Shown: in pieces, positions 1 through 64,000 of the stretch | Position numbering within the stretch: the first letter of the stretch is position 1 | Layout of the letters: every line of letters starts with the position of its first letter | Assembly: GCA_021819205.1 (NCBI GenBank) | Contig: JAKARV010000004.1 | Location: forward strand, 1 to 64,000 | DNA: 64,000 nucleotides | Direction of reading: 5' to 3' | DNA from: Actinomycetes bacterium | GTDB lineage: Bacteria; Actinomycetota; Acidimicrobiia; Acidimicrobiales; Acidimicrobiaceae | Notes under the pieces: generated by a model | What the model was told of the DNA's origin: nothing | The model's input: the letters and a program-made list of their open reading frames with translations, nothing else | Database searches by the model: none | Position numbers and translations under genes: made by a program

Positions 1-653
1 CGCCTCATGGGAGTTGTCTTAGCGCGTGGTTGTGAGCTTGCCCATGGCGCCACCTGTTTAGCCGCCTTGGTGAGCTCGTCCATCACTTGGCGGTTCTTGT
101 GGCTTCTCGATCCGTAGAGCCTGGCAGGGAAGACGGTAACGATCTCGAGCGCGTCGTTCGCGAGGTCTTCTTCGAACGAGGAATCTTCTGAAGCATTGAT
201 GATGATGACTTCAGTGCCAAAGCGCAGGAGGCGATCCTGGTGGGTGACCACCAATCGACCAACCTTGCCGGAGCAGATCCTCGCGATGAGCTGCCTCAAG
301 CCCTTCTTCTGGTGGTTGAGTTTCGATCCGACGTCTTCGATGACCTCGTAGGCCCAGCCGTTCGCCGCCGCGAACGACTCCAACAGTGCGACCTGGCGCA
401 CGAGGTCATCCTTCTCGCCAGAAGTAGCAACTCTGGCATAAAGCAGCGTCACACGGTTTGACGGTGCATGGCGTGGAGCCAGGTGGCGCAGCTTTGCGAG
501 GTCGTAGCGCCGTCGCCCTCCGGCGGTGCGTTCCGGAGCATCGATCCGGCCCTCGGCTTTCCAGCGCCTAAGCGTGTCCGGGTGAACACCAAGTTCTCCT
601 GCGGCGACACCAATAGAGACCGGCGTATAAGTATTATGCCGCCATGTGCGCAT
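1..653 (-). CDS. IS607-family serine recombinase (TnpA), partial and probably inactive
   Basis: The minus strand is open from an ATG at 653 to the window edge. Residues about 10-50 form a MerR-like helix-turn-helix (GVAAGELGVHPDTLRRWK), followed by a small serine-recombinase domain (YARVATSGEKDDL, SKLNHQKKGLRQL, DRLLRFG, FEEDLANDALEIVTVF, ARLYGSRSHKN). This order is typical of IS607 TnpA. Two defects are visible. The catalytic serine of the YARVS motif is Ala (codon GCT), and about 12 residues normally found between DRLLRFG and EVVIIN are missing in frame. The element is therefore probably dead or acts only in trans. The partner tnpB would lie beyond the left edge. Confidence 0.8.
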   Translation of the reverse strand, partial: MRTWRHNTYTPVSIGVAAGELGVHPDTLRRWKAEGRIDAPERTAGGRRRYDLAKLRHLAPRHAPSNRVTLLYARVATSGEKDDLVRQVALLESFAAANGWAYEVIEDVGSKLNHQKKGLRQLIARICSGKVGRLVVTHQDRLLRFGTEVIIINASEDSSFEEDLANDALEIVTVFPARLYGSRSHKNRQVMDELTKAAKQVAPWASSQPRAKTTPMR

Positions 654-722
654 AAGTAACGGACTGCGTGCGATCAGTTCCCGGCCCACCGAAGCCGTCT
701 ACGCGGCCGGGCATGGAGCTCT

Positions 723-944
723 TCAGGCTGTGTGGGTGCGCCGGCCCTTGCGGCGGCGCGGGCCGGACGCCGCGGCAGCCGCCACCAGCTCTACTACGTT
801 CCCGACCTCAACTTCGATCCCGTCCCGCCTCCACCAGCGGCTACCGCACGCGGCGCAGCTAAGCAAGGTAACGTCCCGGTCAGCCACCTCGAGCTGGATT
901 ATTACCATCTCCCGTTCCCGGCAAACCGGACAGACAGGTTCCAC
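723..944 (-). CDS. Small zinc-ribbon protein
   Basis: A 73-residue protein with CPVC near the N-terminus and CAAC about 30 residues later, the pattern of a zinc ribbon. The C-terminus is basic (RRRKGRRTH). I chose the GTG at 944 because GGAGGTGA lies 8 bases upstream. The frame stays open further upstream, but that part is antisense to the acyl-CoA dehydrogenase gene. The function is unknown. Proteins of this size and shape in actinobacteria are often nucleic-acid or partner-binding adaptors, but nothing here fixes the role. Confidence 0.6.
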   Translation of the reverse strand: MEPVCPVCREREMVIIQLEVADRDVTLLSCAACGSRWWRRDGIEVEVGNVVELVAAAAASGPRRRKGRRTHTA

Positions 945-1101
945 TGGAATCACCTCCACCCACAGATCAGTCCCAACTCTTGGATAATCGACGGCAACAC
1001 CGCGAAACTTTAACAACAGCTGAAAAACAAAATTTGGAGCGGAAGCCACTTTGCCGCTGGTAGACGCCTGAAACGGCTGTGCACCCCAACAAAAAGTAAA
1101 G

Positions 1102-1107
1102 TATGCT
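1102..1107 (+). promoter_or_regulatory. -10 element TATGCT of a leaderless promoter
   Basis: TATGCT ends 6 bases before the ATG at 1114. Transcription would start at or next to the start codon, and no Shine-Dalgarno sequence is present. No clear -35 is visible. Confidence 0.45.
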
Positions 1108-1113
1108 CGCACC

Positions 1114-2655
1114 ATGAGTTCATCCCGGGCTTCTACCTCGATACCGGTTGCCACCCAGGTTGACCAGCTGGCGGAGGCGGTTAAAACCGCGCTGAGGAGG
1201 GCGGTATCCGCCGGGGAGTCGGCGCAGGTGGACCAGTACAACCTCGGCCACGCGTACGCCGAACTCCGATGCGCTGCCGTGGCGATGTCCGCATCCCAGA
1301 CGGAGCACACCCTGCTCAATGCCCAGCTGGCGCTGGCCGAAGCCGCAGGTTCCCTGGCGCGTTCGGACCACCTTGCTACGCTCGCCGCGGCCGGCCCGAT
1401 CGCGCCACCGGATTCGGACCTCATCGACACCGTCTACACTTCCGAGCCCGCAATCAATGAGGCGGAAGAGCTGGTGATGCTGCGAGACATATTTGCGCGC
1501 TTCTCCCAAGAGGAGATCACGCCGGTAGCCGACCGCGTCCATCGGCAGAATCTGGACGTCCCGGAAGAGATAATCTCCGGCCTCGCCGAGATGGGGGCGT
1601 TCGGCCTCTCGATCCCCGAAGAGTACGGCGGATCGGCCACCGGTGCGGTTACCGACCTTCTGGCGATGCTGGTAGTCACCGAAGAGCTTTCGCGCGCTTC
1701 CCTCGGGATCGGAGGCTCGCTGATCACCCGCCCGGAGATCATTGCCAGGGCGCTGCTCGCCGGTGGCACCCAACTCCAAAAAGAGCGCTGGCTCCCGATG
1801 CTCGCTTCTGGCGAGGCGATGGGCGCCGTCGCGGTTACCGAGCCTGACTTCGGATCCGACGTTGCCGAGATTGCTTGCACAGCGGTAAAGGTCGATGGCG
1901 GCTGGAGGATCTCGGGTACCAAGACTTGGTGCACCTTTGCCGGGCGGGCAGACGTCCTTGCGGTACTGGTGCGGACCGAACCCGAACGGTCGCTTCGGCA
2001 CCGGGGACTCTCCCTTTTCCTGGTCGAGAAGCCGGCGTTCAACGGCCACAGCTTCGCCGTCGACTCCAACGGCGGAACGCTCGAGGGCCGCGCTATCGAC
2101 ACCCTTGGGTATCGCGGCATGCACTCCTACGAGGTCCGCTTTGACAGCTGGTTCACCCCCGATGACTCCCTGGTCGGTGGCGAAAGCGGCCAGGGACGCG
2201 GCTTTTACATCCAGATGGCCGGGTTCGAGAGTGGGCGCCTCCAGACCGTCGCCAGGGCCAACGGGCTTATGCGGGCCGCCAAAGACGCCGGACTCGCTTA
2301 TGCGCGCGACCGCTCGGTCTTCGGGAGGCGCCTCACCGGCTTTCCGCTCACTCGGTACAAGCTCGCAAGGATGCAGTCAACCGTGGCAGCGACACGACTC
2401 TGGGCAGAGTACTGCGCGAAAGAGGTCGCAAAGGGAACTGGGGCGCTGGAGGCGTCGATGGCGAAGGCGCATGCTTGCCGGAGCGCGGAGTGGGTCGCCA
2501 GGGAGGCGATGCAGATTCACGGAGGGATGGGGTATGCGGAGGAGTACCCGGTCAGCCGGTACTTCGTCGATGCCCGCGTCCTCTCAATCTTTGAAGGGGC
2601 CGACGAGACCTTGACCCTGAAAGTCATAGTGCCCGAGGTCGCCAAGCTTGCCTGA
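1114..2655 (+). CDS. Acyl-CoA dehydrogenase, probable (2S)-methylsuccinyl-CoA dehydrogenase
   Basis: A 513-residue flavoprotein. Residues about 1-110 are an extra Ala-rich helical region, followed by the normal acyl-CoA dehydrogenase fold: TEPDFGSD (FAD/substrate loop), GTKTWCTFAGRADVL, TLGYRGMHSYEV, FESGRLQTVARA and MQIHGGMGY. The catalytic base is Glu494 in SIFEGADE. The N-terminal extension and the GYRGM and FESxRxQTxARA segments match my memory of the Mcd family of the ethylmalonyl-CoA pathway, which oxidises methylsuccinyl-CoA to mesaconyl-CoA. A malyl-CoA-lyase-like gene 1 kb away supports this. The general family is certain; the substrate is inferred. Confidence 0.85.
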   Translation: MSSSRASTSIPVATQVDQLAEAVKTALRRAVSAGESAQVDQYNLGHAYAELRCAAVAMSASQTEHTLLNAQLALAEAAGSLARSDHLATLAAAGPIAPPDSDLIDTVYTSEPAINEAEELVMLRDIFARFSQEEITPVADRVHRQNLDVPEEIISGLAEMGAFGLSIPEEYGGSATGAVTDLLAMLVVTEELSRASLGIGGSLITRPEIIARALLAGGTQLQKERWLPMLASGEAMGAVAVTEPDFGSDVAEIACTAVKVDGGWRISGTKTWCTFAGRADVLAVLVRTEPERSLRHRGLSLFLVEKPAFNGHSFAVDSNGGTLEGRAIDTLGYRGMHSYEVRFDSWFTPDDSLVGGESGQGRGFYIQMAGFESGRLQTVARANGLMRAAKDAGLAYARDRSVFGRRLTGFPLTRYKLARMQSTVAATRLWAEYCAKEVAKGTGALEASMAKAHACRSAEWVAREAMQIHGGMGYAEEYPVSRYFVDARVLSIFEGADETLTLKVIVPEVAKLA

Positions 2656-2730
2656 TGGCGATGGCGAGCAGCTCAAGCTGATATAGTTTGCATCCGACGA
2701 GGTAATAAAGGTCGGCCGGTAGGAGGTTAG

Positions 2731-3537
2731 GTGACGTTCCCACGGAGAGTACTTGGAGACCTCGCCATCGCCCTTGGCGTACTCGCCGCCGGAGTCGCGA
2801 TCTACCTTCACTTGATGACGCTCTCACTCATGAGCCCGGATCGGCTCGCTTCGAAGGCAGTGCAGCTCAGCGCCAATCCGGCAGTTCAGACGGCACTCGC
2901 CGACTCGCTCTCCAACGCGATCTTCCCCTACACCGCCAGCCAGGGAATTGCCATCACCCAGGTTCAGCTGCAAAGCATGGTGAAAGCAGCGCTCCAGCAG
3001 CCCGCCGTTGCCATTCAGTTTGCCCAAGCCCTGCACAACGCAGACCAGCGCCTTCTTGGGGTCGCGTCGGGGCCAATAACCATCGGTGGCCCGGCCCTCA
3101 CACAGGAGGTCGCCTACCAACTCCACAACTACTCGCCCGCGCTCGCCTCGGTCATCGCCTCCAAAAACCTCCAGATCACCATTCCCGGCGCCGACCTTCC
3201 GAACCTCGGCTTCTTGGTCAAACTGGCCGACCACTATCAGAAGACCTTCGAGATGGGTGCGATCGTCCTCTTCATCCTCGGTCTCGCCGTCCACCCCAGC
3301 CGGCCGTCAGCCCTGAAGCGGATCGGTGCATCACTCATCGGCATGTCGGCAATCGGCTTTGCCATCTTTGACCTGCTCCCGAAGTACCTGCTCCCTCAGA
3401 TCCAACTCTCGTGGGCGCAAGTGGGTGCCGCGATCCTGCTCGCCACCGGGAGCGGCGTCGCTTACTTCTATCTCGAGGTGGTAGTGGCCGGGGCTGTCAT
3501 CTACGGCGTCGGCCTCGCCGCCAAACGCCTAACCTAG
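2731..3537 (+). CDS. Membrane protein of unknown function
   Basis: A 268-residue protein starting at GTG 2731, with AGGAGG about 5 bases upstream. It has one N-terminal membrane segment (residues about 8-30), an extracytoplasmic region of about 140 residues rich in Ala and Gln, then about three hydrophobic segments near the C-terminus (FEMGAIVLFILGLAV, IGMSAIGFAIF, and the last 45 residues). The layout resembles actinobacterial integral membrane proteins that carry a conserved extracellular repeat-like domain, but I do not recognise a named family. It is co-directional with the upstream acyl-CoA dehydrogenase, 75 bases away. Confidence 0.7.
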   Translation: MTFPRRVLGDLAIALGVLAAGVAIYLHLMTLSLMSPDRLASKAVQLSANPAVQTALADSLSNAIFPYTASQGIAITQVQLQSMVKAALQQPAVAIQFAQALHNADQRLLGVASGPITIGGPALTQEVAYQLHNYSPALASVIASKNLQITIPGADLPNLGFLVKLADHYQKTFEMGAIVLFILGLAVHPSRPSALKRIGASLIGMSAIGFAIFDLLPKYLLPQIQLSWAQVGAAILLATGSGVAYFYLEVVVAGAVIYGVGLAAKRLT

Positions 3538-3570
3538 CCAGAGCGTCAAAAGCAGCGCCTGCGGTGTCGG

Positions 3571-4515
3571 CTACTCCGGCCGCGAGGAGCGCTTCATCCC
3601 CGCCTTCTTTCCCCGGGCAACGAACTTGAGGGCCATCTTCCGGCTCGCCTCGTCGATCATCTCCGCATCGAACATCACCGCACCACGACCACCGGTCGTG
3701 GTGGCCTGCTCGTAAGCCTCGAGGATGTCCACCGCCTTGTCGAACAGCTCCTGGGTGGGAAGATAAATCTGGTTGAGCACCTCAACCTGGGTCGGGTGGA
3801 GCGCCCACTTGCCGTCATAGCCAAGGGTGGCGGAGCGCTTCGCGTACTCCCTCAGACCATCAAGCGACGAGATCTTGAGGTAAGGGCCGTCGATCACCTG
3901 GATACCGTTTGCCCTTGCCGCCATCAAAATTTTGGAAAAGGCGTAGTGGAAGTGGTCACCCGGGTAATCGGGTAGCTCTACTCCCCCGGTCAGCACCGGC
4001 ATCTCCATGGAAGCCGCGAAGTCGGCGGGGCCGAAGACGACCGCCTCGATCCGCGGGGACGCCGCGCAGATCTCCTCGACGTTGATCAAACCGGTCGTGG
4101 TCTCGATCTGCACCTCGATGCCGATGTGGCCCGCCGGAAGGCCCACCTCTGTCTCGATCTGTCCAAGCAACAGGTCGAGCGCGACCACCTGGGCCGCATT
4201 CTGGGCCTTGGGAAGCATGATCTCGTCAAGGCGGGGCCCAGACCCCGAGACCACCTCGAGAACGTCCCGAAAGGTGAGCGGGGTGTCCCAAGCGTTCACC
4301 CGGACGCAGATGATCCGGTCGTCCCACCCTCCGCCGCTGATAGCCGCGGCTACCTTTCCTCTCGCCGCCACCTTCTCGCTGGGGGCTACGGCGTCCTCCA
4401 GATCGAGAAAGGTCATGTCGGCCGGGATCTCCTTGGCCTTCTCGATAAACCTATCGCTCGAGCCGGGAACGGCTAGGCAGGAACGACGGAGCATGGAGCG
4501 TGATCGGTTAGACAT
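3571..4515 (-). CDS. HpcH/HpaI (CitE-like) lyase, probable malyl-CoA / beta-methylmalyl-CoA lyase
   Basis: A 314-residue TIM-barrel lyase: VPGSSDRFIEKA, FLDLEDAVAPSEK, VRVNAWDTP (CoA/substrate Arg), MLPKAQNAAQV, VQIETTTGLINVEEI (metal-binding Glu), FGPADFAASM (metal-binding Asp) and GKWALHPTQVEV. The length and the DFAAS and KWALHP motifs fit malyl-CoA lyases such as Mcl1, rather than bacterial citrate lyase beta subunits, which sit with citF and citD. It would cleave beta-methylmalyl-CoA to glyoxylate and propionyl-CoA (family knowledge). The nearby Mcd-like gene supports that role. The start is ATG 4515, with a leaderless-type -10 just upstream. Confidence 0.82.
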   Translation of the reverse strand: MSNRSRSMLRRSCLAVPGSSDRFIEKAKEIPADMTFLDLEDAVAPSEKVAARGKVAAAISGGGWDDRIICVRVNAWDTPLTFRDVLEVVSGSGPRLDEIMLPKAQNAAQVVALDLLLGQIETEVGLPAGHIGIEVQIETTTGLINVEEICAASPRIEAVVFGPADFAASMEMPVLTGGVELPDYPGDHFHYAFSKILMAARANGIQVIDGPYLKISSLDGLREYAKRSATLGYDGKWALHPTQVEVLNQIYLPTQELFDKAVDILEAYEQATTTGGRGAVMFDAEMIDEASRKMALKFVARGKKAGMKRSSRPE

Positions 4516-4521
4516 GGGAAA

Positions 4522-4527
4522 AACCTA
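4522..4527 (-). promoter_or_regulatory. -10 element TAGGTT of a leaderless promoter
   Basis: TAGGTT on the minus strand ends 6 bases before the ATG at 4515 of the malyl-CoA-lyase-like gene. There is no Shine-Dalgarno sequence. Confidence 0.4.
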
Positions 4528-4544
4528 CCACACCGCAGAGCCGG

Positions 4545-6218
4545 CTAGGTCTCACAGAGTTCGAACCAGTAGAAGCCGTACGGAGCCAGGGTGAGCAGGT
4601 AAGGAACGCCCCCCTCAACGGCCGGGAAAGGGGTCATCCCCATCAACTCCACCGGAACCCGTCCCGCCCAGCGGTCGAGATCGAGATGGACCGGCTGGGC
4701 ACGCGCCGCAAAATTGCTCACGCAGACCACGACCCTGCCCAATTCGTCGAAAAAGCGGGCATAAGCGAGAACCGCCTGGTTGTCTCCCGGAACCAAGGCG
4801 AACTGGCCGTCGCCAAAGACCGCCTCGCGCCGGCGGACGGCAAGCATGTCCCGGAACCAACGGAGGAAGGAGGATGGATTGTTCATCTGAGCCTCCACGT
4901 TCACCACCTGGTATCCGTAGACCGGATCCAGGATCGGCTGGAGATACAGACGGGCAGGATCGGCCCGGGAAAAGCCGCCATTGCGATCCGGAGACCACTG
5001 CATCGGCGTTCTTACCGAGTCCCGATCGCCAAGGTAGATGTTGTCTCCCATCAGGATCTCGTCACCGTAGTAGAGGACCGGCGATCCGGGAAGCGAGAGC
5101 AGCAGCGCGTTGAGCAACTCGGCAATCCGGCGATCGTTATCGATCAACGGTGCGAGCCGCCTGCCAATACCGACGTTTCGCCTGGCCGCCGGATCGGAGG
5201 CGTAGGCGGCAAGAAAGTAGCTTCGCTCCTGTTCGGAGACCATCTCCAGCGTAAGTTCGTCGTGATTGCGGAGGAAGATCCCCCACTGGCAGCCCTCCGG
5301 AATCGCGGGAGTGGCGTTCAACGTCTCCTCTACTGGACGAGCAGACTCCGACTTGATCGCCAAGAATAGCCGGGGCATGAGCGGGAAGTGAAAGCACATG
5401 TGGCACTCGTCGCCATCGCCAAAGTACTCGACCACCTGCTCCGGCGGCTGGTTGGCCTCTGCCAGGAGAACCCGGTCCGGGAACTCATCATCGACGACCT
5501 TGCGGAGCGTCTTTAGGAACTGGTGGGTAGCGGGAAGGTTTTCACACCTGGTCCCCTCTTCCTGGAAAAGGTAAGGAACGGCGTCGAGCCGGAAGCCGTC
5601 GACGCCCATCCGCAACCAGTACCGGACAACCTCGAGAATCGCCTCCTGTACCTCCGGGTTCTCGTAGTTCAGATCCGGCTGGTGGGCGAAGAAGCGGTGC
5701 CAGTAGTACTGGTTCCGCTCCGGACACCAGGACCAGTTGGAACTCTGCGAGTCGATGAAGATCACCGGTGCCGACTGGTAGGCGGAGTCGTCGTCCGCCC
5801 ACACGTACCAATCGGCCTTGGGTCCGTCCTTCGACGCCTTCGACTCGATAAACCAGGGGTGCTGGTCGCTGGTGTGGTTGATGACCAGATCCGCAATGAC
5901 CTTGATGTTGCGTAGGTGCGCCTGGGTGATCAGCTCCTCGAGGTCGGACGAGGTTCCGTAGGAAGGGTGCACCGTGTAGTAGTCGGAGACGTCGTAACCA
6001 CCATCCTTCAGCGGCGACTGGTAGAACGGGAGAAGCCAGAGGCAGTCGATCCCCATCCACTCGAGATAGTCGAGCTTGGATACCAGTCCACGGATATCCC
6101 CCTGTCCATCCCCGGAGGCATCGGCAAAACCGCGCACGAAAACTTCGTAAAAGACCGCCTGCTTGTACCACTGCCGTCCACCGTCGAAATCGACGGCCCT
6201 TCGCAACATGTCGGCCAT
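4545..6218 (-). CDS. treS: Trehalose synthase (maltose alpha-D-glucosyltransferase)
   Basis: A GH13 enzyme of 557 residues that interconverts maltose and trehalose in the cytoplasm. The N-terminus WYKQAVFYEVFVRGFADASG and the DLVINHTSDQHPWF segment are typical of TreS. The catalytic residues are Asp212 (GFRLDAVPYLF, nucleophile), Glu254 (LLAEANQPPE, acid/base) and Asp320 (LRNHDELT). The ATG at 6218 follows the enoyl-CoA hydratase stop by 5 bases. The longer frame upstream only reads through that gene. No maltokinase is fused or adjacent. It is the last gene of the operon murA-meaB-ech-treS. Confidence 0.93.
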   Translation of the reverse strand: MADMLRRAVDFDGGRQWYKQAVFYEVFVRGFADASGDGQGDIRGLVSKLDYLEWMGIDCLWLLPFYQSPLKDGGYDVSDYYTVHPSYGTSSDLEELITQAHLRNIKVIADLVINHTSDQHPWFIESKASKDGPKADWYVWADDDSAYQSAPVIFIDSQSSNWSWCPERNQYYWHRFFAHQPDLNYENPEVQEAILEVVRYWLRMGVDGFRLDAVPYLFQEEGTRCENLPATHQFLKTLRKVVDDEFPDRVLLAEANQPPEQVVEYFGDGDECHMCFHFPLMPRLFLAIKSESARPVEETLNATPAIPEGCQWGIFLRNHDELTLEMVSEQERSYFLAAYASDPAARRNVGIGRRLAPLIDNDRRIAELLNALLLSLPGSPVLYYGDEILMGDNIYLGDRDSVRTPMQWSPDRNGGFSRADPARLYLQPILDPVYGYQVVNVEAQMNNPSSFLRWFRDMLAVRRREAVFGDGQFALVPGDNQAVLAYARFFDELGRVVVCVSNFAARAQPVHLDLDRWAGRVPVELMGMTPFPAVEGGVPYLLTLAPYGFYWFELCET

Positions 6219-6223
6219 GAGTG

Positions 6224-6997
6224 TTATCGCCCCTTGAACCTTGCCTTGCCCGGACCCTGGGCAAGGAAGGACTCGACACCGATTCCGGCATCCTCGGTCG
6301 CAAAAACGTCGGCAAAGAGCGCGCGCTCCAGCTGCAACCCGTCCTCTAGGGGGCGGTCGATTCCACCATCGATAGCCCGCTTGCACAGCGCCTGCGCCGC
6401 GAGCGGTCCCCCGGCAAAAACCGCCGCCCACGCCAGCGCCTCCTGCTCAGCCGTTTGCGGTGCCACCACCCGATCCACGAGTCCGATTGCGAGCGCGCGC
6501 TCCGCGTCTACCGGCAACCCTCCAAGGATCATCTCCTTGGCCCGCGCCACCCCCACCAGACGGGGCAACCGTTGCGTCCCCCCACCCCCGGGGATGATTC
6601 CAAGCGCGATCTCCGGCTGCCCAAGCTTGGCCGCAGAGCTGGCCACCCGGAGGTCGCACGCCATCGCCAGTTCCAAGCCGCCACCAAGGGCATAACCCTC
6701 GATGGCAGCGATCACGACCCGGGGCAAATCGGCGAGCGCGTTCAGGGTGGCGTGGAAGCGGCCGCCCATCACCCAGCCGTTCTCGACCCCTCCAAACTCG
6801 CTGATCTCCGCGCCTGCAGCAAAAATCCTTGGCCCGCCAGAGACCACTACGGCGCCGGGGAGCGACCGCTCCAGCTCAGACACCGCCCCGGCCAACTCGT
6901 CCAGAAGCTCCGAGGAGAGGGCGTTGGCCTTGGGCCGGTCCAAGCGCACCAGCGCAACTCCACCCTCGTCCAGCTCAACACTTACGAACCTACCCAT
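6224..6997 (-). CDS. Enoyl-CoA hydratase/isomerase (crotonase family)
   Basis: A 257-residue crotonase-fold protein. The oxyanion-hole motifs are IFAAGAEISEF (residues about 55-65) and IEGYALGGGLELAMACDLR, and IPGGGGTQRLPRLVG carries the usual loop. Glu in LGQPEIALGIIPG sits where hydratases have a catalytic Glu. The ATG at 6997 lies 2 bases after the meaB stop, so translation is probably coupled. It hydrates enoyl-CoA in fatty-acid or branched-chain acyl-CoA breakdown; the exact substrate cannot be read. Confidence 0.9.
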   Translation of the reverse strand: MGRFVSVELDEGGVALVRLDRPKANALSSELLDELAGAVSELERSLPGAVVVSGGPRIFAAGAEISEFGGVENGWVMGGRFHATLNALADLPRVVIAAIEGYALGGGLELAMACDLRVASSAAKLGQPEIALGIIPGGGGTQRLPRLVGVARAKEMILGGLPVDAERALAIGLVDRVVAPQTAEQEALAWAAVFAGGPLAAQALCKRAIDGGIDRPLEDGLQLERALFADVFATEDAGIGVESFLAQGPGKARFKGR

Positions 6998-6999
6998 GA

Positions 7000-7965
7000 T
7001 CAAGCCTCGCTCTCCGCTCCCGATAGGAGCATCTGCCGCAGAAGCTCTTGCGCTCCTGCCCTCGGAGTCACCGCCCCGGCAGCAACCCTCTCCCTGACCA
7101 AGCCGGCAAGCGGAAGCCTCGCCAGTTCCCGGCTCCACCCCAGCTGAATTAGCCGTTCAAGCTCGCGGACCCGCCGCTCCCCGCGCCGCCGGGAAAGCTC
7201 GCCGGAGGCGGCCATCTCCGCCCGCATCCCCACCAGGGAGTCGAGGAGCTTGCCAACACCCTCCCCGCTGGTCGCCACGGTCTCGACTATGGGAGGAGGG
7301 TTGGGCGAACCGCCAAGGTCGAGCATCGACTCCAAGTCGCGCCGGGTATCGCGGAGTCCGGGGCGATCGGCCTTGTTGATCACGAAAACGTCTGCAGCCT
7401 CCATCAACCCGGCCTTGCTGGCCTGGACCGAGTCGCCCCACCCCGGATTGAGCACCACTACGGTGATGTCGGCCTCGCCGACCACCTCCACCTCCACCTG
7501 GCCAACGCCAACCGTCTCCACCAGGATCCACGGGTAACCGACCCGCTGCAGGAGCCGAACCACCTCGGGCACTGCGACCGAGAGGCCGCCGAGATGTCCC
7601 CGGGTTGCAAGCGACCTGATGTAGACGCCGGGATCACTGGTGTGAGCCTGCATCCGGATCCGGTCCCCGAGGATCGCGCCCCCGCTGAACGGGGAGGACG
7701 GGTCGACCGCCAGTACGGCCACCTCCTGCTCCCGCGTCCTGATCGAACCGATAAGCCGGTCTACCAGAGTCGATTTTCCCGCCCCCGGGGCCCCGGTGAA
7801 GCCGATCACCGCGTAGCCATCCTCTTCAACCTCGGCGGCGCCGATTCCCACTTCGCCGAAATCGTTGTCGGCAAGGGAGCGCTCCACCAGTGAGATCAGC
7901 CGAGCCAGTGCACCCTTGTCCCTTGCCCCCCGGACTCGCTCCAGGAGCGCATCCACGTCCGCCAA
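7000..7965 (-). CDS. meaB: MeaB/ArgK-type GTPase, B12 acyl-CoA mutase chaperone
   Basis: A 321-residue G3E-family GTPase. Walker A is GAPGAGKSTLVDRL, followed by VLAVDPSSPFSGGAILGDRIRM, VETVGVGQVEVEV and NKADRPGL. It gates adenosylcobalamin loading and protects methylmalonyl- or isobutyryl-CoA mutases (family knowledge). The start is TTG 7965, directly after the murA TAG. The GAG GAG GAG codons at the end of murA supply its Shine-Dalgarno sequence. Its likely client, an acyl-CoA mutase large subunit, is encoded about 9 kb away at 16979-18640. Confidence 0.92.
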   Translation of the reverse strand: MADVDALLERVRGARDKGALARLISLVERSLADNDFGEVGIGAAEVEEDGYAVIGFTGAPGAGKSTLVDRLIGSIRTREQEVAVLAVDPSSPFSGGAILGDRIRMQAHTSDPGVYIRSLATRGHLGGLSVAVPEVVRLLQRVGYPWILVETVGVGQVEVEVVGEADITVVVLNPGWGDSVQASKAGLMEAADVFVINKADRPGLRDTRRDLESMLDLGGSPNPPPIVETVATSGEGVGKLLDSLVGMRAEMAASGELSRRRGERRVRELERLIQLGWSRELARLPLAGLVRERVAAGAVTPRAGAQELLRQMLLSGAESEA

Positions 7966-9231
7966 CTACTCCTCCTCCACCGAGATGCCGGCGCCCAGCG
8001 CCACCAGGTTCTCGACTAGCCCGTCGTAACCGCGCTCGATGTGCTCGATCCCGGTTATCACGGTCTCGTTCTCGGCGCCAAGCGCGCCTACCACCAGGGC
8101 AGCACCGGCACGGATATCATAGGCTTGCACCCGGCCACCGACCAACTTTGGAACCCCTCTTACCACCACGTGATGTCCCTCCGAGATGAGGTCGGCACCG
8201 AGCCTCCGGAGCTCGTCCAGATAGCGAAAACGGCCGGAGAAGAGGTTCTCGCTAACCACGCTCACCCCCTGGGCCCGACTGAGCATGGCGACCAGCATCG
8301 GCTTGTAATCGGTGGCGACGCCGGGATAGGGGAGCGTCTGGATGTCGGCGGCAAGCGGCCGTGGACCCGCCTCCGCCACCAAGCCACCGGGTACCGGACG
8401 GACCGAGACCCCGCAGGCTTCGAGCTTGCGGATGAGGATCTCCATTATCGAGAAGTCGATCCCCGCCAGCTCCAGCCTGCCACCGACCATCCCCAAGGCG
8501 GTCAGGTAAGTAGCAGCGACCACCCGATCGCCGACTACGGAGTGGTTCATTGGCGAAAGTCGATCCACCCCCTCGATGACGATGCGCGACGTCCCCGCGC
8601 CCTGGATCCGAGCCCCCATCGAGGAGAGAGCGGCAGCAAGATCCACCACCTCCGGCTCTCGGGCCGCGTTCTCGATCACGGTGGTCCCTCGGGCCCGTAC
8701 CGCGGCCATGATGGCGTTGTCGGTAGCGGTGTGGGATGGGAACTCGAAGACAAGGTCCGCTCCCTCCAAATGTGGCGCTTTGACCTCCATATAGGTATTG
8801 AAGTGCTCAAAGCTGGCACCTAGGCGCGTAAGGGCGTCTTCATGGATGTCGATCGGCCGGGTTCCGAAGTCGTCTCCGCCGGGGTTGGCAAGGCGCGCCC
8901 TGCCAACCACTGCGAGCAGCGGTCCCGTAAGAACAATGGATGCCCGGATCCGCTTCACCAGGTCAACCGGAGGATAAGGACTCAGCTCGTCGGCGGCGGG
9001 TACCGTGATCTCGAGTTCGTGCCTTCCACTCCACGAACTGGGAGCCCCGATGGCCGCGAGGATCTCCCGCATCACCTCGACATCGGAGATCCGGGGAACG
9101 TTTTGAAGCCGGTGCACGCCCGCCGCAAGCAGGGTCGCTGCCATCAGCTTCAAGACGGAGTTCTTGGCACCCTGAAGCTTGAGCGAGCCGTCGAGCGCGC
9201 TCGCGTACCCGACACGGTAGATTCGCCCCAC
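7966..9231 (-). CDS. murA: UDP-N-acetylglucosamine 1-carboxyvinyltransferase
   Basis: A 421-residue EPSP-synthase-fold enzyme that adds enolpyruvate to UDP-GlcNAc, the first committed step of peptidoglycan synthesis. Motifs are LQGAKNSVLKLMAATLLA, KRIRASIVLTGPLLA, GVATDYKPMLVAML and AGAALVVGALGAE. The usual active-site Cys is Asp120 (NPGGDDFGTRP), as in mycobacteria, which predicts intrinsic fosfomycin resistance. I chose GTG 9231, which has GGAGG 5 bases upstream; a TTG at 9243 is also in frame. It is the first gene of the murA-meaB-ech-treS operon. Confidence 0.93.
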   Translation of the reverse strand: MGRIYRVGYASALDGSLKLQGAKNSVLKLMAATLLAAGVHRLQNVPRISDVEVMREILAAIGAPSSWSGRHELEITVPAADELSPYPPVDLVKRIRASIVLTGPLLAVVGRARLANPGGDDFGTRPIDIHEDALTRLGASFEHFNTYMEVKAPHLEGADLVFEFPSHTATDNAIMAAVRARGTTVIENAAREPEVVDLAAALSSMGARIQGAGTSRIVIEGVDRLSPMNHSVVGDRVVAATYLTALGMVGGRLELAGIDFSIMEILIRKLEACGVSVRPVPGGLVAEAGPRPLAADIQTLPYPGVATDYKPMLVAMLSRAQGVSVVSENLFSGRFRYLDELRRLGADLISEGHHVVVRGVPKLVGGRVQAYDIRAGAALVVGALGAENETVITGIEHIERGYDGLVENLVALGAGISVEEE

Positions 9232-9321
9232 CTTCTCCTCCAACTCCGATGCTTACCAGAGCAGCCTTGTTGCTGATCCCCCTAGCCTAAAGGGCGTGTC
9301 TACTCTCGACCCCCGGTAAGC

Positions 9322-10794
9322 GTGCACGCAAAAATGAGCCGGCTCACTCTGGATGTCGAGCTTCTGGATACCGCTCCCATCGACCAGCCCTACCTCGTCG
9401 AGGAAGAGCGGGACGAGGAGTTCGTACAGGCGCACGGGCCCTTCGCCTCCTATCGGCGCTTTGCCACCGGAGAGAACCGTTTCCGGATCGAAGCCGACCT
9501 GCCAAAAACCGAGCTAAATTTCCTGCTCAAGCCGGCCTTCTCCCGGATGCTCCGCGGCAAAGGCAGGCTCATCAAGCGGCTCATGCCTCCAAGACCGCTC
9601 TCTCCAGAGAGCCTCTCGCTGCTCGGCCTAATGTTCTGGACCACCGCAATCATCGCCTACTGCGGCACCCTGCTCGGGCAGACGCTCGCCTTTGCCGCCC
9701 CGACCCTTGGCGCAAGCGCTTTTGGCCAGGCGGCGGCGCTCTCCGCCGCCCGCGTCGACGTGCTCCTGGCGCTGCCGCTCGCCCGAATGGCTGATCGGCG
9801 CGTTGGACGGGCGCGCATGCTCCGCATTGGCGTCGTCCTCGCGGTAGGGGCGACCACGCTCGCCGCCCTCTCCCCCAACATCTACTGGCTGACCGTTCTG
9901 GAGATCCTCGCCAAGGCCGGCGCAACCACATCAACCCTCCTCATCGCGATCGTGCTCACCGAGACCGTCGAGGAGACCGCCAGGGCCTGGTCGCTAGCGG
10001 TGCTCGTAATCGCCACCGCGTTCGGAACCGGCTCAGCCGCAATCATGGTCGCCGGACTCGGCCTTGCGCCCCAGGCATGGCGGATCATGTTTCTGCTCGC
10101 TGGCGTTGGACTGCTGCTCGCCGCCCGGCTCCGGAGGCTGCAGGACACGACCAGGTTCCTCGCCCACCCGGAGAACCTGCCGGTTAAGGCCCTGCTCGAC
10201 CGGTCCCACCGCAAGCGGCTGATCATCGTATCCATCGCCGCCTGCATGATCAACCTCTTCTACATCCCCCAATCGCAACTCCGAAACCAGTTCCTCCGTT
10301 TCGATCGCCATCTGAGCGCGCCGGAGATCTCTCTCTTTACGCTGGGGACCAATCTCCCTGGGGGGATCGGGCTTGCCATCGGCGCCCGCTGGTCGGAAGT
10401 CCGGGGGCGAAAGCCAATCGCCGTCTTTGGACTATTTGCGGGATCGATCCTGGCCGGACTCGCCTTTATCAGCTCGGGCTGGCTGATGTTCACGCTCGCC
10501 GCACTCGGGGCCGCCGCCGGAACCGCGGCCGTGCCAGCGATGGCCGTCTACGGTCCGGAACTCTTCCCGACGCGGCTCCGCGCCAGCGCCAACGCCGTCG
10601 TCACCGTGCTCTCCAGGGTCGGGAGCATCGCCGGTCTCTTCCTGGTCGGGTTGGGAGCGTCCGGTGGCCTCGGCTACGGACTCCCAATCGCTATGCTGGC
10701 GGCGGCGCCGCTCCTCCTCTCCCTGATCGTCCTGCTCTTCTTTCCGGAGACCAAGGGCACTTCGCTGGAGTCGATCAACCCGGAAGACCTCTGA
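9322..10794 (+). CDS. Major facilitator superfamily transporter
   Basis: A protein of about 490 residues with a polar cytoplasmic N-terminus of about 95 residues, then some 11-12 hydrophobic segments. MFS signatures are LARMADRRVGRARMLRIG (loop 2-3), GARWSEVRGRKPIAVFG (loop 8-9) and the C-terminal FFPETKGTSLESIN, typical of the sugar/organic-acid porter branch. The start is uncertain: GTG 9322 or ATG 9334, neither with a good Shine-Dalgarno sequence. The substrate is unknown, and no neighbour points to one. Confidence 0.85.
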   Translation: MHAKMSRLTLDVELLDTAPIDQPYLVEEERDEEFVQAHGPFASYRRFATGENRFRIEADLPKTELNFLLKPAFSRMLRGKGRLIKRLMPPRPLSPESLSLLGLMFWTTAIIAYCGTLLGQTLAFAAPTLGASAFGQAAALSAARVDVLLALPLARMADRRVGRARMLRIGVVLAVGATTLAALSPNIYWLTVLEILAKAGATTSTLLIAIVLTETVEETARAWSLAVLVIATAFGTGSAAIMVAGLGLAPQAWRIMFLLAGVGLLLAARLRRLQDTTRFLAHPENLPVKALLDRSHRKRLIIVSIAACMINLFYIPQSQLRNQFLRFDRHLSAPEISLFTLGTNLPGGIGLAIGARWSEVRGRKPIAVFGLFAGSILAGLAFISSGWLMFTLAALGAAAGTAAVPAMAVYGPELFPTRLRASANAVVTVLSRVGSIAGLFLVGLGASGGLGYGLPIAMLAAAPLLLSLIVLLFFPETKGTSLESINPEDL

Positions 10795-10851
10795 GGCGTG
10801 CTCCAGCCTCTACATCGCATCCTCTTTTGGGGCCGCCGGAGCTCTCAAGGA

Positions 10852-10894
10852 CTGGGGAACTTCGATGAGCGACCCTGGGGAATTTCAATGAGCG
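10852..10894. repeat. Tandem IS21-type terminal repeats (2 x 20 bp)
   Basis: CTGGGGAACTTCGATGAGCG (10852-10871) and CTGGGGAATTTCAATGAGCG (10875-10894) match at 18 of 20 positions and are spaced 23 bases apart. IS21 transposase-binding sites are short multiple terminal repeats of this kind. Confidence 0.55.
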
Positions 10895-10924
10895 GCATCA
10901 CTGTAGCGAAAGTCGTGCCTCAAT

Positions 10925-10954
10925 GAATTGCGGCTCCAGAAGGAGCCGCAATTC
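10925..10954. repeat. Perfect 13-bp hairpin with AGAA loop
   Basis: GAATTGCGGCTCC and its exact reverse complement flank the loop AGAA. No T-run follows on either strand, so it is not a standard intrinsic terminator. It may stop transcription leaving the MFS gene, or be part of the IS21 relic. Confidence 0.5.
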
Positions 10955-11219
10955 GAGGCGGCGGCGGGGTTGACCCACTGGATTGGCGCCTCAATTGAAA
11001 ACGCTTCACCATTCTGGCCCCACTTTGATTGAGTGATTGGGCCCCACCCGCTGTCAATTTACTCGGTCGGCCAAAGCCAAACGACGCTTGGACGCGCCAC
11101 CTCCTCCTTTCACTCCCCGTGGCTGAATCATGAAGCTTGCCAGTGGGATGCGATAAAAGATTGCTGCCCTTGGATAGCCCCTCGGGGCCATCGGCTTCCA
11201 CGGTCTGAGCCTACCCCCA

Positions 11220-11432
11220 TCATGGCCGCCTCGCGTTGGCAGCTGCTCTTAGGCGGTAGGAGTCCGTGCCGGCCTCCAAGATCTTGGCCCGAAAGGTGAT
11301 GCGGTCGACCACCGCTGCCGCCAAGCGGGCATGCGGGAAGACCGGCAGTCCCCGATACCGGTTCTCCGGAAGCATATTAAGCAGCAGAAAAGTCCCGGCT
11401 GACGAAAGCCCTATCCTGGCCGCTACCGGCAA
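11220..11432 (-). pseudogene. IstB (IS21 helper ATPase) C-terminal fragment
   Basis: The short minus-strand frame ends with AAAVVDRITFRAKILEAGTD followed by SYRLRAA. This matches the conserved IstB tail (ALLDRL-hydrophobic-GESYRLR). The preceding residues do not look like the IstB core, and the Walker motifs are absent. I read it as the end of a truncated and rearranged istB. Confidence 0.5.
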
Positions 11433-11472
11433 GGCGACTGGTTTACTTGCGGATATCCCAGTAGAAGGGCGA

Positions 11473-12057
11473 CTATCGCGGCGTGTCCAGCGCCTCGAGT
11501 ATAAAGATCTCGACCCGCTCCCACACCTGGCGGGCCGCCAACCGCCCGTACTCGGGCCCTTTTGGATCGAGGAAACCTGGCACGGCTCCCGGGTAGACGA
11601 AAAACTCTGCCTCCAAGCCGCGCTGGATAAGCCGATCCTCCTCCTCCCGAATCGAAGCAGAACTCAGCCGAGGGCCGCTCCCTGGAAAGTGGGCCTGTAG
11701 CGCACCGAGAGCCCCGTCCGCGTCACCCAGTTCATGGAGGCCGGGGGGGTCGAGCAGAGCCAGCGCCGGCACCGGCTGGACTTTGGCTAGGGCAAGCGCC
11801 CCTGTTGCTGCCGCCTCAGCTGCGACAACACCGATTGGACCAATCGTAAGCATCGATCGGAGCCACTTCGCGGCTGCGATCAGCTCCCCGGCAGACACCC
11901 CTCCTACCGCAAGTATGACCAACTCCTCCAGATCGAGAGCCCGGCACGCCTCAAGCCGGAGCCCCCGAGAGCCCCCGGCAACCACCACACCGCGGCTACC
12001 GGCATTGCGGGTAAGGTACCCAGACGCTCCGTCGCCGAGCGCGACCAACTCTCCCAT
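11473..12057 (-). CDS. Dienelactone-hydrolase-like protein lacking the catalytic triad
   Basis: A 194-residue protein with the C-terminal signature of dienelactone hydrolases (FFVYPGAVPGFLDPKGPEY, then an Ala/Arg helix). Family members have YPGAGHGF here; the catalytic His is replaced by Pro. The nucleophile elbow, normally GFCxGG, reads VVAAEAAATGA and has no Cys or Ser at the right place. It is shorter than the usual 230-250 residues. It is therefore probably not a hydrolase and may be a binding or structural homologue. The start is ATG 12057. Confidence 0.65.
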   Translation of the reverse strand: MGELVALGDGASGYLTRNAGSRGVVVAGGSRGLRLEACRALDLEELVILAVGGVSAGELIAAAKWLRSMLTIGPIGVVAAEAAATGALALAKVQPVPALALLDPPGLHELGDADGALGALQAHFPGSGPRLSSASIREEEDRLIQRGLEAEFFVYPGAVPGFLDPKGPEYGRLAARQVWERVEIFILEALDTPR

Positions 12058-12094
12058 CCGGCGAGCCTACGGGCTAAAACGGCGGGTACAGCCG

Positions 12095-12550
12095 CTAGTA
12101 CCGGCCACCGAGCTTCCGGTGATCCCAGCTCGCCACCCGCTCCACTTCGAGTGAGATGGCTACCCGCTTCGGCGCCGAGGCCAGGAAGTCGGCGGGCTCG
12201 ACGTTGCCGACCGAGTACCGCTCGAGCAGTGCCCTGCCGACCCGCTCGACGGTCTCGATCTCGGTGTGGAGGTGCGCGGTCGCATACAGCGTGACGCCCC
12301 GCAACTCCTCATAGCTCTCCCCCGCCTCGAGCAGTGCGGTAACCCTCGGATCCCTGCCCAGGTTCGCCGCCTTCTGCGAGCGCCGGTAAGTCCAGCACCA
12401 AACCGTGCCGTCGATCAGCGCGTACCACATCGCCACCAGGTGGGGGCGACCGTCTGGCAGCGTCGAGGCCAGCACCATCGTCTTGCCCTCCACCAGAAAG
12501 GCATCGACCTCCGCGTCGCTCATGGCGACCACCGAGCGTCTCTTTGCCAT
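12095..12550 (-). CDS. Pyridoxamine 5'-phosphate oxidase-like (split-barrel) flavin/F420-binding protein
   Basis: A 151-residue split barrel: VLASTLPDGRPHLVAMWYAL, WTYRRSQKAANLGRDPRVTALLE and LRGVTLYATAHL. The pattern is that of actinobacterial PPOX-class proteins, many of which use F420 or FMN. ATG 12550 has GGGAGG 4 bases upstream. It lies 14 bases downstream of fumC, so it is probably co-transcribed with it. The substrate is unknown. Confidence 0.82.
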   Translation of the reverse strand: MAKRRSVVAMSDAEVDAFLVEGKTMVLASTLPDGRPHLVAMWYALIDGTVWCWTYRRSQKAANLGRDPRVTALLEAGESYEELRGVTLYATAHLHTEIETVERVGRALLERYSVGNVEPADFLASAPKRVAISLEVERVASWDHRKLGGRY

Positions 12551-12564
12551 CGAACCTCCCGGCG

Positions 12565-13956
12565 CTACTTTACGATCCCACCTCGGGTCATGGCCATCAC
12601 ATCGAGCGCCCGATCGGCCTCCTCCTCGGTGAGCAGCGCTTCGTCGACGACGACCGAGCGGATGTCCCGACCGGTGGCCAGCGCCACCTTGATGACGTGA
12701 GCCGCCTTCTCGTAGCCGATGTAGGGGTTGAGCGAGGTCCCAATCGATGGCGTGGAGTAAGCGTAATTCCGGCACCGGTCAACGTCGGCCACGATCCCGT
12801 CCACGCACTTGCTCGCCATCTGGCTAGCGATTGCGGCCATGATCTCGATCGAGTCGAGGACCGCATCGGCAATCACCGGTTGCATCACGTTGAGCTCAAA
12901 GTTCCCCGCAGACCCGCCAAAGGCCACCGTGGCGTCGTTGCCGATGACCCTGGCGACGACCTGGGTCATCGCCTCCGGGATCACCGGGTTAACCTTCCCA
13001 GGCATGATCGACGATCCCGGCTGCAGATCGGGGAGGTGGATCTCGCCAAGGCCACACCTCGGCCCCGATGACATCCAACGAAGGTCGTTCGCCAGTTTGT
13101 GGTAGGCCATCGCCAAATTTCGGAGCGCGGCCGAGAAGAAGACCACACCGTCACGGGCGCCATGCGCCTCGAAGTGGTTGGCCGCCTCCCGCACCGGAAC
13201 CCCAAGCCGCTCTCGAAGCAGTACCAGCAGCCTGCTGGCAAAGCCCGGAGGAGCGTTCAACCCGGTCCCGACGGCGGTGCCGCCAAGGGGGACCTCGGCG
13301 ACCTCCTCGATCGCAAAGGCTATCCGGCGGCTGGCGTTGGCAATTGCCGCAGCGTAACCCGAGAACTCCTGTCCCAGAGTGATCGGGGTCGCATCCATAA
13401 GATGAGTCCTTCCCGCCTTCACCACTTCGGAGAAGTCCACCGCCTTGGCGTCGAGCGAGGCTTCGAGGTTGGCGAGGGCGGGCATGAGCCGCTCGGTGGA
13501 TTCGATAAGGATGGCGAGATGAAGGGCGGTCGGAAAGACGTCGTTCGATGACTGCGACGCGTTCACGTGGTCGTTGGGAAGCACGGTGACACCACCTTTG
13601 GCGGTGGCGATGTGCGCGATCACCTCGTTGACATTCATATTGGTCGAGGTACCGGAGCCGGTCTGGAAGACGTCCACCGGGAACTCTTGCGGGTGCTTGC
13701 CCAAGGCGACCTCTTCACACGCGGCAACGATCGCATCCCTGATTTCGGCGTCGATCAAACCCAACTCGCAGTTGACCTTGGCCGCAGCCCATTTGATCCA
13801 GGCAAGCGCCTTGATCAGCGAGAGTGGCAATCGTCTCCCTGAAATCGGAAAGTTGTCTACGGCCCGCTGCGTCTGGGCGCCCCAGAGGGCGGAGGTGGGT
13901 ACCAGAACTTCGCCCATGGTATCCTTCTCGACCCTCGTCGACTTCTCTTCAGCCAT
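12565..13956 (-). CDS. fumC: Fumarate hydratase, class II
   Basis: A 463-residue member of the aspartase/fumarase superfamily that hydrates fumarate to malate in the TCA cycle. It shows [51 protein letters not shown], the [13 protein letters not shown] catalytic-His segment, and the signature [17 protein letters not shown]. Its length fits the oxygen-stable class II. ATG 13956 has GGAGG 5 bases upstream. Confidence 0.97.
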
Positions 13957-14010
13957 AATCTCCTCCCTCCAACAACCTATCGGCAGGCGCCTACGGGGTC
14001 AAGCCCAGGC

Positions 14011-14016
14011 TACCAT
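14011..14016 (+). promoter_or_regulatory. -10 element TACCAT of a leaderless promoter
   Basis: TACCAT ends 8 bases before the ATG at 14025, with no Shine-Dalgarno sequence between them. Confidence 0.35.
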
Positions 14017-14024
14017 CATCAGCT

Positions 14025-14966
14025 ATGCGGACAGTTTTGGGACACGAGGGCAAGATACTAGTCGAGGAGATCGGCCGCCCCGAGCCCGGGGTCGGAGAGG
14101 CTTTGGTCAAGGTAGCCGCCTCGGGAATCAACGCAGCCGATTGGATGCAAGCACGGGGAAAGTACCCGCCCCCGCCCGGCTTCGCCCCCGACCGTCTTGG
14201 CTTGGAGTTCTCCGGCACGGTAGCTGGCTGCGGCGAGGGAGTGCGCCGGCTCGCCATGGGAGAACCGGTCATGGGCATCACCGGCGGCGAGGCGCAATCA
14301 GAGTACATCACCGTGCCCGAGTCCGCACTGGTACCGGTTCCGGAAGGCGTGGACCTGATCGCTGCGGGCGGATTCCCCGAAGCAGCGTTCACCGCCGTTG
14401 ACGCCCTCTTCAATCAGGCGAATTTGGCGCTTGGCGACCGCGTGCTCGTGACCGGCGCGCTCGGAGGTGTCGGGAGCGCAGCAATCCAGATAGCTGCGCT
14501 GGCTGGTGCCCAGACGACCGCCTGGATCAGGAGCCACGACCGCGACGCCGAAGCGCTTGGGCTTGGAGCGCAAGAGACCCTGGTAACCGCCGAGATTGCA
14601 CAAGCAGGGCCTTGGGACATCGTCATCGAGCTGGTTACACCGCGCAACATCCCCAGCTACCTTGGGCGGCTCGCGATCGGCGCCCGGGTGGTTGTCATCG
14701 GATTTGCCGGTGGGGCCAGCGTAGAAGTGGATGTACGTGCGCTCGCCACAAAGCGCGCCTCGATCGCCGCTTCGACGTTGAGGACCCGCCCGTGGAGCGA
14801 GAAGTCGCTGCTTGCGCAGAAGGTAGAGAGGCACTTGCTGGACGCGCTTGCGTCCCGCGCCTACCGGATTCCGGTCGAGGCCACATACCCAGTGGCAGAG
14901 GCTGCAGCGGCCTACGACCACTTCCTCCGGCCGGGGAAACTCGGCAAGGTGGTGATTGCGTTCTAG
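14025..14966 (+). CDS. NADPH:quinone oxidoreductase-like, zinc-independent MDR family
   Basis: A 313-residue medium-chain reductase. Features are the N-terminal GroES-like domain (PGVGEALVKVAASGINAADW, GLEFSGTVAGCGEGV) and the Rossmann domain with VLVTGALGGVGSAAIQIAAL. The zinc-binding Cys ligands of alcohol dehydrogenases are missing, and the C-terminus ends in the usual PGKLGKVVI. It probably reduces quinones or enones with NADPH; the true substrate is unknown. It is convergent with the LysM gene, with only 5 bases between the stop codons. Confidence 0.88.
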   Translation: MRTVLGHEGKILVEEIGRPEPGVGEALVKVAASGINAADWMQARGKYPPPPGFAPDRLGLEFSGTVAGCGEGVRRLAMGEPVMGITGGEAQSEYITVPESALVPVPEGVDLIAAGGFPEAAFTAVDALFNQANLALGDRVLVTGALGGVGSAAIQIAALAGAQTTAWIRSHDRDAEALGLGAQETLVTAEIAQAGPWDIVIELVTPRNIPSYLGRLAIGARVVVIGFAGGASVEVDVRALATKRASIAASTLRTRPWSEKSLLAQKVERHLLDALASRAYRIPVEATYPVAEAAAAYDHFLRPGKLGKVVIAF

Positions 14967-14971
14967 CCGTG

Positions 14972-15313
14972 CTATCCGGGGACGAGCAACCGCTCGCCAG
15001 GATAGATAACCGCCGAGCGGGTCTGGTGCTCAAGCCGATAGACCAGCGGGTAAGGGTCTCCCCCGCCATCAAACTTCTCGGCTATCCCGAGAAGCGTGTC
15101 TCCGGGCTTGACCACGTAGTAGCTGGCACCCGCCGAAGAAGCGGGCAACTGGCGATCGGCTAGCCGGACTGCACAGGCAACCGCGCCCAAAAGTACCACA
15201 CCGGCCGCTAGCACCTCGGCGATCCGAGATTTCCGCGACCGGCGGCGCGGTGCCACGGAGCAGGTGGCAACCACAAACGGCTTGACGCTACTGCGATCTT
15301 TTGTCAAGGTCAT
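14972..15313 (-). CDS. LysM-domain membrane protein under SOS control, YneA/ChiZ/DivS-like
   Basis: A 113-residue protein: a basic N-terminus (RRRSRKSR), one membrane segment (about 31-50) and a C-terminal LysM domain (YYVVKPGDTLLGIAEKF to YPGERLLVPG) that binds peptidoglycan outside the cell. This architecture matches the SOS-induced cell-division inhibitors YneA of Bacillus, Rv2719c/ChiZ of Mycobacterium and DivS of Corynebacterium. A perfect SOS box lies 3 bases upstream of the ATG. Unlike those genes it is not beside lexA here. It probably delays division during DNA damage (inference). Confidence 0.8.
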   Translation of the reverse strand: MTLTKDRSSVKPFVVATCSVAPRRRSRKSRIAEVLAAGVVLLGAVACAVRLADRQLPASSAGASYYVVKPGDTLLGIAEKFDGGGDPYPLVYRLEHQTRSAVIYPGERLLVPG

Positions 15314-15316
15314 GAT

Positions 15317-15332
15317 TCGAACTTTAGTTCGA
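15317..15332 (-). promoter_or_regulatory. LexA-binding SOS box overlapping the -10 of the LysM gene
   Basis: TCGAACTAAAGTTCGA (minus strand) is a perfect inverted repeat matching the actinobacterial consensus TCGAAC-N4-GTTCGA. Its centre contains TAAAGT (15326-15321), a -10-like hexamer 7 bases before the ATG. LexA bound here would cover the promoter of a leaderless transcript. Confidence 0.85.
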
Positions 15333-15373
15333 GGCTACGACACCGCTTCACTTAGCATCGTGAGACCTTGGGA

Positions 15374-16978
15374 TCAGCAGCCGAGAACGCTCTCGAAGAA
15401 TGCCCCCATCAGCGCCAGCTCCTCCAGAGCGGCACCCGCCGAGTACCCGTGCCCCTCGCCATCGAACTCGCGGACGGCAAGGTTCAATCGCTCGCCATAG
15501 CGCGCAACGAAGCGGCGGGTGGCTTCGATCGGCACCACCCGATCCGCGCTCCCGTGCGTGATCAGCACTGGAACCCTGCTGGTCAAGGCGGAGAAGGCTG
15601 GAGCTGACGGGGGTCGCAACCACTTGAGCATGGCATCGTCGTCCCCGCCGAGATCGGTAAGTGGAAAGGAGAGGAAAAGCGCCGAGAACAGCTCTGGAGA
15701 GAGCGCCATCACCGAAAGCAGGGAGTATCCGGCCGACGAGGAGCCGACTCCAAGCAGAGGCAGCTCCAGTTCATAGCGGAGGCTGCGGCCAATCCGGTCT
15801 AGTGCCTCAGCCTCGACGATGCCGAAAGAGTGCTGGAGCCGCTTCCGGAAGTACTTGCCATAGCCGTAGGAGCCCGGGTAGTCGACCAAGGCGAGTCCAA
15901 CGCCGTGCGCCAGCAGATAGGCGTACTTCGGGTTGTAGCCGCCCGAGGCGAGCTCTACCGGTCCACCGTGCACCACCAGCGCCACGGCCCGCGGAGAGGG
16001 CGGGAGCAGCAGCATCCCCGGGGTGCCAAGGGTCGAGAGCGGATGGCGAACCAACGCGTTGAGCCTCAACGGCGCCTCGGAACGCTCAAAACACCTCGAG
16101 ACAGTCCGGACCTCGATACCTTCCTCGAGCGAGGAGGAGATGAAACCGGTATCCTCGGCAACGCGAGCCAGCGAAGAAGCCAACCCCTCGAAAACCCTCC
16201 CGGTCTCCGAGTCGACAACGCCAGGCCTCTCGATGGTAGGCAGGATCGCCTGGTAACCCCCACCTGATGGAAGATAGCTTTTTCTCCCGCCCCCGAGCGG
16301 CACCTCGCCAAGGTCGAGTGAGTTTGAGAGCCCGGGAGGGCGCTTTGGGGATGCGCCAAGCTCCACCGGGGTGTAGCTGCCGCCGGCATCAGAACGCCCC
16401 CAGAGCTGCTCGTTTACAAACCGGGGTTCAACGATCGACTGCTCAGCCTGTCCGAAGGAGTCGATCACCGTACCCGAGAGATCGAAGAGGAGAAGCTTGG
16501 CCTCGAGCCAGGGTTCCAAACCGGTGGCGAGGCTTACCGCAACCCGATCTTCTCCGGCCGCTACCTCGATGACCGGCGTGGCGGCCAGGTTGATGTCGAC
16601 CAGAACTTCCCTGTTGGCAGTGCCGATGACGAAGTGGCCGGGGAAGGCTACCGCGTAGACGGCTCCTGAAGCGGAGGCGGAGATCCCGGTCGCACCTTCG
16701 TGCCTCCCCAGCGACCGGCTCTTGCGGCCATCGAAGTGAAGCAGGGTCCCGTCACTTGCCAGCAGGTAGATGCCGGAGTCGGTGATGGCGAGCGAACCCG
16801 AGTTGCCCAGCCGGCGCGGCATTACCTCCACGTTGCCAAGGCCAGGTGGACTGGCACTCCCGATGTAGCGGGAGCCATGTTCATCACTCACCCCGACCAA
16901 GTAGGTCCCGTCAGCGGTTCCCCAAAGATCGAAAAAGGTGCGGGGAAGGACGAAGAGCTCAGCGGGCTTTAAGGCCAC
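15374..16978 (-). CDS. Prolyl-oligopeptidase family (S9) serine peptidase/acyl-peptide hydrolase-like
   Basis: A 534-residue protein with an N-terminal beta-propeller-like half (repeated short strands, residues 1-300) and a C-terminal alpha/beta-hydrolase domain. VVHGGPVELASGG carries the oxyanion region, GVGSSSAGYSLL holds the Ser nucleophile, ITHGSADRVVP the Asp, and GEGHGYS the His. No signal peptide is seen, so it is probably cytoplasmic. GTG 16978 directly abuts the TGA of the acyl-CoA mutase gene, so the two are translationally coupled. The substrate is unknown. Confidence 0.88.
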   Translation of the reverse strand: MALKPAELFVLPRTFFDLWGTADGTYLVGVSDEHGSRYIGSASPPGLGNVEVMPRRLGNSGSLAITDSGIYLLASDGTLLHFDGRKSRSLGRHEGATGISASASGAVYAVAFPGHFVIGTANREVLVDINLAATPVIEVAAGEDRVAVSLATGLEPWLEAKLLLFDLSGTVIDSFGQAEQSIVEPRFVNEQLWGRSDAGGSYTPVELGASPKRPPGLSNSLDLGEVPLGGGRKSYLPSGGGYQAILPTIERPGVVDSETGRVFEGLASSLARVAEDTGFISSSLEEGIEVRTVSRCFERSEAPLRLNALVRHPLSTLGTPGMLLLPPSPRAVALVVHGGPVELASGGYNPKYAYLLAHGVGLALVDYPGSYGYGKYFRKRLQHSFGIVEAEALDRIGRSLRYELELPLLGVGSSSAGYSLLSVMALSPELFSALFLSFPLTDLGGDDDAMLKWLRPPSAPAFSALTSRVPVLITHGSADRVVPIEATRRFVARYGERLNLAVREFDGEGHGYSAGAALEELALMGAFFESVLGC

Positions 16979-18640
16979 TCAGAAACCGGGCTCCTCGTAG
17001 TAGCCGAAGACCTGGGCCAGGGTCTCCATAACCTCGCCGACGCTGGCACGGGCGCGTGCCGCCGCGATCAGGTCCTCCATCAGGTTGGCGCCCGGTTCGG
17101 CAGCGTCCTTTGCCAGCCTGGCCAACGCCTCCTGAACCTTTCCGGCGTCGCGAAGCTTGCGAACCCGGTCTAGGCGGGCCGACTGCCCCTGCTCGACCTC
17201 TGGACCGATCACCAGCGTAGGGATCTGCTCCTCCTCTTCGAGGACGTAGCCGTTGACCCCCACTACGATGCGCTGTTTCGCCGATATCTTCCGCTCCAAG
17301 TCGTACGCAGAGTCGGCGATCCGGTTGGCGAAGTACCCCGAGTCGATGCCGGAGAGAACGCCATCGAGGATCGATCCCGCCCCCATCTCCAGGATCTCGG
17401 AGAAGATCTCTTCCGCCGCCTCCTCAATCACACCGGTGAGGTGCTCCACGTAGTACGAGCCACCCAGCGGGTCGATAACGTTCGCCACCCCGGTCTCGGA
17501 GGCGATCACCTGCTGGGTGCGGAGAGCGATCCGCGCCGCCTTCTCCGTGGGGAGGGAGAGCACCTCGTCCATGGAGTTGGTGTGCAAACTCTGGGTCCCC
17601 CCGAGCACCCCGGCTAGCGCCTCGATCGCCGTCCTGACGATGTTGACCTCCGGCTGCTGCGCGGTGAGCGAGACGCCGGCGGTCTGGGTGTGGAATCGGA
17701 GGTTCCAGGACCGCTCACTCCTCGCCCCGTAGTGCTCCCGCATCCACCTGGCCCAGATCCGCCTCGCGGCCCGATACTTCGCGATCTCCTCGAAAAAGTC
17801 GATGTGGGCGTTGAAAAAGAAGGAGAGCTGCGGGGCGAAGTCGTCAACCGCGAGTCCGGCCCGCACCCCGGTCTCCACGTATGCGAAGCCGTTGGCCAAA
17901 GTGAAGGCCAGCTCCTCCGCTGCGGTCGCACCGGCCTCGCGAATGTGGTACCCAGAGACCGAGATCGGATGCCACTTCGGCATCTCCTTCGCCACAAAGA
18001 GCATGGTATCCCTGACCAGCCGCACCGACGGCCTCGGGGGAAAGTAGTACTCCTTCTGCGCCTGGTACTCCTTCAAAGTGTCGTTCTGAAGGGTGCCGGA
18101 GAGCGCGCGCCGGGGAACGCCCCTCTCCTCAGCTGCGACGATAAAGGCCGCAAGAATGAAGGCTGCCGGAGCGTTGATCGTCATCGATGTGGTTACGGTA
18201 CCGAGGTCGATTCCCTGGAAAAGGTCGAGCATGTCCTCGACCGTGTCCACCGCGACCCCGCACTTGCCCACTTCGCCCAGCGAGCGGGGGTCGTCAGAGT
18301 CACGCCCCATCAGCGTCGGCAAGTCAAACGCAACTGAAAGGCCGGTGCCGCCGGCCGCGAGCAGCTCCCTGAAGCGCTGGTTGGTCTCCACCGCTGTGGC
18401 AAAACCGGCAAACATCCGCATGGTCCAGAGCTTGGTTCGGTATCCGGTCGCAAAAATGCCCCTGGTGTACGGATAGAGGCCGGGATACTCCTCCTCGCGC
18501 CACCCTTGCCCATGCTCCGGATCCGCGGCGCCCTCGCTGGTGTAGAGCGGCGCAACCGGTACCCCTGACAGCGTCTCGAAACGGTCCTCCCGCTTTGCGG
18601 TAGCCCGGTACCTCGCTGCCCAATCCTTGAATCGCGTCAT
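16979..18640 (-). CDS. B12-dependent acyl-CoA mutase large subunit, isobutyryl-CoA mutase-like
   Basis: A 553-residue catalytic subunit without the cobalamin-binding domain, which must come from a separate small subunit not encoded in this window. Motifs include YPYTRGIFATGYRTKLWTMR, GLSVAFDLPTLMG, NPLGG-type VIDPLGGSYYVE, and LHTNSMDEVLSLPTE. Against methylmalonyl-CoA mutase (Propionibacterium numbering), Tyr89 is Phe77 and the carboxylate-binding Arg207 is Gln195. Isobutyryl-CoA mutases carry this Phe/Gln pair. The start is ATG 18640. Methylmalonyl-CoA mutase is therefore unlikely to be the right name. Confidence 0.85.
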   Translation of the reverse strand: MTRFKDWAARYRATAKREDRFETLSGVPVAPLYTSEGAADPEHGQGWREEEYPGLYPYTRGIFATGYRTKLWTMRMFAGFATAVETNQRFRELLAAGGTGLSVAFDLPTLMGRDSDDPRSLGEVGKCGVAVDTVEDMLDLFQGIDLGTVTTSMTINAPAAFILAAFIVAAEERGVPRRALSGTLQNDTLKEYQAQKEYYFPPRPSVRLVRDTMLFVAKEMPKWHPISVSGYHIREAGATAAEELAFTLANGFAYVETGVRAGLAVDDFAPQLSFFFNAHIDFFEEIAKYRAARRIWARWMREHYGARSERSWNLRFHTQTAGVSLTAQQPEVNIVRTAIEALAGVLGGTQSLHTNSMDEVLSLPTEKAARIALRTQQVIASETGVANVIDPLGGSYYVEHLTGVIEEAAEEIFSEILEMGAGSILDGVLSGIDSGYFANRIADSAYDLERKISAKQRIVVGVNGYVLEEEEQIPTLVIGPEVEQGQSARLDRVRKLRDAGKVQEALARLAKDAAEPGANLMEDLIAAARARASVGEVMETLAQVFGYYEEPGF

Positions 18641-18647
18641 GCCTTTA

Positions 18648-18653
18648 AATCTA
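18648..18653 (-). promoter_or_regulatory. -10 element TAGATT of a leaderless promoter
   Basis: TAGATT on the minus strand ends 7 bases before the ATG at 18640. Only a weak AAAGG lies between. This promoter would drive the mutase and the coupled S9 peptidase gene. Confidence 0.4.
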
Positions 18654-18758
18654 GTTCATATCGATACCGCGTTAAAATGCACCGTCGCCTTTGGGGTGAG
18701 AGCCGGATACCGCCAGCCTTCCCCCCAGCGGTTGCCCTGTCCCGGCGAGGTGTTCTGC

Positions 18759-18764
18759 TAGCAT
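18759..18764 (+). promoter_or_regulatory. -10 element TAGCAT of a leaderless promoter
   Basis: TAGCAT ends 7 bases before the glpX ATG at 18772. No Shine-Dalgarno sequence is present. Confidence 0.45.
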
Positions 18765-18771
18765 CCAAGCG

Positions 18772-19755
18772 ATGAGCGTGAAACCTGCACCGGACCGCAA
18801 TCTAGCCATGGACCTCGTCCGCGTGACCGAGGCGGCAGCGCTGGCCAGCTCGGCCTGGATCGGGCGCGGAAAAAAGGAATTGGCCGACGGGGCTGCCGTC
18901 AGGGCGATGCGGTCGGTTCTTGCTACAGTGTCGATGACCGGTACCGTCGTGATCGGCGAGGGCGAAAAGGACAACGCCCCAATGTTATTCAACGGCGAAA
19001 TCATCGGCGACTGCCAGGGGCCGCCGGTAGACGTGGCAGTCGACCCCATCGAAGGAACGACCCCGACCGCCATGGGCAGATGGGGCGCGATGTCGGTGAT
19101 GGCGGTCGCTACCAAGGGCTCGATGTTTTTCCCTGGGCCGATCGTTTACATGGACAAGCTCGCCACCGGCCCTGAGGGTGTCGGCGTGGTCTCGCTGGAT
19201 CTCACCCCCTCCGAGAACATCAAGGAGCTTGCCAAGGCGAAACGCTGCCAGCCATCGGACATCACCGCGGTAATCCTCGACCGCCCCAGGCACGAGGAGC
19301 TGATCGAAGAGGTCCGGGCGGCCGGAGCCAGAATCCGGCTTATTGGCGATGGCGACGTGTCCGGAGCCGTTGCTACGGCGCTCTCGGACGTCGACGCCGA
19401 TATCCTGCTTGGCGTCGGAGGCTCTCCCGAGGCAGTGCTTGCGGCGGCCGGCCTCCGCTGTATCGACGGACAGATCCAGGTCAAACTCTGGCCGCGCAAC
19501 GAATCCGAGCGCACGGCGGCGGTAGCTGGCGGCTACGACATCGATAAGATTCTCACAATCGACGACCTGATCAACTCGGACAACTGTTTCTTCGCCGCAA
19601 CCGGGCTTACCGACTCCGATCTGCTCAAGGGGGTCAGGCACCGCGAAGATCACCTGATAACCCACTCGATCGTGATGCGTTCCCGCTCCAAGACCATCCG
19701 GACCATCGAAGCGGTCCACAAGGTGGAGAAGCTTCGCAACTTCGCCCTGCTATAG
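18772..19755 (+). CDS. glpX: Fructose-1,6-bisphosphatase, class II
   Basis: A 327-residue GlpX-type phosphatase of gluconeogenesis: GRGKKELADGAAVRAMR, VVIGEGEKDNAPMLF (metal-binding), VDPIEGTTPTAMG (metal-binding Asp), GDGDVSGAV and GVGGSPEAVLAAAGLRC. Class II is the standard bisphosphatase in actinobacteria. The start is ATG 18772. A strong hairpin lies 28 bases after the stop. Confidence 0.96.
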   Translation: MSVKPAPDRNLAMDLVRVTEAAALASSAWIGRGKKELADGAAVRAMRSVLATVSMTGTVVIGEGEKDNAPMLFNGEIIGDCQGPPVDVAVDPIEGTTPTAMGRWGAMSVMAVATKGSMFFPGPIVYMDKLATGPEGVGVVSLDLTPSENIKELAKAKRCQPSDITAVILDRPRHEELIEEVRAAGARIRLIGDGDVSGAVATALSDVDADILLGVGGSPEAVLAAAGLRCIDGQIQVKLWPRNESERTAAVAGGYDIDKILTIDDLINSDNCFFAATGLTDSDLLKGVRHREDHLITHSIVMRSRSKTIRTIEAVHKVEKLRNFALL

Positions 19756-19783
19756 GACGTACGACCGTTGCCCAGATACGCGA

Positions 19784-19813
19784 AGTGGCCCTCGGCAAAT
19801 GCCGAGGGCCACT
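19784..19813. terminator. Bidirectional hairpin between convergent genes
   Basis: AGTGGCCCTCGGC and its exact complement enclose the loop AAAT (13-bp stem). It lies between glpX and the convergent membrane-protein gene. No T-run follows on either strand, so it may be a factor-assisted or T-less actinobacterial terminator. Confidence 0.7.
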
Positions 19814-19836
19814 AGTCAACTCCCGTCTGGAATCTT

Positions 19837-20451
19837 CTATACCGACGCCATCACCCGAGGCTCAACGTCCCGCGGGAACATCGCGTCACTCGGTACCCGG
19901 CGGAGGTGAATCCAACCGATCACCGTAAGCACCAGCATTACCAACCCAAGAATGTACGCTGAGATGCTCGCCCACAGAGCGATCTGGCCAAACATCCAGA
20001 AGCCGTATGCCTCAAGAAGCAGGCCCTGAAGCGTGGTGCCCATAAAGCTGGTCTGCACCAAAGCGCCCAGCTCCGCAGCCCTAGCCGACTTAGGCGTAGC
20101 TGCCCGCGCCGCCGAACTCAACTGCGAGTAGACCCCGTGGTACGGCATCTCGCTCAGGTGGACGGCAATAAAGTGATCGGCGTACGCTTCAGCCTGCGGG
20201 CCCGTAAGAAGCTGCTGTCCAGCGTACTTCTCCAAATATGGAATCATTCCGGGGGTTATCTCGGTCCCGGCCTTTGCGTGCGAAAACGCGGCCTTCGGCG
20301 GAAACATAATCTCTTGCCGTGCCAGCTGGGAGTGCACGCTCTGGTTGGCAAAGTTGTATCCCCAGAGCAGCAATGAGCCAGCTACCAGCAAGATAACGGT
20401 CACCAACGCCCCCACCATGCTTAATATCAAGTCGAACGTCTTGCGTCTCAT
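19837..20451 (-). CDS. Membrane protein of unknown function
   Basis: A 204-residue protein: one N-terminal membrane segment (about 8-32), an extracytoplasmic region of about 110 residues, and one or two hydrophobic segments at about 145-190 (YGFWMFGQIALWASISAYIL, then GLVMLVLTVIGWI). ATG 20451 follows GAGG by 6 bases; the frame remains open upstream, but those residues look non-coding. I recognise no family. It is a single-gene unit, with about 290 bases upstream that hold no convincing gene. Confidence 0.65.
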   Translation of the reverse strand: MRRKTFDLILSMVGALVTVILLVAGSLLLWGYNFANQSVHSQLARQEIMFPPKAAFSHAKAGTEITPGMIPYLEKYAGQQLLTGPQAEAYADHFIAVHLSEMPYHGVYSQLSSAARAATPKSARAAELGALVQTSFMGTTLQGLLLEAYGFWMFGQIALWASISAYILGLVMLVLTVIGWIHLRRVPSDAMFPRDVEPRVMASV

Positions 20452-20742
20452 CGTGAACCTCACCTTCGTTGGCCACCTTCGGTGACCTACACCAACTATC
20501 TTGGTCAAGCCGAGGTCCAAACGGCAGTGCTGAAATACCGCCGTGCCATGAACCCATGAGCGCATTATCGAACGGACTTTTGGCCGCACCCGCTCCGCCA
20601 AACGGCGCAGAAGCAACCCCAACGGCACTGGCGCAGGGCCCTACCGCCGCGAAGGGCAAAGCGCCAGCCCTTGGCGGCCGTACTCAACCACCGAGCATAA
20701 ACAGCGCGGCTTGCGGCCCTGAGCAGCGTCTCGCTGACCCCG

Positions 20743-21624
20743 TTAACGGCTCCGCATGACCCAACCGGCAACCGGCCCAAGGCCGATAGCGGATGCCAGC
20801 GCCGTTGACACCTCCTCCAGGAGATACCGGCGGAAAAAGGGGGAGTCGGCAGCCACGGCCGTCCCCACCAACTCAAGCAGCTCCGAAAGTACCAAGCCTC
20901 CGAGACCGAACCCGCGATCGTCGGGATCGAAGACTCGGACCCGGACTATCTCGTGAAAGCCGCGGCCGATGTCGTGCGCAACCGCCTCAGCGAGCACCCC
21001 TCGCTCCTGGTGAAGCGCTAGTACGGCAGTGGAGGGGCGGCGGCTGGGTACTCCCTCCTCCCACCCTTCCACCGCCATGACCCGGCACTCGATCCCTGAA
21101 CGGATGCGGCGCCCGCCATAACCAAAACGGGCGGCAACCAGCGGGCGCCACCTCCGTTTCGGATCGCGCAGATCTGCAAGGAGAAGGGAGATTCGCTCCG
21201 CTCTCGCCTCCAGCGACATCTCCCGGGAGGCCCGGGAGATCTGGTTCAGCAGATCAAGAGGTGCCGACTCGGCCACAGTGACGTGAGGCACGAACTCCCT
21301 GTGCCCCCGCTGAAGCTTCGCACCCAGTGAATGAAGTACGCCCTCCACATCCTCCACTCGGAGGTAACCGATGGTACGCCGGTTGAGAAATACGTCCAAA
21401 CCACCGAGCCTAAGCTCGAAAGGACCCATGGTGGAAGCGACGCCTGCCAGCTCCCAAAGAAGCGTCCCGAGTTCGTCAGGAGTGGCCTCGCCCGGAGGTA
21501 TGAGAGTGATATGGGGTTGAATCCTTCCGATCGAAGGCGAACCCAACACGGCGCGGATACCATCAACGGCCCGTTCCACCTCTGGCGAGAACGTAATCGC
21601 CGTCGCGTAACGGACCCGCGCCAC
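20743..21624 (-). CDS. 2H phosphoesterase (2'-5' RNA ligase-like) with a C-terminal extension
   Basis: A 293-residue protein. Residues 1-about 170 carry the two HxT motifs of the 2H superfamily, His38/Thr40 (QPHITLI) and His114/Thr116 (VPHVTVA), so it probably acts on cyclic or 2'-5' nucleotide phosphates. Residues about 190-293 are an added domain with GFGLGGLVLSELL, which faintly resembles the GNAT acetyl-CoA loop; this is not certain. The gene directly follows atpC (stop 21625) and is probably the last gene of the atp transcript. No functional link to ATP synthase is obvious. Confidence 0.75.
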   Translation of the reverse strand: MARVRYATAITFSPEVERAVDGIRAVLGSPSIGRIQPHITLIPPGEATPDELGTLLWELAGVASTMGPFELRLGGLDVFLNRRTIGYLRVEDVEGVLHSLGAKLQRGHREFVPHVTVAESAPLDLLNQISRASREMSLEARAERISLLLADLRDPKRRWRPLVAARFGYGGRRIRSGIECRVMAVEGWEEGVPSRRPSTAVLALHQERGVLAEAVAHDIGRGFHEIVRVRVFDPDDRGFGLGGLVLSELLELVGTAVAADSPFFRRYLLEEVSTALASAIGLGPVAGWVMRSR

Positions 21625-24328
<2,704 letters not shown>

Positions 24329-24336
24329 CGGCGCGC

Positions 24337-25860
24337 CTACCCGTTCGAAGAGGCGGCAAAGCCCTCCTTGAAGGAGGCAATAACCGTGTCTAGACGATCT
24401 TTTTCCACCATGCGCCCGCTCTCTTGGATCTCCGCAAGGAGATCGGCGTGCTTGGCGCGGCAGTACACCAGCAGCTCGGCAATAAAGCGAACGACGTCCT
24501 TGACGGCTACATCATCAAGAAACCCGTTGGTTCCCGCGTAGACCGACACGACCTGTTCGGACATCGGCACCGGCTCGCTCTGGTCCTGTTTCAGCACCTC
24601 GGTAAGCCGGTAGCCTCGATCGAGAAGCGCCTGTGAAAACTTGTCCAGCTCGGAACCGAAGGTTGCAAACGCCTCCAACTCGCGGAATTGCGCCAAGTCT
24701 AGCCGCAGGCTACCGGACACCTCTCGCATCGCCTTCGTCTGGGCAGATCCGCCCACGCGGGAGACCGAGGTCCCCACGTTGACCGCCGGCCGGACGCCAG
24801 CGTTGAAGAGGTCGGAGTCGAGAAAGACCTGGCCATCGGTGATCGAGATCACGTTGGTCGGGATGTACGCGGAGATGTCGCCGGCCTTGGTCTCGATGAT
24901 TGGAAGGGCAGTGAGCGAACCCCCTCCAAGCGCGTCACTAAGCTTTGCTGCCCGTTCGAGCAGCCGGGAGTGAAGGTAAAAGATATCGCCCGGGTACGCC
25001 TCGCGACCTGGCGGGCGCCGGAGAAGCAGCGAAAGTTGCCGGTAGGCGTCTGCCTGCTTGGACAGATCGTCGTAGACGATCAGTGCATGCTCGCCGTTCT
25101 CCATCCAGTGCTGTCCGATTGCGCATCCGGCGTATGGTGCAAGGTACTTGAATGGGGCCGACTCTGAAGCCGGAGCCGAGACCACCACCGTGTACTCGAG
25201 CGCGCCACGCTCGCGGAGAACCTCCACCGCCGAAGCGACCGAGGTCCCCTTCTGGCCAATCGCCACGTAGATGCACTTGACTCCCTGTCCGCGCTGGTTG
25301 ATGATCGTGTCAAGCGCCACCGAGGTCTTGCCGGTCTTACGATCTCCGATAATCAGCTCGCGCTGGCCCCTTCCGATCGGGGTCATGGTGTCGATCGCCT
25401 TGATACCGGTTTGCATCGGCTCTTTGACCGGTTGCCGACTGACGATCCCCGGAGCCTGGATCTCCAGCCTCCTCATCGCCCCAGCTTCGATCGGACCAAG
25501 CCCATCGACCGGCACGCCAAGCGGGTTGACCACCCGCCCAAGCAAAGCGTCACCGACCGGCACCGAAAGAATCTGGCCGGTAGACCGTACCAGCTGCCCC
25601 TCCTGAATCCCACTCTGTTCTCCGAGGACCACCACTCCGATAGAGTCCTCCTCGAGGTTCAAGGCCAGCGCCCTGGCCCCGTTCTCGAAGACCAGCACCT
25701 CGTTGACCGCCACCGACGGCAAGCCAGACACTGAGGCGATGCCATCCCCAACCTGGAGCACCCGGCCAACCTCCTCCCCACCGGCTGTGGGGGTGAAGCT
25801 GGAGAGGCGCCGGCTCAGTATGTCGGCAATCTCACCCTTATCGATTTGAAGCTCTACCAT
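24337..25860 (-). CDS. atpA: ATP synthase F1 alpha subunit
   Basis: A 507-residue non-catalytic nucleotide-binding subunit: P-loop [18 protein letters not shown], arginine-finger region [15 protein letters not shown], and IEIxAPGI-like [14 protein letters not shown]. It lacks the roughly 35-residue C-terminal extension of mycobacterial alpha subunits, which latches hydrolysis. The start is ATG 25860. Confidence 0.98.
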
Positions 25861-25867
25861 TTGACTC

Positions 25868-26734
25868 CTAGACCTGATCTACTAGCGCCCTGCGGGCCCT
25901 ATCAAGCTGAGTTGCGACGCTGGCATCGTAGAGGCGATCGCCAACGAGCGCAACCAGACCACCGAGGATTGCCGGGTCGACCCGCCAATCGAGTTCGACA
26001 TCTCTTGCGGATTCGGTGGCAAGAAACTCAAGAAGCCGCTCACGCTGGCTCGTAGTCGGCTCCTTTGCGGTAATGACCTCTGCCACGTATAGGTTGAGAC
26101 TCTTCGCCGCGTCCAACTGCAGCAACTCCACCAACTCGCGTATCGACCTCACCCCGGAGGTACCCGCAGCCGCCCGCAGGATGTGCAGAAGTTCCTGGGA
26201 GAGCCGGCTGGCAAACAGCTCTTCGACAACCTCGGTCCGCGCTTCTGCGGTAGAAGAGTAACCGCTCAAAAACCGTTCGAGAGCCGAATTCGCCTCCAGA
26301 AGATGGAGCAACGCCGTCAACTCCGAGACCAAGCCGGTAAGCGCACCACGCGAACAGCTGTCGATCCAGCCGGCCGCGTAACCGCGAACCCGGGAACGGG
26401 TCGCGAAGTCAGCGGGTCCCTCGATCACGAAACTCTCGTGCAGGACCCGGGTGGCCTCTTCGAGTCCGTCGATGACGACGCCCGGGAGTTCCGAACGAAC
26501 CACGAATCCTATCAACCGGAGTGCCGCCGGGCTGATCCTGCCTTCGAGTACATCGCAGACCGCTTGGGAGCGAAGGGTGGCTGGAATACCTCGGTCCTCC
26601 GCCGCTTCGGCAAGCACCGGCGTTGCCCGGGCGAGCTCCACAACGCTGCGGATCTCTTCGACCACGCCAAGAACCCGTGCCTCACCAAGGACATCCCGGA
26701 TGGCGAGAGCGTAACCTCGGACTAGCTCTCTCAT
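25868..26734 (-). CDS. atpH: ATP synthase F1 delta subunit, long form
   Basis: A 288-residue peripheral-stalk subunit. Bacterial delta is usually about 180 residues; actinobacteria often carry about 270. The C-terminal half has the conserved delta features ([26 protein letters not shown], then [21 protein letters not shown]). The N-terminal half of about 110 residues is a divergent repeat-like helical region. Its start overlaps the end of atpF by 4 bases. Confidence 0.92.
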
Positions 26735-27258
26735 CGACTCCCCGCGTCGGCCTCTGCCAAAAACGCCTCCACCAGCGGGTCAACCTCGGACCGCTCGAGC
26801 TCATGCGCCAGAATCCGGCTAGAAAGCTCGATGGCGAGTCCGGCAAGCTCGGCGCGCAGCTCAAGAACCACCCGACCCCGCTCGGCAGCAAGTAGAGCCT
26901 CGTTCTGCGCCTTGGAAGCCTCTATCTCCTGGTGACCCCTGGCCACGATCTCGCCCTTCATCTGCTCGGCAAGCAGCCGGGCATCCTCGACAATCCGCTG
27001 TGCTTCCATCCGCGCGCCTGCCAGCTCCTCCTCGCGCTGCGCCTTAAGCGCAAGCGCCTCGCGGCGAGCCTGCTCCGCCGCCTCGAGATCCTCGCGAATC
27101 CTTTCGGAGCGCTTGTTCATCATCGCCGCCACCGGCGGAAAGGCAAACTTTGCCAGTACCACAAGCAAAATGGCAAAGGATAACACCGACCAGATGATCT
27201 CGCCCGCAGAGGGGAGGATGGGGTTGAACGACTGCGAAACCGCTGCCAGCACTGGCAT
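26731..27258 (-). CDS. atpF: ATP synthase F0 b subunit
   Basis: A 175-residue peripheral-stalk subunit: one N-terminal membrane segment (IIWSVLSFAILLVVLAKFAF), then a long charged coiled coil rich in Ala/Glu/Arg. The position between atpE and atpH is standard. The TM is preceded by a short periplasmic tail (MPVLAAVSQSFNPILPSAGE). Confidence 0.95.
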   Translation of the reverse strand: MPVLAAVSQSFNPILPSAGEIIWSVLSFAILLVVLAKFAFPPVAAMMNKRSERIREDLEAAEQARREALALKAQREEELAGARMEAQRIVEDARLLAEQMKGEIVARGHQEIEASKAQNEALLAAERGRVVLELRAELAGLAIELSSRILAHELERSEVDPLVEAFLAEADAGSR

Positions 27259-27263
27259 CCCTG

Positions 27264-27542
<279 letters not shown>

Positions 27543-27621
27543 CTATACAATCCTTCCACGCTACTGACAATTAACAATTGAATACGGACGGAGAGAGCTC
27601 CTCCCCACAAGGTCAAAGCTC

Positions 27622-28407
27622 CTAGTGCCCACCTCCTAGTGCCTCTCCGATGTACACGGCAGTGAGGATCGTGAAGATAAAAGCCTGGAGCGCCGCAACG
27701 AAGATCTCGTATCCGGTGAGCGCTACCAGCATTGCCGCCGGCAACGGAAGAACTACCAACGCGATGCTCTTCACGAAGAGCGCCTCTGATATGACTGCGA
27801 ACGTGACAAGGAGAAGGTGGCCGGCAAGCATGTTGCCAAAAAGTCGAACGGCCAGCGCAAAAGGCCTCACGATAAAGGTGGAGAGCAACTCGATCGGAAC
27901 CAGGAGGAGCAGCAGGGCCACCGGAACGCCTTCGGGAACCAAGGCTGACTTGAAGTACTTTCGAGCACCTTGAGATCTCACCCCAACGACGATGAAGGTC
28001 ACGTAGACGATCAGCGCCAGCGGAATGGTGACGCTGGTCCTAGCGGTGGCTGGCATCTGGATAAACGGAATGACCTCGAACAGGTTGTTGAAAAGGATGA
28101 AGAAGAACAGGCCGGTGAGCCAAGGAACCCATGCCAGCCCCGCCTGCCCAATGACGTCAAGGACGACGGTGTTGGTGATGAAGTCGACCGACGACTCCAC
28201 CAGGTTTTGGACTCCCCTTGGAACCAAGCTCGCCCGCCTTCCGGCAATTGCGAACAAGCCCAGAGTGATCGCCGTCGAAAGTAGCGCCAGCAAGCCAATC
28301 TTGTTGAACGCGTAAGCTGTGCCGCCAAACGCCAGCGGCTTCCAATTTAGAACCTCCGCAATCGGCGGAAAGTTGATGCCAGCAAGTATCAACGAACTAC
28401 CTTCCAC
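27622..28407 (-). CDS. atpB: ATP synthase F0 a subunit
   Basis: A 261-residue membrane stator subunit with five or six helices. The essential Arg lies in LAVRLFGNMLAGHLLL, and the C-terminal helices include EIFVAALQAFIFTILTAVYIGEAL. The start is probably GTG 28407, overlapping the end of the atpI-like gene by 19 bases. A 79-base gap separates it from atpE. Confidence 0.95.
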   Translation of the reverse strand: MEGSSLILAGINFPPIAEVLNWKPLAFGGTAYAFNKIGLLALLSTAITLGLFAIAGRRASLVPRGVQNLVESSVDFITNTVVLDVIGQAGLAWVPWLTGLFFFILFNNLFEVIPFIQMPATARTSVTIPLALIVYVTFIVVGVRSQGARKYFKSALVPEGVPVALLLLLVPIELLSTFIVRPFALAVRLFGNMLAGHLLLVTFAVISEALFVKSIALVVLPLPAAMLVALTGYEIFVAALQAFIFTILTAVYIGEALGGGH

Positions 28408-28817
28408 GGACGCAACCCACCATCACCCAGGCGACCGGAGACCCGGCGCGACTCGGCCAGTACTGCCGATAGATGGCCGCCGATTACAACCACCCCGAAG
28501 ACGGGGAGATCCATCCACGGCGCTTTGGCTAGAGGAAGCGTAGCAGCCGTGAGGACCAAAAGGCCAACCAGAAGCGCCAAAAACGCAGCAGTCATGACCC
28601 CAACCATGCCGAACCTGGCGCCCTGGCGAAACAACACTAACATTATTAAAAAATTGATACCAACAAGAAATATCGCAAATATTGACGAGAGCGCTCCCCG
28701 GTAGCCAGCCAGCAGCGCCGCGGCCCCGACCGCCAACGGACCTACCATCAAGAGGCGGATCAAAAAGCCGGCAGCGATCCTCGACTCGGTAATCGCCCCT
28801 GTTGCCGATCTACTCAT
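28389..28817 (-). CDS. AtpI-like membrane protein of the atp operon
   Basis: A 142-residue protein with about four hydrophobic segments (LIRLLMVGPLAVGAAALLAG, AIFLVGINFLIMLVLF, MVGVMTAAFLALLVGLLVL, LPVFGVVVIGGHLSAVL). Its place just before atpB is that of Rv1303-type AtpI proteins, which help assemble the c-ring (family knowledge). The start ATG 28817 overlaps the preceding gene by 8 bases. The frame is open further upstream, but that part is antisense or overlaps the AtpZ-like gene. Confidence 0.75.
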   Translation of the reverse strand: MSRSATGAITESRIAAGFLIRLLMVGPLAVGAAALLAGYRGALSSIFAIFLVGINFLIMLVLFRQGARFGMVGVMTAAFLALLVGLLVLTAATLPLAKAPWMDLPVFGVVVIGGHLSAVLAESRRVSGRLGDGGLRPWKVVR

Positions 28818-29193
28818 CAGCGCCCTGCGGTGCCGATGAACCCCGCTTGGAAGAGCCACCCTCCATCCACTCCGCCTTCTGCCGGATCTCCGCAGGAAGG
28901 CTAAGATCAGCCTCGAGAACGCTGCCGTGCCCAAAACCAGGATGCCGCTTCGGACCACCTTCGATCGAGGTGAGAGAGCGGTTAAGCGACTCTCGTGAAC
29001 GGTAGTAGAGAGAAAGCGCCGATCCCACAAAGCCAAAGGCTCCGATCCCGATCGCCCAAGGCCAGCTGCGAGTGTAACTCCCGACTATCAGCGCGATCAC
29101 CCCGACGACCACAAAGGTGCCGAAGCTTTCGATCATCTTGGCCACTGCCTCCGCAAAGCCGCCTACCAGCGCCCCCGCTGTAGATCGAGCCAT
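28810..29193 (-). CDS. AtpZ/AtpI-family small membrane protein
   Basis: A 127-residue protein with two membrane helices (residues about 22-60: FGTFVVVGVIALIVGSY and WAIGIGAFGFVGSALSLYY), followed by a charged cytoplasmic tail. The two-helix hairpin at the head of an atp operon is the AtpZ layout, linked to c-ring assembly or Mg transport (family knowledge). ATG 29193 follows GAGGTAAG. It is the first gene of the atp transcript. Confidence 0.7.
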   Translation of the reverse strand: MARSTAGALVGGFAEAVAKMIESFGTFVVVGVIALIVGSYTRSWPWAIGIGAFGFVGSALSLYYRSRESLNRSLTSIEGGPKRHPGFGHGSVLEADLSLPAEIRQKAEWMEGGSSKRGSSAPQGADE

Positions 29194-29257
29194 GTGCTCT
29201 TACCTCTCGTAATCAAACCCAAACCACTTTAGTCCCTAGCGATATGCTACCGGTCAG

Positions 29258-29292
29258 CCAAAAGACCCGGCGAAAACCTTCCAAAAGACCCG
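29258..29292. repeat. 12-bp direct repeat upstream of the atp operon
   Basis: CCAAAAGACCCG occurs at 29258-29269 and 29281-29292, a 23-base period. On the minus strand the promoter-proximal copy overlaps a possible -35 (TTGGCT) that is 17 bases from TAGGGA. It may be a regulator site for the atp operon. Confidence 0.4.
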
Positions 29293-29331
29293 CACGGTCC
29301 TAACGGGAGATAACGAACAAAAGTTGCCAGA

Positions 29332-30456
29332 TCAGGACTGTGGCGGCTGTCCGATCGCCTTGCGCGCTACCCGTTTTGACCCCTTGCGATCCGGATGGAA
29401 AAGGGTATAAAGGAGCACCGCCACTGCAAGAATAGCGATCGGCAACTCGGCGGTCAGCGCGGGTACGAAAGTGGGAACGAGGGCAAAGGCCGAGAGGATC
29501 GCCGTCCACGCCCACAGAATCACCACCGCCCGCCTGGGACCATGCCCCATTTCGACCAGTCGGTGGTGAAGGTGCTTGGTATCCGGAATTGCGAAGGAGA
29601 CTCGGTGGGCGGTCCTCCGCACAAAGGCAAAAGCCATGTCGGTCATCGGGACCCCCAAGATTAAAAAGGGGATAAAGAGCGGGGCAAAGAAGAAAAAGGT
29701 CTGGTCGGAGACGTTCGCGGTCCTTCCCCCAACCACCGATGTCGACGCGGCGAGCAGCAACCCGAGCAGCATCGCGCCGGTGTCTCCCATGAAAATCTTG
29801 GCCGGGTTCCAGTTGTGCGGGAGGAATCCGATGCAGACGCCAAATGTAGAGAAGGCGATCAGCGGGCCGATCGAGGAGCCGGGCAGCTGACCCAGGCTAG
29901 TGAGGTGGACGGAGTAGATGCCAAACGCGAGCGAGGCGATGGCAACGATACCGGCCGCAAGTCCGTCAAGGCCGTCAATCAGGTTTATGGCGTTCTCCAT
30001 GGCGATGACCCAGACCGCCGTCAATAGAGGGGTGATCGACGAAGAGAGGACGACAACCCCCGCAAACGGAACCTTGAACCAGAACATCGTCACCCCGAAA
30101 AGCCACAACAGGGAGGAAGAGATTACCTGTCCCGCAACTTTTGCCGGAGCCGAGAGGTCGAAGATGTCGTCGAGCGCCCCGACTACAGCGATAGAGATCG
30201 CGGCAAGAATCACCCCTACCGGTTCTGAAGAGTCGAAGAATACCGCCCGGAACTGGTGGATAGAACCCGCCACCGCAAACGCCCCCAAGAAGCCCACTAG
30301 CATCCCCAGGCCGCCCAGCGTTGGAGTTGCGCGCGAGTGAACCATCCGCCCGCCCGGTGCTACCACCTGGCCGGTGGAGATCGATAGCCGCTTGACCAAC
30401 GGCACGGTGATGAAGGTGATGAGCGCTGCGCAGAAAGCTACTACCGCATACTCCAC
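29332..30456 (-). CDS. wecA: Undecaprenyl-phosphate GlcNAc-1-phosphate transferase (WecA/Rfe/TagO family)
   Basis: A 374-residue polytopic membrane enzyme with about 11 helices, which loads a sugar phosphate onto the lipid carrier. Signature loops are LGGLGMLVGFLGAF, the DD motif in VVGALDDIFDLSAPAKV, NAINLIDGLDGLAAG, KIFMGDTGAMLLG, and the HLHHRLVEMGH box. MraY lacks the last of these, so this is the WecA branch. The gene sits upstream of atp, as rfe does in Mycobacterium. The start is GTG 30456. Confidence 0.9.
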   Translation of the reverse strand: MEYAVVAFCAALITFITVPLVKRLSISTGQVVAPGGRMVHSRATPTLGGLGMLVGFLGAFAVAGSIHQFRAVFFDSSEPVGVILAAISIAVVGALDDIFDLSAPAKVAGQVISSSLLWLFGVTMFWFKVPFAGVVVLSSSITPLLTAVWVIAMENAINLIDGLDGLAAGIVAIASLAFGIYSVHLTSLGQLPGSSIGPLIAFSTFGVCIGFLPHNWNPAKIFMGDTGAMLLGLLLAASTSVVGGRTANVSDQTFFFFAPLFIPFLILGVPMTDMAFAFVRRTAHRVSFAIPDTKHLHHRLVEMGHGPRRAVVILWAWTAILSAFALVPTFVPALTAELPIAILAVAVLLYTLFHPDRKGSKRVARKAIGQPPQS

Positions 30457-30462
30457 GCCGCG

Positions 30463-31746
30463 CTAACCTCTCGAGAACGGCGGCGGAAACCCTTGACAGA
30501 GGTCGGCCACCGTAGCACGGATATCAGCTATCTGCTGTTCCGAAGTGGTGCGAAGCACCGCCGATATGAGCGACGCAATCTCTTTCATCTCGCCCTCGCC
30601 CATCCCGGCGGTGGTCATGGCCGCCGTTCCCAGCCGGAGCCCAGAAGTTACAAACGGAGATCGGGGATCGAACGGGATCTGGTTCCGATTGCAGGTGATC
30701 CCGGCCCGGTCAAGCCGATCCTGGGCAGTGCGCCCGTCGAGATCCGAATCGAAGTCCCGGAGGTCTACCAGGACCAGGTGTACATCGGTTCCGCCCGATA
30801 CCAGCCTGAACCCCTCTTCCATCAGCGCAGCCGCAAAAGCCTTCGCGTTCGCGATGACCGCGGCGCCGTACTCTCGAAACTCGGGCGACAGCGCCTCCTT
30901 GAAAGCCACCGCCTTGGCCGCGATCGCGTGCTCCAGGGGACCACCCTGGAGACCGGGAAAAACCGCCTTGTCAATTCGCTTGCCAAGGTCCTCGTGCGCC
31001 ACGATCGCCGCCCCCCTTGGCCCCCGAAGCGTCTTGTGGGTTGTAAACGTGACCACGTCCGCCCCCCGGCCTCCGCTCGAGGTGTAGAGCGGATTGGGGT
31101 ATACCCCCGCCGCGATCAACCCCGCTACGTGAGCCGCGTCAAAGAGAACCAGCGCGCCGACCTCATCGGCTATCTCTCGAATCGGGTCGACCTCTACGAT
31201 CCTTGGGTACGCTGTAGCCCCAACAACGATCAGCTTTACGTGGTGCTCGATCGCCAGTGCCCTAAGCTGGTCGAGATCGAGCCACTCCCGGTTCGGATCC
31301 GTCTCCCGCACTCCGTACGCCACAAAGTTGTAGTACTGGCCGGAGAAGTTGACTGGCGAGCCGTGGGTAAGGTGCCCTCCCTGGTCCAGCCGCATTGCAA
31401 GCACCGTGTCCCCCGGGGAAAGCAGCGCGAGGTAGGCACCCATGTTGGCATTCGCACCCGCATGCGGCTGCACGTTTGCAAAGGGGGCGTTGAAGAGCGT
31501 CCGGCAGCGCTCGATCGCCAGCGCCTCGACCTTGTCTACTACTTGATTGCCACCGTAGTACCGTTTCGACGGGTACCCCTCTGCGTACTTGTTGGTGAGA
31601 ACCGATCCAGTCGCCTCCATCACCGCCCGCGAAGTGAAGTTTTCCGAGGCGATCAGCTGCAGCGTGGTGGCCTGCCTAGCCTCCTCCTCGCTAATGTACT
31701 GGGCTACCTCGGGATCTTGAACCCCGAGCACAGATCGATCTTCCAC
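30463..31746 (-). CDS. glyA: Serine hydroxymethyltransferase
   Basis: A 427-residue PLP enzyme making glycine and methylene-tetrahydrofolate from serine. It has [69 protein letters not shown], and the PLP-lysine segment [16 protein letters not shown]. The length is normal. The start is GTG 31746 after a G-rich stretch. It lies where mycobacteria have sua5 next to rfe; a decayed sua5 remnant is found directly upstream. Confidence 0.97.
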
Positions 31747-31959
31747 GCAGACCCCCTTTTACCGCTTTCAATCCTAGGATCGGCGCGCTTCCCTACTTGC
31801 CAACTTTCGATCGGACATTTTGTTGCAATGAAATTTTGCCGACGCTTTCAACGCGCAAGGTTCTGAAAGACCTAGAGCCCTCGGATATCCTCAGTTCCGC
31901 CCTTCAACCATTGACCGGAGCGCGCTGGAACTCTAGATCACGGTGGAGTTCCGCAGCTG

Positions 31960-32442
31960 CCCAACGGCATGCAAGACAGCTTTGAAGCCGAAGCGCCCTG
32001 CGCATCGGCGTGACCCCGCGCCAACCCGTGATTACGGCGCTCTCCATCGCAAACGCCCTCCCCCAACCACCAGCGCGACCCCACCCTTTTACAGCTGCGC
32101 AAGTCCAGATGGCGCGAGCGCCGAAAGCACTGCCTTGCCGCCCACTGAATTCTCCTCGCCGCGCCGATTTCGCCGACGATGTCACCACCCGGCAGCGAAG
32201 CAGGAACGCTCGCAAAGAGCCCGTGGGGGTCAGACACCCGGAGAGCCACAGTCGTCCCGACGGCTTGACCGGCTGTAGAAAGCTGGAAATCGCCTTGGCC
32301 GCGACCACAAGCGAGCGGGTTAGAGCTGCGAGACCGCCGTCGATCGAGTTCAACCCAGTGGATATCCACTTGACGGATCGAGGCTACGGTCGCCATCAGC
32401 GCCGGCAGCGGCTGGCCCGCCTCTCGTCGGAGGCCGAACTCC
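31960..32442 (-). pseudogene. Decayed sua5/tsaC (YrdC-type threonylcarbamoyl-AMP synthase)
   Basis: No intact gene fits this stretch, but consecutive minus-strand segments in two alternating frames match Sua5/YrdC in order. These are FGLRREAGQPLPALMATVAS (about 32434-32375, compare ALKGRPxGQPLPVLV), LTRSLVVAAKAISSF (about 32323-32279, compare PGPLTLVVPA), TTVALRVSDPHGL (about 32255-32217, compare TVALRVPDH) and RAFLLRCRVVTSSAKSA (about 32212-32162, compare LVVTSANxSG). The N-terminal PTxTVYGL part is missing, and at least three frame switches are needed. Mycobacteria keep the intact gene (Rv1301) at this exact place beside prmC and rfe. Confidence 0.65.
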
Positions 32443-33267
32443 TCAACTAGCCGGCACCCCTGCGAAAGGGGCCGATGCGATCACAAAGCGCTCCCTTCCG
32501 GCAAGATCGAGGCGCACCTCGATCTCGGACAGCCCTGCCTTGCGAAGAAGCTCAGCAACCGCATCCGGCTGGCCGTCACCGACCTCGAAGGCGGCAAAGC
32601 CCCCAGGATTCAGATGATCGCCGAGGTTGCTGGCTATAGTCTCATACGCCTCGAGACCCGTGCTCCCGGCTAGCAGCGCCTCTTGCGGCTCAAAGTCGCG
32701 CACAATCGAGTCGAGACGCCAGTAGTCGGCGGTGGAGATGTACGGAGGGTTGGAGCAGATACAGTCAAAGCGCTCACCGGCAACCGGCGTGAACCAGGAA
32801 CCAAGACGAACTTCAATCTGTCGCGAGAGCCGGTTCGCGCCAACGTTCTGCAAGGCGATGCGGAAGGCGGGTTCGCTCGCCTCGATTGCCACCACCGTCG
32901 CCTTGCAACGCTCGGCAGCAAGCGCGATCGCAATTGCCCCGCTTCCGGTCCCCAGATCAAGAATTCGGTACTCCTTCTTCCGGTCAAGGCGTTCAAGAAC
33001 CACCTCCACCAGCATCTCAGTCTCTGGCCTTGGTATCAGCACGCTCCGGTCGACAACGATCTCGCGCCCGCGGAAAGACCACGAACCAAGGACGTACTGC
33101 AACGGCTCGCCAGCCTCCAAACGGGATCGGAAGTCCGCAAGAAGCTCGCCGGGACTGGATCCGGTCTCGGCACTCCTTTGGGTTGCCCGCTCCAAAAGCC
33201 ACCTCGCCGGCTGCCTGGAGCCGAAAAACCGGTCAAACCAGCCGGTACCGGCGTCACTCCTCGGCAT
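32443..33267 (-). CDS. prmC: Release factor glutamine N5-methyltransferase
   Basis: A 274-residue SAM methyltransferase that modifies the GGQ glutamine of release factors. It has PLQYVLGSWSFRGREIVVDRS-VLIPRPETE, the SAM motif LDLGTGSGAIAIALA, and the signature NPPY in CSNPPYIST. ATG 33267 overlaps the end of prfA by 14 bases. The prfA-prmC pair is nearly universal and fits the function. Confidence 0.94.
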   Translation of the reverse strand: MPRSDAGTGWFDRFFGSRQPARWLLERATQRSAETGSSPGELLADFRSRLEAGEPLQYVLGSWSFRGREIVVDRSVLIPRPETEMLVEVVLERLDRKKEYRILDLGTGSGAIAIALAAERCKATVVAIEASEPAFRIALQNVGANRLSRQIEVRLGSWFTPVAGERFDCICSNPPYISTADYWRLDSIVRDFEPQEALLAGSTGLEAYETIASNLGDHLNPGGFAAFEVGDGQPDAVAELLRKAGLSEIEVRLDLAGRERFVIASAPFAGVPAS

Positions 33268-34336
33268 CGCCGAGCAGCAGCCTGGACCGCTCATCAAGCA
33301 GGAGGGCATCGGAGATCTCGTCGAGATCCCCCATGAGGATCTGATCGAGGCGATAGAGCGTAAGCCTGATCCGATGGTCGGTAACCCGGTTCTCTTTGAA
33401 GTTGTAAGTCCGAATCTTCTCCGAGCGTCCGCCGCCGCCAATCTGCGACCTGCGCGTCTTCGACATCTCCTCGCTGACTCTATCCTGCTCAGCCTTGAGC
33501 AACCGCGCCCGCAGAACTTGGAGCGCCTTCGCCCGATTCTGGATCTGGCTCTTCTCGTCCTGCATCGCGACGACGATGCCGGAGGGTATGTGAGTTATCC
33601 GCACCGCCGAATCGGTGGTGTTCACCGACTGGCCGCCAGGACCGGTCGAGCGGTAGACATCGATGCGCAAGTCGCTGGGATCGATCTCAACCTCCACCTC
33701 GTCAGCCTCCGGGAGCGCGGTAACCGTTGCCGAAGAGGTGTGGACCCTTCCCTGGGTCTCTGTTACCGGTACCCGCTGGACTCGGTGCGGTCCCGCCTCG
33801 TGCTTCAGCCGACGCCACGCGTCCTCGCCCTTGACCAACAGCGAGATCGAGTTGTACCCGCCCATATCCGATGGATCGGAGGACAAAATCTCCACCTTCC
33901 ACCCCATCCTCTCGGCGAAACGCTGGTACATCTCCGCCAGAACCTTGGCGAAGAGGTTGGCCTCCTCCCCTCCTTCAGCTCCCCTGATCTCGAGGATCAC
34001 GTTCCTGCCATCGTTGGGGTCTCTCGGCAAGAGCAGAACCTCGAGCTCTCCCCTTAACTGCTCAAGCCGGGTCTCGATCCCCTCCGACTCGGCGATGAGA
34101 AACTCCTTCTCGGCGGGTTCAGCCCCCCTCGCCAGCTCGCTGGCTGCCTCGAGGTCCTCCTCGGCGGCCTTGATCTGGCGATACTTCGAGACAATGGCCT
34201 CCAACTCCTTGTGGCGGCGTGCTACCTCGCGAGCCCGGCGCTGGTCCTGGAACAGCTTTGGGTCGGCCATCTCGACGATCGAACGCTCGTACTCGCTCTC
34301 GAACCGCTCAAGGCGATTGTCATCCAGCATGTGCAC
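33254..34336 (-). CDS. prfA: Peptide chain release factor 1
   Basis: A 360-residue class I release factor recognising UAA and UAG. The catalytic GGQ is in STGPGGQSVNTTDSAVR, and the codon-recognition loop region is RVPVTETQGRVHTS. Domain 1 is an N-terminal coiled coil. It starts at ATG 34336 or the ATG two codons later, and overlaps the upstream unknown gene by 11-17 bases. Confidence 0.96.
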   Translation of the reverse strand: MHMLDDNRLERFESEYERSIVEMADPKLFQDQRRAREVARRHKELEAIVSKYRQIKAAEEDLEAASELARGAEPAEKEFLIAESEGIETRLEQLRGELEVLLLPRDPNDGRNVILEIRGAEGGEEANLFAKVLAEMYQRFAERMGWKVEILSSDPSDMGGYNSISLLVKGEDAWRRLKHEAGPHRVQRVPVTETQGRVHTSSATVTALPEADEVEVEIDPSDLRIDVYRSTGPGGQSVNTTDSAVRITHIPSGIVVAMQDEKSQIQNRAKALQVLRARLLKAEQDRVSEEMSKTRRSQIGGGGRSEKIRTYNFKENRVTDHRIRLTLYRLDQILMGDLDEISDALLLDERSRLLLGDAEE

Positions 34337-35282
34337 CTTCCACGAACTTTAAGACTTTGCCTGTCCCGAAAATCCCGGCAAGCTCCTGCAGGCTCGGGTG
34401 CGGTCCTGAAGAGGTCGAAAAACAAATCCTGCCAACTCCTACCATGGCGCTGCCAACGACAAGCCCCTCTACCGCCAGATACGGATCGGTACCCCGGCCA
34501 AAGCACCAAAGGTCGTCCCCCTCGAGCGCGTAGGCCCGGTCGCCGGGCCCTCCGGAGTCCGAGATCTCGAGCGGAATCATCGCTTGCGATGCGGTCATCG
34601 CTTGATAGCGGAGCCGGCGCCCAACGGCGAAGTCCGAAAGGTCATGCCGTCCAAGCCGGCCATTCCGGGCGGCGATGACGAGTTCCAGGAGCGGACCCGC
34701 GGCGGCCAACCTTCCTGCCGCCGAGGGCTCGGCTTGCGCCATCATCTCCTGGTCCCGGCGATCCACTCCGACCACCACTTCACCATCGCGTATACCCACT
34801 ACCGGGACCCCCTGGTACTCCAGAAAGGTGCCATCGAAGTAGGTCGCAACCTCGAGGAGATCGCGGTCTAGCGGAAGTCCGCCGATCATCTCTTCGAGTT
34901 CCGCCGATGCCTCCGCCCCGCTCACCGGCACCAGCCGACCGGTATTCGGAACCTCCATCAGCTGGCCACCCTCAAGATAGAGCAGATCGGCGGGCGGAGC
35001 AGCGGTGACAAGCGCCCGCCGGAGATCGCCCACGCTGACCGGCCCGATCAAGGCGGGAAGGCCATCCGCGAGGATCACTGTCAAGGACTGTGCACCCAAT
35101 CGGGACAACCTGATAAGCGCGCGCAGAAGAGCGGCACCGTTTCCGGAGCGAACCATCGTCCAAGCCTGGGTTTCAAAAGTCGCGGCCACCGCGTCCGCGG
35201 TCCCAAGATCGATCGGTTCGTTACCCGGCACCAGCCGATCAAGTGTTGCGCGGGCACCACCGGCCCAGGCCGTCTGCTCCAT
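34320..35282 (-). CDS. Conserved-looking protein of unknown function between rpmE and prfA
   Basis: A 320-residue protein with no membrane segments or signal peptide. Hydrophobic strands alternate with acidic helices. Notable stretches are RSGNGAALLRALIRLSRLGAQ, VILADGLPALIGPVSVGDLR and FGRGTDPYLAVEGLVVGSAMVG. The codon use is like that of its neighbours, and it overlaps prfA by up to 17 bases, which argues for a real, co-translated gene. I recognise no family. By position it could serve translation termination, but that is only a guess. Confidence 0.6.
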   Translation of the reverse strand: MEQTAWAGGARATLDRLVPGNEPIDLGTADAVAATFETQAWTMVRSGNGAALLRALIRLSRLGAQSLTVILADGLPALIGPVSVGDLRRALVTAAPPADLLYLEGGQLMEVPNTGRLVPVSGAEASAELEEMIGGLPLDRDLLEVATYFDGTFLEYQGVPVVGIRDGEVVVGVDRRDQEMMAQAEPSAAGRLAAAGPLLELVIAARNGRLGRHDLSDFAVGRRLRYQAMTASQAMIPLEISDSGGPGDRAYALEGDDLWCFGRGTDPYLAVEGLVVGSAMVGVGRICFSTSSGPHPSLQELAGIFGTGKVLKFVEGAHAG

Positions 35283-35285
35283 CGC

Positions 35286-35504
35286 CTAGGAGTTGGCCCG
35301 CTTTCCGCGCTCTCCGTACCGCCGCTGGAAGCGCTCGACCCGGCCGCCGGTATCGACCAGCTTCTGTTTGCCGGTGTAGAACGGGTGACACTCGTTGCAC
35401 AACTCTATGTGCAGATCAGCCTTCGTAGACCTGGTCACGAAGGTATTTCCACAAGAGCAGTGGACCGTTGCCACCACGTACTGGGGGTGTATGCCTTCTT
35501 TCAT
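35286..35504 (-). CDS. rpmE: 50S ribosomal protein L31, zinc-binding form
   Basis: A 72-residue ribosomal protein: [19 protein letters not shown], then [21 protein letters not shown]. The CSC and CNEC cysteines form the zinc site of the C+ type, which is replaced by the C- paralogue under zinc starvation in many bacteria. ATG 35504 has AAGGAG 6 bases upstream. It follows rho, as in other actinobacteria. Confidence 0.96.
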
Positions 35505-35620
35505 CGCCTTCTCCTTCGCCGCAGGACCAAGTCCGCCCTGCCTTTTTCCTGGACTAACCACTCTAAATAGCTACATCGAACTTCCGGTACCTGGGGCGGC
35601 AGCCGTGCCGATGACATCCG

Positions 35621-37273
35621 CTAAAAGCCGGCGCTTCTCGCAATCTCCGAAAGGAACTCGGCGTTGGAGCGGGTACTCCTGATCTTGTCGATCAACAGCT
35701 CGAGGCCGGCACCAGCCGACCCCTCCTGGGTGATCGCGTTCAAAACCCGCCGCAGCTTCCACACTTGGTTTAACTCGTCTCGCGAGAAGAGCAGCTCCTC
35801 GTGGCGAGTGGAGGACGCGTTCACGTCGATCGCCGGGAAGAGTCGCCGCTCCGAGAGCCGGCGGTCAAGCCGGAGTTCCATGTTTCCGGTCCCCTTGAAC
35901 TCCTCGAAGATGACCTCATCCATTTTGGAGCCGGTCTCGACAAGCGCGGTCGCCAGTATGGTGAGCGAGCCGCCCTCCTCCACGTTCCGCGCCGCTCCAA
36001 AAAACTTCTTCGGCGGATAGAGGGCGCCGGAGTCCACGCCGCCCGACATGATCCGGCCAGTTGCCGGCTGGGCAAGGTTGTAAGCTCGGGCCAGCCTGGT
36101 GATCCCGTCAAGAATGATCACCACGTCCTTCCCAAACTCGACCATCCGCTTCGCAACCTCGATAGTCAACTCCGCAACCTGGGTGTGCTCGTCGGCAGGG
36201 CGATCAAATGTCGAGGAGATCACCTCCCCGCGAACTGACCGGCGGATGTCGGTCACCTCTTCAGGGCGCTCGTCGATCAGCAACACCAGCAGCACCACGC
36301 CCGGATTGTTGCGCTCGATCGCGTGTGCGATCTGCTTGACTACCGTCGTCTTCCCCGCCTTTGGAGGGGAGACGATCAACCCCCGCTGCCCCTTTCCAAT
36401 CGGAGCGATCAAATCGATGACCCGGGTGGTGAGCCCTTCCGCGTCACCCTGGCTCTCGAGCACGAAGCGCTCGTTGGGAAAGAGCGGGGTGAGATCCTCG
36501 AAACGCGGCCTGCGCCTCGCAGCCTCCACGTCAAGCCCGGAGATGCTGTCCACCCGGGTCAACGCGGGGTACTTCTCGTTGGAACTCGCGGGTTTAGCGG
36601 CCCCGACGACCAGGTCACCCTTGCGAAGGTTGAGCCGCCTTGCCAGAGAAGTAGGGACGTAGACATCCCGAGACGACGAGAGGTAGCCACCGGTCCGCAG
36701 GAAGCCGTAACCATCGTCGCGAAGATCAAGGGTTCCCGAGACCTCGATCAGCTCGGCCGCAACCGGCGCCTCGAAGTTCTCCTGCCGTTCGCCGCGCTCT
36801 TTCCCCCGCCGCCTACGCGACCGGCGCGAGCCGCCATCTCCTGGGCCCTCCTGCCTCAGCGATGGCTCGATCGTCTCCACCGCAACTCCCTGGACGGGAA
36901 CCGGCTCCTTTGGCTCCACCGTGATCGGAGGGAGCAGCTTGGACAGATCCTTTGCTACTTGCTCCACCGAAACCTCCGGAGCGCGAGAGCCGTTCCGCGC
37001 CTCTCCGGAACGCTGTACCACAGCCGGTGCCGCCTTGGCCGCCGGTACCGGGTTCAGTCCGGATCCGCTCTCCGCCCTGTGGCCGTTCGCGTTGCCGGCG
37101 TCGAAAAGCTCCCGCTTCGGTTCCGCCTTGATGAGCTCAACAAGCTCGGCCTTACGCATCCTTGTTGAAACCTTGAGCTGCATCGACCGGGCGATCCCCA
37201 GCAGGCTCTCCCGATCGAGCTTGTCAAGCGCGGTGCCAATCTCATTTCCCAACACTTCTGTCGAAGCATCCAT
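35621..37273 (-). CDS. rho: Transcription termination factor Rho
   Basis: A 550-residue RNA-dependent hexameric helicase. The N-terminal Rho-N domain (residues about 15-50) is followed by an actinobacterial insertion of about 100 residues with an Arg-rich patch (GSRRSRRRRGKERGERQE). Then come the cold-shock RNA-binding domain (GTLDLRDDGYGFLRTGGYL) and the ATPase (PPKAGKTTVVKQIAHA, LIDERPEEVTDI, LDGITRLARAYN). Such insertions add RNA-binding capacity in high-GC actinobacteria (family knowledge). Confidence 0.97.
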   Translation of the reverse strand: MDASTEVLGNEIGTALDKLDRESLLGIARSMQLKVSTRMRKAELVELIKAEPKRELFDAGNANGHRAESGSGLNPVPAAKAAPAVVQRSGEARNGSRAPEVSVEQVAKDLSKLLPPITVEPKEPVPVQGVAVETIEPSLRQEGPGDGGSRRSRRRRGKERGERQENFEAPVAAELIEVSGTLDLRDDGYGFLRTGGYLSSSRDVYVPTSLARRLNLRKGDLVVGAAKPASSNEKYPALTRVDSISGLDVEAARRRPRFEDLTPLFPNERFVLESQGDAEGLTTRVIDLIAPIGKGQRGLIVSPPKAGKTTVVKQIAHAIERNNPGVVLLVLLIDERPEEVTDIRRSVRGEVISSTFDRPADEHTQVAELTIEVAKRMVEFGKDVVIILDGITRLARAYNLAQPATGRIMSGGVDSGALYPPKKFFGAARNVEEGGSLTILATALVETGSKMDEVIFEEFKGTGNMELRLDRRLSERRLFPAIDVNASSTRHEELLFSRDELNQVWKLRRVLNAITQEGSAGAGLELLIDKIRSTRSNAEFLSEIARSAGF

Positions 37274-37356
37274 GACTCGAATTTCCCTTCGAATGGCGTA
37301 ACTCAGAGGAGAGCTACTCCGTTATTTTCGCGATTTGCGACTGCACGACTGGAGCG

Positions 37357-38412
37357 TTACCCATCAATCCCTATCGCTCTGGCGACCTTGGTAGGGTCGG
37401 CGCCAACTACATCCGGCACCTTTACCCGTGAGATTGCGGTATCGGGATCCTTTAATCCGCTGCCCGTCAGCACGCATACAACTGTCGAGTTGGGAGCGAC
37501 TTTAGCCTTTAACAGCCCGGCTACCGATGCCGCAGAAGCCGGTTCGCAAAACACCGACTCCTCTCTCGCTAAAATTATATACGCATCCAGGATCTCCCCG
37601 TCGGTTACTGCGCCGATTTCGCCGCCGGACGAGTCCCTTGCGTCCACCGCTCCCTTCCAGGAGGCAGGGTTGCCGATTCGGATCGCCGTAGCCACCGTCT
37701 CCGGGTTGGAAACCGGTCCGCCGTAGACGAGAGGAGCGGCGCCGGCTGCCTGAAAACCCATCATCTTCGGAAGCCGCGAACTCCTCCCTGCCGCCAAGTA
37801 CTCCTGGTATCCGCGCCAGTAGGCGGTGATGTTTCCGGCGTTTCCCACCGGTATGAAGTGATACTCGGGAGCGTCACCGAGCTGGTCAACGATCTCGAAT
37901 GCACCCGTCTTCTGCCCCTCAAGCCGAAAAGGATTGACCGAGTTGACAACAGTAAGCTTTCCCGATCTCCCAAGCTCTCTGACGATCTCGAGCGCGCGAT
38001 CAAAGTTGCCGTCGATCTGGACGACGTCGGCACCGTACACCAGTGCCTGGGCGAGCTTACCGAGAGCTATGTAGCCCGATGGGATAAGCACCACGCAACG
38101 CAGGCCCGCCTTCGCCGCAAAGGCAGCGGCCGAAGCCGATGTGTTACCCGTAGATGCGCAAACCACCGCCTGCGATCCCTGCTGCAGCGCCTTGGAGACC
38201 GCAAGCGTCATCCCGCGATCTTTAAAGGAGCCGGTTGGATTGGCCCCCTCGACCTTCAGGAAGACGTTGGCTTCGACCCGTTCGGAAAGCCGCGGCGCCG
38301 CCAGCAGCGGTGTGCACCCCTCGTGCAGGGTGACTACAGGATCGGCCGCGGCCACGGGGAGAAACTCCCGGTATGCCTCTATTACCCCCGGCCAGTTGAG
38401 TGGGCTCGACAC
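37357..38412 (-). CDS. threonine synthase (thrC): Threonine synthase
   Basis: A 351-residue PLP enzyme converting O-phosphohomoserine to threonine. The PLP-lysine is in [19 protein letters not shown], the phosphate loop is [18 protein letters not shown], and [18 protein letters not shown] follows. GTG 38412 has AGGAGG 6 bases upstream. It lies 9 bases downstream of hom, so the two act in sequence and are co-expressed. Confidence 0.96.
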
Positions 38413-38421
38413 TTCGACCTC

Positions 38422-39702
38422 CTATGCAAAGACCCGGAAGCTCCGGTGAAGTCGCACGACCACCTCCAGCTTCTCCAGTTCGGCAGATGCACGGTCGATG
38501 GCGTGGAGCGCCGTCTGGTGGGTAAGGAACACCAGTCGCGCCACCCCATCCTCCACTTCCAACTGCTCCATGCGCGCGATCGAGATCTCGAAGCTCCCGA
38601 AGACCTCGCTGACTCGGGCCAACACCCCGGGCTCGTCAAGAACTTCCATAGAGATCGAGAACCGGGCAAAGATCGCCTCGGTCGGGACGAAGGACGCCTT
38701 CTCCTGAATCACCACTCGAGCCCGGGTCGCGGTCCGGAGGTTGTGAGCCGCTTCAATAACGTCGCCGAGCACCGCCGAGGCGGTCGGCATCCCTCCGGCT
38801 CCCGGACCGAAGAACATCAGCTCGCCAACCGCGTTACCCTCAACAAAAACCGCATTGAAAGAGTCGCGGACCCCCGCCAGAGGGTGGCTGGAGGGCACCA
38901 AGGCCGGAAAGACCTCGACATTCAAGGTACTCCCCGCCGCCGTGCCATAGTGTTCCGCCACCGCCAGCAGCTTGATCGTCCAGCCATTCCGCCTGGCAAA
39001 GAGGAAATCACTGGCAGAGATACCCTCGATCCCGGTCCTTCGCACATTAGCAGCGGTGACCTTGCGGCCAAAGGCGAGAGAGGCCATGATCGCTGCCTTG
39101 GCCGCCGCGTCGCTGCCGTCGAGATCGCTAGTAGGGTCAGCCTCTGCATAACCGAGTTCACGCGCCTTGCTTAACGCCTCCTCAAACTCGACCCCGTCCT
39201 CTTGCATCCTTGTGAGAACGAAGTTTGTAGTGCCGTTTACAATCCCGACAATCCGGGAGAGTCTCTCTCCGAAGAGAGAGATCCTTAGTGCCCTGATCAA
39301 CGGCACCCCGCCAGCAACCGCAGCCTCGAAAAAAATATCCCTCTCAACCAAGCGGGCCTGCTCCTCGAGTTCGGCCAGATGCCGGGAGAGCACCGCCTTG
39401 TTCGCCGAGACCACCGACTTGCCAGCGGCTAGCGCAGACTGGATTGTCTCAAGGGCGTCGGGAACGTCGCCCATCAGCTCGACGATCATCTCGATCTCCG
39501 GATCGGATACGACCTCTTGCCAGGAGGCGGTAAGCAGCGCGCGGTCGATCACCGCATCTCTCTCGCGCTCCAAATCGCGGACGGCGATCCGGGCGATCTC
39601 GATCTGCTCGCCCAGCCGGTCGGCTAGCAGATCCCCCTCATCCCGCAGCAGGGATACCAGACTCGACCCCACGGTGCCGCAGCCGATCAATCCGATCCTC
39701 AT
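38422..39702 (-). CDS. hom: Homoserine dehydrogenase
   Basis: A 426-residue enzyme reducing aspartate semialdehyde to homoserine: NAD(P)-binding MRIGLIGCGTVGSSLV, VSANKAVLSRHLAELE, GIVNGTTNFVLTRMQEDGVEFEEAL, and a C-terminal ACT domain (residues about 345-426, FSISMEVLDEPGVLARVSEVFG). The ACT domain suggests threonine feedback control. The start is ATG 39702, 7 bases after the lysA stop. Confidence 0.96.
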   Translation of the reverse strand: MRIGLIGCGTVGSSLVSLLRDEGDLLADRLGEQIEIARIAVRDLERERDAVIDRALLTASWQEVVSDPEIEMIVELMGDVPDALETIQSALAAGKSVVSANKAVLSRHLAELEEQARLVERDIFFEAAVAGGVPLIRALRISLFGERLSRIVGIVNGTTNFVLTRMQEDGVEFEEALSKARELGYAEADPTSDLDGSDAAAKAAIMASLAFGRKVTAANVRRTGIEGISASDFLFARRNGWTIKLLAVAEHYGTAAGSTLNVEVFPALVPSSHPLAGVRDSFNAVFVEGNAVGELMFFGPGAGGMPTASAVLGDVIEAAHNLRTATRARVVIQEKASFVPTEAIFARFSISMEVLDEPGVLARVSEVFGSFEISIARMEQLEVEDGVARLVFLTHQTALHAIDRASAELEKLEVVVRLHRSFRVFA

Positions 39703-39709
39703 GCGCTCG

Positions 39710-40987
39710 TTACCCCATCTCCAGCCGGAACAGATCCGCCACACTCTCCCTACGGATCACCTCTCGAGCCGATCCATCCTTGACGAAGACCACCGCCGGC
39801 CGCGGCAGCCGATTGTAGTTCGAGCCCATCGAGTAGCCGTACGCACCGGTCACCGGCGTCACCAACAGCTCTCCGCTGCGCAGGTTCGCAGGGAGCAGAG
39901 CGTCACGAACCAGAATATCTCCCGACTCGCAGTGCTTCCCAACCACGGTCATGGCGGTGTCGTGAGGGTCAAAGGCCCGCTCCGGGAGAAAGGCCTCGTA
40001 GCCGCTCCCGTAGAGGACCGGCCGGGGGTTGTCGCTCATCCCGCCATCCACGGCAACGTAGGTCCTGATCCCCGGAATCGCCTTCACCGCTCCAACCGTG
40101 TAAAGGGTTACGGCGGCCGCGGCCACCAGGGAGCGGCCAGGCTCTACATACAAGTTGGCGGCGTCGATGCCACGGCCAGCAGCCTGCTCGGCGATGAAGG
40201 TCCCCCACTCTCCGACGCTCGGGGCGCTCTCTCCATTTATGTACGCCACCCCAAGGCCGCCGCCCATGCACAAATCGCCAAGCTCCTCCCCGTGGAGGAG
40301 GTCTGCCATGACTTCGATCGCTTCCTTGAAGAAGCCAGTCTCAAAGATCTGGCTCCCAATGTGGCAGTGCACGCCGGCAAGCTCGACCTTTCCAGCCCTC
40401 TTCAAAATTCTTATAGCCCGGCTGGCATCGCCGTTCGCCAGGTTGAAGCCGAACTTCGAGTCCTGTTGCCCGGTTCGGATGTACTCGTGGGTATGCGCTT
40501 CGATCCCTGGGGTCACCCTCACCCATACCTTGGGCACCCGCTCCCGATCGCACAGTGCAAGCAGCCGGTCGATCTCGTCGAAGGAGTCGACCACGATCCG
40601 CCCCACGCCAACCTCAAGGGCGGTCGCGAGCTCTCGCGGTGACTTATTGTTGCCGTGAAGAACCACCTTCTTCGCGGGAATTTTGCCCCGCAACGCAGCG
40701 GCAAGCTCTCCTTCGGAAGCGGCGTCCCACCACAACCCCTCCTCGCTTACGATCCGTGCCATCGCCACAGCACCAAAAGCCTTGGAGGCGTAGACGACGT
40801 TGCCGGGAAAGACTGACCGGATCTCGCGCATCAACTGTCGAATCTGAGTCTCGTCGTAGATGAAAAGCGGGGTCTGGAAGCGCTCCGCCAGCCGGCTTAC
40901 CGAGACTCCGCCAATGCTCAAAACGCCCCGTGCATCCAGGGATGCGGTCCGCGGCAGCAGGTAGCCCGGAACCGCGCCTTCGCTCAC
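39710..40987 (-). CDS. lysA: Diaminopimelate decarboxylase
   Basis: A 425-residue fold-III PLP decarboxylase, the last step of lysine synthesis. The PLP-lysine is in VVYASKAFGAVAM, HGNNKSPRELATAL and GVHCHIGSQIFETGFF follow, then GGGLGVAY, and the C-terminal active-site Cys is in VVGKHCESGDIL. The start is GTG 40987, 1 base from the argS stop. Confidence 0.97.
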   Translation of the reverse strand: MSEGAVPGYLLPRTASLDARGVLSIGGVSVSRLAERFQTPLFIYDETQIRQLMREIRSVFPGNVVYASKAFGAVAMARIVSEEGLWWDAASEGELAAALRGKIPAKKVVLHGNNKSPRELATALEVGVGRIVVDSFDEIDRLLALCDRERVPKVWVRVTPGIEAHTHEYIRTGQQDSKFGFNLANGDASRAIRILKRAGKVELAGVHCHIGSQIFETGFFKEAIEVMADLLHGEELGDLCMGGGLGVAYINGESAPSVGEWGTFIAEQAAGRGIDAANLYVEPGRSLVAAAAVTLYTVGAVKAIPGIRTYVAVDGGMSDNPRPVLYGSGYEAFLPERAFDPHDTAMTVVGKHCESGDILVRDALLPANLRSGELLVTPVTGAYGYSMGSNYNRLPRPAVVFVKDGSAREVIRRESVADLFRLEMG

Positions 40988-40988
40988 T

Positions 40989-42596
40989 CTACATCTCCTC
41001 CAGCGGGGTCACGCCAAGAACCGAAAACGCGGTCTGGAGCGCGATCTGAGTCCCCCGTACCAAGGCGAGTCGGGCATCCCTCACGTTTGCTTCCGCCCCC
41101 AAGACGCTGAGGTCGTGATAGAAGCGATGGAACGCCGCTGATACATCCATCAGCCACGCCGTCACCTTGTGCGGGGCTCTCTCGAGAACCGCCATCTCCA
41201 CTACCTGCCCAAGCCTCAACACCTGCTTCAAAAGCTCCAGCTCGCGCGCCTCTACCAACACCGAAAGATCGGCACCCTCTAGGCCGGAGATGGAGACTCC
41301 CCTCTCTGAGGCATTCCGGAAGAGAGCGGCGATGCGCGCGTGCGCGTATTGCATATAGTAGACCGGATTGTCCATCGAGGTCGCCTTGGCCCGGGCAAGA
41401 TCAACCTGGGCCGCACGATCGATCGACGACGACAAGATCAGCAGCCGGGTCGCATCCGCACCCAGCTCGTCCACCAACCAGGTCAGCGGGACGGCGGTGC
41501 CAGCGCGCTTGGAGAACTTCACGGCCTCGCCATCCGTCATGAGCGACACCATCTGCCCAATCCGGATGTCGAGTCGCGCTGGATCGATGCCGAGCGCCTC
41601 CATCGCCGCCTTGATACTCGACACCTGGCCATGGTGGTCAGCGCCAAAGACGTCCACCACCAGGTCAAACCCTCTGATCGCAAGCTTGTTGTAGTGGTAG
41701 GCGATATCTCCGGCCAGGTATGTGTAGTCGCCGTTCGACTTCCGCAGCACCCGGTCCCTGGAGTCCTTGAAGCGGGTCGCCTCGAACCACAACGCACCGT
41801 CTTGCTCGTAAACCGCCCCAGACTCCTCCAGCCGGTGCACCACCTCGGCGACCGCTCCGGAGTCCTCGATTGATGCCTGAGAGAACCAGCTATCGAAGCC
41901 GATACCAAGCGACTCCAGGCTCTCGCGGATCTCGTCCAAGATGATTGGTACCGCCCAACGGCCCGCGGCGACCACGTCGTCCGGGCCGCTGTAACCGGCA
42001 GCGAGCGTGAAGACGTAGTCCCCCTTGTAACCCTCCTCGGGTAGGGCTTCGCCCTTGCTGGCGGCCAAGATTGAGGCCCCCAAGGTGCGGATCTGACCCC
42101 CGGTATCGTTTACATAGTACTCCCGCACGACCTGGTAGCCAGCGAAAGACAACAGGCGTGCCAGCGCATCTCCGTAGGTCCCCAGCCATCCGTTACCGAT
42201 ATGAAGCGGGCCGGTCGGGTTTGCCGAGACGAACTCGACCTGTACCCGTTCCCCGTTGCCAAGCTGTGGACGGAAGAAACGCTCACCCTCCTGAAGCAGG
42301 GTTTGCAGCTCCACCTGGTACGCGCCGGGGGAGATGCGAAAGTTTAAAAAGCCTGGGCCTGCAACTTCTACGCCGGTGACGAGGGCTGGATTCGCCCGCA
42401 GCATCCCTGCCGCCAGGGTCTCCGCGATCTGCCGAGGAGGGCGCCCGAGCGCCTTCGAGAGGGTAAGGGCGACGTTTGAAGCAAGATCGCCGTGAGCGGG
42501 ATTCGCCGGCTCCTCTATCTCGAACCGGGCCTCAACCGCCCCGATCTCCAGCACCGCCTGTTCCAGCAGGACGCGAAGCTCGCCCGCTACCGACAT
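40989..42596 (-). CDS. argS: Arginyl-tRNA synthetase
   Basis: A 535-residue class Ia synthetase. The HIGH motif is PLHIGNGWLG, preceded by VQVEFVSANPTGP-like EFVSANPTGPLH. The KMSKS position has KFSKRAGT, as in many ArgRS. The C-terminal DALR anticodon-binding domain ends the protein. ATG 42596 has AAGGAG 5 bases upstream. It heads the long minus-strand block; a tRNA-Arg gene lies 145 bases upstream on the other strand. Confidence 0.97.
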   Translation of the reverse strand: MSVAGELRVLLEQAVLEIGAVEARFEIEEPANPAHGDLASNVALTLSKALGRPPRQIAETLAAGMLRANPALVTGVEVAGPGFLNFRISPGAYQVELQTLLQEGERFFRPQLGNGERVQVEFVSANPTGPLHIGNGWLGTYGDALARLLSFAGYQVVREYYVNDTGGQIRTLGASILAASKGEALPEEGYKGDYVFTLAAGYSGPDDVVAAGRWAVPIILDEIRESLESLGIGFDSWFSQASIEDSGAVAEVVHRLEESGAVYEQDGALWFEATRFKDSRDRVLRKSNGDYTYLAGDIAYHYNKLAIRGFDLVVDVFGADHHGQVSSIKAAMEALGIDPARLDIRIGQMVSLMTDGEAVKFSKRAGTAVPLTWLVDELGADATRLLILSSSIDRAAQVDLARAKATSMDNPVYYMQYAHARIAALFRNASERGVSISGLEGADLSVLVEARELELLKQVLRLGQVVEMAVLERAPHKVTAWLMDVSAAFHRFYHDLSVLGAEANVRDARLALVRGTQIALQTAFSVLGVTPLEEM

Positions 42597-42740
42597 CAAA
42601 ACTCCTTACCAAGCAACAGCCGAACGTTAAGCCTATTTGTCCCGCCACCACCGTGGACCGGGAGCACGACCCAATGTGGCTTCTTCTCGCCTTCGCGGCG
42701 GGGAGGACGCCGAAACCGTTAAACTCATCTGTGCTCATCG

Positions 42741-42812
42741 GCCCCCGTAGCTCAGGGGATAGAGCACCGGCCTCCGGAGCCGGGTGCGCAGGTTCGAATC
42801 CTGCCGGGGGCA
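42741..42812 (+). tRNA. tRNA-Arg (CCG anticodon)
   Basis: The acceptor stem GCCCCCG/CGGGGGC, D-arm AGCTCAGGGGATAGAGC, anticodon stem-loop CCGGC-CTCCGGA-GCCGG with anticodon CCG, and T-loop GGTTCGAATCC are all present. The 3' CCA is not encoded. Confidence 0.97.
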
Positions 42813-42948
42813 CGGATCAGACCTTCGCAACTCCCCGCCGGGGTCCGGCGACTAGTAGCCGCAGCGGCGCGATCGAGCCAATATCCGTCGTGCGGAAGAG
42901 GTTCGCCAGGAGCGCTGGTGTGGGCCCAAGCACCAGTAGGGCGCCGGC

Positions 42949-42954
42949 TACATT
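42949..42954 (+). promoter_or_regulatory. -10 element TACATT of a leaderless promoter
   Basis: TACATT ends 6 bases before the ATG at 42961, with no Shine-Dalgarno sequence. Confidence 0.4.
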
Positions 42955-42960
42955 GTTCTC

Positions 42961-43467
42961 ATGACCGCAAACCCCGGCCAACCTAGGGCGCGCCTCGCCG
43001 TCTTGGGCGATGCCCCCGAGATTGTTCGCCTGCGGGAGGTGATGTTCGCGGCCATGGGTCTAGACACGTCAGGACCGACCTGGCAGGAGATGTGCAGGCT
43101 CCACTTGGAGGCCAACCTCGGCAGCGCGAGACTGATCGGCGCAGTCGTCGAAGCCCCGGGCGGAAACGGACTTGCAGCCAGCGGAGTAGCCGAGGTCTTC
43201 GCCAGGATCCCAAGCCCCGGACTACCCAACGGGGCCTACGCCTACCTAAGCTCCTTTAGTACCGACCCCCGCTGGCGCCGTCGAGGGTACGCCAAGTCCA
43301 TCCTGTCCTTGCTGCTGGAACAGCTCCACGATGCAGGAGTCGCCAGGATCGAACTCCACGCCTCCGCCGACGGTTCGCCGCTCTACCAATCGTTCGGGTT
43401 CGTCGACCGGACCGGGGGGCGCGAGATGCGCCTTTTGCGCGCTACGATTTCACCAGCTGGCGGGTGA
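42961..43467 (+). CDS. GNAT-family N-acetyltransferase
   Basis: A 168-residue protein with the GNAT fold: N-terminal RARLAVLGDAPEIVRLREVMF, a central strand YAYLSSFSTDPRWRRRGYAKSIL, where RRRGYA is the acetyl-CoA pyrophosphate loop, and HASADGSPLYQSFGFVDR near the end, a standard motif B. The substrate is unknown. The start is ATG 42961 from an apparently leaderless promoter. Confidence 0.88.
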   Translation: MTANPGQPRARLAVLGDAPEIVRLREVMFAAMGLDTSGPTWQEMCRLHLEANLGSARLIGAVVEAPGGNGLAASGVAEVFARIPSPGLPNGAYAYLSSFSTDPRWRRRGYAKSILSLLLEQLHDAGVARIELHASADGSPLYQSFGFVDRTGGREMRLLRATISPAGG

Positions 43468-43619
43468 CTCGCTCCCCGGGGGACCCACACCGGCAGGCGA
43501 CCCTGCCGACCTAGAGATCCCGCCCAAATCGGCCACGCGGCGCGACAAAAACGGGGCCGCTAACCCCTGCCGGTAACGTCGACACACGTGCTGAAAGCCA
43601 GACGATCGGCGGAGCCAAG

Positions 43620-43662
43620 TTGACATCCTCTCCGCCCTCACGGACGGGGAATCCCGGGCCGG
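43620..43662 (-). repeat. IS200/IS605-type right-end segment
   Basis: TTGACATCCTCTCCGCCC followed by a GGACGGGGAATCCC segment resembles the conserved right end of IS605-family elements, CATCCTCCCCGCCC-loop-GGGCGGGG. The hairpin carries a mismatch. It directly follows the 3' end of the tnpB remnant, where the omega-RNA scaffold would end. The flanking bases 43468-43619 hold nothing recognisable. Confidence 0.55.
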
Positions 43663-43998
43663 TCATGCGACCAACACGAGTGGTTGACGCTTCATCGGGT
43701 CGCTGTGAAGGTCCGTTGCCGGATCTTCGTGCGGTGTCCCTCCACGTCCTGTGACCGCCAGTCCGGCGGCAAGTATGTTCTTGGCTGCATTGACGTCGGC
43801 ATTGTCCGTGTATCCGCAGGACTGGCGCGAGAATACCGCTTGGCTCTTGCGGTTCTCCTTCTGCGTGTGCCCGCATCCCGAGCAACGCAGGCTCGTGTAC
43901 GCAGGGTTGACGACCACTACCGCCACCGGAATTGGCCTCAACCTTCCATGCCCATCAAGGACCTGATCTACGTTGTCCCGGGAATTACCTAAGTACAC
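43663..43998 (-). pseudogene. TnpB (IS200/IS605 OrfB) C-terminal remnant
   Basis: Only about 75 C-terminal residues of TnpB remain: NPAYTSLRCSGCGHTQKENR and then SQAVF, CGYTDNADVNAAKNIL. This is the zinc ribbon plus the last RuvC motif with its catalytic Asp (NADVNAA). The second zinc knuckle reads SRQSC instead of xCxxC, so one zinc ligand is lost. The upstream RuvC halves are missing, and residues before NPAYTS do not match. It is a dead remnant of a TnpB RNA-guided nuclease. Confidence 0.75.
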
Positions 43999-44077
43999 GG
44001 TATTGGGCTAGGCCAAAGCACCTCAAAACAGTCCGTAGTAGGGGTCTTGAACCCAACGCCCAACCCCTGAGAACGGT

Positions 44078-44371
44078 CTAGATGAACCGGTAGATCACGT
44101 AGCGTAACGGGCCAACAAACGGCATGGCCATCGCCAATCGAACGTATTCACCGTCCTCGAAAACCCGCGCCTCCTCCCGCTCGTAGGCCCCAAGGTCCGG
44201 ATACTCGAAGACGAGAAGGACCGCGTTCATCTCGCCCGACAGCGCCTGCAGAAGACGCGGCCGCACGTAACCGGTCCGGTCGCGGTACTCCACCCAGTGA
44301 GACGCGGCCTCGGTGAAGTCGGCAAACCGTCCGGTTTCGATCCGACCAGAGACATGGACCTCTACAGTCAC
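44078..44371 (-). CDS. Small protein of unknown function, possible dimeric alpha/beta-barrel
   Basis: A protein of about 97 residues (GTG 44371; an ATG at 44419 is also in frame). The strand-helix-strand order VTVEVHVSGRIETGRFADF, RTGYVRPRLLQALSGEMN, AVLLVFEYPDLGAYEREEAR is reminiscent of NIPSNAP/ABM-like dimeric barrels, in which a Tyr- or Trp-rich helix follows the first strand. I cannot assign a function. It is 99 bases downstream of aroQ on the same strand. Confidence 0.55.
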   Translation of the reverse strand: MTVEVHVSGRIETGRFADFTEAASHWVEYRDRTGYVRPRLLQALSGEMNAVLLVFEYPDLGAYEREEARVFEDGEYVRLAMAMPFVGPLRYVIYRFI

Positions 44372-44469
44372 AGCCGCAAGCTTAACAACCCCCAGCCCGT
44401 AGCGCCGGGATCTTTGCATCCGGGGGCACAGTTCCCGTTCAAAGCCTTCCGCCGAGAAAGCCAGGAAGG

Positions 44470-44934
44470 TCAGGGGGCGGCTAAGCCACCCGTGCGATCC
44501 GCCAGGAGTTGTGCGGCTGCCACCACCGCGATCTCGTACCCTACGGCACCGAATCCCTGGATGCTCCCGTCAACTACTGGAGCAAGCACAGATCGCCACC
44601 GCCACGACTCTCGGGCCAGCGTGTTGGTGATGTGAAGCTCGATCTTCACCATGCCCTTGGCAGCGAGGGCATCGGCAAGTGCCCACGAGTAGTGGGTCAA
44701 GGCTCCCGCGTTGACGATCAGCGCCGCAGTGGGCGGGCCAAGCCCCTGCACCACCTCTACCAGGTCGGACTCCCGGTTCGACTGCAAATGCTCCAAGCCA
44801 TAGCCGAGCAGCTCCGCCCGCTTGCGAGCCCGGGCGACCAGGGTATCGATGGTGTCCCGCCCGTAGAGGTCCGGCTCCCGCGTCCCCAGCATGTTCAGAT
44901 TCGGCCCGCTCAGCAGCTGGATCACCCGCTCCAT
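44470..44934 (-). CDS. aroQ: 3-dehydroquinate dehydratase, type II
   Basis: A 154-residue dodecameric enzyme of the shikimate pathway: LLSGPNLNMLGTREPDLYG (catalytic Tyr loop), QSNRESDLVEVVQ, IVNAGALTHYSWALADAL and the catalytic His in IELHITNTLARESWR. Its start overlaps the end of aroB by 13 bases. Confidence 0.96.
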   Translation of the reverse strand: MERVIQLLSGPNLNMLGTREPDLYGRDTIDTLVARARKRAELLGYGLEHLQSNRESDLVEVVQGLGPPTAALIVNAGALTHYSWALADALAAKGMVKIELHITNTLARESWRWRSVLAPVVDGSIQGFGAVGYEIAVVAAAQLLADRTGGLAAP

Positions 44935-45992
44935 CTGGCAAACTCCTCGATCTCACGGAGGACAACCGTCTCCTCGATCCCCGCTACCACCTCCAGGCCA
45001 GCCGAGCCATCAAGGACGAAAGTAAGTCCAGCCTGGTTCTTCTTGTCCACCTTGAGGTATCCAAGCATCTCCTCCGGCTCGAGTTCGGGCGGAAAGAATG
45101 GGCTCAAGTGAAAGGCGCTCAGAACCCGGAGATGCTCCTCAACGCGCTCGGCGCTTATCCTGCCCAGCGAACGGGCCAACCGCGAGGCGAAGATCATCCC
45201 AACCGCGACCGCCTCTCCGTGGCTGATCGCCGACTCCTCGCCCCTGGCCAGGAAGGCTCCCTCGATCGCGTGTCCCAGCGTGTGCCCGTAGTTGAGCAGA
45301 GCCCGGGTTCCCGACTCTCGCTCATCCGCCGAGACCACCTCGGCTTTAATCCTGGCGCAGGCGTACACCTGCAGATCGAAGGGGTGAGAGAGCAGGTCAC
45401 CGGCGCCAAGGAAGATGTACTTTGCCATCTCCCCGGCTCCGCTCCGCCACTCCCGCGGCGGGAGCGAAGCCAGCGTATCCAGATCGCAGATAACCGCCAG
45501 CGGTTGCCAAAAGCTGCCTAGCAGGTTCTTCCCCTCGGCAAGGTTTACGCCCGTCTTCCCCCCGATTGCGGCGTCAACCATGCCGAGGAGCGATGTCGGG
45601 ATGTTCACCAGCTCAATGCCTCGGTAGTACACCGACGCAAAGAATCCGGCGACGTCAGTCACGACCCCGCCGCCGACCGCGATCACGCCGTCGTTCCGGG
45701 TGAGACCGGCCCTGATGGCATCCGATGCCAGCCGCTCTATGGTGGCGAGGCACTTGGCGCCCTCCGACTTCTCTACGTAACTCACAGCTACGCCGTCGGG
45801 AATGTCAAACGGGATCGGCACCCCCTCCTGGGTAACCAGCAGCGCCCGGCGCCATCGCTCGGGCCACCAAGATTTGACGTCTCGGGCAGCCCCGCGACCG
45901 ATCCGGATCGGGATCGCCCCACCCGCCACGGTGACAACCGCCTCCCGCTGCTCGGTCCCCGCGCTCTCCAAAACGCCGCTGTTCAAACCCAC
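44922..45992 (-). CDS. aroB: 3-dehydroquinate synthase
   Basis: A 356-residue NAD- and zinc-dependent cyclase making dehydroquinate from DAHP. It has GGGVVTDVAGFFASVYYRGIE, NIPTSLLGMVDAAIGGKTGVN, GAGEMAKY, LNYGHTLGHAIE (zinc His) and SHGEAVAVGM. I chose GTG 45992, which has GAGG 9 bases upstream; TTG 45998 is an alternative. It follows aroC by 11 bases. The shikimate kinase gene aroK, which often lies between aroC and aroB, is absent. Confidence 0.95.
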   Translation of the reverse strand: MGLNSGVLESAGTEQREAVVTVAGGAIPIRIGRGAARDVKSWWPERWRRALLVTQEGVPIPFDIPDGVAVSYVEKSEGAKCLATIERLASDAIRAGLTRNDGVIAVGGGVVTDVAGFFASVYYRGIELVNIPTSLLGMVDAAIGGKTGVNLAEGKNLLGSFWQPLAVICDLDTLASLPPREWRSGAGEMAKYIFLGAGDLLSHPFDLQVYACARIKAEVVSADERESGTRALLNYGHTLGHAIEGAFLARGEESAISHGEAVAVGMIFASRLARSLGRISAERVEEHLRVLSAFHLSPFFPPELEPEEMLGYLKVDKKNQAGLTFVLDGSAGLEVVAGIEETVVLREIEEFARWSG

Positions 45993-46003
45993 TCCCAACT
46001 ACC

Positions 46004-47182
46004 TCAATGAACCGCCGATGGACTCTCCCCCAGCGACGCGAGAAACGCCGCCCGGTTCCGGGAGAACTCGGCCACCGAATCGCCTCCGAACTTCCGCAAC
46101 GCCTCCTTGGCCAGGACGATCGCCAACATCGCCTCTGCCACCACCCCCATCGCCGGAACCGCGGTCACGTCGGTCCGCTCCTTGAAGGAGACCCCCGGCT
46201 CCTTGGTGGTGACATCCACGGTCTCGAGTACCGGCCGGTTCAAGGTTGCTAGCGGCTTCATCCAAGCCTCGACAACCACCGGGCCACCGGTGCTGATACC
46301 GCCCTCGATACCGCCGCTCCTCCACGTTCTCCGGTAATACTCCCTGGAGGCAGAGTCGTAGTAGATGGCGTCGTGGGCGGCCGAGCCGCGAAGCTCGGCA
46401 ATCTCGATGCCGGATCCAACGCTGCAAGCCTTGACAGCCTGGATCGACATCATCGCCTGGCCGATAAGGCCATCAAGCTTCCGATCCCAGTGCACGTGGC
46501 TTCCGAGGCCCACCGGAACCCCGTGCGCGACCACTTCTACGGCGCCGCCCAAGGAGTCACCCTCCTTCGCCGCCTTCCGGATCTCCTCAACCATGCGCTC
46601 CTCGGCCTCCGGGTCAAAACACCGGACCTGCGACGCGTCGATGGCGGCAAGATCTGCGGCAGTCGGAAGGCGGTCTCGCCTGGCGGTGGCGGTGCCGATC
46701 TGGACCACGTTACTCACGATCTCGACGCCAATAGCTTCGAGGAGCAGCTTCGCGAGCGCGCCCACGGCTACTCTTGCCGCGGTCTCTCGTGCCGATGCCC
46801 GCTCGAGCACGTCGCGCGCGTCATCAAACCCGTACTTCTGCATCCCGGCGAGATCGGCGTGGCCAGGCCGGGGAGTGGTCAACTTGGTGGCAGGTACGCC
46901 GGGTTCGGGAGACATCTCCTTCGTCCACTTCCGATCCCACTCCGAATTTCCGATCTCGATGGCAACGGGAGATCCGAGGGTGCGCCCATGCCTCACGCCA
47001 CCAAGAATCTGGAGCTCATCCGCTTCAAAGCGCATCCGCGGCCCGCGGCCATAACCGAGCCGCCTTCTGGCAAGCTCACTTTGAATCGCCGATACCCCGA
47101 CAGAGAGACCCGCCGGCAACCCCTCGACCACGACGACAAGCGCCTTTCCGTGCGACTCACCCGCCGTCAAAAACCTGAGCAT
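46004..47182 (-). CDS. aroC: Chorismate synthase
   Basis: A 392-residue FMN-dependent enzyme forming chorismate from EPSP: RFLTAGESHGKALVVVVEGLPAG, RRLGYGRGPRMRFEADE, GHADLAGMQKYGFDDARDVLERASARETAARVA, and RSGGIEGGISTGGPVVV. The start is ATG 47182 from an apparently leaderless promoter, so the aro genes are probably transcribed apart from the pil genes just upstream. Confidence 0.97.
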   Translation of the reverse strand: MLRFLTAGESHGKALVVVVEGLPAGLSVGVSAIQSELARRRLGYGRGPRMRFEADELQILGGVRHGRTLGSPVAIEIGNSEWDRKWTKEMSPEPGVPATKLTTPRPGHADLAGMQKYGFDDARDVLERASARETAARVAVGALAKLLLEAIGVEIVSNVVQIGTATARRDRLPTAADLAAIDASQVRCFDPEAEERMVEEIRKAAKEGDSLGGAVEVVAHGVPVGLGSHVHWDRKLDGLIGQAMMSIQAVKACSVGSGIEIAELRGSAAHDAIYYDSASREYYRRTWRSGGIEGGISTGGPVVVEAWMKPLATLNRPVLETVDVTTKEPGVSFKERTDVTAVPAMGVVAEAMLAIVLAKEALRKFGGDSVAEFSRNRAAFLASLGESPSAVH

Positions 47183-47188
47183 GCGCCT

Positions 47189-47194
47189 AGATTA
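47189..47194 (-). promoter_or_regulatory. -10 element TAATCT of a leaderless promoter
   Basis: TAATCT on the minus strand ends 6 bases before the aroC ATG at 47182. It lies in the 31-base gap after the last pil gene. Confidence 0.45.
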
Positions 47195-47213
47195 ATCGGC
47201 GCCGGCGTTTGGG

Positions 47214-47555
47214 CTAACCAGCGGGTGGGGGCGCCGACGATGTCGGCGCTGGCGACCCCTTGGGGATGAATGGGTCTGGCGCGACCGCATAGGAGCTCAC
47301 CGGGATCGGGGAAAAACTTCCGCTGGTAGCCGGGGGCACCGCCGATGGCGTAGCCGCCTGAGCTGGCGGGGGAGCCTTCGGAGGCGGTACCGGCTGCGTT
47401 GTGAGCACGAAACCTGCCCCCGCAGCAACGATGACACCGATGCCGGCGAAGAGCACGATCCGGTTCCGCCTGCCAGCCTTCCTGCCCTCGATTGGCGCAT
47501 CGCCGTCCTCGGCTGAGAGCACCTCGCCCTTGGCAAGTTCGATCGGGTTAAGCAT
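47214..47555 (-). CDS. Small Pro-rich membrane protein of the pilus operon
   Basis: A 113-residue protein with a short charged cytoplasmic N-terminus, one membrane helix (residues about 33-52, IVLFAGIGVIVAAGAGFVLT) and a Pro/Ala/Ser-rich extracytoplasmic tail (PPPKAPPPAQAATP, APTSSAPPPAG). It overlaps the PilO gene by 8 bases, so it is coupled to it. The place is that of the lipoprotein PilP in Gram-negative pilus operons, but there is no lipobox and the sequence is not PilP-like. Confidence 0.6.
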   Translation of the reverse strand: MLNPIELAKGEVLSAEDGDAPIEGRKAGRRNRIVLFAGIGVIVAAGAGFVLTTQPVPPPKAPPPAQAATPSAVPPATSGSFSPIPVSSYAVAPDPFIPKGSPAPTSSAPPPAG

Positions 47556-48114
47556 GGTAGTAGACCCTTCCGGTAATATTGACCAGCAGCTTGGGCGCGG
47601 AGCCCGCCGAAGCGCCGTTGGAGCTGATCTGCAAAGAATCCACAGTCACCACCTCACTCGCCGTGTCCAGCGAGTGGAGGAAGGAGACGGCCTGATGGTA
47701 GCTGCCGCTCGCCTGCACCGAGAAGCCGATTGCGGCTACCTGGGGTGGCAGCCCAGCAGTTTGGGCGGATGTTCCAGTCGCAGGCGGGGAGGGCGCGATT
47801 TGGGTCAAAGTCACCCCATCCTGCGTAGCGTACCCGTCCAAACTATGGATAAAGGTGGCCAGGTTGAACTGGTTTGGCAACGCACTCGAGAGGGCTCGCA
47901 ACGAGCGCTCGAGCGATGCAGCATGGCGCCTGTCGTTAACCAGCGCCACCAGTTGGGCGCGATCGGTCGCTATCTGCGCCTGTTCCGCAGCGATTGCGGC
48001 GTTTGCGGCGGAGATTTTCCCCTGCAGCGGCTGGTAGGCCAAGAAGTACCAGGCAACTCCTGCGACGATAACGAGACCGATAACGCCCAGACGAAACCAC
48101 TTGACAGGTTTCAT
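47548..48114 (-). CDS. pilO: PilO-like type IV pilus assembly protein
   Basis: A 188-residue bitopic protein: N-terminal membrane helix (residues about 9-26), a coiled coil (GKISAANAAIAAEQAQIATDRAQL) and a C-terminal ferredoxin-like domain ending in VSFLHSLDTASEVVTVDSLQ, the PilO signature region. It forms the inner alignment complex with PilM and PilN. It overlaps the upstream fusion gene by 4 bases. Confidence 0.85.
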   Translation of the reverse strand: MKPVKWFRLGVIGLVIVAGVAWYFLAYQPLQGKISAANAAIAAEQAQIATDRAQLVALVNDRRHAASLERSLRALSSALPNQFNLATFIHSLDGYATQDGVTLTQIAPSPPATGTSAQTAGLPPQVAAIGFSVQASGSYHQAVSFLHSLDTASEVVTVDSLQISSNGASAGSAPKLLVNITGRVYYHA

Positions 48115-49823
48115 GGCTTTGACACTCCTATCGCCTTGAGGTAGCTATTCGCGCGGTAGGTTCCAAACGCCGGCTCGAGTTGGGCGGTGCCGGTGAATGC
48201 GGTGAGCCCCGCCTGGCCGGGAGCGGGCTGTGCACATCCTTGGCCTGGAGATTGCAGGTTGGAGGTGGAAACCCAGAGGTTGGCGAGGAAGCCAAGTTTG
48301 CTCTCCCCGTTGAGCCAGTTGACCGGTGCGTACTGGGAGCAACCCTGCATGGAGAAGGTGAGCGGGCTGAGCGTACCCGAGGCGCCGCTGCTCACCGCGG
48401 TTGCGCCGGTCGATGGAGAAGGGGCCTGAGCCGAGAACTGGGTGATCCAAGAGTCTTGAGGTGCCGCCGCGGCGACCTGGGTAAGAACCTGGGGCCAGGG
48501 TACCGAGCCCGCAAGGGTCTCGGTCACCATTACAGAACGCTGGGTCACCGAAGACGCGAGGTTGGCGTAGCGCGAAAGCGAGTTCACTTTGGCAGCCACC
48601 ACGGTCTCCTCCGCGGCGGTCTGCTGCTCGACGGCCACGGCCGACCTCTCGCTCTGCAGCAGCAACGCGGTGGGGAGTGCCAACACGCCGGCGGTGACAA
48701 CCAGAGTGGCCGCAGCCACGCCAACCTGGTGCCGAACCCGGTTGCGAGCCCCCACATCGGACGGGAGAAGGTTGGCGAGGTGCGGACCACCACGCTTGTT
48801 ACTTCTCCGGTCCCACTCCCTCAGAACCGCTCCGGTTATCTCGATCCAGTTGCCCCCTCCGTCAGGGACCAGCTGGTCGCTGTCGATCAGACGGAGCACC
48901 CGCCGAGGACCCGGCTGCTCTACGCTGAGTCCAGTCCGGTCGGCCAGCGCCTGCTTCAAAGTGAGTAGCGGAGCCGACCCCCCGACGAGGAGGAGCCGGG
49001 AGATATCGGATAGTCCCTTCTGGATGCTGAAGTAGTCGATGGAGCGGGCCACCTCCTCAACCACCAAGCTCACCTGCCGGTTGACAACATCTCTCGCCGC
49101 ATCGAGCTGTCCGGGACCGCCATCTTCTCCTCCAAATCCAACCCGCCGCTTAAGCCCCTCGGCCTCGTCCTCGCCGATTCCAAGCTGCAGGGAAAGATCG
49201 GATGTAACCGACTCGCCGCCGGTGGCCAAGCTCCGTACCAGCTGAGGGTGGCCATCCTCGATCACCTCGATTGTGCTCGATCGTGCCCCCACTTCGACCA
49301 GGTAAAACCCCTCGCCCTCCTTCGAAAGCGCGACGCCCGCACGGGCGGCGCATAGCGGACCAACCTCAACTCGATCAAGGCGCAACGAGGCAACCCGCGC
49401 GGCCTCGGACAGCCGCTCAAGGGCGATCCGTGGCGCTCCCGCCATCACCACTTCGGCGTTACCGCGCCCCTTCTCCAGGGTCCCTTCATAATCGACGACC
49501 AGCTCCTCCAACGGGAGGGGAAGGAGTTCGGTCATGGCGAAGCCGAGGGCGACCAAAATCTCCTCTTCGGTCCGCGCGGGAACGTCCAAAGTCCGCACCA
49601 CTAAATCAGGGTCAGAAAGTATTGCCCTGGCACGCCGGGTTTTGGTGCCAACCTCCTTGATCAGATCCCGCAAGACCTTGCCGCACGCGCTGGCGTCGGA
49701 GTACACGCCCTCGGGCAGGGTCCGATGGGCAAGCCAGAGCGGAGGCCTTGGCTTCTTGGACAGCTCGATCTCGCATGCCTTGACGGCGAACGACCCGATC
49801 TCAAACAGAATAACCCGTTCCAT
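48111..49823 (-). CDS. PilM-PilN fusion protein of the type IV pilus
   Basis: A 570-residue fusion. Residues 1-about 330 are the actin-like PilM ATPase (FEIGSFAVKACEIE phosphate-1 motif, FYLVEVGARSSTIEVI, LLLVGGSAPLLTLKQAL). Residues about 335-570 are PilN-like: a conserved segment before the helix (GGPHLANLLPSDVGARNR, matching the N-terminal PilN peptide that binds PilM), one membrane helix at about 366-385, a coiled coil and a periplasmic ferredoxin-like domain (PWPQVLTQVAAAAPQDSWI). In most bacteria these are two proteins. ATG 49823 has AAGGA about 8 bases upstream. Confidence 0.85.
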   Translation of the reverse strand: MERVILFEIGSFAVKACEIELSKKPRPPLWLAHRTLPEGVYSDASACGKVLRDLIKEVGTKTRRARAILSDPDLVVRTLDVPARTEEEILVALGFAMTELLPLPLEELVVDYEGTLEKGRGNAEVVMAGAPRIALERLSEAARVASLRLDRVEVGPLCAARAGVALSKEGEGFYLVEVGARSSTIEVIEDGHPQLVRSLATGGESVTSDLSLQLGIGEDEAEGLKRRVGFGGEDGGPGQLDAARDVVNRQVSLVVEEVARSIDYFSIQKGLSDISRLLLVGGSAPLLTLKQALADRTGLSVEQPGPRRVLRLIDSDQLVPDGGGNWIEITGAVLREWDRRSNKRGGPHLANLLPSDVGARNRVRHQVGVAAATLVVTAGVLALPTALLLQSERSAVAVEQQTAAEETVVAAKVNSLSRYANLASSVTQRSVMVTETLAGSVPWPQVLTQVAAAAPQDSWITQFSAQAPSPSTGATAVSSGASGTLSPLTFSMQGCSQYAPVNWLNGESKLGFLANLWVSTSNLQSPGQGCAQPAPGQAGLTAFTGTAQLEPAFGTYRANSYLKAIGVSKP

Positions 49824-49885
49824 CCGTAGATTCCTTGCAAGCTAGGTTCCACCCTTTGATGGAATGAATCGGCCGATCAGGTCGA

Positions 49886-50659
49886 TTAGTTGAGCAACTG
49901 AAGAAACCGGGGATCGGCCGCGTACACCGCCACGGTCGCCAGCATGCCCAACCAAATGAAGGGGCCAAACGGGAGGCGTGACTTGAGAGACCCCCTCCGG
50001 AGAACGATCAAACCAACGCCAAAGGTGGCACCGAAACCGAAGGCGAGCAGCTGAGCGGCGAACACTGCGAACGGACCGAGCGCGCTGCAGCTTAAGGCCA
50101 GCACCCCTGCAAGCTTCGCGTCTCCGATCCCCATGCCGCCGCGCGATACCATCGCCAGCAGCAAATACAGGGAGATCACGACTGCCATCGAGACAACCGG
50201 GAGCAACACGACGCTGGGCTTGTGGAAAATGACCCCCCCGACAAGGTCAATCAGGAGAATGAAGAGCGCGGATGGGTAGGTCAACCGGTTGGGAATCCGG
50301 TACTCTTTGAGATCGACCAACGACGCCACCAGTCCCACAAAGAGACCGGTGAGTACGGCGAGCCTACCTACAACTCCGAGCTGAAGGCCCCCAACCAAGA
50401 CCCCGATCGCGACTCCGCCGGCCTCGATCAACGGATAGCGGAGCGGAATCCGCTGCCCGCAACTCCGGCACCGGCCGCCAAGCAGGATGAAGGAGAGGAT
50501 CGGGACGTTGTCGTATGCCCGAACGACCGTGGAACAGCTCGGACAGCGAGACCGGTCGAACACCAGCGGTAATCCGGATCGCAGCCGCCACTCCAGCGCG
50601 GTCACTGTAGAGCCACCCAGTGCCCCCGCGAGCGCACCAGCCAGCATCCACCACATCAT
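49886..50659 (-). CDS. Prepilin peptidase (type IV leader peptidase)
   Basis: A 257-residue membrane aspartyl protease of the GspO/PilD type. It has the N-terminal zinc-binding CPSC and CRSC pairs, GQRIPLRYPLIEAGG, and the two catalytic Asp motifs, VASLVDLKEYRIPNRLTYP and GMGIGDAKLAG. It has seven or eight hydrophobic segments. It cleaves and N-methylates the pilin encoded divergently next to it. Confidence 0.93.
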   Translation of the reverse strand: MMWWMLAGALAGALGGSTVTALEWRLRSGLPLVFDRSRCPSCSTVVRAYDNVPILSFILLGGRCRSCGQRIPLRYPLIEAGGVAIGVLVGGLQLGVVGRLAVLTGLFVGLVASLVDLKEYRIPNRLTYPSALFILLIDLVGGVIFHKPSVVLLPVVSMAVVISLYLLLAMVSRGGMGIGDAKLAGVLALSCSALGPFAVFAAQLLAFGFGATFGVGLIVLRRGSLKSRLPFGPFIWLGMLATVAVYAADPRFLQLLN

Positions 50660-50827
50660 CTATCCATCGGCACATCGCAAGGAGGCTGAACCCAAGAGTT
50701 TTTCGGCACGTCTCCAACAAACACGACAAACCTTCCGAATTTCACTTAAGAACGAACATCCTACGTGTCGAAAACAAGCTTGGCTGGGAATCGACCCAGC
50801 CGTAAGACCTAGACCAAGGAGAAACGG

Positions 50828-51316
50828 ATGTCTCGAATTGCCAAGGCGATCAAGAGGGCGTCAGAGGACGGCTTTACTCTGATCGAACTCATGGTTGTTG
50901 TCCTCATCATTGGAATCCTGGCCGCAATCGCGATCCCCACTTTCCTCGGTGCTCGCACTTCGGCCCAGAACAAGGCGGCCGAGTCCGACCTTCGGAACCT
51001 GCTCACGTCGGAGTCGGTCGCGTACACCAACACTCAGGCGTACGCAGACGCGACCAATCTGGCCACGCTGGATCCGTCCTACACAAACCAGCTGAATAAC
51101 GGGGTAATCACGGTCACCCTAGGCACTCCGGCCACCTACGTGTGCATGAGCGAAAAGTCCGCTTCGGGAACCTACTTCGGCGTCGCGTCGGTGGCATCCA
51201 CCCCCGGAACCGGCACCTACTACTACAGCGGCTCCTCCGCGCCCTCGTGCACCCAGGACGCCACCACTGGAGCAATAACCGGATGGGACACCAGCGCGAC
51301 CGCAGCCGGCTGGTAG
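50828..51316 (+). CDS. Type IV pilin
   Basis: A 162-residue prepilin. The class III leader is cleaved after Gly15 (SEDG|FTLIELMVV). Glu5 of the mature protein is present, followed by the hydrophobic helix VVLIIGILAAIAIPTFLG. The globular part has a Cys pair (YVCMSEK, APSCTQD), which probably forms the C-terminal disulfide loop. ATG 50828 has AAGGAG 6 bases upstream. It is the likely major subunit; the assembly ATPase genes pilB, pilT and pilC are not in this window. Confidence 0.94.
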   Translation: MSRIAKAIKRASEDGFTLIELMVVVLIIGILAAIAIPTFLGARTSAQNKAAESDLRNLLTSESVAYTNTQAYADATNLATLDPSYTNQLNNGVITVTLGTPATYVCMSEKSASGTYFGVASVASTPGTGTYYYSGSSAPSCTQDATTGAITGWDTSATAAGW

Positions 51317-51330
51317 CCGGGGAGGGTTGC

Positions 51331-51336
51331 TAGACT
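51331..51336 (+). promoter_or_regulatory. -10 element TAGACT of a leaderless promoter
   Basis: TAGACT ends 8 bases before GTG 51345. The region 51319-51340 can also fold (GGGGAG/CTCCCC), which may help end the pilin transcript. Confidence 0.4.
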
Positions 51337-51344
51337 CCCCACAG

Positions 51345-52118
51345 GTGTCGAAGCATCCTGCTCCCTTCATAGACGAGCCCGGGGTCTACAATCTGCGCCA
51401 CCTTGGCGGCTACGAAATACCCGGCGACCAGATCATGCGAAAGGGCCTCCTTTTCCGGTCGGAGGCCCTTTCCCGTATCGACAAGAAGCGCCAGCGCGAG
51501 CTCCTCGAACGGCTAAACGTAAAGCTGGTGGTGGACCTCCGAACCCCCGAGGAGAGGCGTCTCTTCGACCCCACCGAGATCCCGGAGGCAGCGGGGAGTC
51601 TGACGGTTCCCCTCCCCGACATCTCCCGTTTTGGCGCCGTCCCTCGAAGCCACCCGGAGTATCTGAAGCTTGCCTACCTCTCGATCCTGATGGAGCAGCC
51701 GCGACGGCTTTCGACCGTGCTCCACGCTCTCCTCGATCCGGCCAACTGGCCGGTCCTCTACCACTGTGCCGCAGGCAAGGACCGAACCGGGATCGTCTCG
51801 ATGTTGTTGCTGGCCCTTGCTGGTGCCGACCGCGAAACCATCGCCCACGACTACGCCCTCACGGAACTTGCAGTTGCCAAAATCGTCGCCGAAGCGGGCG
51901 TGAACCCTTCAATCGACGTGATCCAGCTTCGGTCGCTCCCAACAGGCCTGGTCGGCTCTAGGCCGGAGACAGCTATTGCGGTCCTCGAGAAGCTCGACAC
52001 GACTTTTGGCTCAGTCACCGACTACGCCGGCTTCCTCGGCATCCGCTCTAGCGAAGTGGACCGCTTCCAAAACGCCCTTATCGCCAGGGATGTTCCCCTA
52101 GCCCCCTTGTCGCCTTGA
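51345..52118 (+). CDS. Tyrosine/serine protein phosphatase, IphP-like
   Basis: A 257-residue phosphatase: NLRHLGGYEIPG and RSEALSRIDKK near the N-terminus, VDLRTPEER, and the P-loop HCAAGKDRTGI with the catalytic Cys and Arg. This is the actinobacterial PtpB/IphP type, which acts on phosphotyrosine or phosphoinositides. I prefer GTG 51345 because of the -10 just upstream; a TTG at 51327 is in frame but lies on top of the GGAGGG. Confidence 0.9.
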   Translation: MSKHPAPFIDEPGVYNLRHLGGYEIPGDQIMRKGLLFRSEALSRIDKKRQRELLERLNVKLVVDLRTPEERRLFDPTEIPEAAGSLTVPLPDISRFGAVPRSHPEYLKLAYLSILMEQPRRLSTVLHALLDPANWPVLYHCAAGKDRTGIVSMLLLALAGADRETIAHDYALTELAVAKIVAEAGVNPSIDVIQLRSLPTGLVGSRPETAIAVLEKLDTTFGSVTDYAGFLGIRSSEVDRFQNALIARDVPLAPLSP

Positions 52119-52415
52119 GCCCCTTCGAGCTGGACACATACCGGGGTAGGGTCAAGAGTCGTAGCCGTTGACCGGCGACTTGGCACTTCGGATCTTGGGC
52201 TGTTATGCGAATCCGCTCCAACAAATGGTGGCAAAACCGGCAGCTCCAAGGCCGATGCGGAACTACAGGATGCAAATCATTTCGTACAATGATGGCAAAG
52301 CAACCTCTTGCCACCACGAAAAGTGGAAGCTAGCAAGATCGCCCTTTACCCGGGGCCCATAACCGGCAACAACCACCCGGATTTAGGCGTTCGCTAGAAG
52401 TAGCCGGGTTTTCCG
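52119..52415. other. Intergenic region with no recognised gene
   Basis: About 300 bases between convergent genes. No frame shows protein-family similarity. A weak stem ACCCGG/CCGGGT with a long loop, followed by TTTT, lies at about 52375-52412 and may end the phosphatase transcript. I looked for a riboswitch fold and saw none. Confidence 0.4.
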
Positions 52416-52889
52416 CTAGTTGCGGTCGCCGTCGCAACGAGCCGAATCGAGGTGGGCGAGGAGCGCGCTCAACTCCTCAAGCTCTGCACGATTAAGCTTG
52501 GAACCAAGCTCCGCACGGAGCACTCGGTGGAAGATCGGCAAGCCGGTTAGCAGTTTCTCGCTTCCATCAGCGGTTATTACCGCGTAAGTTCCCCGCCTGT
52601 CGGTCGGGCAGCTTCGCCTCTTGACCCAACCGAGCGCACACAGAGAATCGATCCGGCGGGACAGCGCCGATCGCGACAGCAGCGTCCTCTCTGCGAGCTC
52701 CGAAAGCCGCATCGAACCGTCAGCCGACTCCCCAAGAATGGCGAGAACTTCAAAATCGCCGAAACCAATACCACACCCTGCCATCAGCGCTTCGTCCAAA
52801 CACCACTCGAAGTGCGACCGGACCGCAAACAGCGATCGGTACACATCGACTTCGATGTCCGTAAAAGCTCTGCTCAACATTTCTCCCAT
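52416..52889 (-). CDS. MarR-family transcriptional regulator
   Basis: A 157-residue winged-helix regulator: FGDFEVLAILGESADGSMRL, helix-turn-helix ELAERTLLSRSALSRRIDSL and wing VKRRSCPTDRRGTYAVIT. It probably represses itself and the divergent YceI-like gene through an inverted repeat between them. ATG 52889 is chosen; an ATG at 52880 is possible. The ligand is unknown. Confidence 0.9.
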   Translation of the reverse strand: MGEMLSRAFTDIEVDVYRSLFAVRSHFEWCLDEALMAGCGIGFGDFEVLAILGESADGSMRLSELAERTLLSRSALSRRIDSLCALGWVKRRSCPTDRRGTYAVITADGSEKLLTGLPIFHRVLRAELGSKLNRAELEELSALLAHLDSARCDGDRN

Positions 52890-52893
52890 ATAC

Positions 52894-52923
52894 TTGCAGA
52901 TGCAACTACTATTACTATATACT
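52894..52923. promoter_or_regulatory. Shared MarR/YceI promoter-operator
   Basis: TTGCAGATGCAA (52894-52905) is an inverted repeat of TTGCA. For the plus strand, TTGCAG is a possible -35 and TATACT (52918-52923) a perfect-looking -10, 18 bases apart. On the minus strand TATAGT (52919-52914) is a -10 for the marR gene. One bound repressor could block both promoters. Confidence 0.55.
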
Positions 52924-52958
52924 TTTATCGTAGCGGAAATAATCAGAAGGAGAGAAGC

Positions 52959-53513
52959 ATGCCTACGATCAGCGCGAAGGACCTCGGAATCGACACCGGA
53001 AAGTGGAGCGGCGACGCGGCCCATTCCAGTGTAGAGTTTGTCGTCCGCCACATGATGGTGTCAAAGGTAAGGGGCCACTTCCAGAAGTTTGAAGTGGAAG
53101 CCAATGTTGCCGACGATGTGACCAAAAGCACCGTCAGCGCCACGATCTACGTCGACTCTATAACCACCCGAGATGAGGCTCGAGATGCACACCTGAAGAG
53201 CGCCGACTTTTTCGAGGCCGACAAGCACGACACAATCACCTTCAACTCCACTTCGATTCGCCCGGACGGCGACGACTGGGTTCTCTCCGGCGACTTGACC
53301 ATCCGCGGAGTCACTCAGCCGGTAGACCTTGCCCTTGAGTTCAACGGCACCTCGCCCGATCCCTACGGCGGTGTTCGCTCCGGTTTCAGCGCACACGGGG
53401 AACTCTCGCGATCGGCCTTCGGCCTGGAGTGGAACGCCGCGCTAGAGACTGGCGGCGTCATCGTAAGCGACAAGGTGACGATCGCCCTCGAGATGGAGCT
53501 GGTAAAGGCGTAG
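52959..53513 (+). CDS. YceI-family lipid-binding protein
   Basis: A 184-residue beta-barrel of the YceI type: GKWSGDAAHSSVEFVVRHMMVSKVRGHF, ASIxVxSIxTRxExRDxHLKS-like STVSATIYVDSITTRDEARD, and FRSGFSAHGELSR-like RSGFSAHGELSRSAFGLEW. It binds isoprenoid or fatty-acid-like ligands (family knowledge). There is no signal peptide, so it is cytoplasmic. ATG 52959 has AGAAGGAG upstream. It is divergent from the MarR gene and probably regulated by it. Confidence 0.93.
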   Translation: MPTISAKDLGIDTGKWSGDAAHSSVEFVVRHMMVSKVRGHFQKFEVEANVADDVTKSTVSATIYVDSITTRDEARDAHLKSADFFEADKHDTITFNSTSIRPDGDDWVLSGDLTIRGVTQPVDLALEFNGTSPDPYGGVRSGFSAHGELSRSAFGLEWNAALETGGVIVSDKVTIALEMELVKA

Positions 53514-53534
53514 CTTCACTCCTCTAGAAACAGT

Positions 53535-53574
53535 AGCGCTGCGGGTCCGGAAGTACCAGACCCGCAGCGCTTTT
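53535..53574 (+). terminator. Intrinsic terminator after the YceI gene
   Basis: AGCGCTGCGGGTC and its exact complement enclose an 11-base loop; TTTT follows on the plus strand. The stem is 13 bp. Confidence 0.85.
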
Positions 53575-53600
53575 GACTCAAGACAATCCCCGAGTGCCAG

Positions 53601-54215
53601 CTATTTTTTCGCTGGCTGGTAGTACGGATTGTTGCCCGCCGCGTGGTTGGTCACGTCAACAACTTGCTCAATCTCGGGAACGGCTTCCTGGATCGCCGTC
53701 GCGATCCCCTGCGAGAGAGTGACCGCGGCAAGTCCGCATCCCTGGCACCCTCCACCCATGAGGACGTATGCTTTAGATCCGACGACGCCAACCAGCTCGG
53801 CATAGCCTCCGTGGGCGGCGATCGACGGATTCACGTCCGAGTCGAGTATGCCACTAACTTTGAGGGCAATATCGCTGGTGAGCGCCTCGGGTCCAAAGTC
53901 GGGAAAGTTCTCCGCTCTCTCCGGAACGTTAGGGTTGGCGATGGAGAGTTCCCCATCGTCTCCGATATCCAGAGTCGCCCCGTCGAGGGCAGACGCAAAG
54001 TCGGCAGGTATGACAACTTTGACCTCGCCCACCTCGACTACCAAGTCCCCAGAACCGCGGAAACCAAACTCCTGGAAAAAAACGTCATAGCTGTATGATC
54101 TGCCGTCATCACCAGCTACCTCTATCCAGAGAGCCAGCTTCTCGGGAGACTCCTCCTCGCTAAGAGCTTCCTTCACGTATCCCGCAGCTTCGGCCGTAAC
54201 CACGAAAGACGCCAC
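53601..54215 (-). CDS. NfuA-like Fe-S cluster carrier (A-type-like plus NifU C-terminal domain)
   Basis: A 204-residue protein. The N-terminal half (residues 1-100) has the HesB/IscA-type fold pattern without its cysteines (WIEVAGDDGRSYSYDVFF), as in E. coli NfuA. The C-terminal half is a NifU domain: VNPSIAAHGGYAELVGVVG, then MGGGCQGCGLAAVTL with the cluster-binding CxxC. It delivers 4Fe-4S clusters to client proteins (family knowledge). It is a single gene between a terminator and the divergent ATP-grasp cassette. Confidence 0.9.
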   Translation of the reverse strand: MASFVVTAEAAGYVKEALSEEESPEKLALWIEVAGDDGRSYSYDVFFQEFGFRGSGDLVVEVGEVKVVIPADFASALDGATLDIGDDGELSIANPNVPERAENFPDFGPEALTSDIALKVSGILDSDVNPSIAAHGGYAELVGVVGSKAYVLMGGGCQGCGLAAVTLSQGIATAIQEAVPEIEQVVDVTNHAAGNNPYYQPAKK

Positions 54216-54260
54216 AGCTTACCTCCCTCGGCACGACGGCCACTACAAGTTTAGACGGAT

Positions 54261-54266
54261 TAACAT
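54261..54266 (+). promoter_or_regulatory. -10 element TAACAT of a leaderless promoter
   Basis: TAACAT ends 8 bases before the ATG at 54275, the first gene of the ATP-grasp/radical SAM/helicase cassette. Confidence 0.4.
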
Positions 54267-54274
54267 CCTAGCCA

Positions 54275-55492
54275 ATGGCCAAGATAGTCATGGTGGTGCC
54301 GGCGCACAGCTACCGCTCCGAAGCCTTTCTGGAGGCGGCGGCCCGGGCTGGCCACGAACTCCTTTTGGTAACCGATGCGCAAGTACCGGTTGCCAAGTCA
54401 ATCTGGCAGGTGAAGATGCTCAACCTCGACGCTTCGGCAACTGCAGACCTCTCCCGCCACCTTGAGTCCCACCACCCAGACTTGGTTTTCGGCGTCGACG
54501 AGCAGTCGATTGACTTGGCCGCGGCCCTCAGCGACGAACTGGGGCTCACCCGTGGGAGAAGCAGCGCAATCCGGGCGGCCAACAACAAGGCAGCTTTCCG
54601 AGAGCAACTTGCCAAGGCCGAACTGCCCCAGCCGCGTTACCTCCTTGCCAGCTTGGACGAGCTCATCTCCGAAGCCAGCGACGATCTCCACTCCCGAATT
54701 GCGGCGCTAGGAGACGATCTGGTGATAAAACCCACGAATTGCACCGCCTCCCGCGGGGTGATCAGAACCAGCCGCACGACACTAGGCGACGCCGCTCGCC
54801 TGCTCAAACACGGACTCGGCCAAGACACTCCGGTGCTGTTGGAGGAGTACCTAGATGGGGACGAGTACGCCATCGAGGCTATCGTCTCAGGTCGCGAACT
54901 CGAAATTCTCGATGTCTTCGCCAAGCCCGGGATCGGCGCCGGGCCCTACTTCTGGGAAACTTTTTACGTGGGGACCGCGCACATCTCCAAGGAGCAGCTT
55001 GGAGATGTCCATGCGTTGCTTAGGCGCGCCACCACCACCCTCTCCCTTGAGGACACCCCGATCCACGCAGAGCTGAAAATGACCGCCTCCGGCCCGAAGC
55101 TCCTCGAAATGGCGCCGAGAACCATCGGTGGCAAGTGTTCCGCCTCGCTCCGCTTTGCCGGGGGGCGCCGCCTTGAGGACGTAGTCCTCGATCGAGCCCT
55201 AGGCATCAGATCGAGCGCAAAGGCCCGCCTTAGGCCCCACGGAATCTACATGATCGCCACCCCTGGCGATGGTGTATTCGAACGGGTAAACGGAATTGAT
55301 GCGTGCCTCGAAATCCCCGGCGTCACGGGCCTCGAGATCACCGCCAAACCCGGAACCGCGGTGTATGCACCTCCATTCACCCTCGGGTATCTTGGATTCG
55401 TTTTTGCCGAGGGGCGCAGTCACCAGGAAGTTCTGACGGCCCTGCAACGGGCAAGGGACACGCTCGAGCCGGTGGTCCGACCGCCCAACTAG
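54275..55492 (+). CDS. ATP-grasp domain ligase of unknown substrate
   Basis: A 405-residue protein of the carboxylate-amine ligase type. It has an N-terminal Rossmann-like preATP domain (VVPAHSYRSEAFLEAAARAG, DLVFGVDEQSIDLAAALSD), an ATP-grasp core (NNKAAFREQLAKAELPQPRY, DLVIKPTNCTASRGV, VLLEEYLDGDEYAIEAIV), and the metal/phosphate residues in AELKMTASGPKLLEMAPRTIGG. The C-terminal domain (residues about 310-405) is like that of biosynthetic ATP-grasp enzymes. It lies 12 bases upstream of the radical SAM gene, so the two probably act in one pathway. Confidence 0.9.
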   Translation: MAKIVMVVPAHSYRSEAFLEAAARAGHELLLVTDAQVPVAKSIWQVKMLNLDASATADLSRHLESHHPDLVFGVDEQSIDLAAALSDELGLTRGRSSAIRAANNKAAFREQLAKAELPQPRYLLASLDELISEASDDLHSRIAALGDDLVIKPTNCTASRGVIRTSRTTLGDAARLLKHGLGQDTPVLLEEYLDGDEYAIEAIVSGRELEILDVFAKPGIGAGPYFWETFYVGTAHISKEQLGDVHALLRRATTTLSLEDTPIHAELKMTASGPKLLEMAPRTIGGKCSASLRFAGGRRLEDVVLDRALGIRSSAKARLRPHGIYMIATPGDGVFERVNGIDACLEIPGVTGLEITAKPGTAVYAPPFTLGYLGFVFAEGRSHQEVLTALQRARDTLEPVVRPPN

Positions 55493-55504
55493 GCTGGCCG
55501 GAAG

Positions 55505-56824
55505 ATGCAAACCATCCTCGTCTCCACCTACGACCTTGGCCACCAACCCCAAATCGGGGCGGAACTGGCGGCGATCTGCGAAAATCTTGCGGTAGTCGAC
55601 CTGACCAGGGATGCCAACAACGTCGACCTCTCCGGCGCTGAAAGGGTGATCATAACCGCACCGATGTTCACCGGCTCCATCGCCGCCCGGGAGTTCATCG
55701 AGAGCCACCAGGACGATCTGGTAGGCATACCAGTGGTGTTGGCCGGCCTGTACGCTTCGGTCCTCGAGGAGGCGCTCGATCCCGATCTCAGGAAACGGCT
55801 CATCCTTCACGCCCTGAACCGGTTCCGGCCGTCGGATCTCCTCGGGTCGCTAGAAGGCGGCGACGTTGCGCCGCCAACGGCGAAGAGGGAGTATCGGACC
55901 AATCGGAGGAGCTTGCTGCCGCTGACGAGTTACCGCAAGGTGCTTGCACGCGGCGTCGAGGTCACCAGCGGCTATGTCGAGGCTTCCGTCGGGTGCCGGC
56001 ACCGGTGCCTGCACTGCCCGGTAGCCGCAGTCTGGGGCGGCCGAATCGCGGTAAACGACCGGGACGGAGTCCTAGCCGACATCGAAGAGCAGTACCGGCT
56101 TGGCGCGCGCCACATTAGCTTCGGTGATCCCGACTTTTTCAATGCCCCCCGCCATACGATCCCCATCATCGAAGAGGCGCACCGGCGCTTCGAGGAGCTG
56201 ACCTTCGACATCACCGTGAAGGTATCCGAGCTGGTAAAGCATGAGGCATGGCTGGACACCCTCGCCGAAAGCGGACTAGCGTTCGTCATCTCTGCGGTGG
56301 AGAGCCTGAGCCCGATGGTTCTGGAGCATCTGGGCAAGGGTCACACCCCGGAGGAGGTGTTTCGAGCCCGCGATATCCTGTTCGCGCGCAACATCGGCAT
56401 GCACCCAACCTTCGTCCCATTCACCCCGTGGACCACCCGCGAGGACATACTCGACATTCTCGACTTTGTCTGGACCTCCCACCTGGAAGATGTTGTCGAG
56501 CCGGTCCAGTACTCGATCGAGCTTTTAATCCCCCCAAACTCGCTGATCGATCGGTCCCAAGAGGGCTTTCTCGACTACGATACCGGCATCATGGGTTACC
56601 CATTCTCGTACCGCGATCCCTCGCTTCTACCGCTCCAGCAGCACATCGCCAGCCTCGCCTCCGAGTGTGGCGGCGGCGGATACGCGGAAATCTTCGAAAA
56701 GATCTACTCCATATCGGAAGCGGAGTTGGGCAGGACCAAGCGCGTGGCACGCCCAGATCGTCGGGCACCTGATCCGGTGATTGTGACCGAACCGTGGTTC
56801 TGCTGCGCCGCCCCCGTCAGGTAG
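55505..56824 (+). CDS. Radical SAM protein with a Cys-Cys tail (CUAEP/CCAEP-tail type)
   Basis: A 439-residue protein. The N-terminal domain (residues 1-about 140) starts ILVSTYDLGHQP and resembles a B12-binding-type Rossmann fold. The radical SAM core has the cluster motif CRHRCLHC and HISFGDPDFFNAPRH. The protein ends FCCAAPVR. A known radical SAM group ends in Cys-Sec/Cys-Ala-Glu-Pro and contains selenoproteins; this copy has Cys-Cys-Ala-Ala-Pro with two ordinary TGC codons. The reaction is unknown. It is flanked within 12 and 6 bases by an ATP-grasp ligase and a UvrD-like helicase. Confidence 0.85.
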   Translation: MQTILVSTYDLGHQPQIGAELAAICENLAVVDLTRDANNVDLSGAERVIITAPMFTGSIAAREFIESHQDDLVGIPVVLAGLYASVLEEALDPDLRKRLILHALNRFRPSDLLGSLEGGDVAPPTAKREYRTNRRSLLPLTSYRKVLARGVEVTSGYVEASVGCRHRCLHCPVAAVWGGRIAVNDRDGVLADIEEQYRLGARHISFGDPDFFNAPRHTIPIIEEAHRRFEELTFDITVKVSELVKHEAWLDTLAESGLAFVISAVESLSPMVLEHLGKGHTPEEVFRARDILFARNIGMHPTFVPFTPWTTREDILDILDFVWTSHLEDVVEPVQYSIELLIPPNSLIDRSQEGFLDYDTGIMGYPFSYRDPSLLPLQQHIASLASECGGGGYAEIFEKIYSISEAELGRTKRVARPDRRAPDPVIVTEPWFCCAAPVR

Positions 56825-56830
56825 CGCCGG

Positions 56831-58654
56831 ATGGTGCCGCTGCTAGACGGACTCGACGCCGAACAGTTGCTCGCGGTCACCACCCCGAGCCCGCTTTTGA
56901 TCATCGCTCCCGCGGGTTCCGGAAAGACGAGAGTCCTCACCAGGCGAATAGCCCACCAGATCGAGAGCGGAGAGATCCGCGCCCAAGAGACGCTGGCGAT
57001 AAGCTTTACCCGCGCAGCGGCCTTCGAGATGCGGCGGCGCTTGAGCCGGCTCACCGAGGGCCCGCCACCCAGCTGCGGGACCTTCCACTCCCTGGCGCTC
57101 CGAACGCTAAAGGAACACGCTCGCCTTACGGGACGTCCCATGCCACGCGTGATCGACTCCTCCGACAACTTTCTCCGTCAAGCCATCGGAGGAGCCCACG
57201 ACTCCCAACCGATCTTCCAGGAGATTGTCAGGGCCCGAGCAGAGGACTTCACTGCCGAAACCTACTCGGCGCTTACCGCACCGCTCAACGCAACGGTTGA
57301 TCTCAAGGCGGCAAAAACCGCTTTCGCCCGCTTCGATAACCTTCGTAGACGCCAGGGGGTTATGGACCTCACCGACCTGGTAAGCGCCGCGACCCGGGTG
57401 TTGCGTAACGGCGATTCGAACGCCTTCCGGTTGAGGCTCGGAGCAAAGTGGGTGTTCGTCGACGAGTTTCAGGACTTGAACCGCTCCCAACTCGGCATTC
57501 TCGAAGCTTGGCTTGGACCGGAACTCGGGGGCTTGACCGCAGTCGGCGACCCCAACCAGGCGATCTTCCGGTTCAACGGCTCCGACCCGAGCCTACTAAC
57601 CGAGTTACACCAACGGATTCCCACGCTCAACCGGGTCCGGCTGCGGATTAACTACCGCTCGACGCCGGCAATAGTTGCCGCCGCCAACCGGGTCATCGGA
57701 CACCAAGTAGCTAACGCCTCCCGGAGGGGCGGCTCCGATCCCCTCTTCGAAGGGCACCCGAGCAAAGAAGCAGAGGCAAAGAGCGCTGTCTCGCGAATTC
57801 GTGAACTCAAGTACCTTGGCGTGCCTTACGGAGAGATGGCAATTCTTGCCCGAACGGCAAAGGGGCTGGAGAGCGCGATGGCGGAGCTAAATCGCCTAGG
57901 CATAGCGCACACTACGCCGGGGGTGAGCACGCTTGCCTCGGCTCCAACCACCAAAAGGCTTTTTGCCGCGCTCAGAGCTGCCGGGGCCACCATCACCGAG
58001 GTTTGCGACACCATCGAAGCCGAGATCGCCAATGACCCGCCGCTCCCCGAGAGGGCTGTCCTCTCTCGGCTCCACGCGCTGGCGACGGAGACCCGAAGGC
58101 ACGAGCCGGAGTTGGACTGGGCAGGATTCTTTGAGGTGGTCCAGGCGGACAGGAGCAGCTCAGCCGATCTTGTAAATTTAGCCACCTTCCACGGGGCAAA
58201 GGGATTGCAGTGGTTTCATGTCCACCTTGTCCAGGTCGGAGACGGGATGGTCCCGCATCGGCTGGCGCGCTCGCCTGAGAATCTGGCCGAAGAGCGCCGC
58301 CTTCTTTACGTGGCAATGACCAGGGCAACCGACTCCCTCACACTCAGCTGGTCGCCGGCACGCTCGAGAAGCCGGTTCTTGGAGGGCTTTATTCCACCAT
58401 CCGCCACAGCCATGGCGGGAGAGTCGGCCGCCAAACGGCAGCCAAGACCTCCACACCCAGCGGAGAGATGGCGAGCACAGACCGCACGCGCCCGGCGAAT
58501 TCCTGCCAACTTGCTGCTGAGCGATAGTGAGATTCTTGCCATCAAGCGTATTGGGGCCACTTCAGACGCTGCGCTGCAGAGCTGCCTTCACGGCTCGCTC
58601 ACCGCAACTTCCGCACTTCTCCGTTCCGAACTGCTGGCTGCGCTCAATCGTTGA
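56831..58654 (+). CDS. UvrD/PcrA-like (SF1A) DNA helicase, compact
   Basis: A 607-residue ATP-dependent DNA helicase: Walker A IIAPAGSGKTRVLTRRIAH, motif Ia SFTRAAAFEMRRRL, motif II VDEFQDLN, motif III AVGDPNQAIFRFNGSD, motif IV NYRSTPAIV, motif V TFHGAKGLQW, motif VI EERRLLYVAMTRATDSL. The C-terminus (residues about 555-607) looks like a shortened HRDC-like tail, as in UvrD2. It is about 100 residues shorter than UvrD1. The start lies 6 bases after the radical SAM stop. Its end overlaps the convergent thioesterase gene by 11 bases. Confidence 0.92.
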   Translation: MVPLLDGLDAEQLLAVTTPSPLLIIAPAGSGKTRVLTRRIAHQIESGEIRAQETLAISFTRAAAFEMRRRLSRLTEGPPPSCGTFHSLALRTLKEHARLTGRPMPRVIDSSDNFLRQAIGGAHDSQPIFQEIVRARAEDFTAETYSALTAPLNATVDLKAAKTAFARFDNLRRRQGVMDLTDLVSAATRVLRNGDSNAFRLRLGAKWVFVDEFQDLNRSQLGILEAWLGPELGGLTAVGDPNQAIFRFNGSDPSLLTELHQRIPTLNRVRLRINYRSTPAIVAAANRVIGHQVANASRRGGSDPLFEGHPSKEAEAKSAVSRIRELKYLGVPYGEMAILARTAKGLESAMAELNRLGIAHTTPGVSTLASAPTTKRLFAALRAAGATITEVCDTIEAEIANDPPLPERAVLSRLHALATETRRHEPELDWAGFFEVVQADRSSSADLVNLATFHGAKGLQWFHVHLVQVGDGMVPHRLARSPENLAEERRLLYVAMTRATDSLTLSWSPARSRSRFLEGFIPPSATAMAGESAAKRQPRPPHPAERWRAQTARARRIPANLLLSDSEILAIKRIGATSDAALQSCLHGSLTATSALLRSELLAALNR

Positions 58655-59372
58655 CGCCACCTCGCTGCTCCTCTGCGTGCCGCGCGTAACCGGCAAGCCT
58701 GCCGAGGTCGACCGAGACAAAAAGGCCCTTTGCCCGGGCTCTCAACTCTTTAGCGGCGATCAGCTCGCCGCTGGTGAAGACCTTCCTTCCCGCCACCGAC
58801 TCAAGCCGCCCCCTAAGCTCCAGCTCGACGTAGAGAGGAGTAGGGCGAACGTAGTCGACCGTCAAATTGGCCGTCATTCCCGGACGCCCGCTCAATGACT
58901 GAGCCATCCCCAGAACCTCGTCGAAGACCGCCGCTATCCAGCCGCCGTGAACACACCCCGGAGGTCCCTCGTAAGCCGCGCTGAAGACCACTCGCCCCTC
59001 CACCTCATCCGCGCCTCCACTGCGGCTAACCCGCAGCTCCAAGGGAGGGGCCAACGGATTGAGCTGGCCGCTGACCGGGCTCCGAAAAAACGGGGGCGAG
59101 GCAACGCCGGCCGGGCCGGCTTCGGCAAATCCGCGATAGTGGTAGCCAGCATCGTTAGCCTCTACCTCCTCTGCGATCTGCCGGAGTGAAACCGCCAGCC
59201 GCTCCGCGGTCTCCCGGCCGGCGTCAAAACTGATCGCGCCGGCGATCAGCCGCCGCACCTGCTCCACCACCAGCAACCGTGGAAGCTCCTTCTCGGTCGG
59301 CTCTGCAGACGCCATCTCCCGGACCATCTCCGCAAACCAGCGGTCCGGCTCCCTCTCAAAGTCAGCCGCCAC
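58644..59372 (-). CDS. PaaI-like hotdog-fold thioesterase with an N-terminal helical extension
   Basis: A 242-residue protein. Residues about 1-90 are a charged helical extension. Residues about 95-235 are a hotdog thioesterase: GPPGCVHGGWIAAVFDEVLGMA (the His/Gly active-site helix with Asp), and LTVDYVRPTPLYVELELRGRL. Such proteins hydrolyse acyl-CoA or are fused in polyketide pathways. GTG 59372, with GGAGG 5 bases upstream, overlaps xthA by 11 bases, so the two are coupled. Confidence 0.88.
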   Translation of the reverse strand: MAADFEREPDRWFAEMVREMASAEPTEKELPRLLVVEQVRRLIAGAISFDAGRETAERLAVSLRQIAEEVEANDAGYHYRGFAEAGPAGVASPPFFRSPVSGQLNPLAPPLELRVSRSGGADEVEGRVVFSAAYEGPPGCVHGGWIAAVFDEVLGMAQSLSGRPGMTANLTVDYVRPTPLYVELELRGRLESVAGRKVFTSGELIAAKELRARAKGLFVSVDLGRLAGYARHAEEQRGGVND

Positions 59373-60135
59373 TCCAGCCTCCAAAAGATACCAGCACCGG
59401 CGCGTGGTCTGAGGGTTTTGCCGCCCTCCTCGCCTCCACGTCCACACGGTACTCGACCGAGGGTTGCAAGAGCGACGCAGATGCCAACACCAGGTCGATC
59501 CTCATCCCCATGTCCCGCCGGAATGCCCCCTGGCGGTAATCCCACCAGGTAAACCTAGGTGACTCCAACTCCTGCCGAGAAGCACAGTCGACAAGCCCGA
59601 CCTCCAAGAGCTGAGCAATCGCCCTCCGCTCCGGCGCGGAGACGTGAGTGGCTCCGGCAAGCGCAGTTGGGTCGTACACATCCACATCGGCCGGAGCAAC
59701 ATTGAAGTCACCTGCGAGCACCATTGGCGCGGGTTGATCTTTAACAACCGCCAAAAGGTGCGAGAGCCACTCGAGCTTATAGACGAAGTGCGGATCGTCA
59801 AGCGCCCTCCCGTTGGGAACGTACAGGGAGAACACCCTTACCCCGGCGATGGTAGCTGCGATCGCCCGGGCTTCTCCTACCCCATCCCCGGCAATCCCCC
59901 GCTCCACGCGATCCATCGGAAGCCGCGATGCAATCGCCACCCCGTTCCAGGCAGAGACGCCCCAATGGACTACCCGGTAGCCACTGCGCTCGAAGATCGC
60001 TTCGGGAAACTTGCCATCTTCCACCTTGGTCTCCTGCACGCAGAGAACGTCCGGCGATCGCTCCTCCAAAAACCAGCCGAGCAGGTCCACGCGCGCCCGA
60101 ATCGAGTTGACATTCCACGTCGCCAGCGTCAACAT
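59362..60135 (-). CDS. xthA: Exodeoxyribonuclease III
   Basis: A 257-residue EEP-fold nuclease of base-excision repair: TLATWNVNSIRARVDLL, VLCVQETKVEDGKFPE (metal Glu), YVPNGRALDDPHFVYKLEWL, LAGDFNVAPADVDV and the catalytic His in KPSDHAPVLV. It cuts at abasic sites and resects 3' ends. The start is ATG 60135; a GTG two codons upstream is also possible. Confidence 0.95.
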   Translation of the reverse strand: MLTLATWNVNSIRARVDLLGWFLEERSPDVLCVQETKVEDGKFPEAIFERSGYRVVHWGVSAWNGVAIASRLPMDRVERGIAGDGVGEARAIAATIAGVRVFSLYVPNGRALDDPHFVYKLEWLSHLLAVVKDQPAPMVLAGDFNVAPADVDVYDPTALAGATHVSAPERRAIAQLLEVGLVDCASRQELESPRFTWWDYRQGAFRRDMGMRIDLVLASASLLQPSVEYRVDVEARRAAKPSDHAPVLVSFGGWSGG

Positions 60136-60160
60136 GGCCACACCAACCGCCGCACTTCCA

Positions 60161-60580
60161 TCACGCCTTCGCGATCACGAAAAACAAATCCACCTCGGCT
60201 GCGAGCTTCCCGGAGACCGTGGCCCTCCCACTGCCCTTTCCGGCCCGCGCGGAGAGGGTGGTCATCGAGATCTCGAGATCCACGCGGTCCCCCGGTCGGA
60301 CTTGATGACGAAAGCGGGCCCGGTCGATGCCGCCAAAGAGCGGGAGCGTTCCCCCGTACCGATCATCGGCAAGGACCGTAGCCGCCCCCAGCTGGGCTAT
60401 CGCCTCAATCAGGTAGACGCCGGGAAGAATCGGATTTCCCGGGAAGTGGCCCTTCAAGATTTCGAGCCGAGGATCGACATCGAGGTAGCCCGAAGCGCTC
60501 GACCCCGGAGAGAGGGTATCGATCCCGGAGACCAGTAGGAACGGCGGTCGATGGGGAATGAGAGTTGCCGGATCGATCAT
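60161..60580 (-). CDS. fabZ: 3-hydroxyacyl-ACP dehydratase, FabZ-like
   Basis: A 139-residue hotdog dehydratase: LIPHRPPFLLVSGIDTLSPG, then HFPGNPILPGVYLIEAIAQLG with the catalytic His and Glu, and FGGIDRARFRHQVRPGDRVDL. It dehydrates 3-hydroxyacyl-ACP in type II fatty-acid synthesis. Actinobacteria often use HadAB or FAS I instead, so a FabZ type is a useful lineage mark. The start is ATG 60580. Confidence 0.9.
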   Translation of the reverse strand: MIDPATLIPHRPPFLLVSGIDTLSPGSSASGYLDVDPRLEILKGHFPGNPILPGVYLIEAIAQLGAATVLADDRYGGTLPLFGGIDRARFRHQVRPGDRVDLEISMTTLSARAGKGSGRATVSGKLAAEVDLFFVIAKA

Positions 60581-60824
60581 CAAAAGCCTCCACTTGCAAA
60601 CTTGGGCCCTAACGAAGAACCGGCTGCACCGGCAACTCCCCACCAAGCATCTACAGCCATGGGGATGAGCGGTGGCGAGAATCGATCAGCTAGCATCTCC
60701 GTTTTCCCTTCGCAGCCACCCTACCACCCTGCCAACCCCGCGCAGGGCAGCCAACATCCCCCCGAGCCAGGGGGAGGCTGCAGCGGCGGTAAAAGTCAAT
60801 TTTCGCCAGCGCCGGGCTGCTCGC

Positions 60825-60830
60825 TAGACT
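60825..60830 (+). promoter_or_regulatory. -10 element TAGACT of the kgd promoter
   Basis: TAGACT ends 7 bases before GTG 60838. GGAGATC in between could also serve as a weak Shine-Dalgarno sequence. Confidence 0.4.
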
Positions 60831-60837
60831 GGAGATC

Positions 60838-63800
60838 GTGGCGGAGACCTTTGATAAAGAGTTCGGGCCCAACGACTGGCTCGTGGAAGAGATGCTCGAA
60901 CGGTACCGGAGTGACCCTACGCTAGTGCCACAGGACTGGCGGGAGTACTTCGAGCAGTTGGAGTTCCATGCGCGTTTCAACGACCTCGAGGTAACCGACA
61001 CCCGAGCGCGCGAAGTGACCGCGGACACCCCGCTGGAGTCTGCCAAGGAACAACGGCAAGCCCAAGCGCCCGGACCAACTCAAAGTGCGCCCGGACCAAC
61101 TCAAAGTGCGCCCGGACCAACTCAAAGTGCGTCCGAACCAGCGCCGCAAGTGGCACCCGAACCGGCGCCGCAAGTGGCCGGATCCCAACCGGCTGCAACG
61201 CCACTCCGAGGTGCAGCAGGTGCACTGGCAAAGAACATGACGGCGTCGCTATCGGTCCCAACCGCAACCAGCGTCCGGACCGTCCCCACCAAGGCGCTGG
61301 AGATCAACCGCGGGCTTATCAACAATCAGCTTGATCGGGAAGGGCGCAGCAAAGTCAGCTTTGGGCACCTGATCGCGTGGGCGATCGTGAGTGCGCTCGT
61401 GGAGCGTCCCGCTATGAACTCGGTCTTCGTCGACGACGCCGACGGAAAGGGAACTCCGGGGGTACTCCGGAGCGAGGAGATCAATGTAGGGATAGCCGTA
61501 GACCTCGTCCGTCCCGACGGGCAGCGCACTCTGATGGTCCCGGTAATAAAAAAAGCTAGCTCGCTGGGCCCGGCCGGCTTTTTTGAAGCCTACGATCAGC
61601 TGATTAAAAAGGTCCGCCAAGGGAAAGTGAGCGCCGACGACTTTGTCGGCGCTACGGTGAGCATCACGAACCCGGGGACCATCGGCACCCAGCACTCGAT
61701 TCCCCGGCTCATGTCCGGCCAGGCCGCGATCGTCGGCGTCGGTGCCATCGCCTACCCGCCGGAGTTCGAGGCTGCCGACCCCGCCACCCTGAGCGAGATC
61801 GGCGTATCCAAAGTGGTCACGTTGACCTCTACCTACGATCACCGGATAATCCAAGGAGCGGAGTCGGGCCAGTTCCTCGCTGACGTAGCGGGGCTTATCG
61901 AGGGGGCTGGTAGCTTCTACACCAAGATCTTCGACTCGCTAGAGATCGCCTACCCGCCAGTCGGCTGGAGCAAAGATCGCGGCTCGTCCCAGAGCTCGAT
62001 ACCCGAACGGGCGGAGAAGCAGATCCACGTTCAGACGTTGATCAACAACTACCGCGTTCGTGGACACCTCCTTGCCCACCTCGATCCGCTCAAGCTCACC
62101 AAGCCTTCCATGTCCCCCGAACTCGACCCGGCAACCTTCGGTCTCACCCTCTGGGATCTAACCCGAAGCTTCCTCACCGACGGCCTGGCCGGCACAGACC
62201 AGCTCGAACTTCAGGACATAGTTTCCATACTCCGCGACACCTACTGCCGTTCTATCGGCTTCGAGTACATGCACATTCAAAACCCGGAGGAGAAGCGGTG
62301 GCTTCAGCGCCGTATCGAGGGGGTGGACTTCCGTCTCTCCAAGGAGGAGCGGCTCGAGATCCTGGGCACCCTCAACGACGCCGAGGCATTTGAAAAGTTC
62401 CTCTCCACCCGGTACATAGGACAAAAGCGCTTTGGCCTTGAAGGAGCGGAGAGCGCGATCGTCTTTTTGCGCGAAACTCTTAACCAAGCTATCAGGACGG
62501 ACATCTCGGCTGCCGCAATCGGAATGGCGCACCGCGGCCGGCTGAACGTACTCGCCAACATCGTTGGGAAGTCCTACCGAAACATCTTCGAGGAGTTCGA
62601 GGGGAACCTCGACCCGAACTCGGTCCAGGGCTCGGGGGACGTCAAGTACCACAAGGGTTTCGACGGTTTCTACCGAGGACCCACAGGGCAGGAGCTTCCA
62701 GTCACCCTGGCGTCGAACCCATCCCACCTCGAGGCGGTGGATCCGGTCGTCGAGGGCATGGTTCGCGCGATGCAAGATCTGCGCGGCAACCTGTTCGAGT
62801 TCGGAGTGCTCGCCATTCTGGTGCACGGAGACGCCTCGTTTGCCGGGCAGGGCGTGGTGGCCGAGACGCTCAACCTCTCCCAGCTGCCCGGTTACCGCAC
62901 CGGCGGGACAGTCCATCTGGTCATCAACAACCAAGTCGGCTTCACCACCAACCCGCAGGAGGCCCGCTCATCGGTCTACGCCTCGGACATCGCCACCGCC
63001 ATCCAGGCACCAATATTCCACGTTAACGGGGACGATCCGGAGGCGGTAGCTCGCACCGCCCGTCTCGCTCTCGACTACCGGAACGCCTTCCACAAAGACG
63101 TCGTGGTGGATATGGTCTGCTACCGGAGGCATGGGCACAACGAAGGCGACGAACCCAGCTACACGCAGCCGCTGATGTACAAGGTGATCGAGAACCAGCC
63201 ATCTACGAGAAAGATCTACCAGCAGGCGCTGGTGCGCAGCGAGGCAATAACCGCAGAGGAGAGCGAGGCGGCGCTCGATGCCTATCTAGATCGGCTTCAG
63301 CAGGCGCTGGGCGAGACTCGAGAGGCGGCGCCGCCAAAGGCGACCCTGCTTCCGCCCGCGCCGATGCAGAACGTTCCGCTCGCACCGGTGCTCACCCAGG
63401 TAAAGCGGGATGTTCTCGAACACATACACCGAGCCCTGAATCAGCTGCCCGACGGCTTCACCCTCCACCCGAAGCTCGTCCGGCAGTTCAAGGCGAGGCG
63501 GGAGCTTTTCGAGTCGGGAGAGGTTGACTGGGCTCTAGGCGAGGCCTTCGCCTTTGGCACCATCCTGCTCGACGGGCGGGACATCCGGATGGCCGGCCAG
63601 GACACCAGGAGGGGGACCTTCTCCCACCGGCATGCCGCACTTTACGACTACGAAACCGGAGAGATGTTTCAGCCGCTCGCCAGGCTAGATCCCGAGTCGT
63701 CGGAGGTGGGAGCGATAAAGCCCGGACGGTTCATGATCTACGACTCGCTGCTCTCTGAGTACGCCGCGATGGGGTTCGAGTACGGCTACTCGCTCAAAAG

Positions 63801-64000
63801 TCCGGAAGCCCTTACCATATGGGAGGCGCAGTTCGGAGACTTTTCAAACGGCGCCCAGATCGTCATAGACCAGTTCATCGCCGGAGCCCACGACAAGTGG
63901 GGGCAGACCAGTGGGTTGACGCTGCTGCTCCCTCATGGATACGAAGGACAGGGACCCGAGCACTCGTCCGCGCGGTTGGAACGCTTCCTATCGCTGGCAG
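60838..64000 (+). CDS. kgd: Multifunctional 2-oxoglutarate metabolism enzyme (E2-E1 fusion), 5' part
   Basis: An open frame from GTG 60838 to the window end (at least 1,054 residues; full-length Kgd is about 1,230). The N-terminal segment FGPNDWLVEEMLERYRSDP is the usual actinobacterial SucA start. A low-complexity linker follows (repeats at 61066-61128), then an E2 catalytic domain with STYDHRIIQGAESG. The E1 domain has YRVRGHLLAHLDPL, IGMAHRGRLNVLANI and thiamine/substrate motif RRHGHNEGDEPSYTQP. It decarboxylates 2-oxoglutarate and acts in the oxoglutarate dehydrogenase complex (family knowledge). No lipoyl domain is present, as expected for this fusion. Confidence 0.97.
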   Translation, partial: MAETFDKEFGPNDWLVEEMLERYRSDPTLVPQDWREYFEQLEFHARFNDLEVTDTRAREVTADTPLESAKEQRQAQAPGPTQSAPGPTQSAPGPTQSASEPAPQVAPEPAPQVAGSQPAATPLRGAAGALAKNMTASLSVPTATSVRTVPTKALEINRGLINNQLDREGRSKVSFGHLIAWAIVSALVERPAMNSVFVDDADGKGTPGVLRSEEINVGIAVDLVRPDGQRTLMVPVIKKASSLGPAGFFEAYDQLIKKVRQGKVSADDFVGATVSITNPGTIGTQHSIPRLMSGQAAIVGVGAIAYPPEFEAADPATLSEIGVSKVVTLTSTYDHRIIQGAESGQFLADVAGLIEGAGSFYTKIFDSLEIAYPPVGWSKDRGSSQSSIPERAEKQIHVQTLINNYRVRGHLLAHLDPLKLTKPSMSPELDPATFGLTLWDLTRSFLTDGLAGTDQLELQDIVSILRDTYCRSIGFEYMHIQNPEEKRWLQRRIEGVDFRLSKEERLEILGTLNDAEAFEKFLSTRYIGQKRFGLEGAESAIVFLRETLNQAIRTDISAAAIGMAHRGRLNVLANIVGKSYRNIFEEFEGNLDPNSVQGSGDVKYHKGFDGFYRGPTGQELPVTLASNPSHLEAVDPVVEGMVRAMQDLRGNLFEFGVLAILVHGDASFAGQGVVAETLNLSQLPGYRTGGTVHLVINNQVGFTTNPQEARSSVYASDIATAIQAPIFHVNGDDPEAVARTARLALDYRNAFHKDVVVDMVCYRRHGHNEGDEPSYTQPLMYKVIENQPSTRKIYQQALVRSEAITAEESEAALDAYLDRLQQALGETREAAPPKATLLPPAPMQNVPLAPVLTQVKRDVLEHIHRALNQLPDGFTLHPKLVRQFKARRELFESGEVDWALGEAFAFGTILLDGRDIRMAGQDTRRGTFSHRHAALYDYETGEMFQPLARLDPESSEVGAIKPGRFMIYDSLLSEYAAMGFEYGYSLKSPEALTIWEAQFGDFSNGAQIVIDQFIAGAHDKWGQTSGLTLLLPHGYEGQGPEHSSARLERFLSLA
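61066..61128 (+). repeat. Three identical 21-bp in-frame repeats in kgd
   Basis: Three perfect 21-base units (61066-61086, 61087-61107, 61108-61128), each coding for APGPTQS, lie in the linker before the E2 domain. They are followed by two units coding for EPAPQVA at 61135-61179. The number of copies can vary by slippage. Confidence 0.9.

Follow-up and report, generated by a model that had tools for sequence, protein, structure and literature searches.

A Relocated ChiZ/YneA-Type Gene with a Predicted Leaderless Promoter Uniting LexA and Candidate PafBC Elements in Acidimicrobiaceae

Introduction

YneA of Bacillus subtilis is a LexA-controlled protein with a single transmembrane (TM) helix and an extracellular LysM domain. 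Its TM helix binds FtsW, and the division block depends on peptidoglycan binding by its LysM domain, for which D46 and T47 are needed (PMC13396833). ChiZ (Rv2719c) of Mycobacterium tuberculosis is a DNA-damage-induced protein of the same TM and LysM composition, encoded next to lexA, and the rv2719c operon was reported to be under PafBC and SOS boxes (PMC8151990). It was also reported that ChiZ works without its LysM domain, and that DivS shares no significant homology with YneA (PMC3989709). DivS is an SOS-induced division suppressor of Corynebacterium glutamicum, encoded near lexA. The mycobacterial PafBC promoter was described as tTGTCRgtg-8 nt-TannnT (PMC5656591), with the reported variants TGTCGG/AG/AC-N10-TA-N3-T (PMC8151990). 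In M. tuberculosis, a quarter of the genes whose start has been mapped are leaderless, and TANNNT is the common -10 (PMC3898074).

Here I describe a LysM gene in a window of 64,000 nucleotides (the whole stretch of DNA analysed; contig C55) from a 2.13-Mb draft genome of 64 contigs belonging to the Acidimicrobiaceae. The gene resembles chiZ in its product and in its probable dual control, but it has departed from lexA, and both predicted inputs and the start codon lie within about 33 bp. The product resembles YneA in its single TM helix, its extracellular LysM domain, the predicted LexA control, and the D and T residues kept in the LysM domain, while it differs in its long basic N-terminal tail, in scoring below the NCBIfam cut-off, in not being encoded beside lexA, and in its leaderless layout. 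With DivS it has the functional idea alone in common. The promoter is like the mycobacterial PafBC/RecA-NDp (P1) promoters in that a TGTC core lies 17 nt (9+8) before a TAnnnT -10, although here the LexA operator overlies the spacer and the -10. Taken as a whole, the locus is likely to encode a ChiZ/YneA-type division inhibitor expressed from a leaderless promoter, with LexA as the predicted repressor and PafBC as the probable activator.

Table 1. Features of the LysM gene and its promoter in the window
Feature	Position	Strand	Basis
ChiZ/YneA-type gene, 113-aa TM + LysM protein	14972..15313	-	ORF, domain search, purifying selection in g5
Predicted transmembrane helix, residues 31-49	15167..15223	-	Hydropathy maximum 2.4 over 19 residues
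LysM domain, residues 66-112, with G71-D72-T73	14978..15118	-	Pfam PF01476; invariant columns
Start codon ATG, 7 nt past the -10; predicted leaderless 5' end	15311..15313	-	Spacing conserved
Putative -10 element TAAAGT, within the LexA box	15321..15326	-	TANAGT in 9/9 box-bearing copies
Predicted LexA operator (SOS box), minus-strand reading TCGAACTAAAGTTCGA	15317..15332	-	Sole perfect match in the window; kept in relatives
Candidate PafBC/RecA-NDp-type element GTGTCGTAG, 8 nt ahead of the -10	15335..15343	-	TGTCnnA invariance, spacing

The LysM Protein

As shown in Table 1, the product of the gene is short and is predicted to span the membrane once, with its LysM domain outside the cell. Nine K/R residues precede the helix in the N-terminal tail. 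The LysM domain matched the Pfam model PF01476 with 23.7 bits (cut-off 20.9), and no catalytic domain besides it was found in a domain search of the protein. The GDT motif is invariant in the relocated copies of the genera g1 and g5, and its D-T pair matches D46/T47 of YneA. The score against the NCBIfam YneA equivalog NF010723 was below the cut-off (20.1 against 60 bits), and thus the protein was not filed as YneA. The g5 copies are under purifying selection, with dN/dS values of 0.2-0.6. FtsW/RodA-family proteins are present in the genome. A scan of the named genome contigs gave generic LysM proteins only.

Its architecture, together with the synteny seen for its homologues, places the protein in the ChiZ/YneA type. 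The earlier note, made from this DNA alone, had likened it to YneA, ChiZ, and DivS. The likeness stands for the first two, since the gene is the syntenic counterpart of the LysM genes beside lexA, but not for DivS, which is no sequence match, given its reported lack of significant homology with YneA (PMC3989709). The protein is rather likely to be a division inhibitor.

Gene Neighborhood

The lexA gene of this genome was found on contig C61, divergent from nrdR and with no LysM gene between them. The LysM gene is thus away from lexA, as the earlier note had recognized. Most of the closest homologues in the order Acidimicrobiales are located between lexA and nrdR, and the lexA-lysM gap there usually has at least one box. 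The LysM gene has this position in the family genera g3, g4, g135, and g136, and apparently also in g137, whose LysM has diverged. Since these homologues in sister genera and in the order adjoin lexA, the present gene, which does not, is called a relocated member of the ChiZ/YneA type. The gene order lexA-chiZ-nrdR of M. tuberculosis matches the ancestral order seen in Acidimicrobiales.

In g1, g5, and g2, lexA and nrdR are divergent neighbors with nothing between them, and the LysM gene sits between the genes for methylmalonyl-CoA mutase (MCM) and a convergent quinone oxidoreductase (QOR). These three genera form one clade in the LexA tree (support 100/99; long branches flagged), which fits a single change of place in an ancestor. 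The gene probably changed place a single time, in the ancestor shared by the three Acidimicrobiaceae genera.

On the same strand, an S9 peptidase gene (15374-16978) lies upstream and ends 41 nt before the box. The g5 genomes have a divergent tetR gene and no S9 gene, this genome has the S9 gene and no tetR, and Acidimicrobium (g2) has both. In G032, a g2 genome taken as Acidimicrobium ferrooxidans, the locus comprises MCM, the S9 peptidase, the divergent tetR, a degenerate LysM gene, and QOR. Thus, the S9 gene does lie where the earlier note had placed it, but lying behind it is an accident of which neighbor got lost. On this synteny, the idea that the S9 peptidase is a functional partner was rejected.

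The LexA Box and the Leaderless Layout

The only match without a mismatch to the LexA box in the window is TCGAACTTTAGTTCGA at 15317-15332. On the minus strand, the box reads TCGAAC-TAAA-GTTCGA and overlaps the -10, so that TAAAGT (15326-15321) is followed by TCGAATC (7 nt) and the ATG at 15313. Under a first-order Markov model of the window, 0.0065 perfect boxes are expected by chance in 64 kb, and 0.22 in the genome. The whole genome has two; the second, at C26:8202, lies within an open reading frame, where it spells IELKFE, and the frame resembles a CYTH-domain protein, as read by eye from the translation rather than by a domain search. Moreover, CGAACN4GTTCG shows no genome-wide enrichment, with 4 sites where the reversed control has 8. 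Counting boxes over the genome was therefore dropped as support, and the case for the box is carried by its position and conservation, not by its rarity.

The box is conserved as TCGAACTANAGTTCGN in nine relocated copies (two in g1 and seven in g5). In these nine genomes of two genera, the gene begins behind TCGAACTANAGTTCG, and the ATG follows the embedded -10 by 6-7 nt; box, -10, and spacing are retained in 9/9. This conserved layout argues that the box is not due to chance. The earlier note had proposed both a perfect TCGAAC-N4-GTTCGA box over a TAAAGT -10, with its coordinates given correctly, and an ATG 7 bases from that -10; both were borne out. The promoter thus contains a predicted LexA operator, and LexA control of the gene is very likely.

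When all 11 relocated copies are considered, the start codon lies 6-7 nt past the -10 position in every one, across three genera of differing sequence. The letters of the -10 fit TANNNT in 9/11; the two g2 copies depart from it with TAGGCC and TAGGTA. Neither a TTGACA/TATAAT-type promoter nor an Rfam element was found. It is highly probable that the mRNA is leaderless, with its 5' end at the ATG.

The PafBC-Type Element

Just upstream, the columns invariant among the 11 relocated copies are TGTC, an A three bases on, and parts of the spacer and of the -10. This TGTCnnA, which the earlier note had overlooked, is the sole other invariant element there, and in 11/11 copies it stands at the spacing of PafBC (RecA-NDp) promoters. 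The TGTC is part of a 9-nt block located 8 nt before the -10, the whole being GTGTCGTAG-CCTCGAAC-TAAAGT here and CTGTCAGAG-TCTCGAAC-TACAGT in g5. The sequences upstream of the box in G000 and G224 share 18% identity, but 64% over the last 11 nt. The pattern TGTCNNAN9TANNNT has a single match in the window. Compared with TGTC[G/A][G/C]-N10-TANNNT or tTGTCRgtg-N8-TannnT, the TGTC and the spacing agree in 11/11 copies, the next two positions vary, and the R of the latter consensus is not retained in several copies. In these genomes, the pattern TTGTCnnAG-N8-TAnnnT shows no enrichment relative to its reversed control, and the PafBC pattern was absent when sought in the copies beside lexA.

The recA gene of the same genomes has TTGTCTTAG or TTGTCAGAG-N8-TAGTCT beside a LexA-like site. 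Each genome also has one fused PafBC-like gene, whose protein contains two WYL domains and HTH_PafC; PafBC thus appears to be encoded in a fused form. In both g2 genomes, a TGTCCGA element and a start codon 6 nt past the -10 position are kept, while the LexA box is gone. On balance, a PafBC input at the promoter is slightly more likely than not.

A few related observations were made. In all nine g1 and g5 genomes (L090-L098), a conserved LexA-like site lies directly before a PafBC-type TTGTC-N12-TAGTCT promoter of recA. At L205:3102-5030, PafB and PafC are apparently fused into a protein of 642 aa, and no pafA-like gene was noticed within 9 kb around it.

The Acidimicrobium Copies

The relocated LysM gene of A. 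ferrooxidans (L154:4461-4970) is degenerate and has PGQT for PGDT. It has no LexA box, but the PafBC-type element and the start-codon spacing are kept. Since neither NCBIfam nor Pfam recognized the degenerate LysM, the identity of this gene rests on its position, topology, and start-codon layout. The loss of the box in g2, together with the degenerate LysM, indicates that the gene can do without LexA control.

Alternative Explanations

An alternative to a PafBC input is that LexA alone controls the leaderless gene and TGTCnnA is ordinary promoter context, for instance a sigma contact. The missing enrichment of TTGTCnnAG-N8-TAnnnT, the variable R, and the copies beside lexA without TGTCnnA would all fit this. 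Against this, however, TGTCnnA has the exact PafBC spacing in 11/11 copies and survives in g2 where the LexA box does not, the same element is found at recA of these genomes, and a PafBC-like gene is present. Control by LexA alone is therefore possible but somewhat doubtful. Another origin of the transcript, by read-through from the upstream S9 peptidase/mutase operon with the box as a chance palindrome, would be suggested by the closeness and shared strand of the S9 gene and by the fact that no terminator-like site was found between them. But the box is kept in nine genomes, only 0.0065 perfect boxes are expected per window, and read-through cannot serve in g5, whose upstream neighbor is the divergent tetR. 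This explanation was discarded on the g5 arrangement as highly improbable.

As for the protein, it might be a damage-induced wall-binding or remodeling protein and not a division inhibitor as such. This would fit the description of ChiZ as a hydrolase of the cell wall (PMC3989709), the general wall-binding nature of LysM domains, and the score below the cut-off of the YneA model. In contrast, the short TM and LysM proteins of known role that are linked to LexA and encoded beside lexA, YneA and ChiZ, delay division, and LysM is the only domain found here. A remodeling role thus seems unlikely, and inhibition of division is the preferred reading.

Possible Mechanism

The gene descends from the LysM gene found between lexA and nrdR in most of the order. 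Its promoter of about 33 bp would consist of TGTCnnA, 8 nt, and a -10 (TANAGT) within the LexA operator, with the start codon 6-7 nt beyond the -10. In undamaged cells, LexA would cover the -10, and the gene would be off. Upon DNA damage, LexA would be removed, PafBC would probably engage with RNA polymerase on the same short promoter, and the transcript would begin at its own ATG. The protein would then reside in the membrane with its basic tail in the cytoplasm, one TM helix, and the LysM domain outside. It may hold up the divisome via the TM helix and LysM-peptidoglycan binding until repair is done; the process halted after DNA damage would most likely be septal cell-wall synthesis. The detailed mechanism is uncertain, since ChiZ reportedly needs no LysM domain.

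Because M. tuberculosis rv2719c was already reported under LexA and PafBC, the gene would be a relocated, compacted form of a known kind, namely a chiZ-type gene under joint LexA/PafBC control. Three things appear to be new: the gene has changed place, a single minimal promoter combines both predicted inputs with the start codon, and Acidimicrobium has lost the LexA arm; no paper describing such relocation, packing, or loss was found in a non-exhaustive literature search. I tentatively propose that the promoter uniting both actinobacterial DNA-damage pathways with the start codon arose when the gene left lexA, and that in Acidimicrobium the LexA arm was later lost while the PafBC arm persisted, which would give a natural rewiring series over three genera.

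The locus suggests that a division-inhibitor gene of the SOS response can move away from lexA and still retain damage control with a minimal promoter. The copies beside lexA, the relocated copies with a LexA box and a PafBC-type element, and the relocated copies with a PafBC-type element only make up a comparison set for the question of how two damage pathways share one promoter. It is also suggested that the joint LexA/PafBC control of M. tuberculosis chiZ recurs in a distant actinobacterial order. Does a leaderless mRNA suit a protein that is needed in stressed cells? The layout raises this question.

Similar Layouts at Other Genes

Across 397 genomes of the order, the pattern CGAACTANNGTTCGN2-5ATG was matched 25 times and its reversed control 6 times. 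Its other matches precede a DUF222 gene and several ORFs resembling HNH-type or helix-turn-helix proteins. Thus, other leaderless genes probably also have a LexA box placed over their -10.

In g3 (L074, L075, L076, and L079), the LysM gene beside lexA also looks leaderless, by a different layout: TATAGT or TACAGT lies 7 nt before the ATG, and this ATG is itself within the second LexA box of the lexA-lysM gap. In the window, a box with two mismatches (37277-37292) is located just upstream of the start of a rho-like gene, although it may merely reflect a ribosome-binding stretch. At L140 and L141, a ruvC-like gene seemingly starts with an ATG inside an SOS box.
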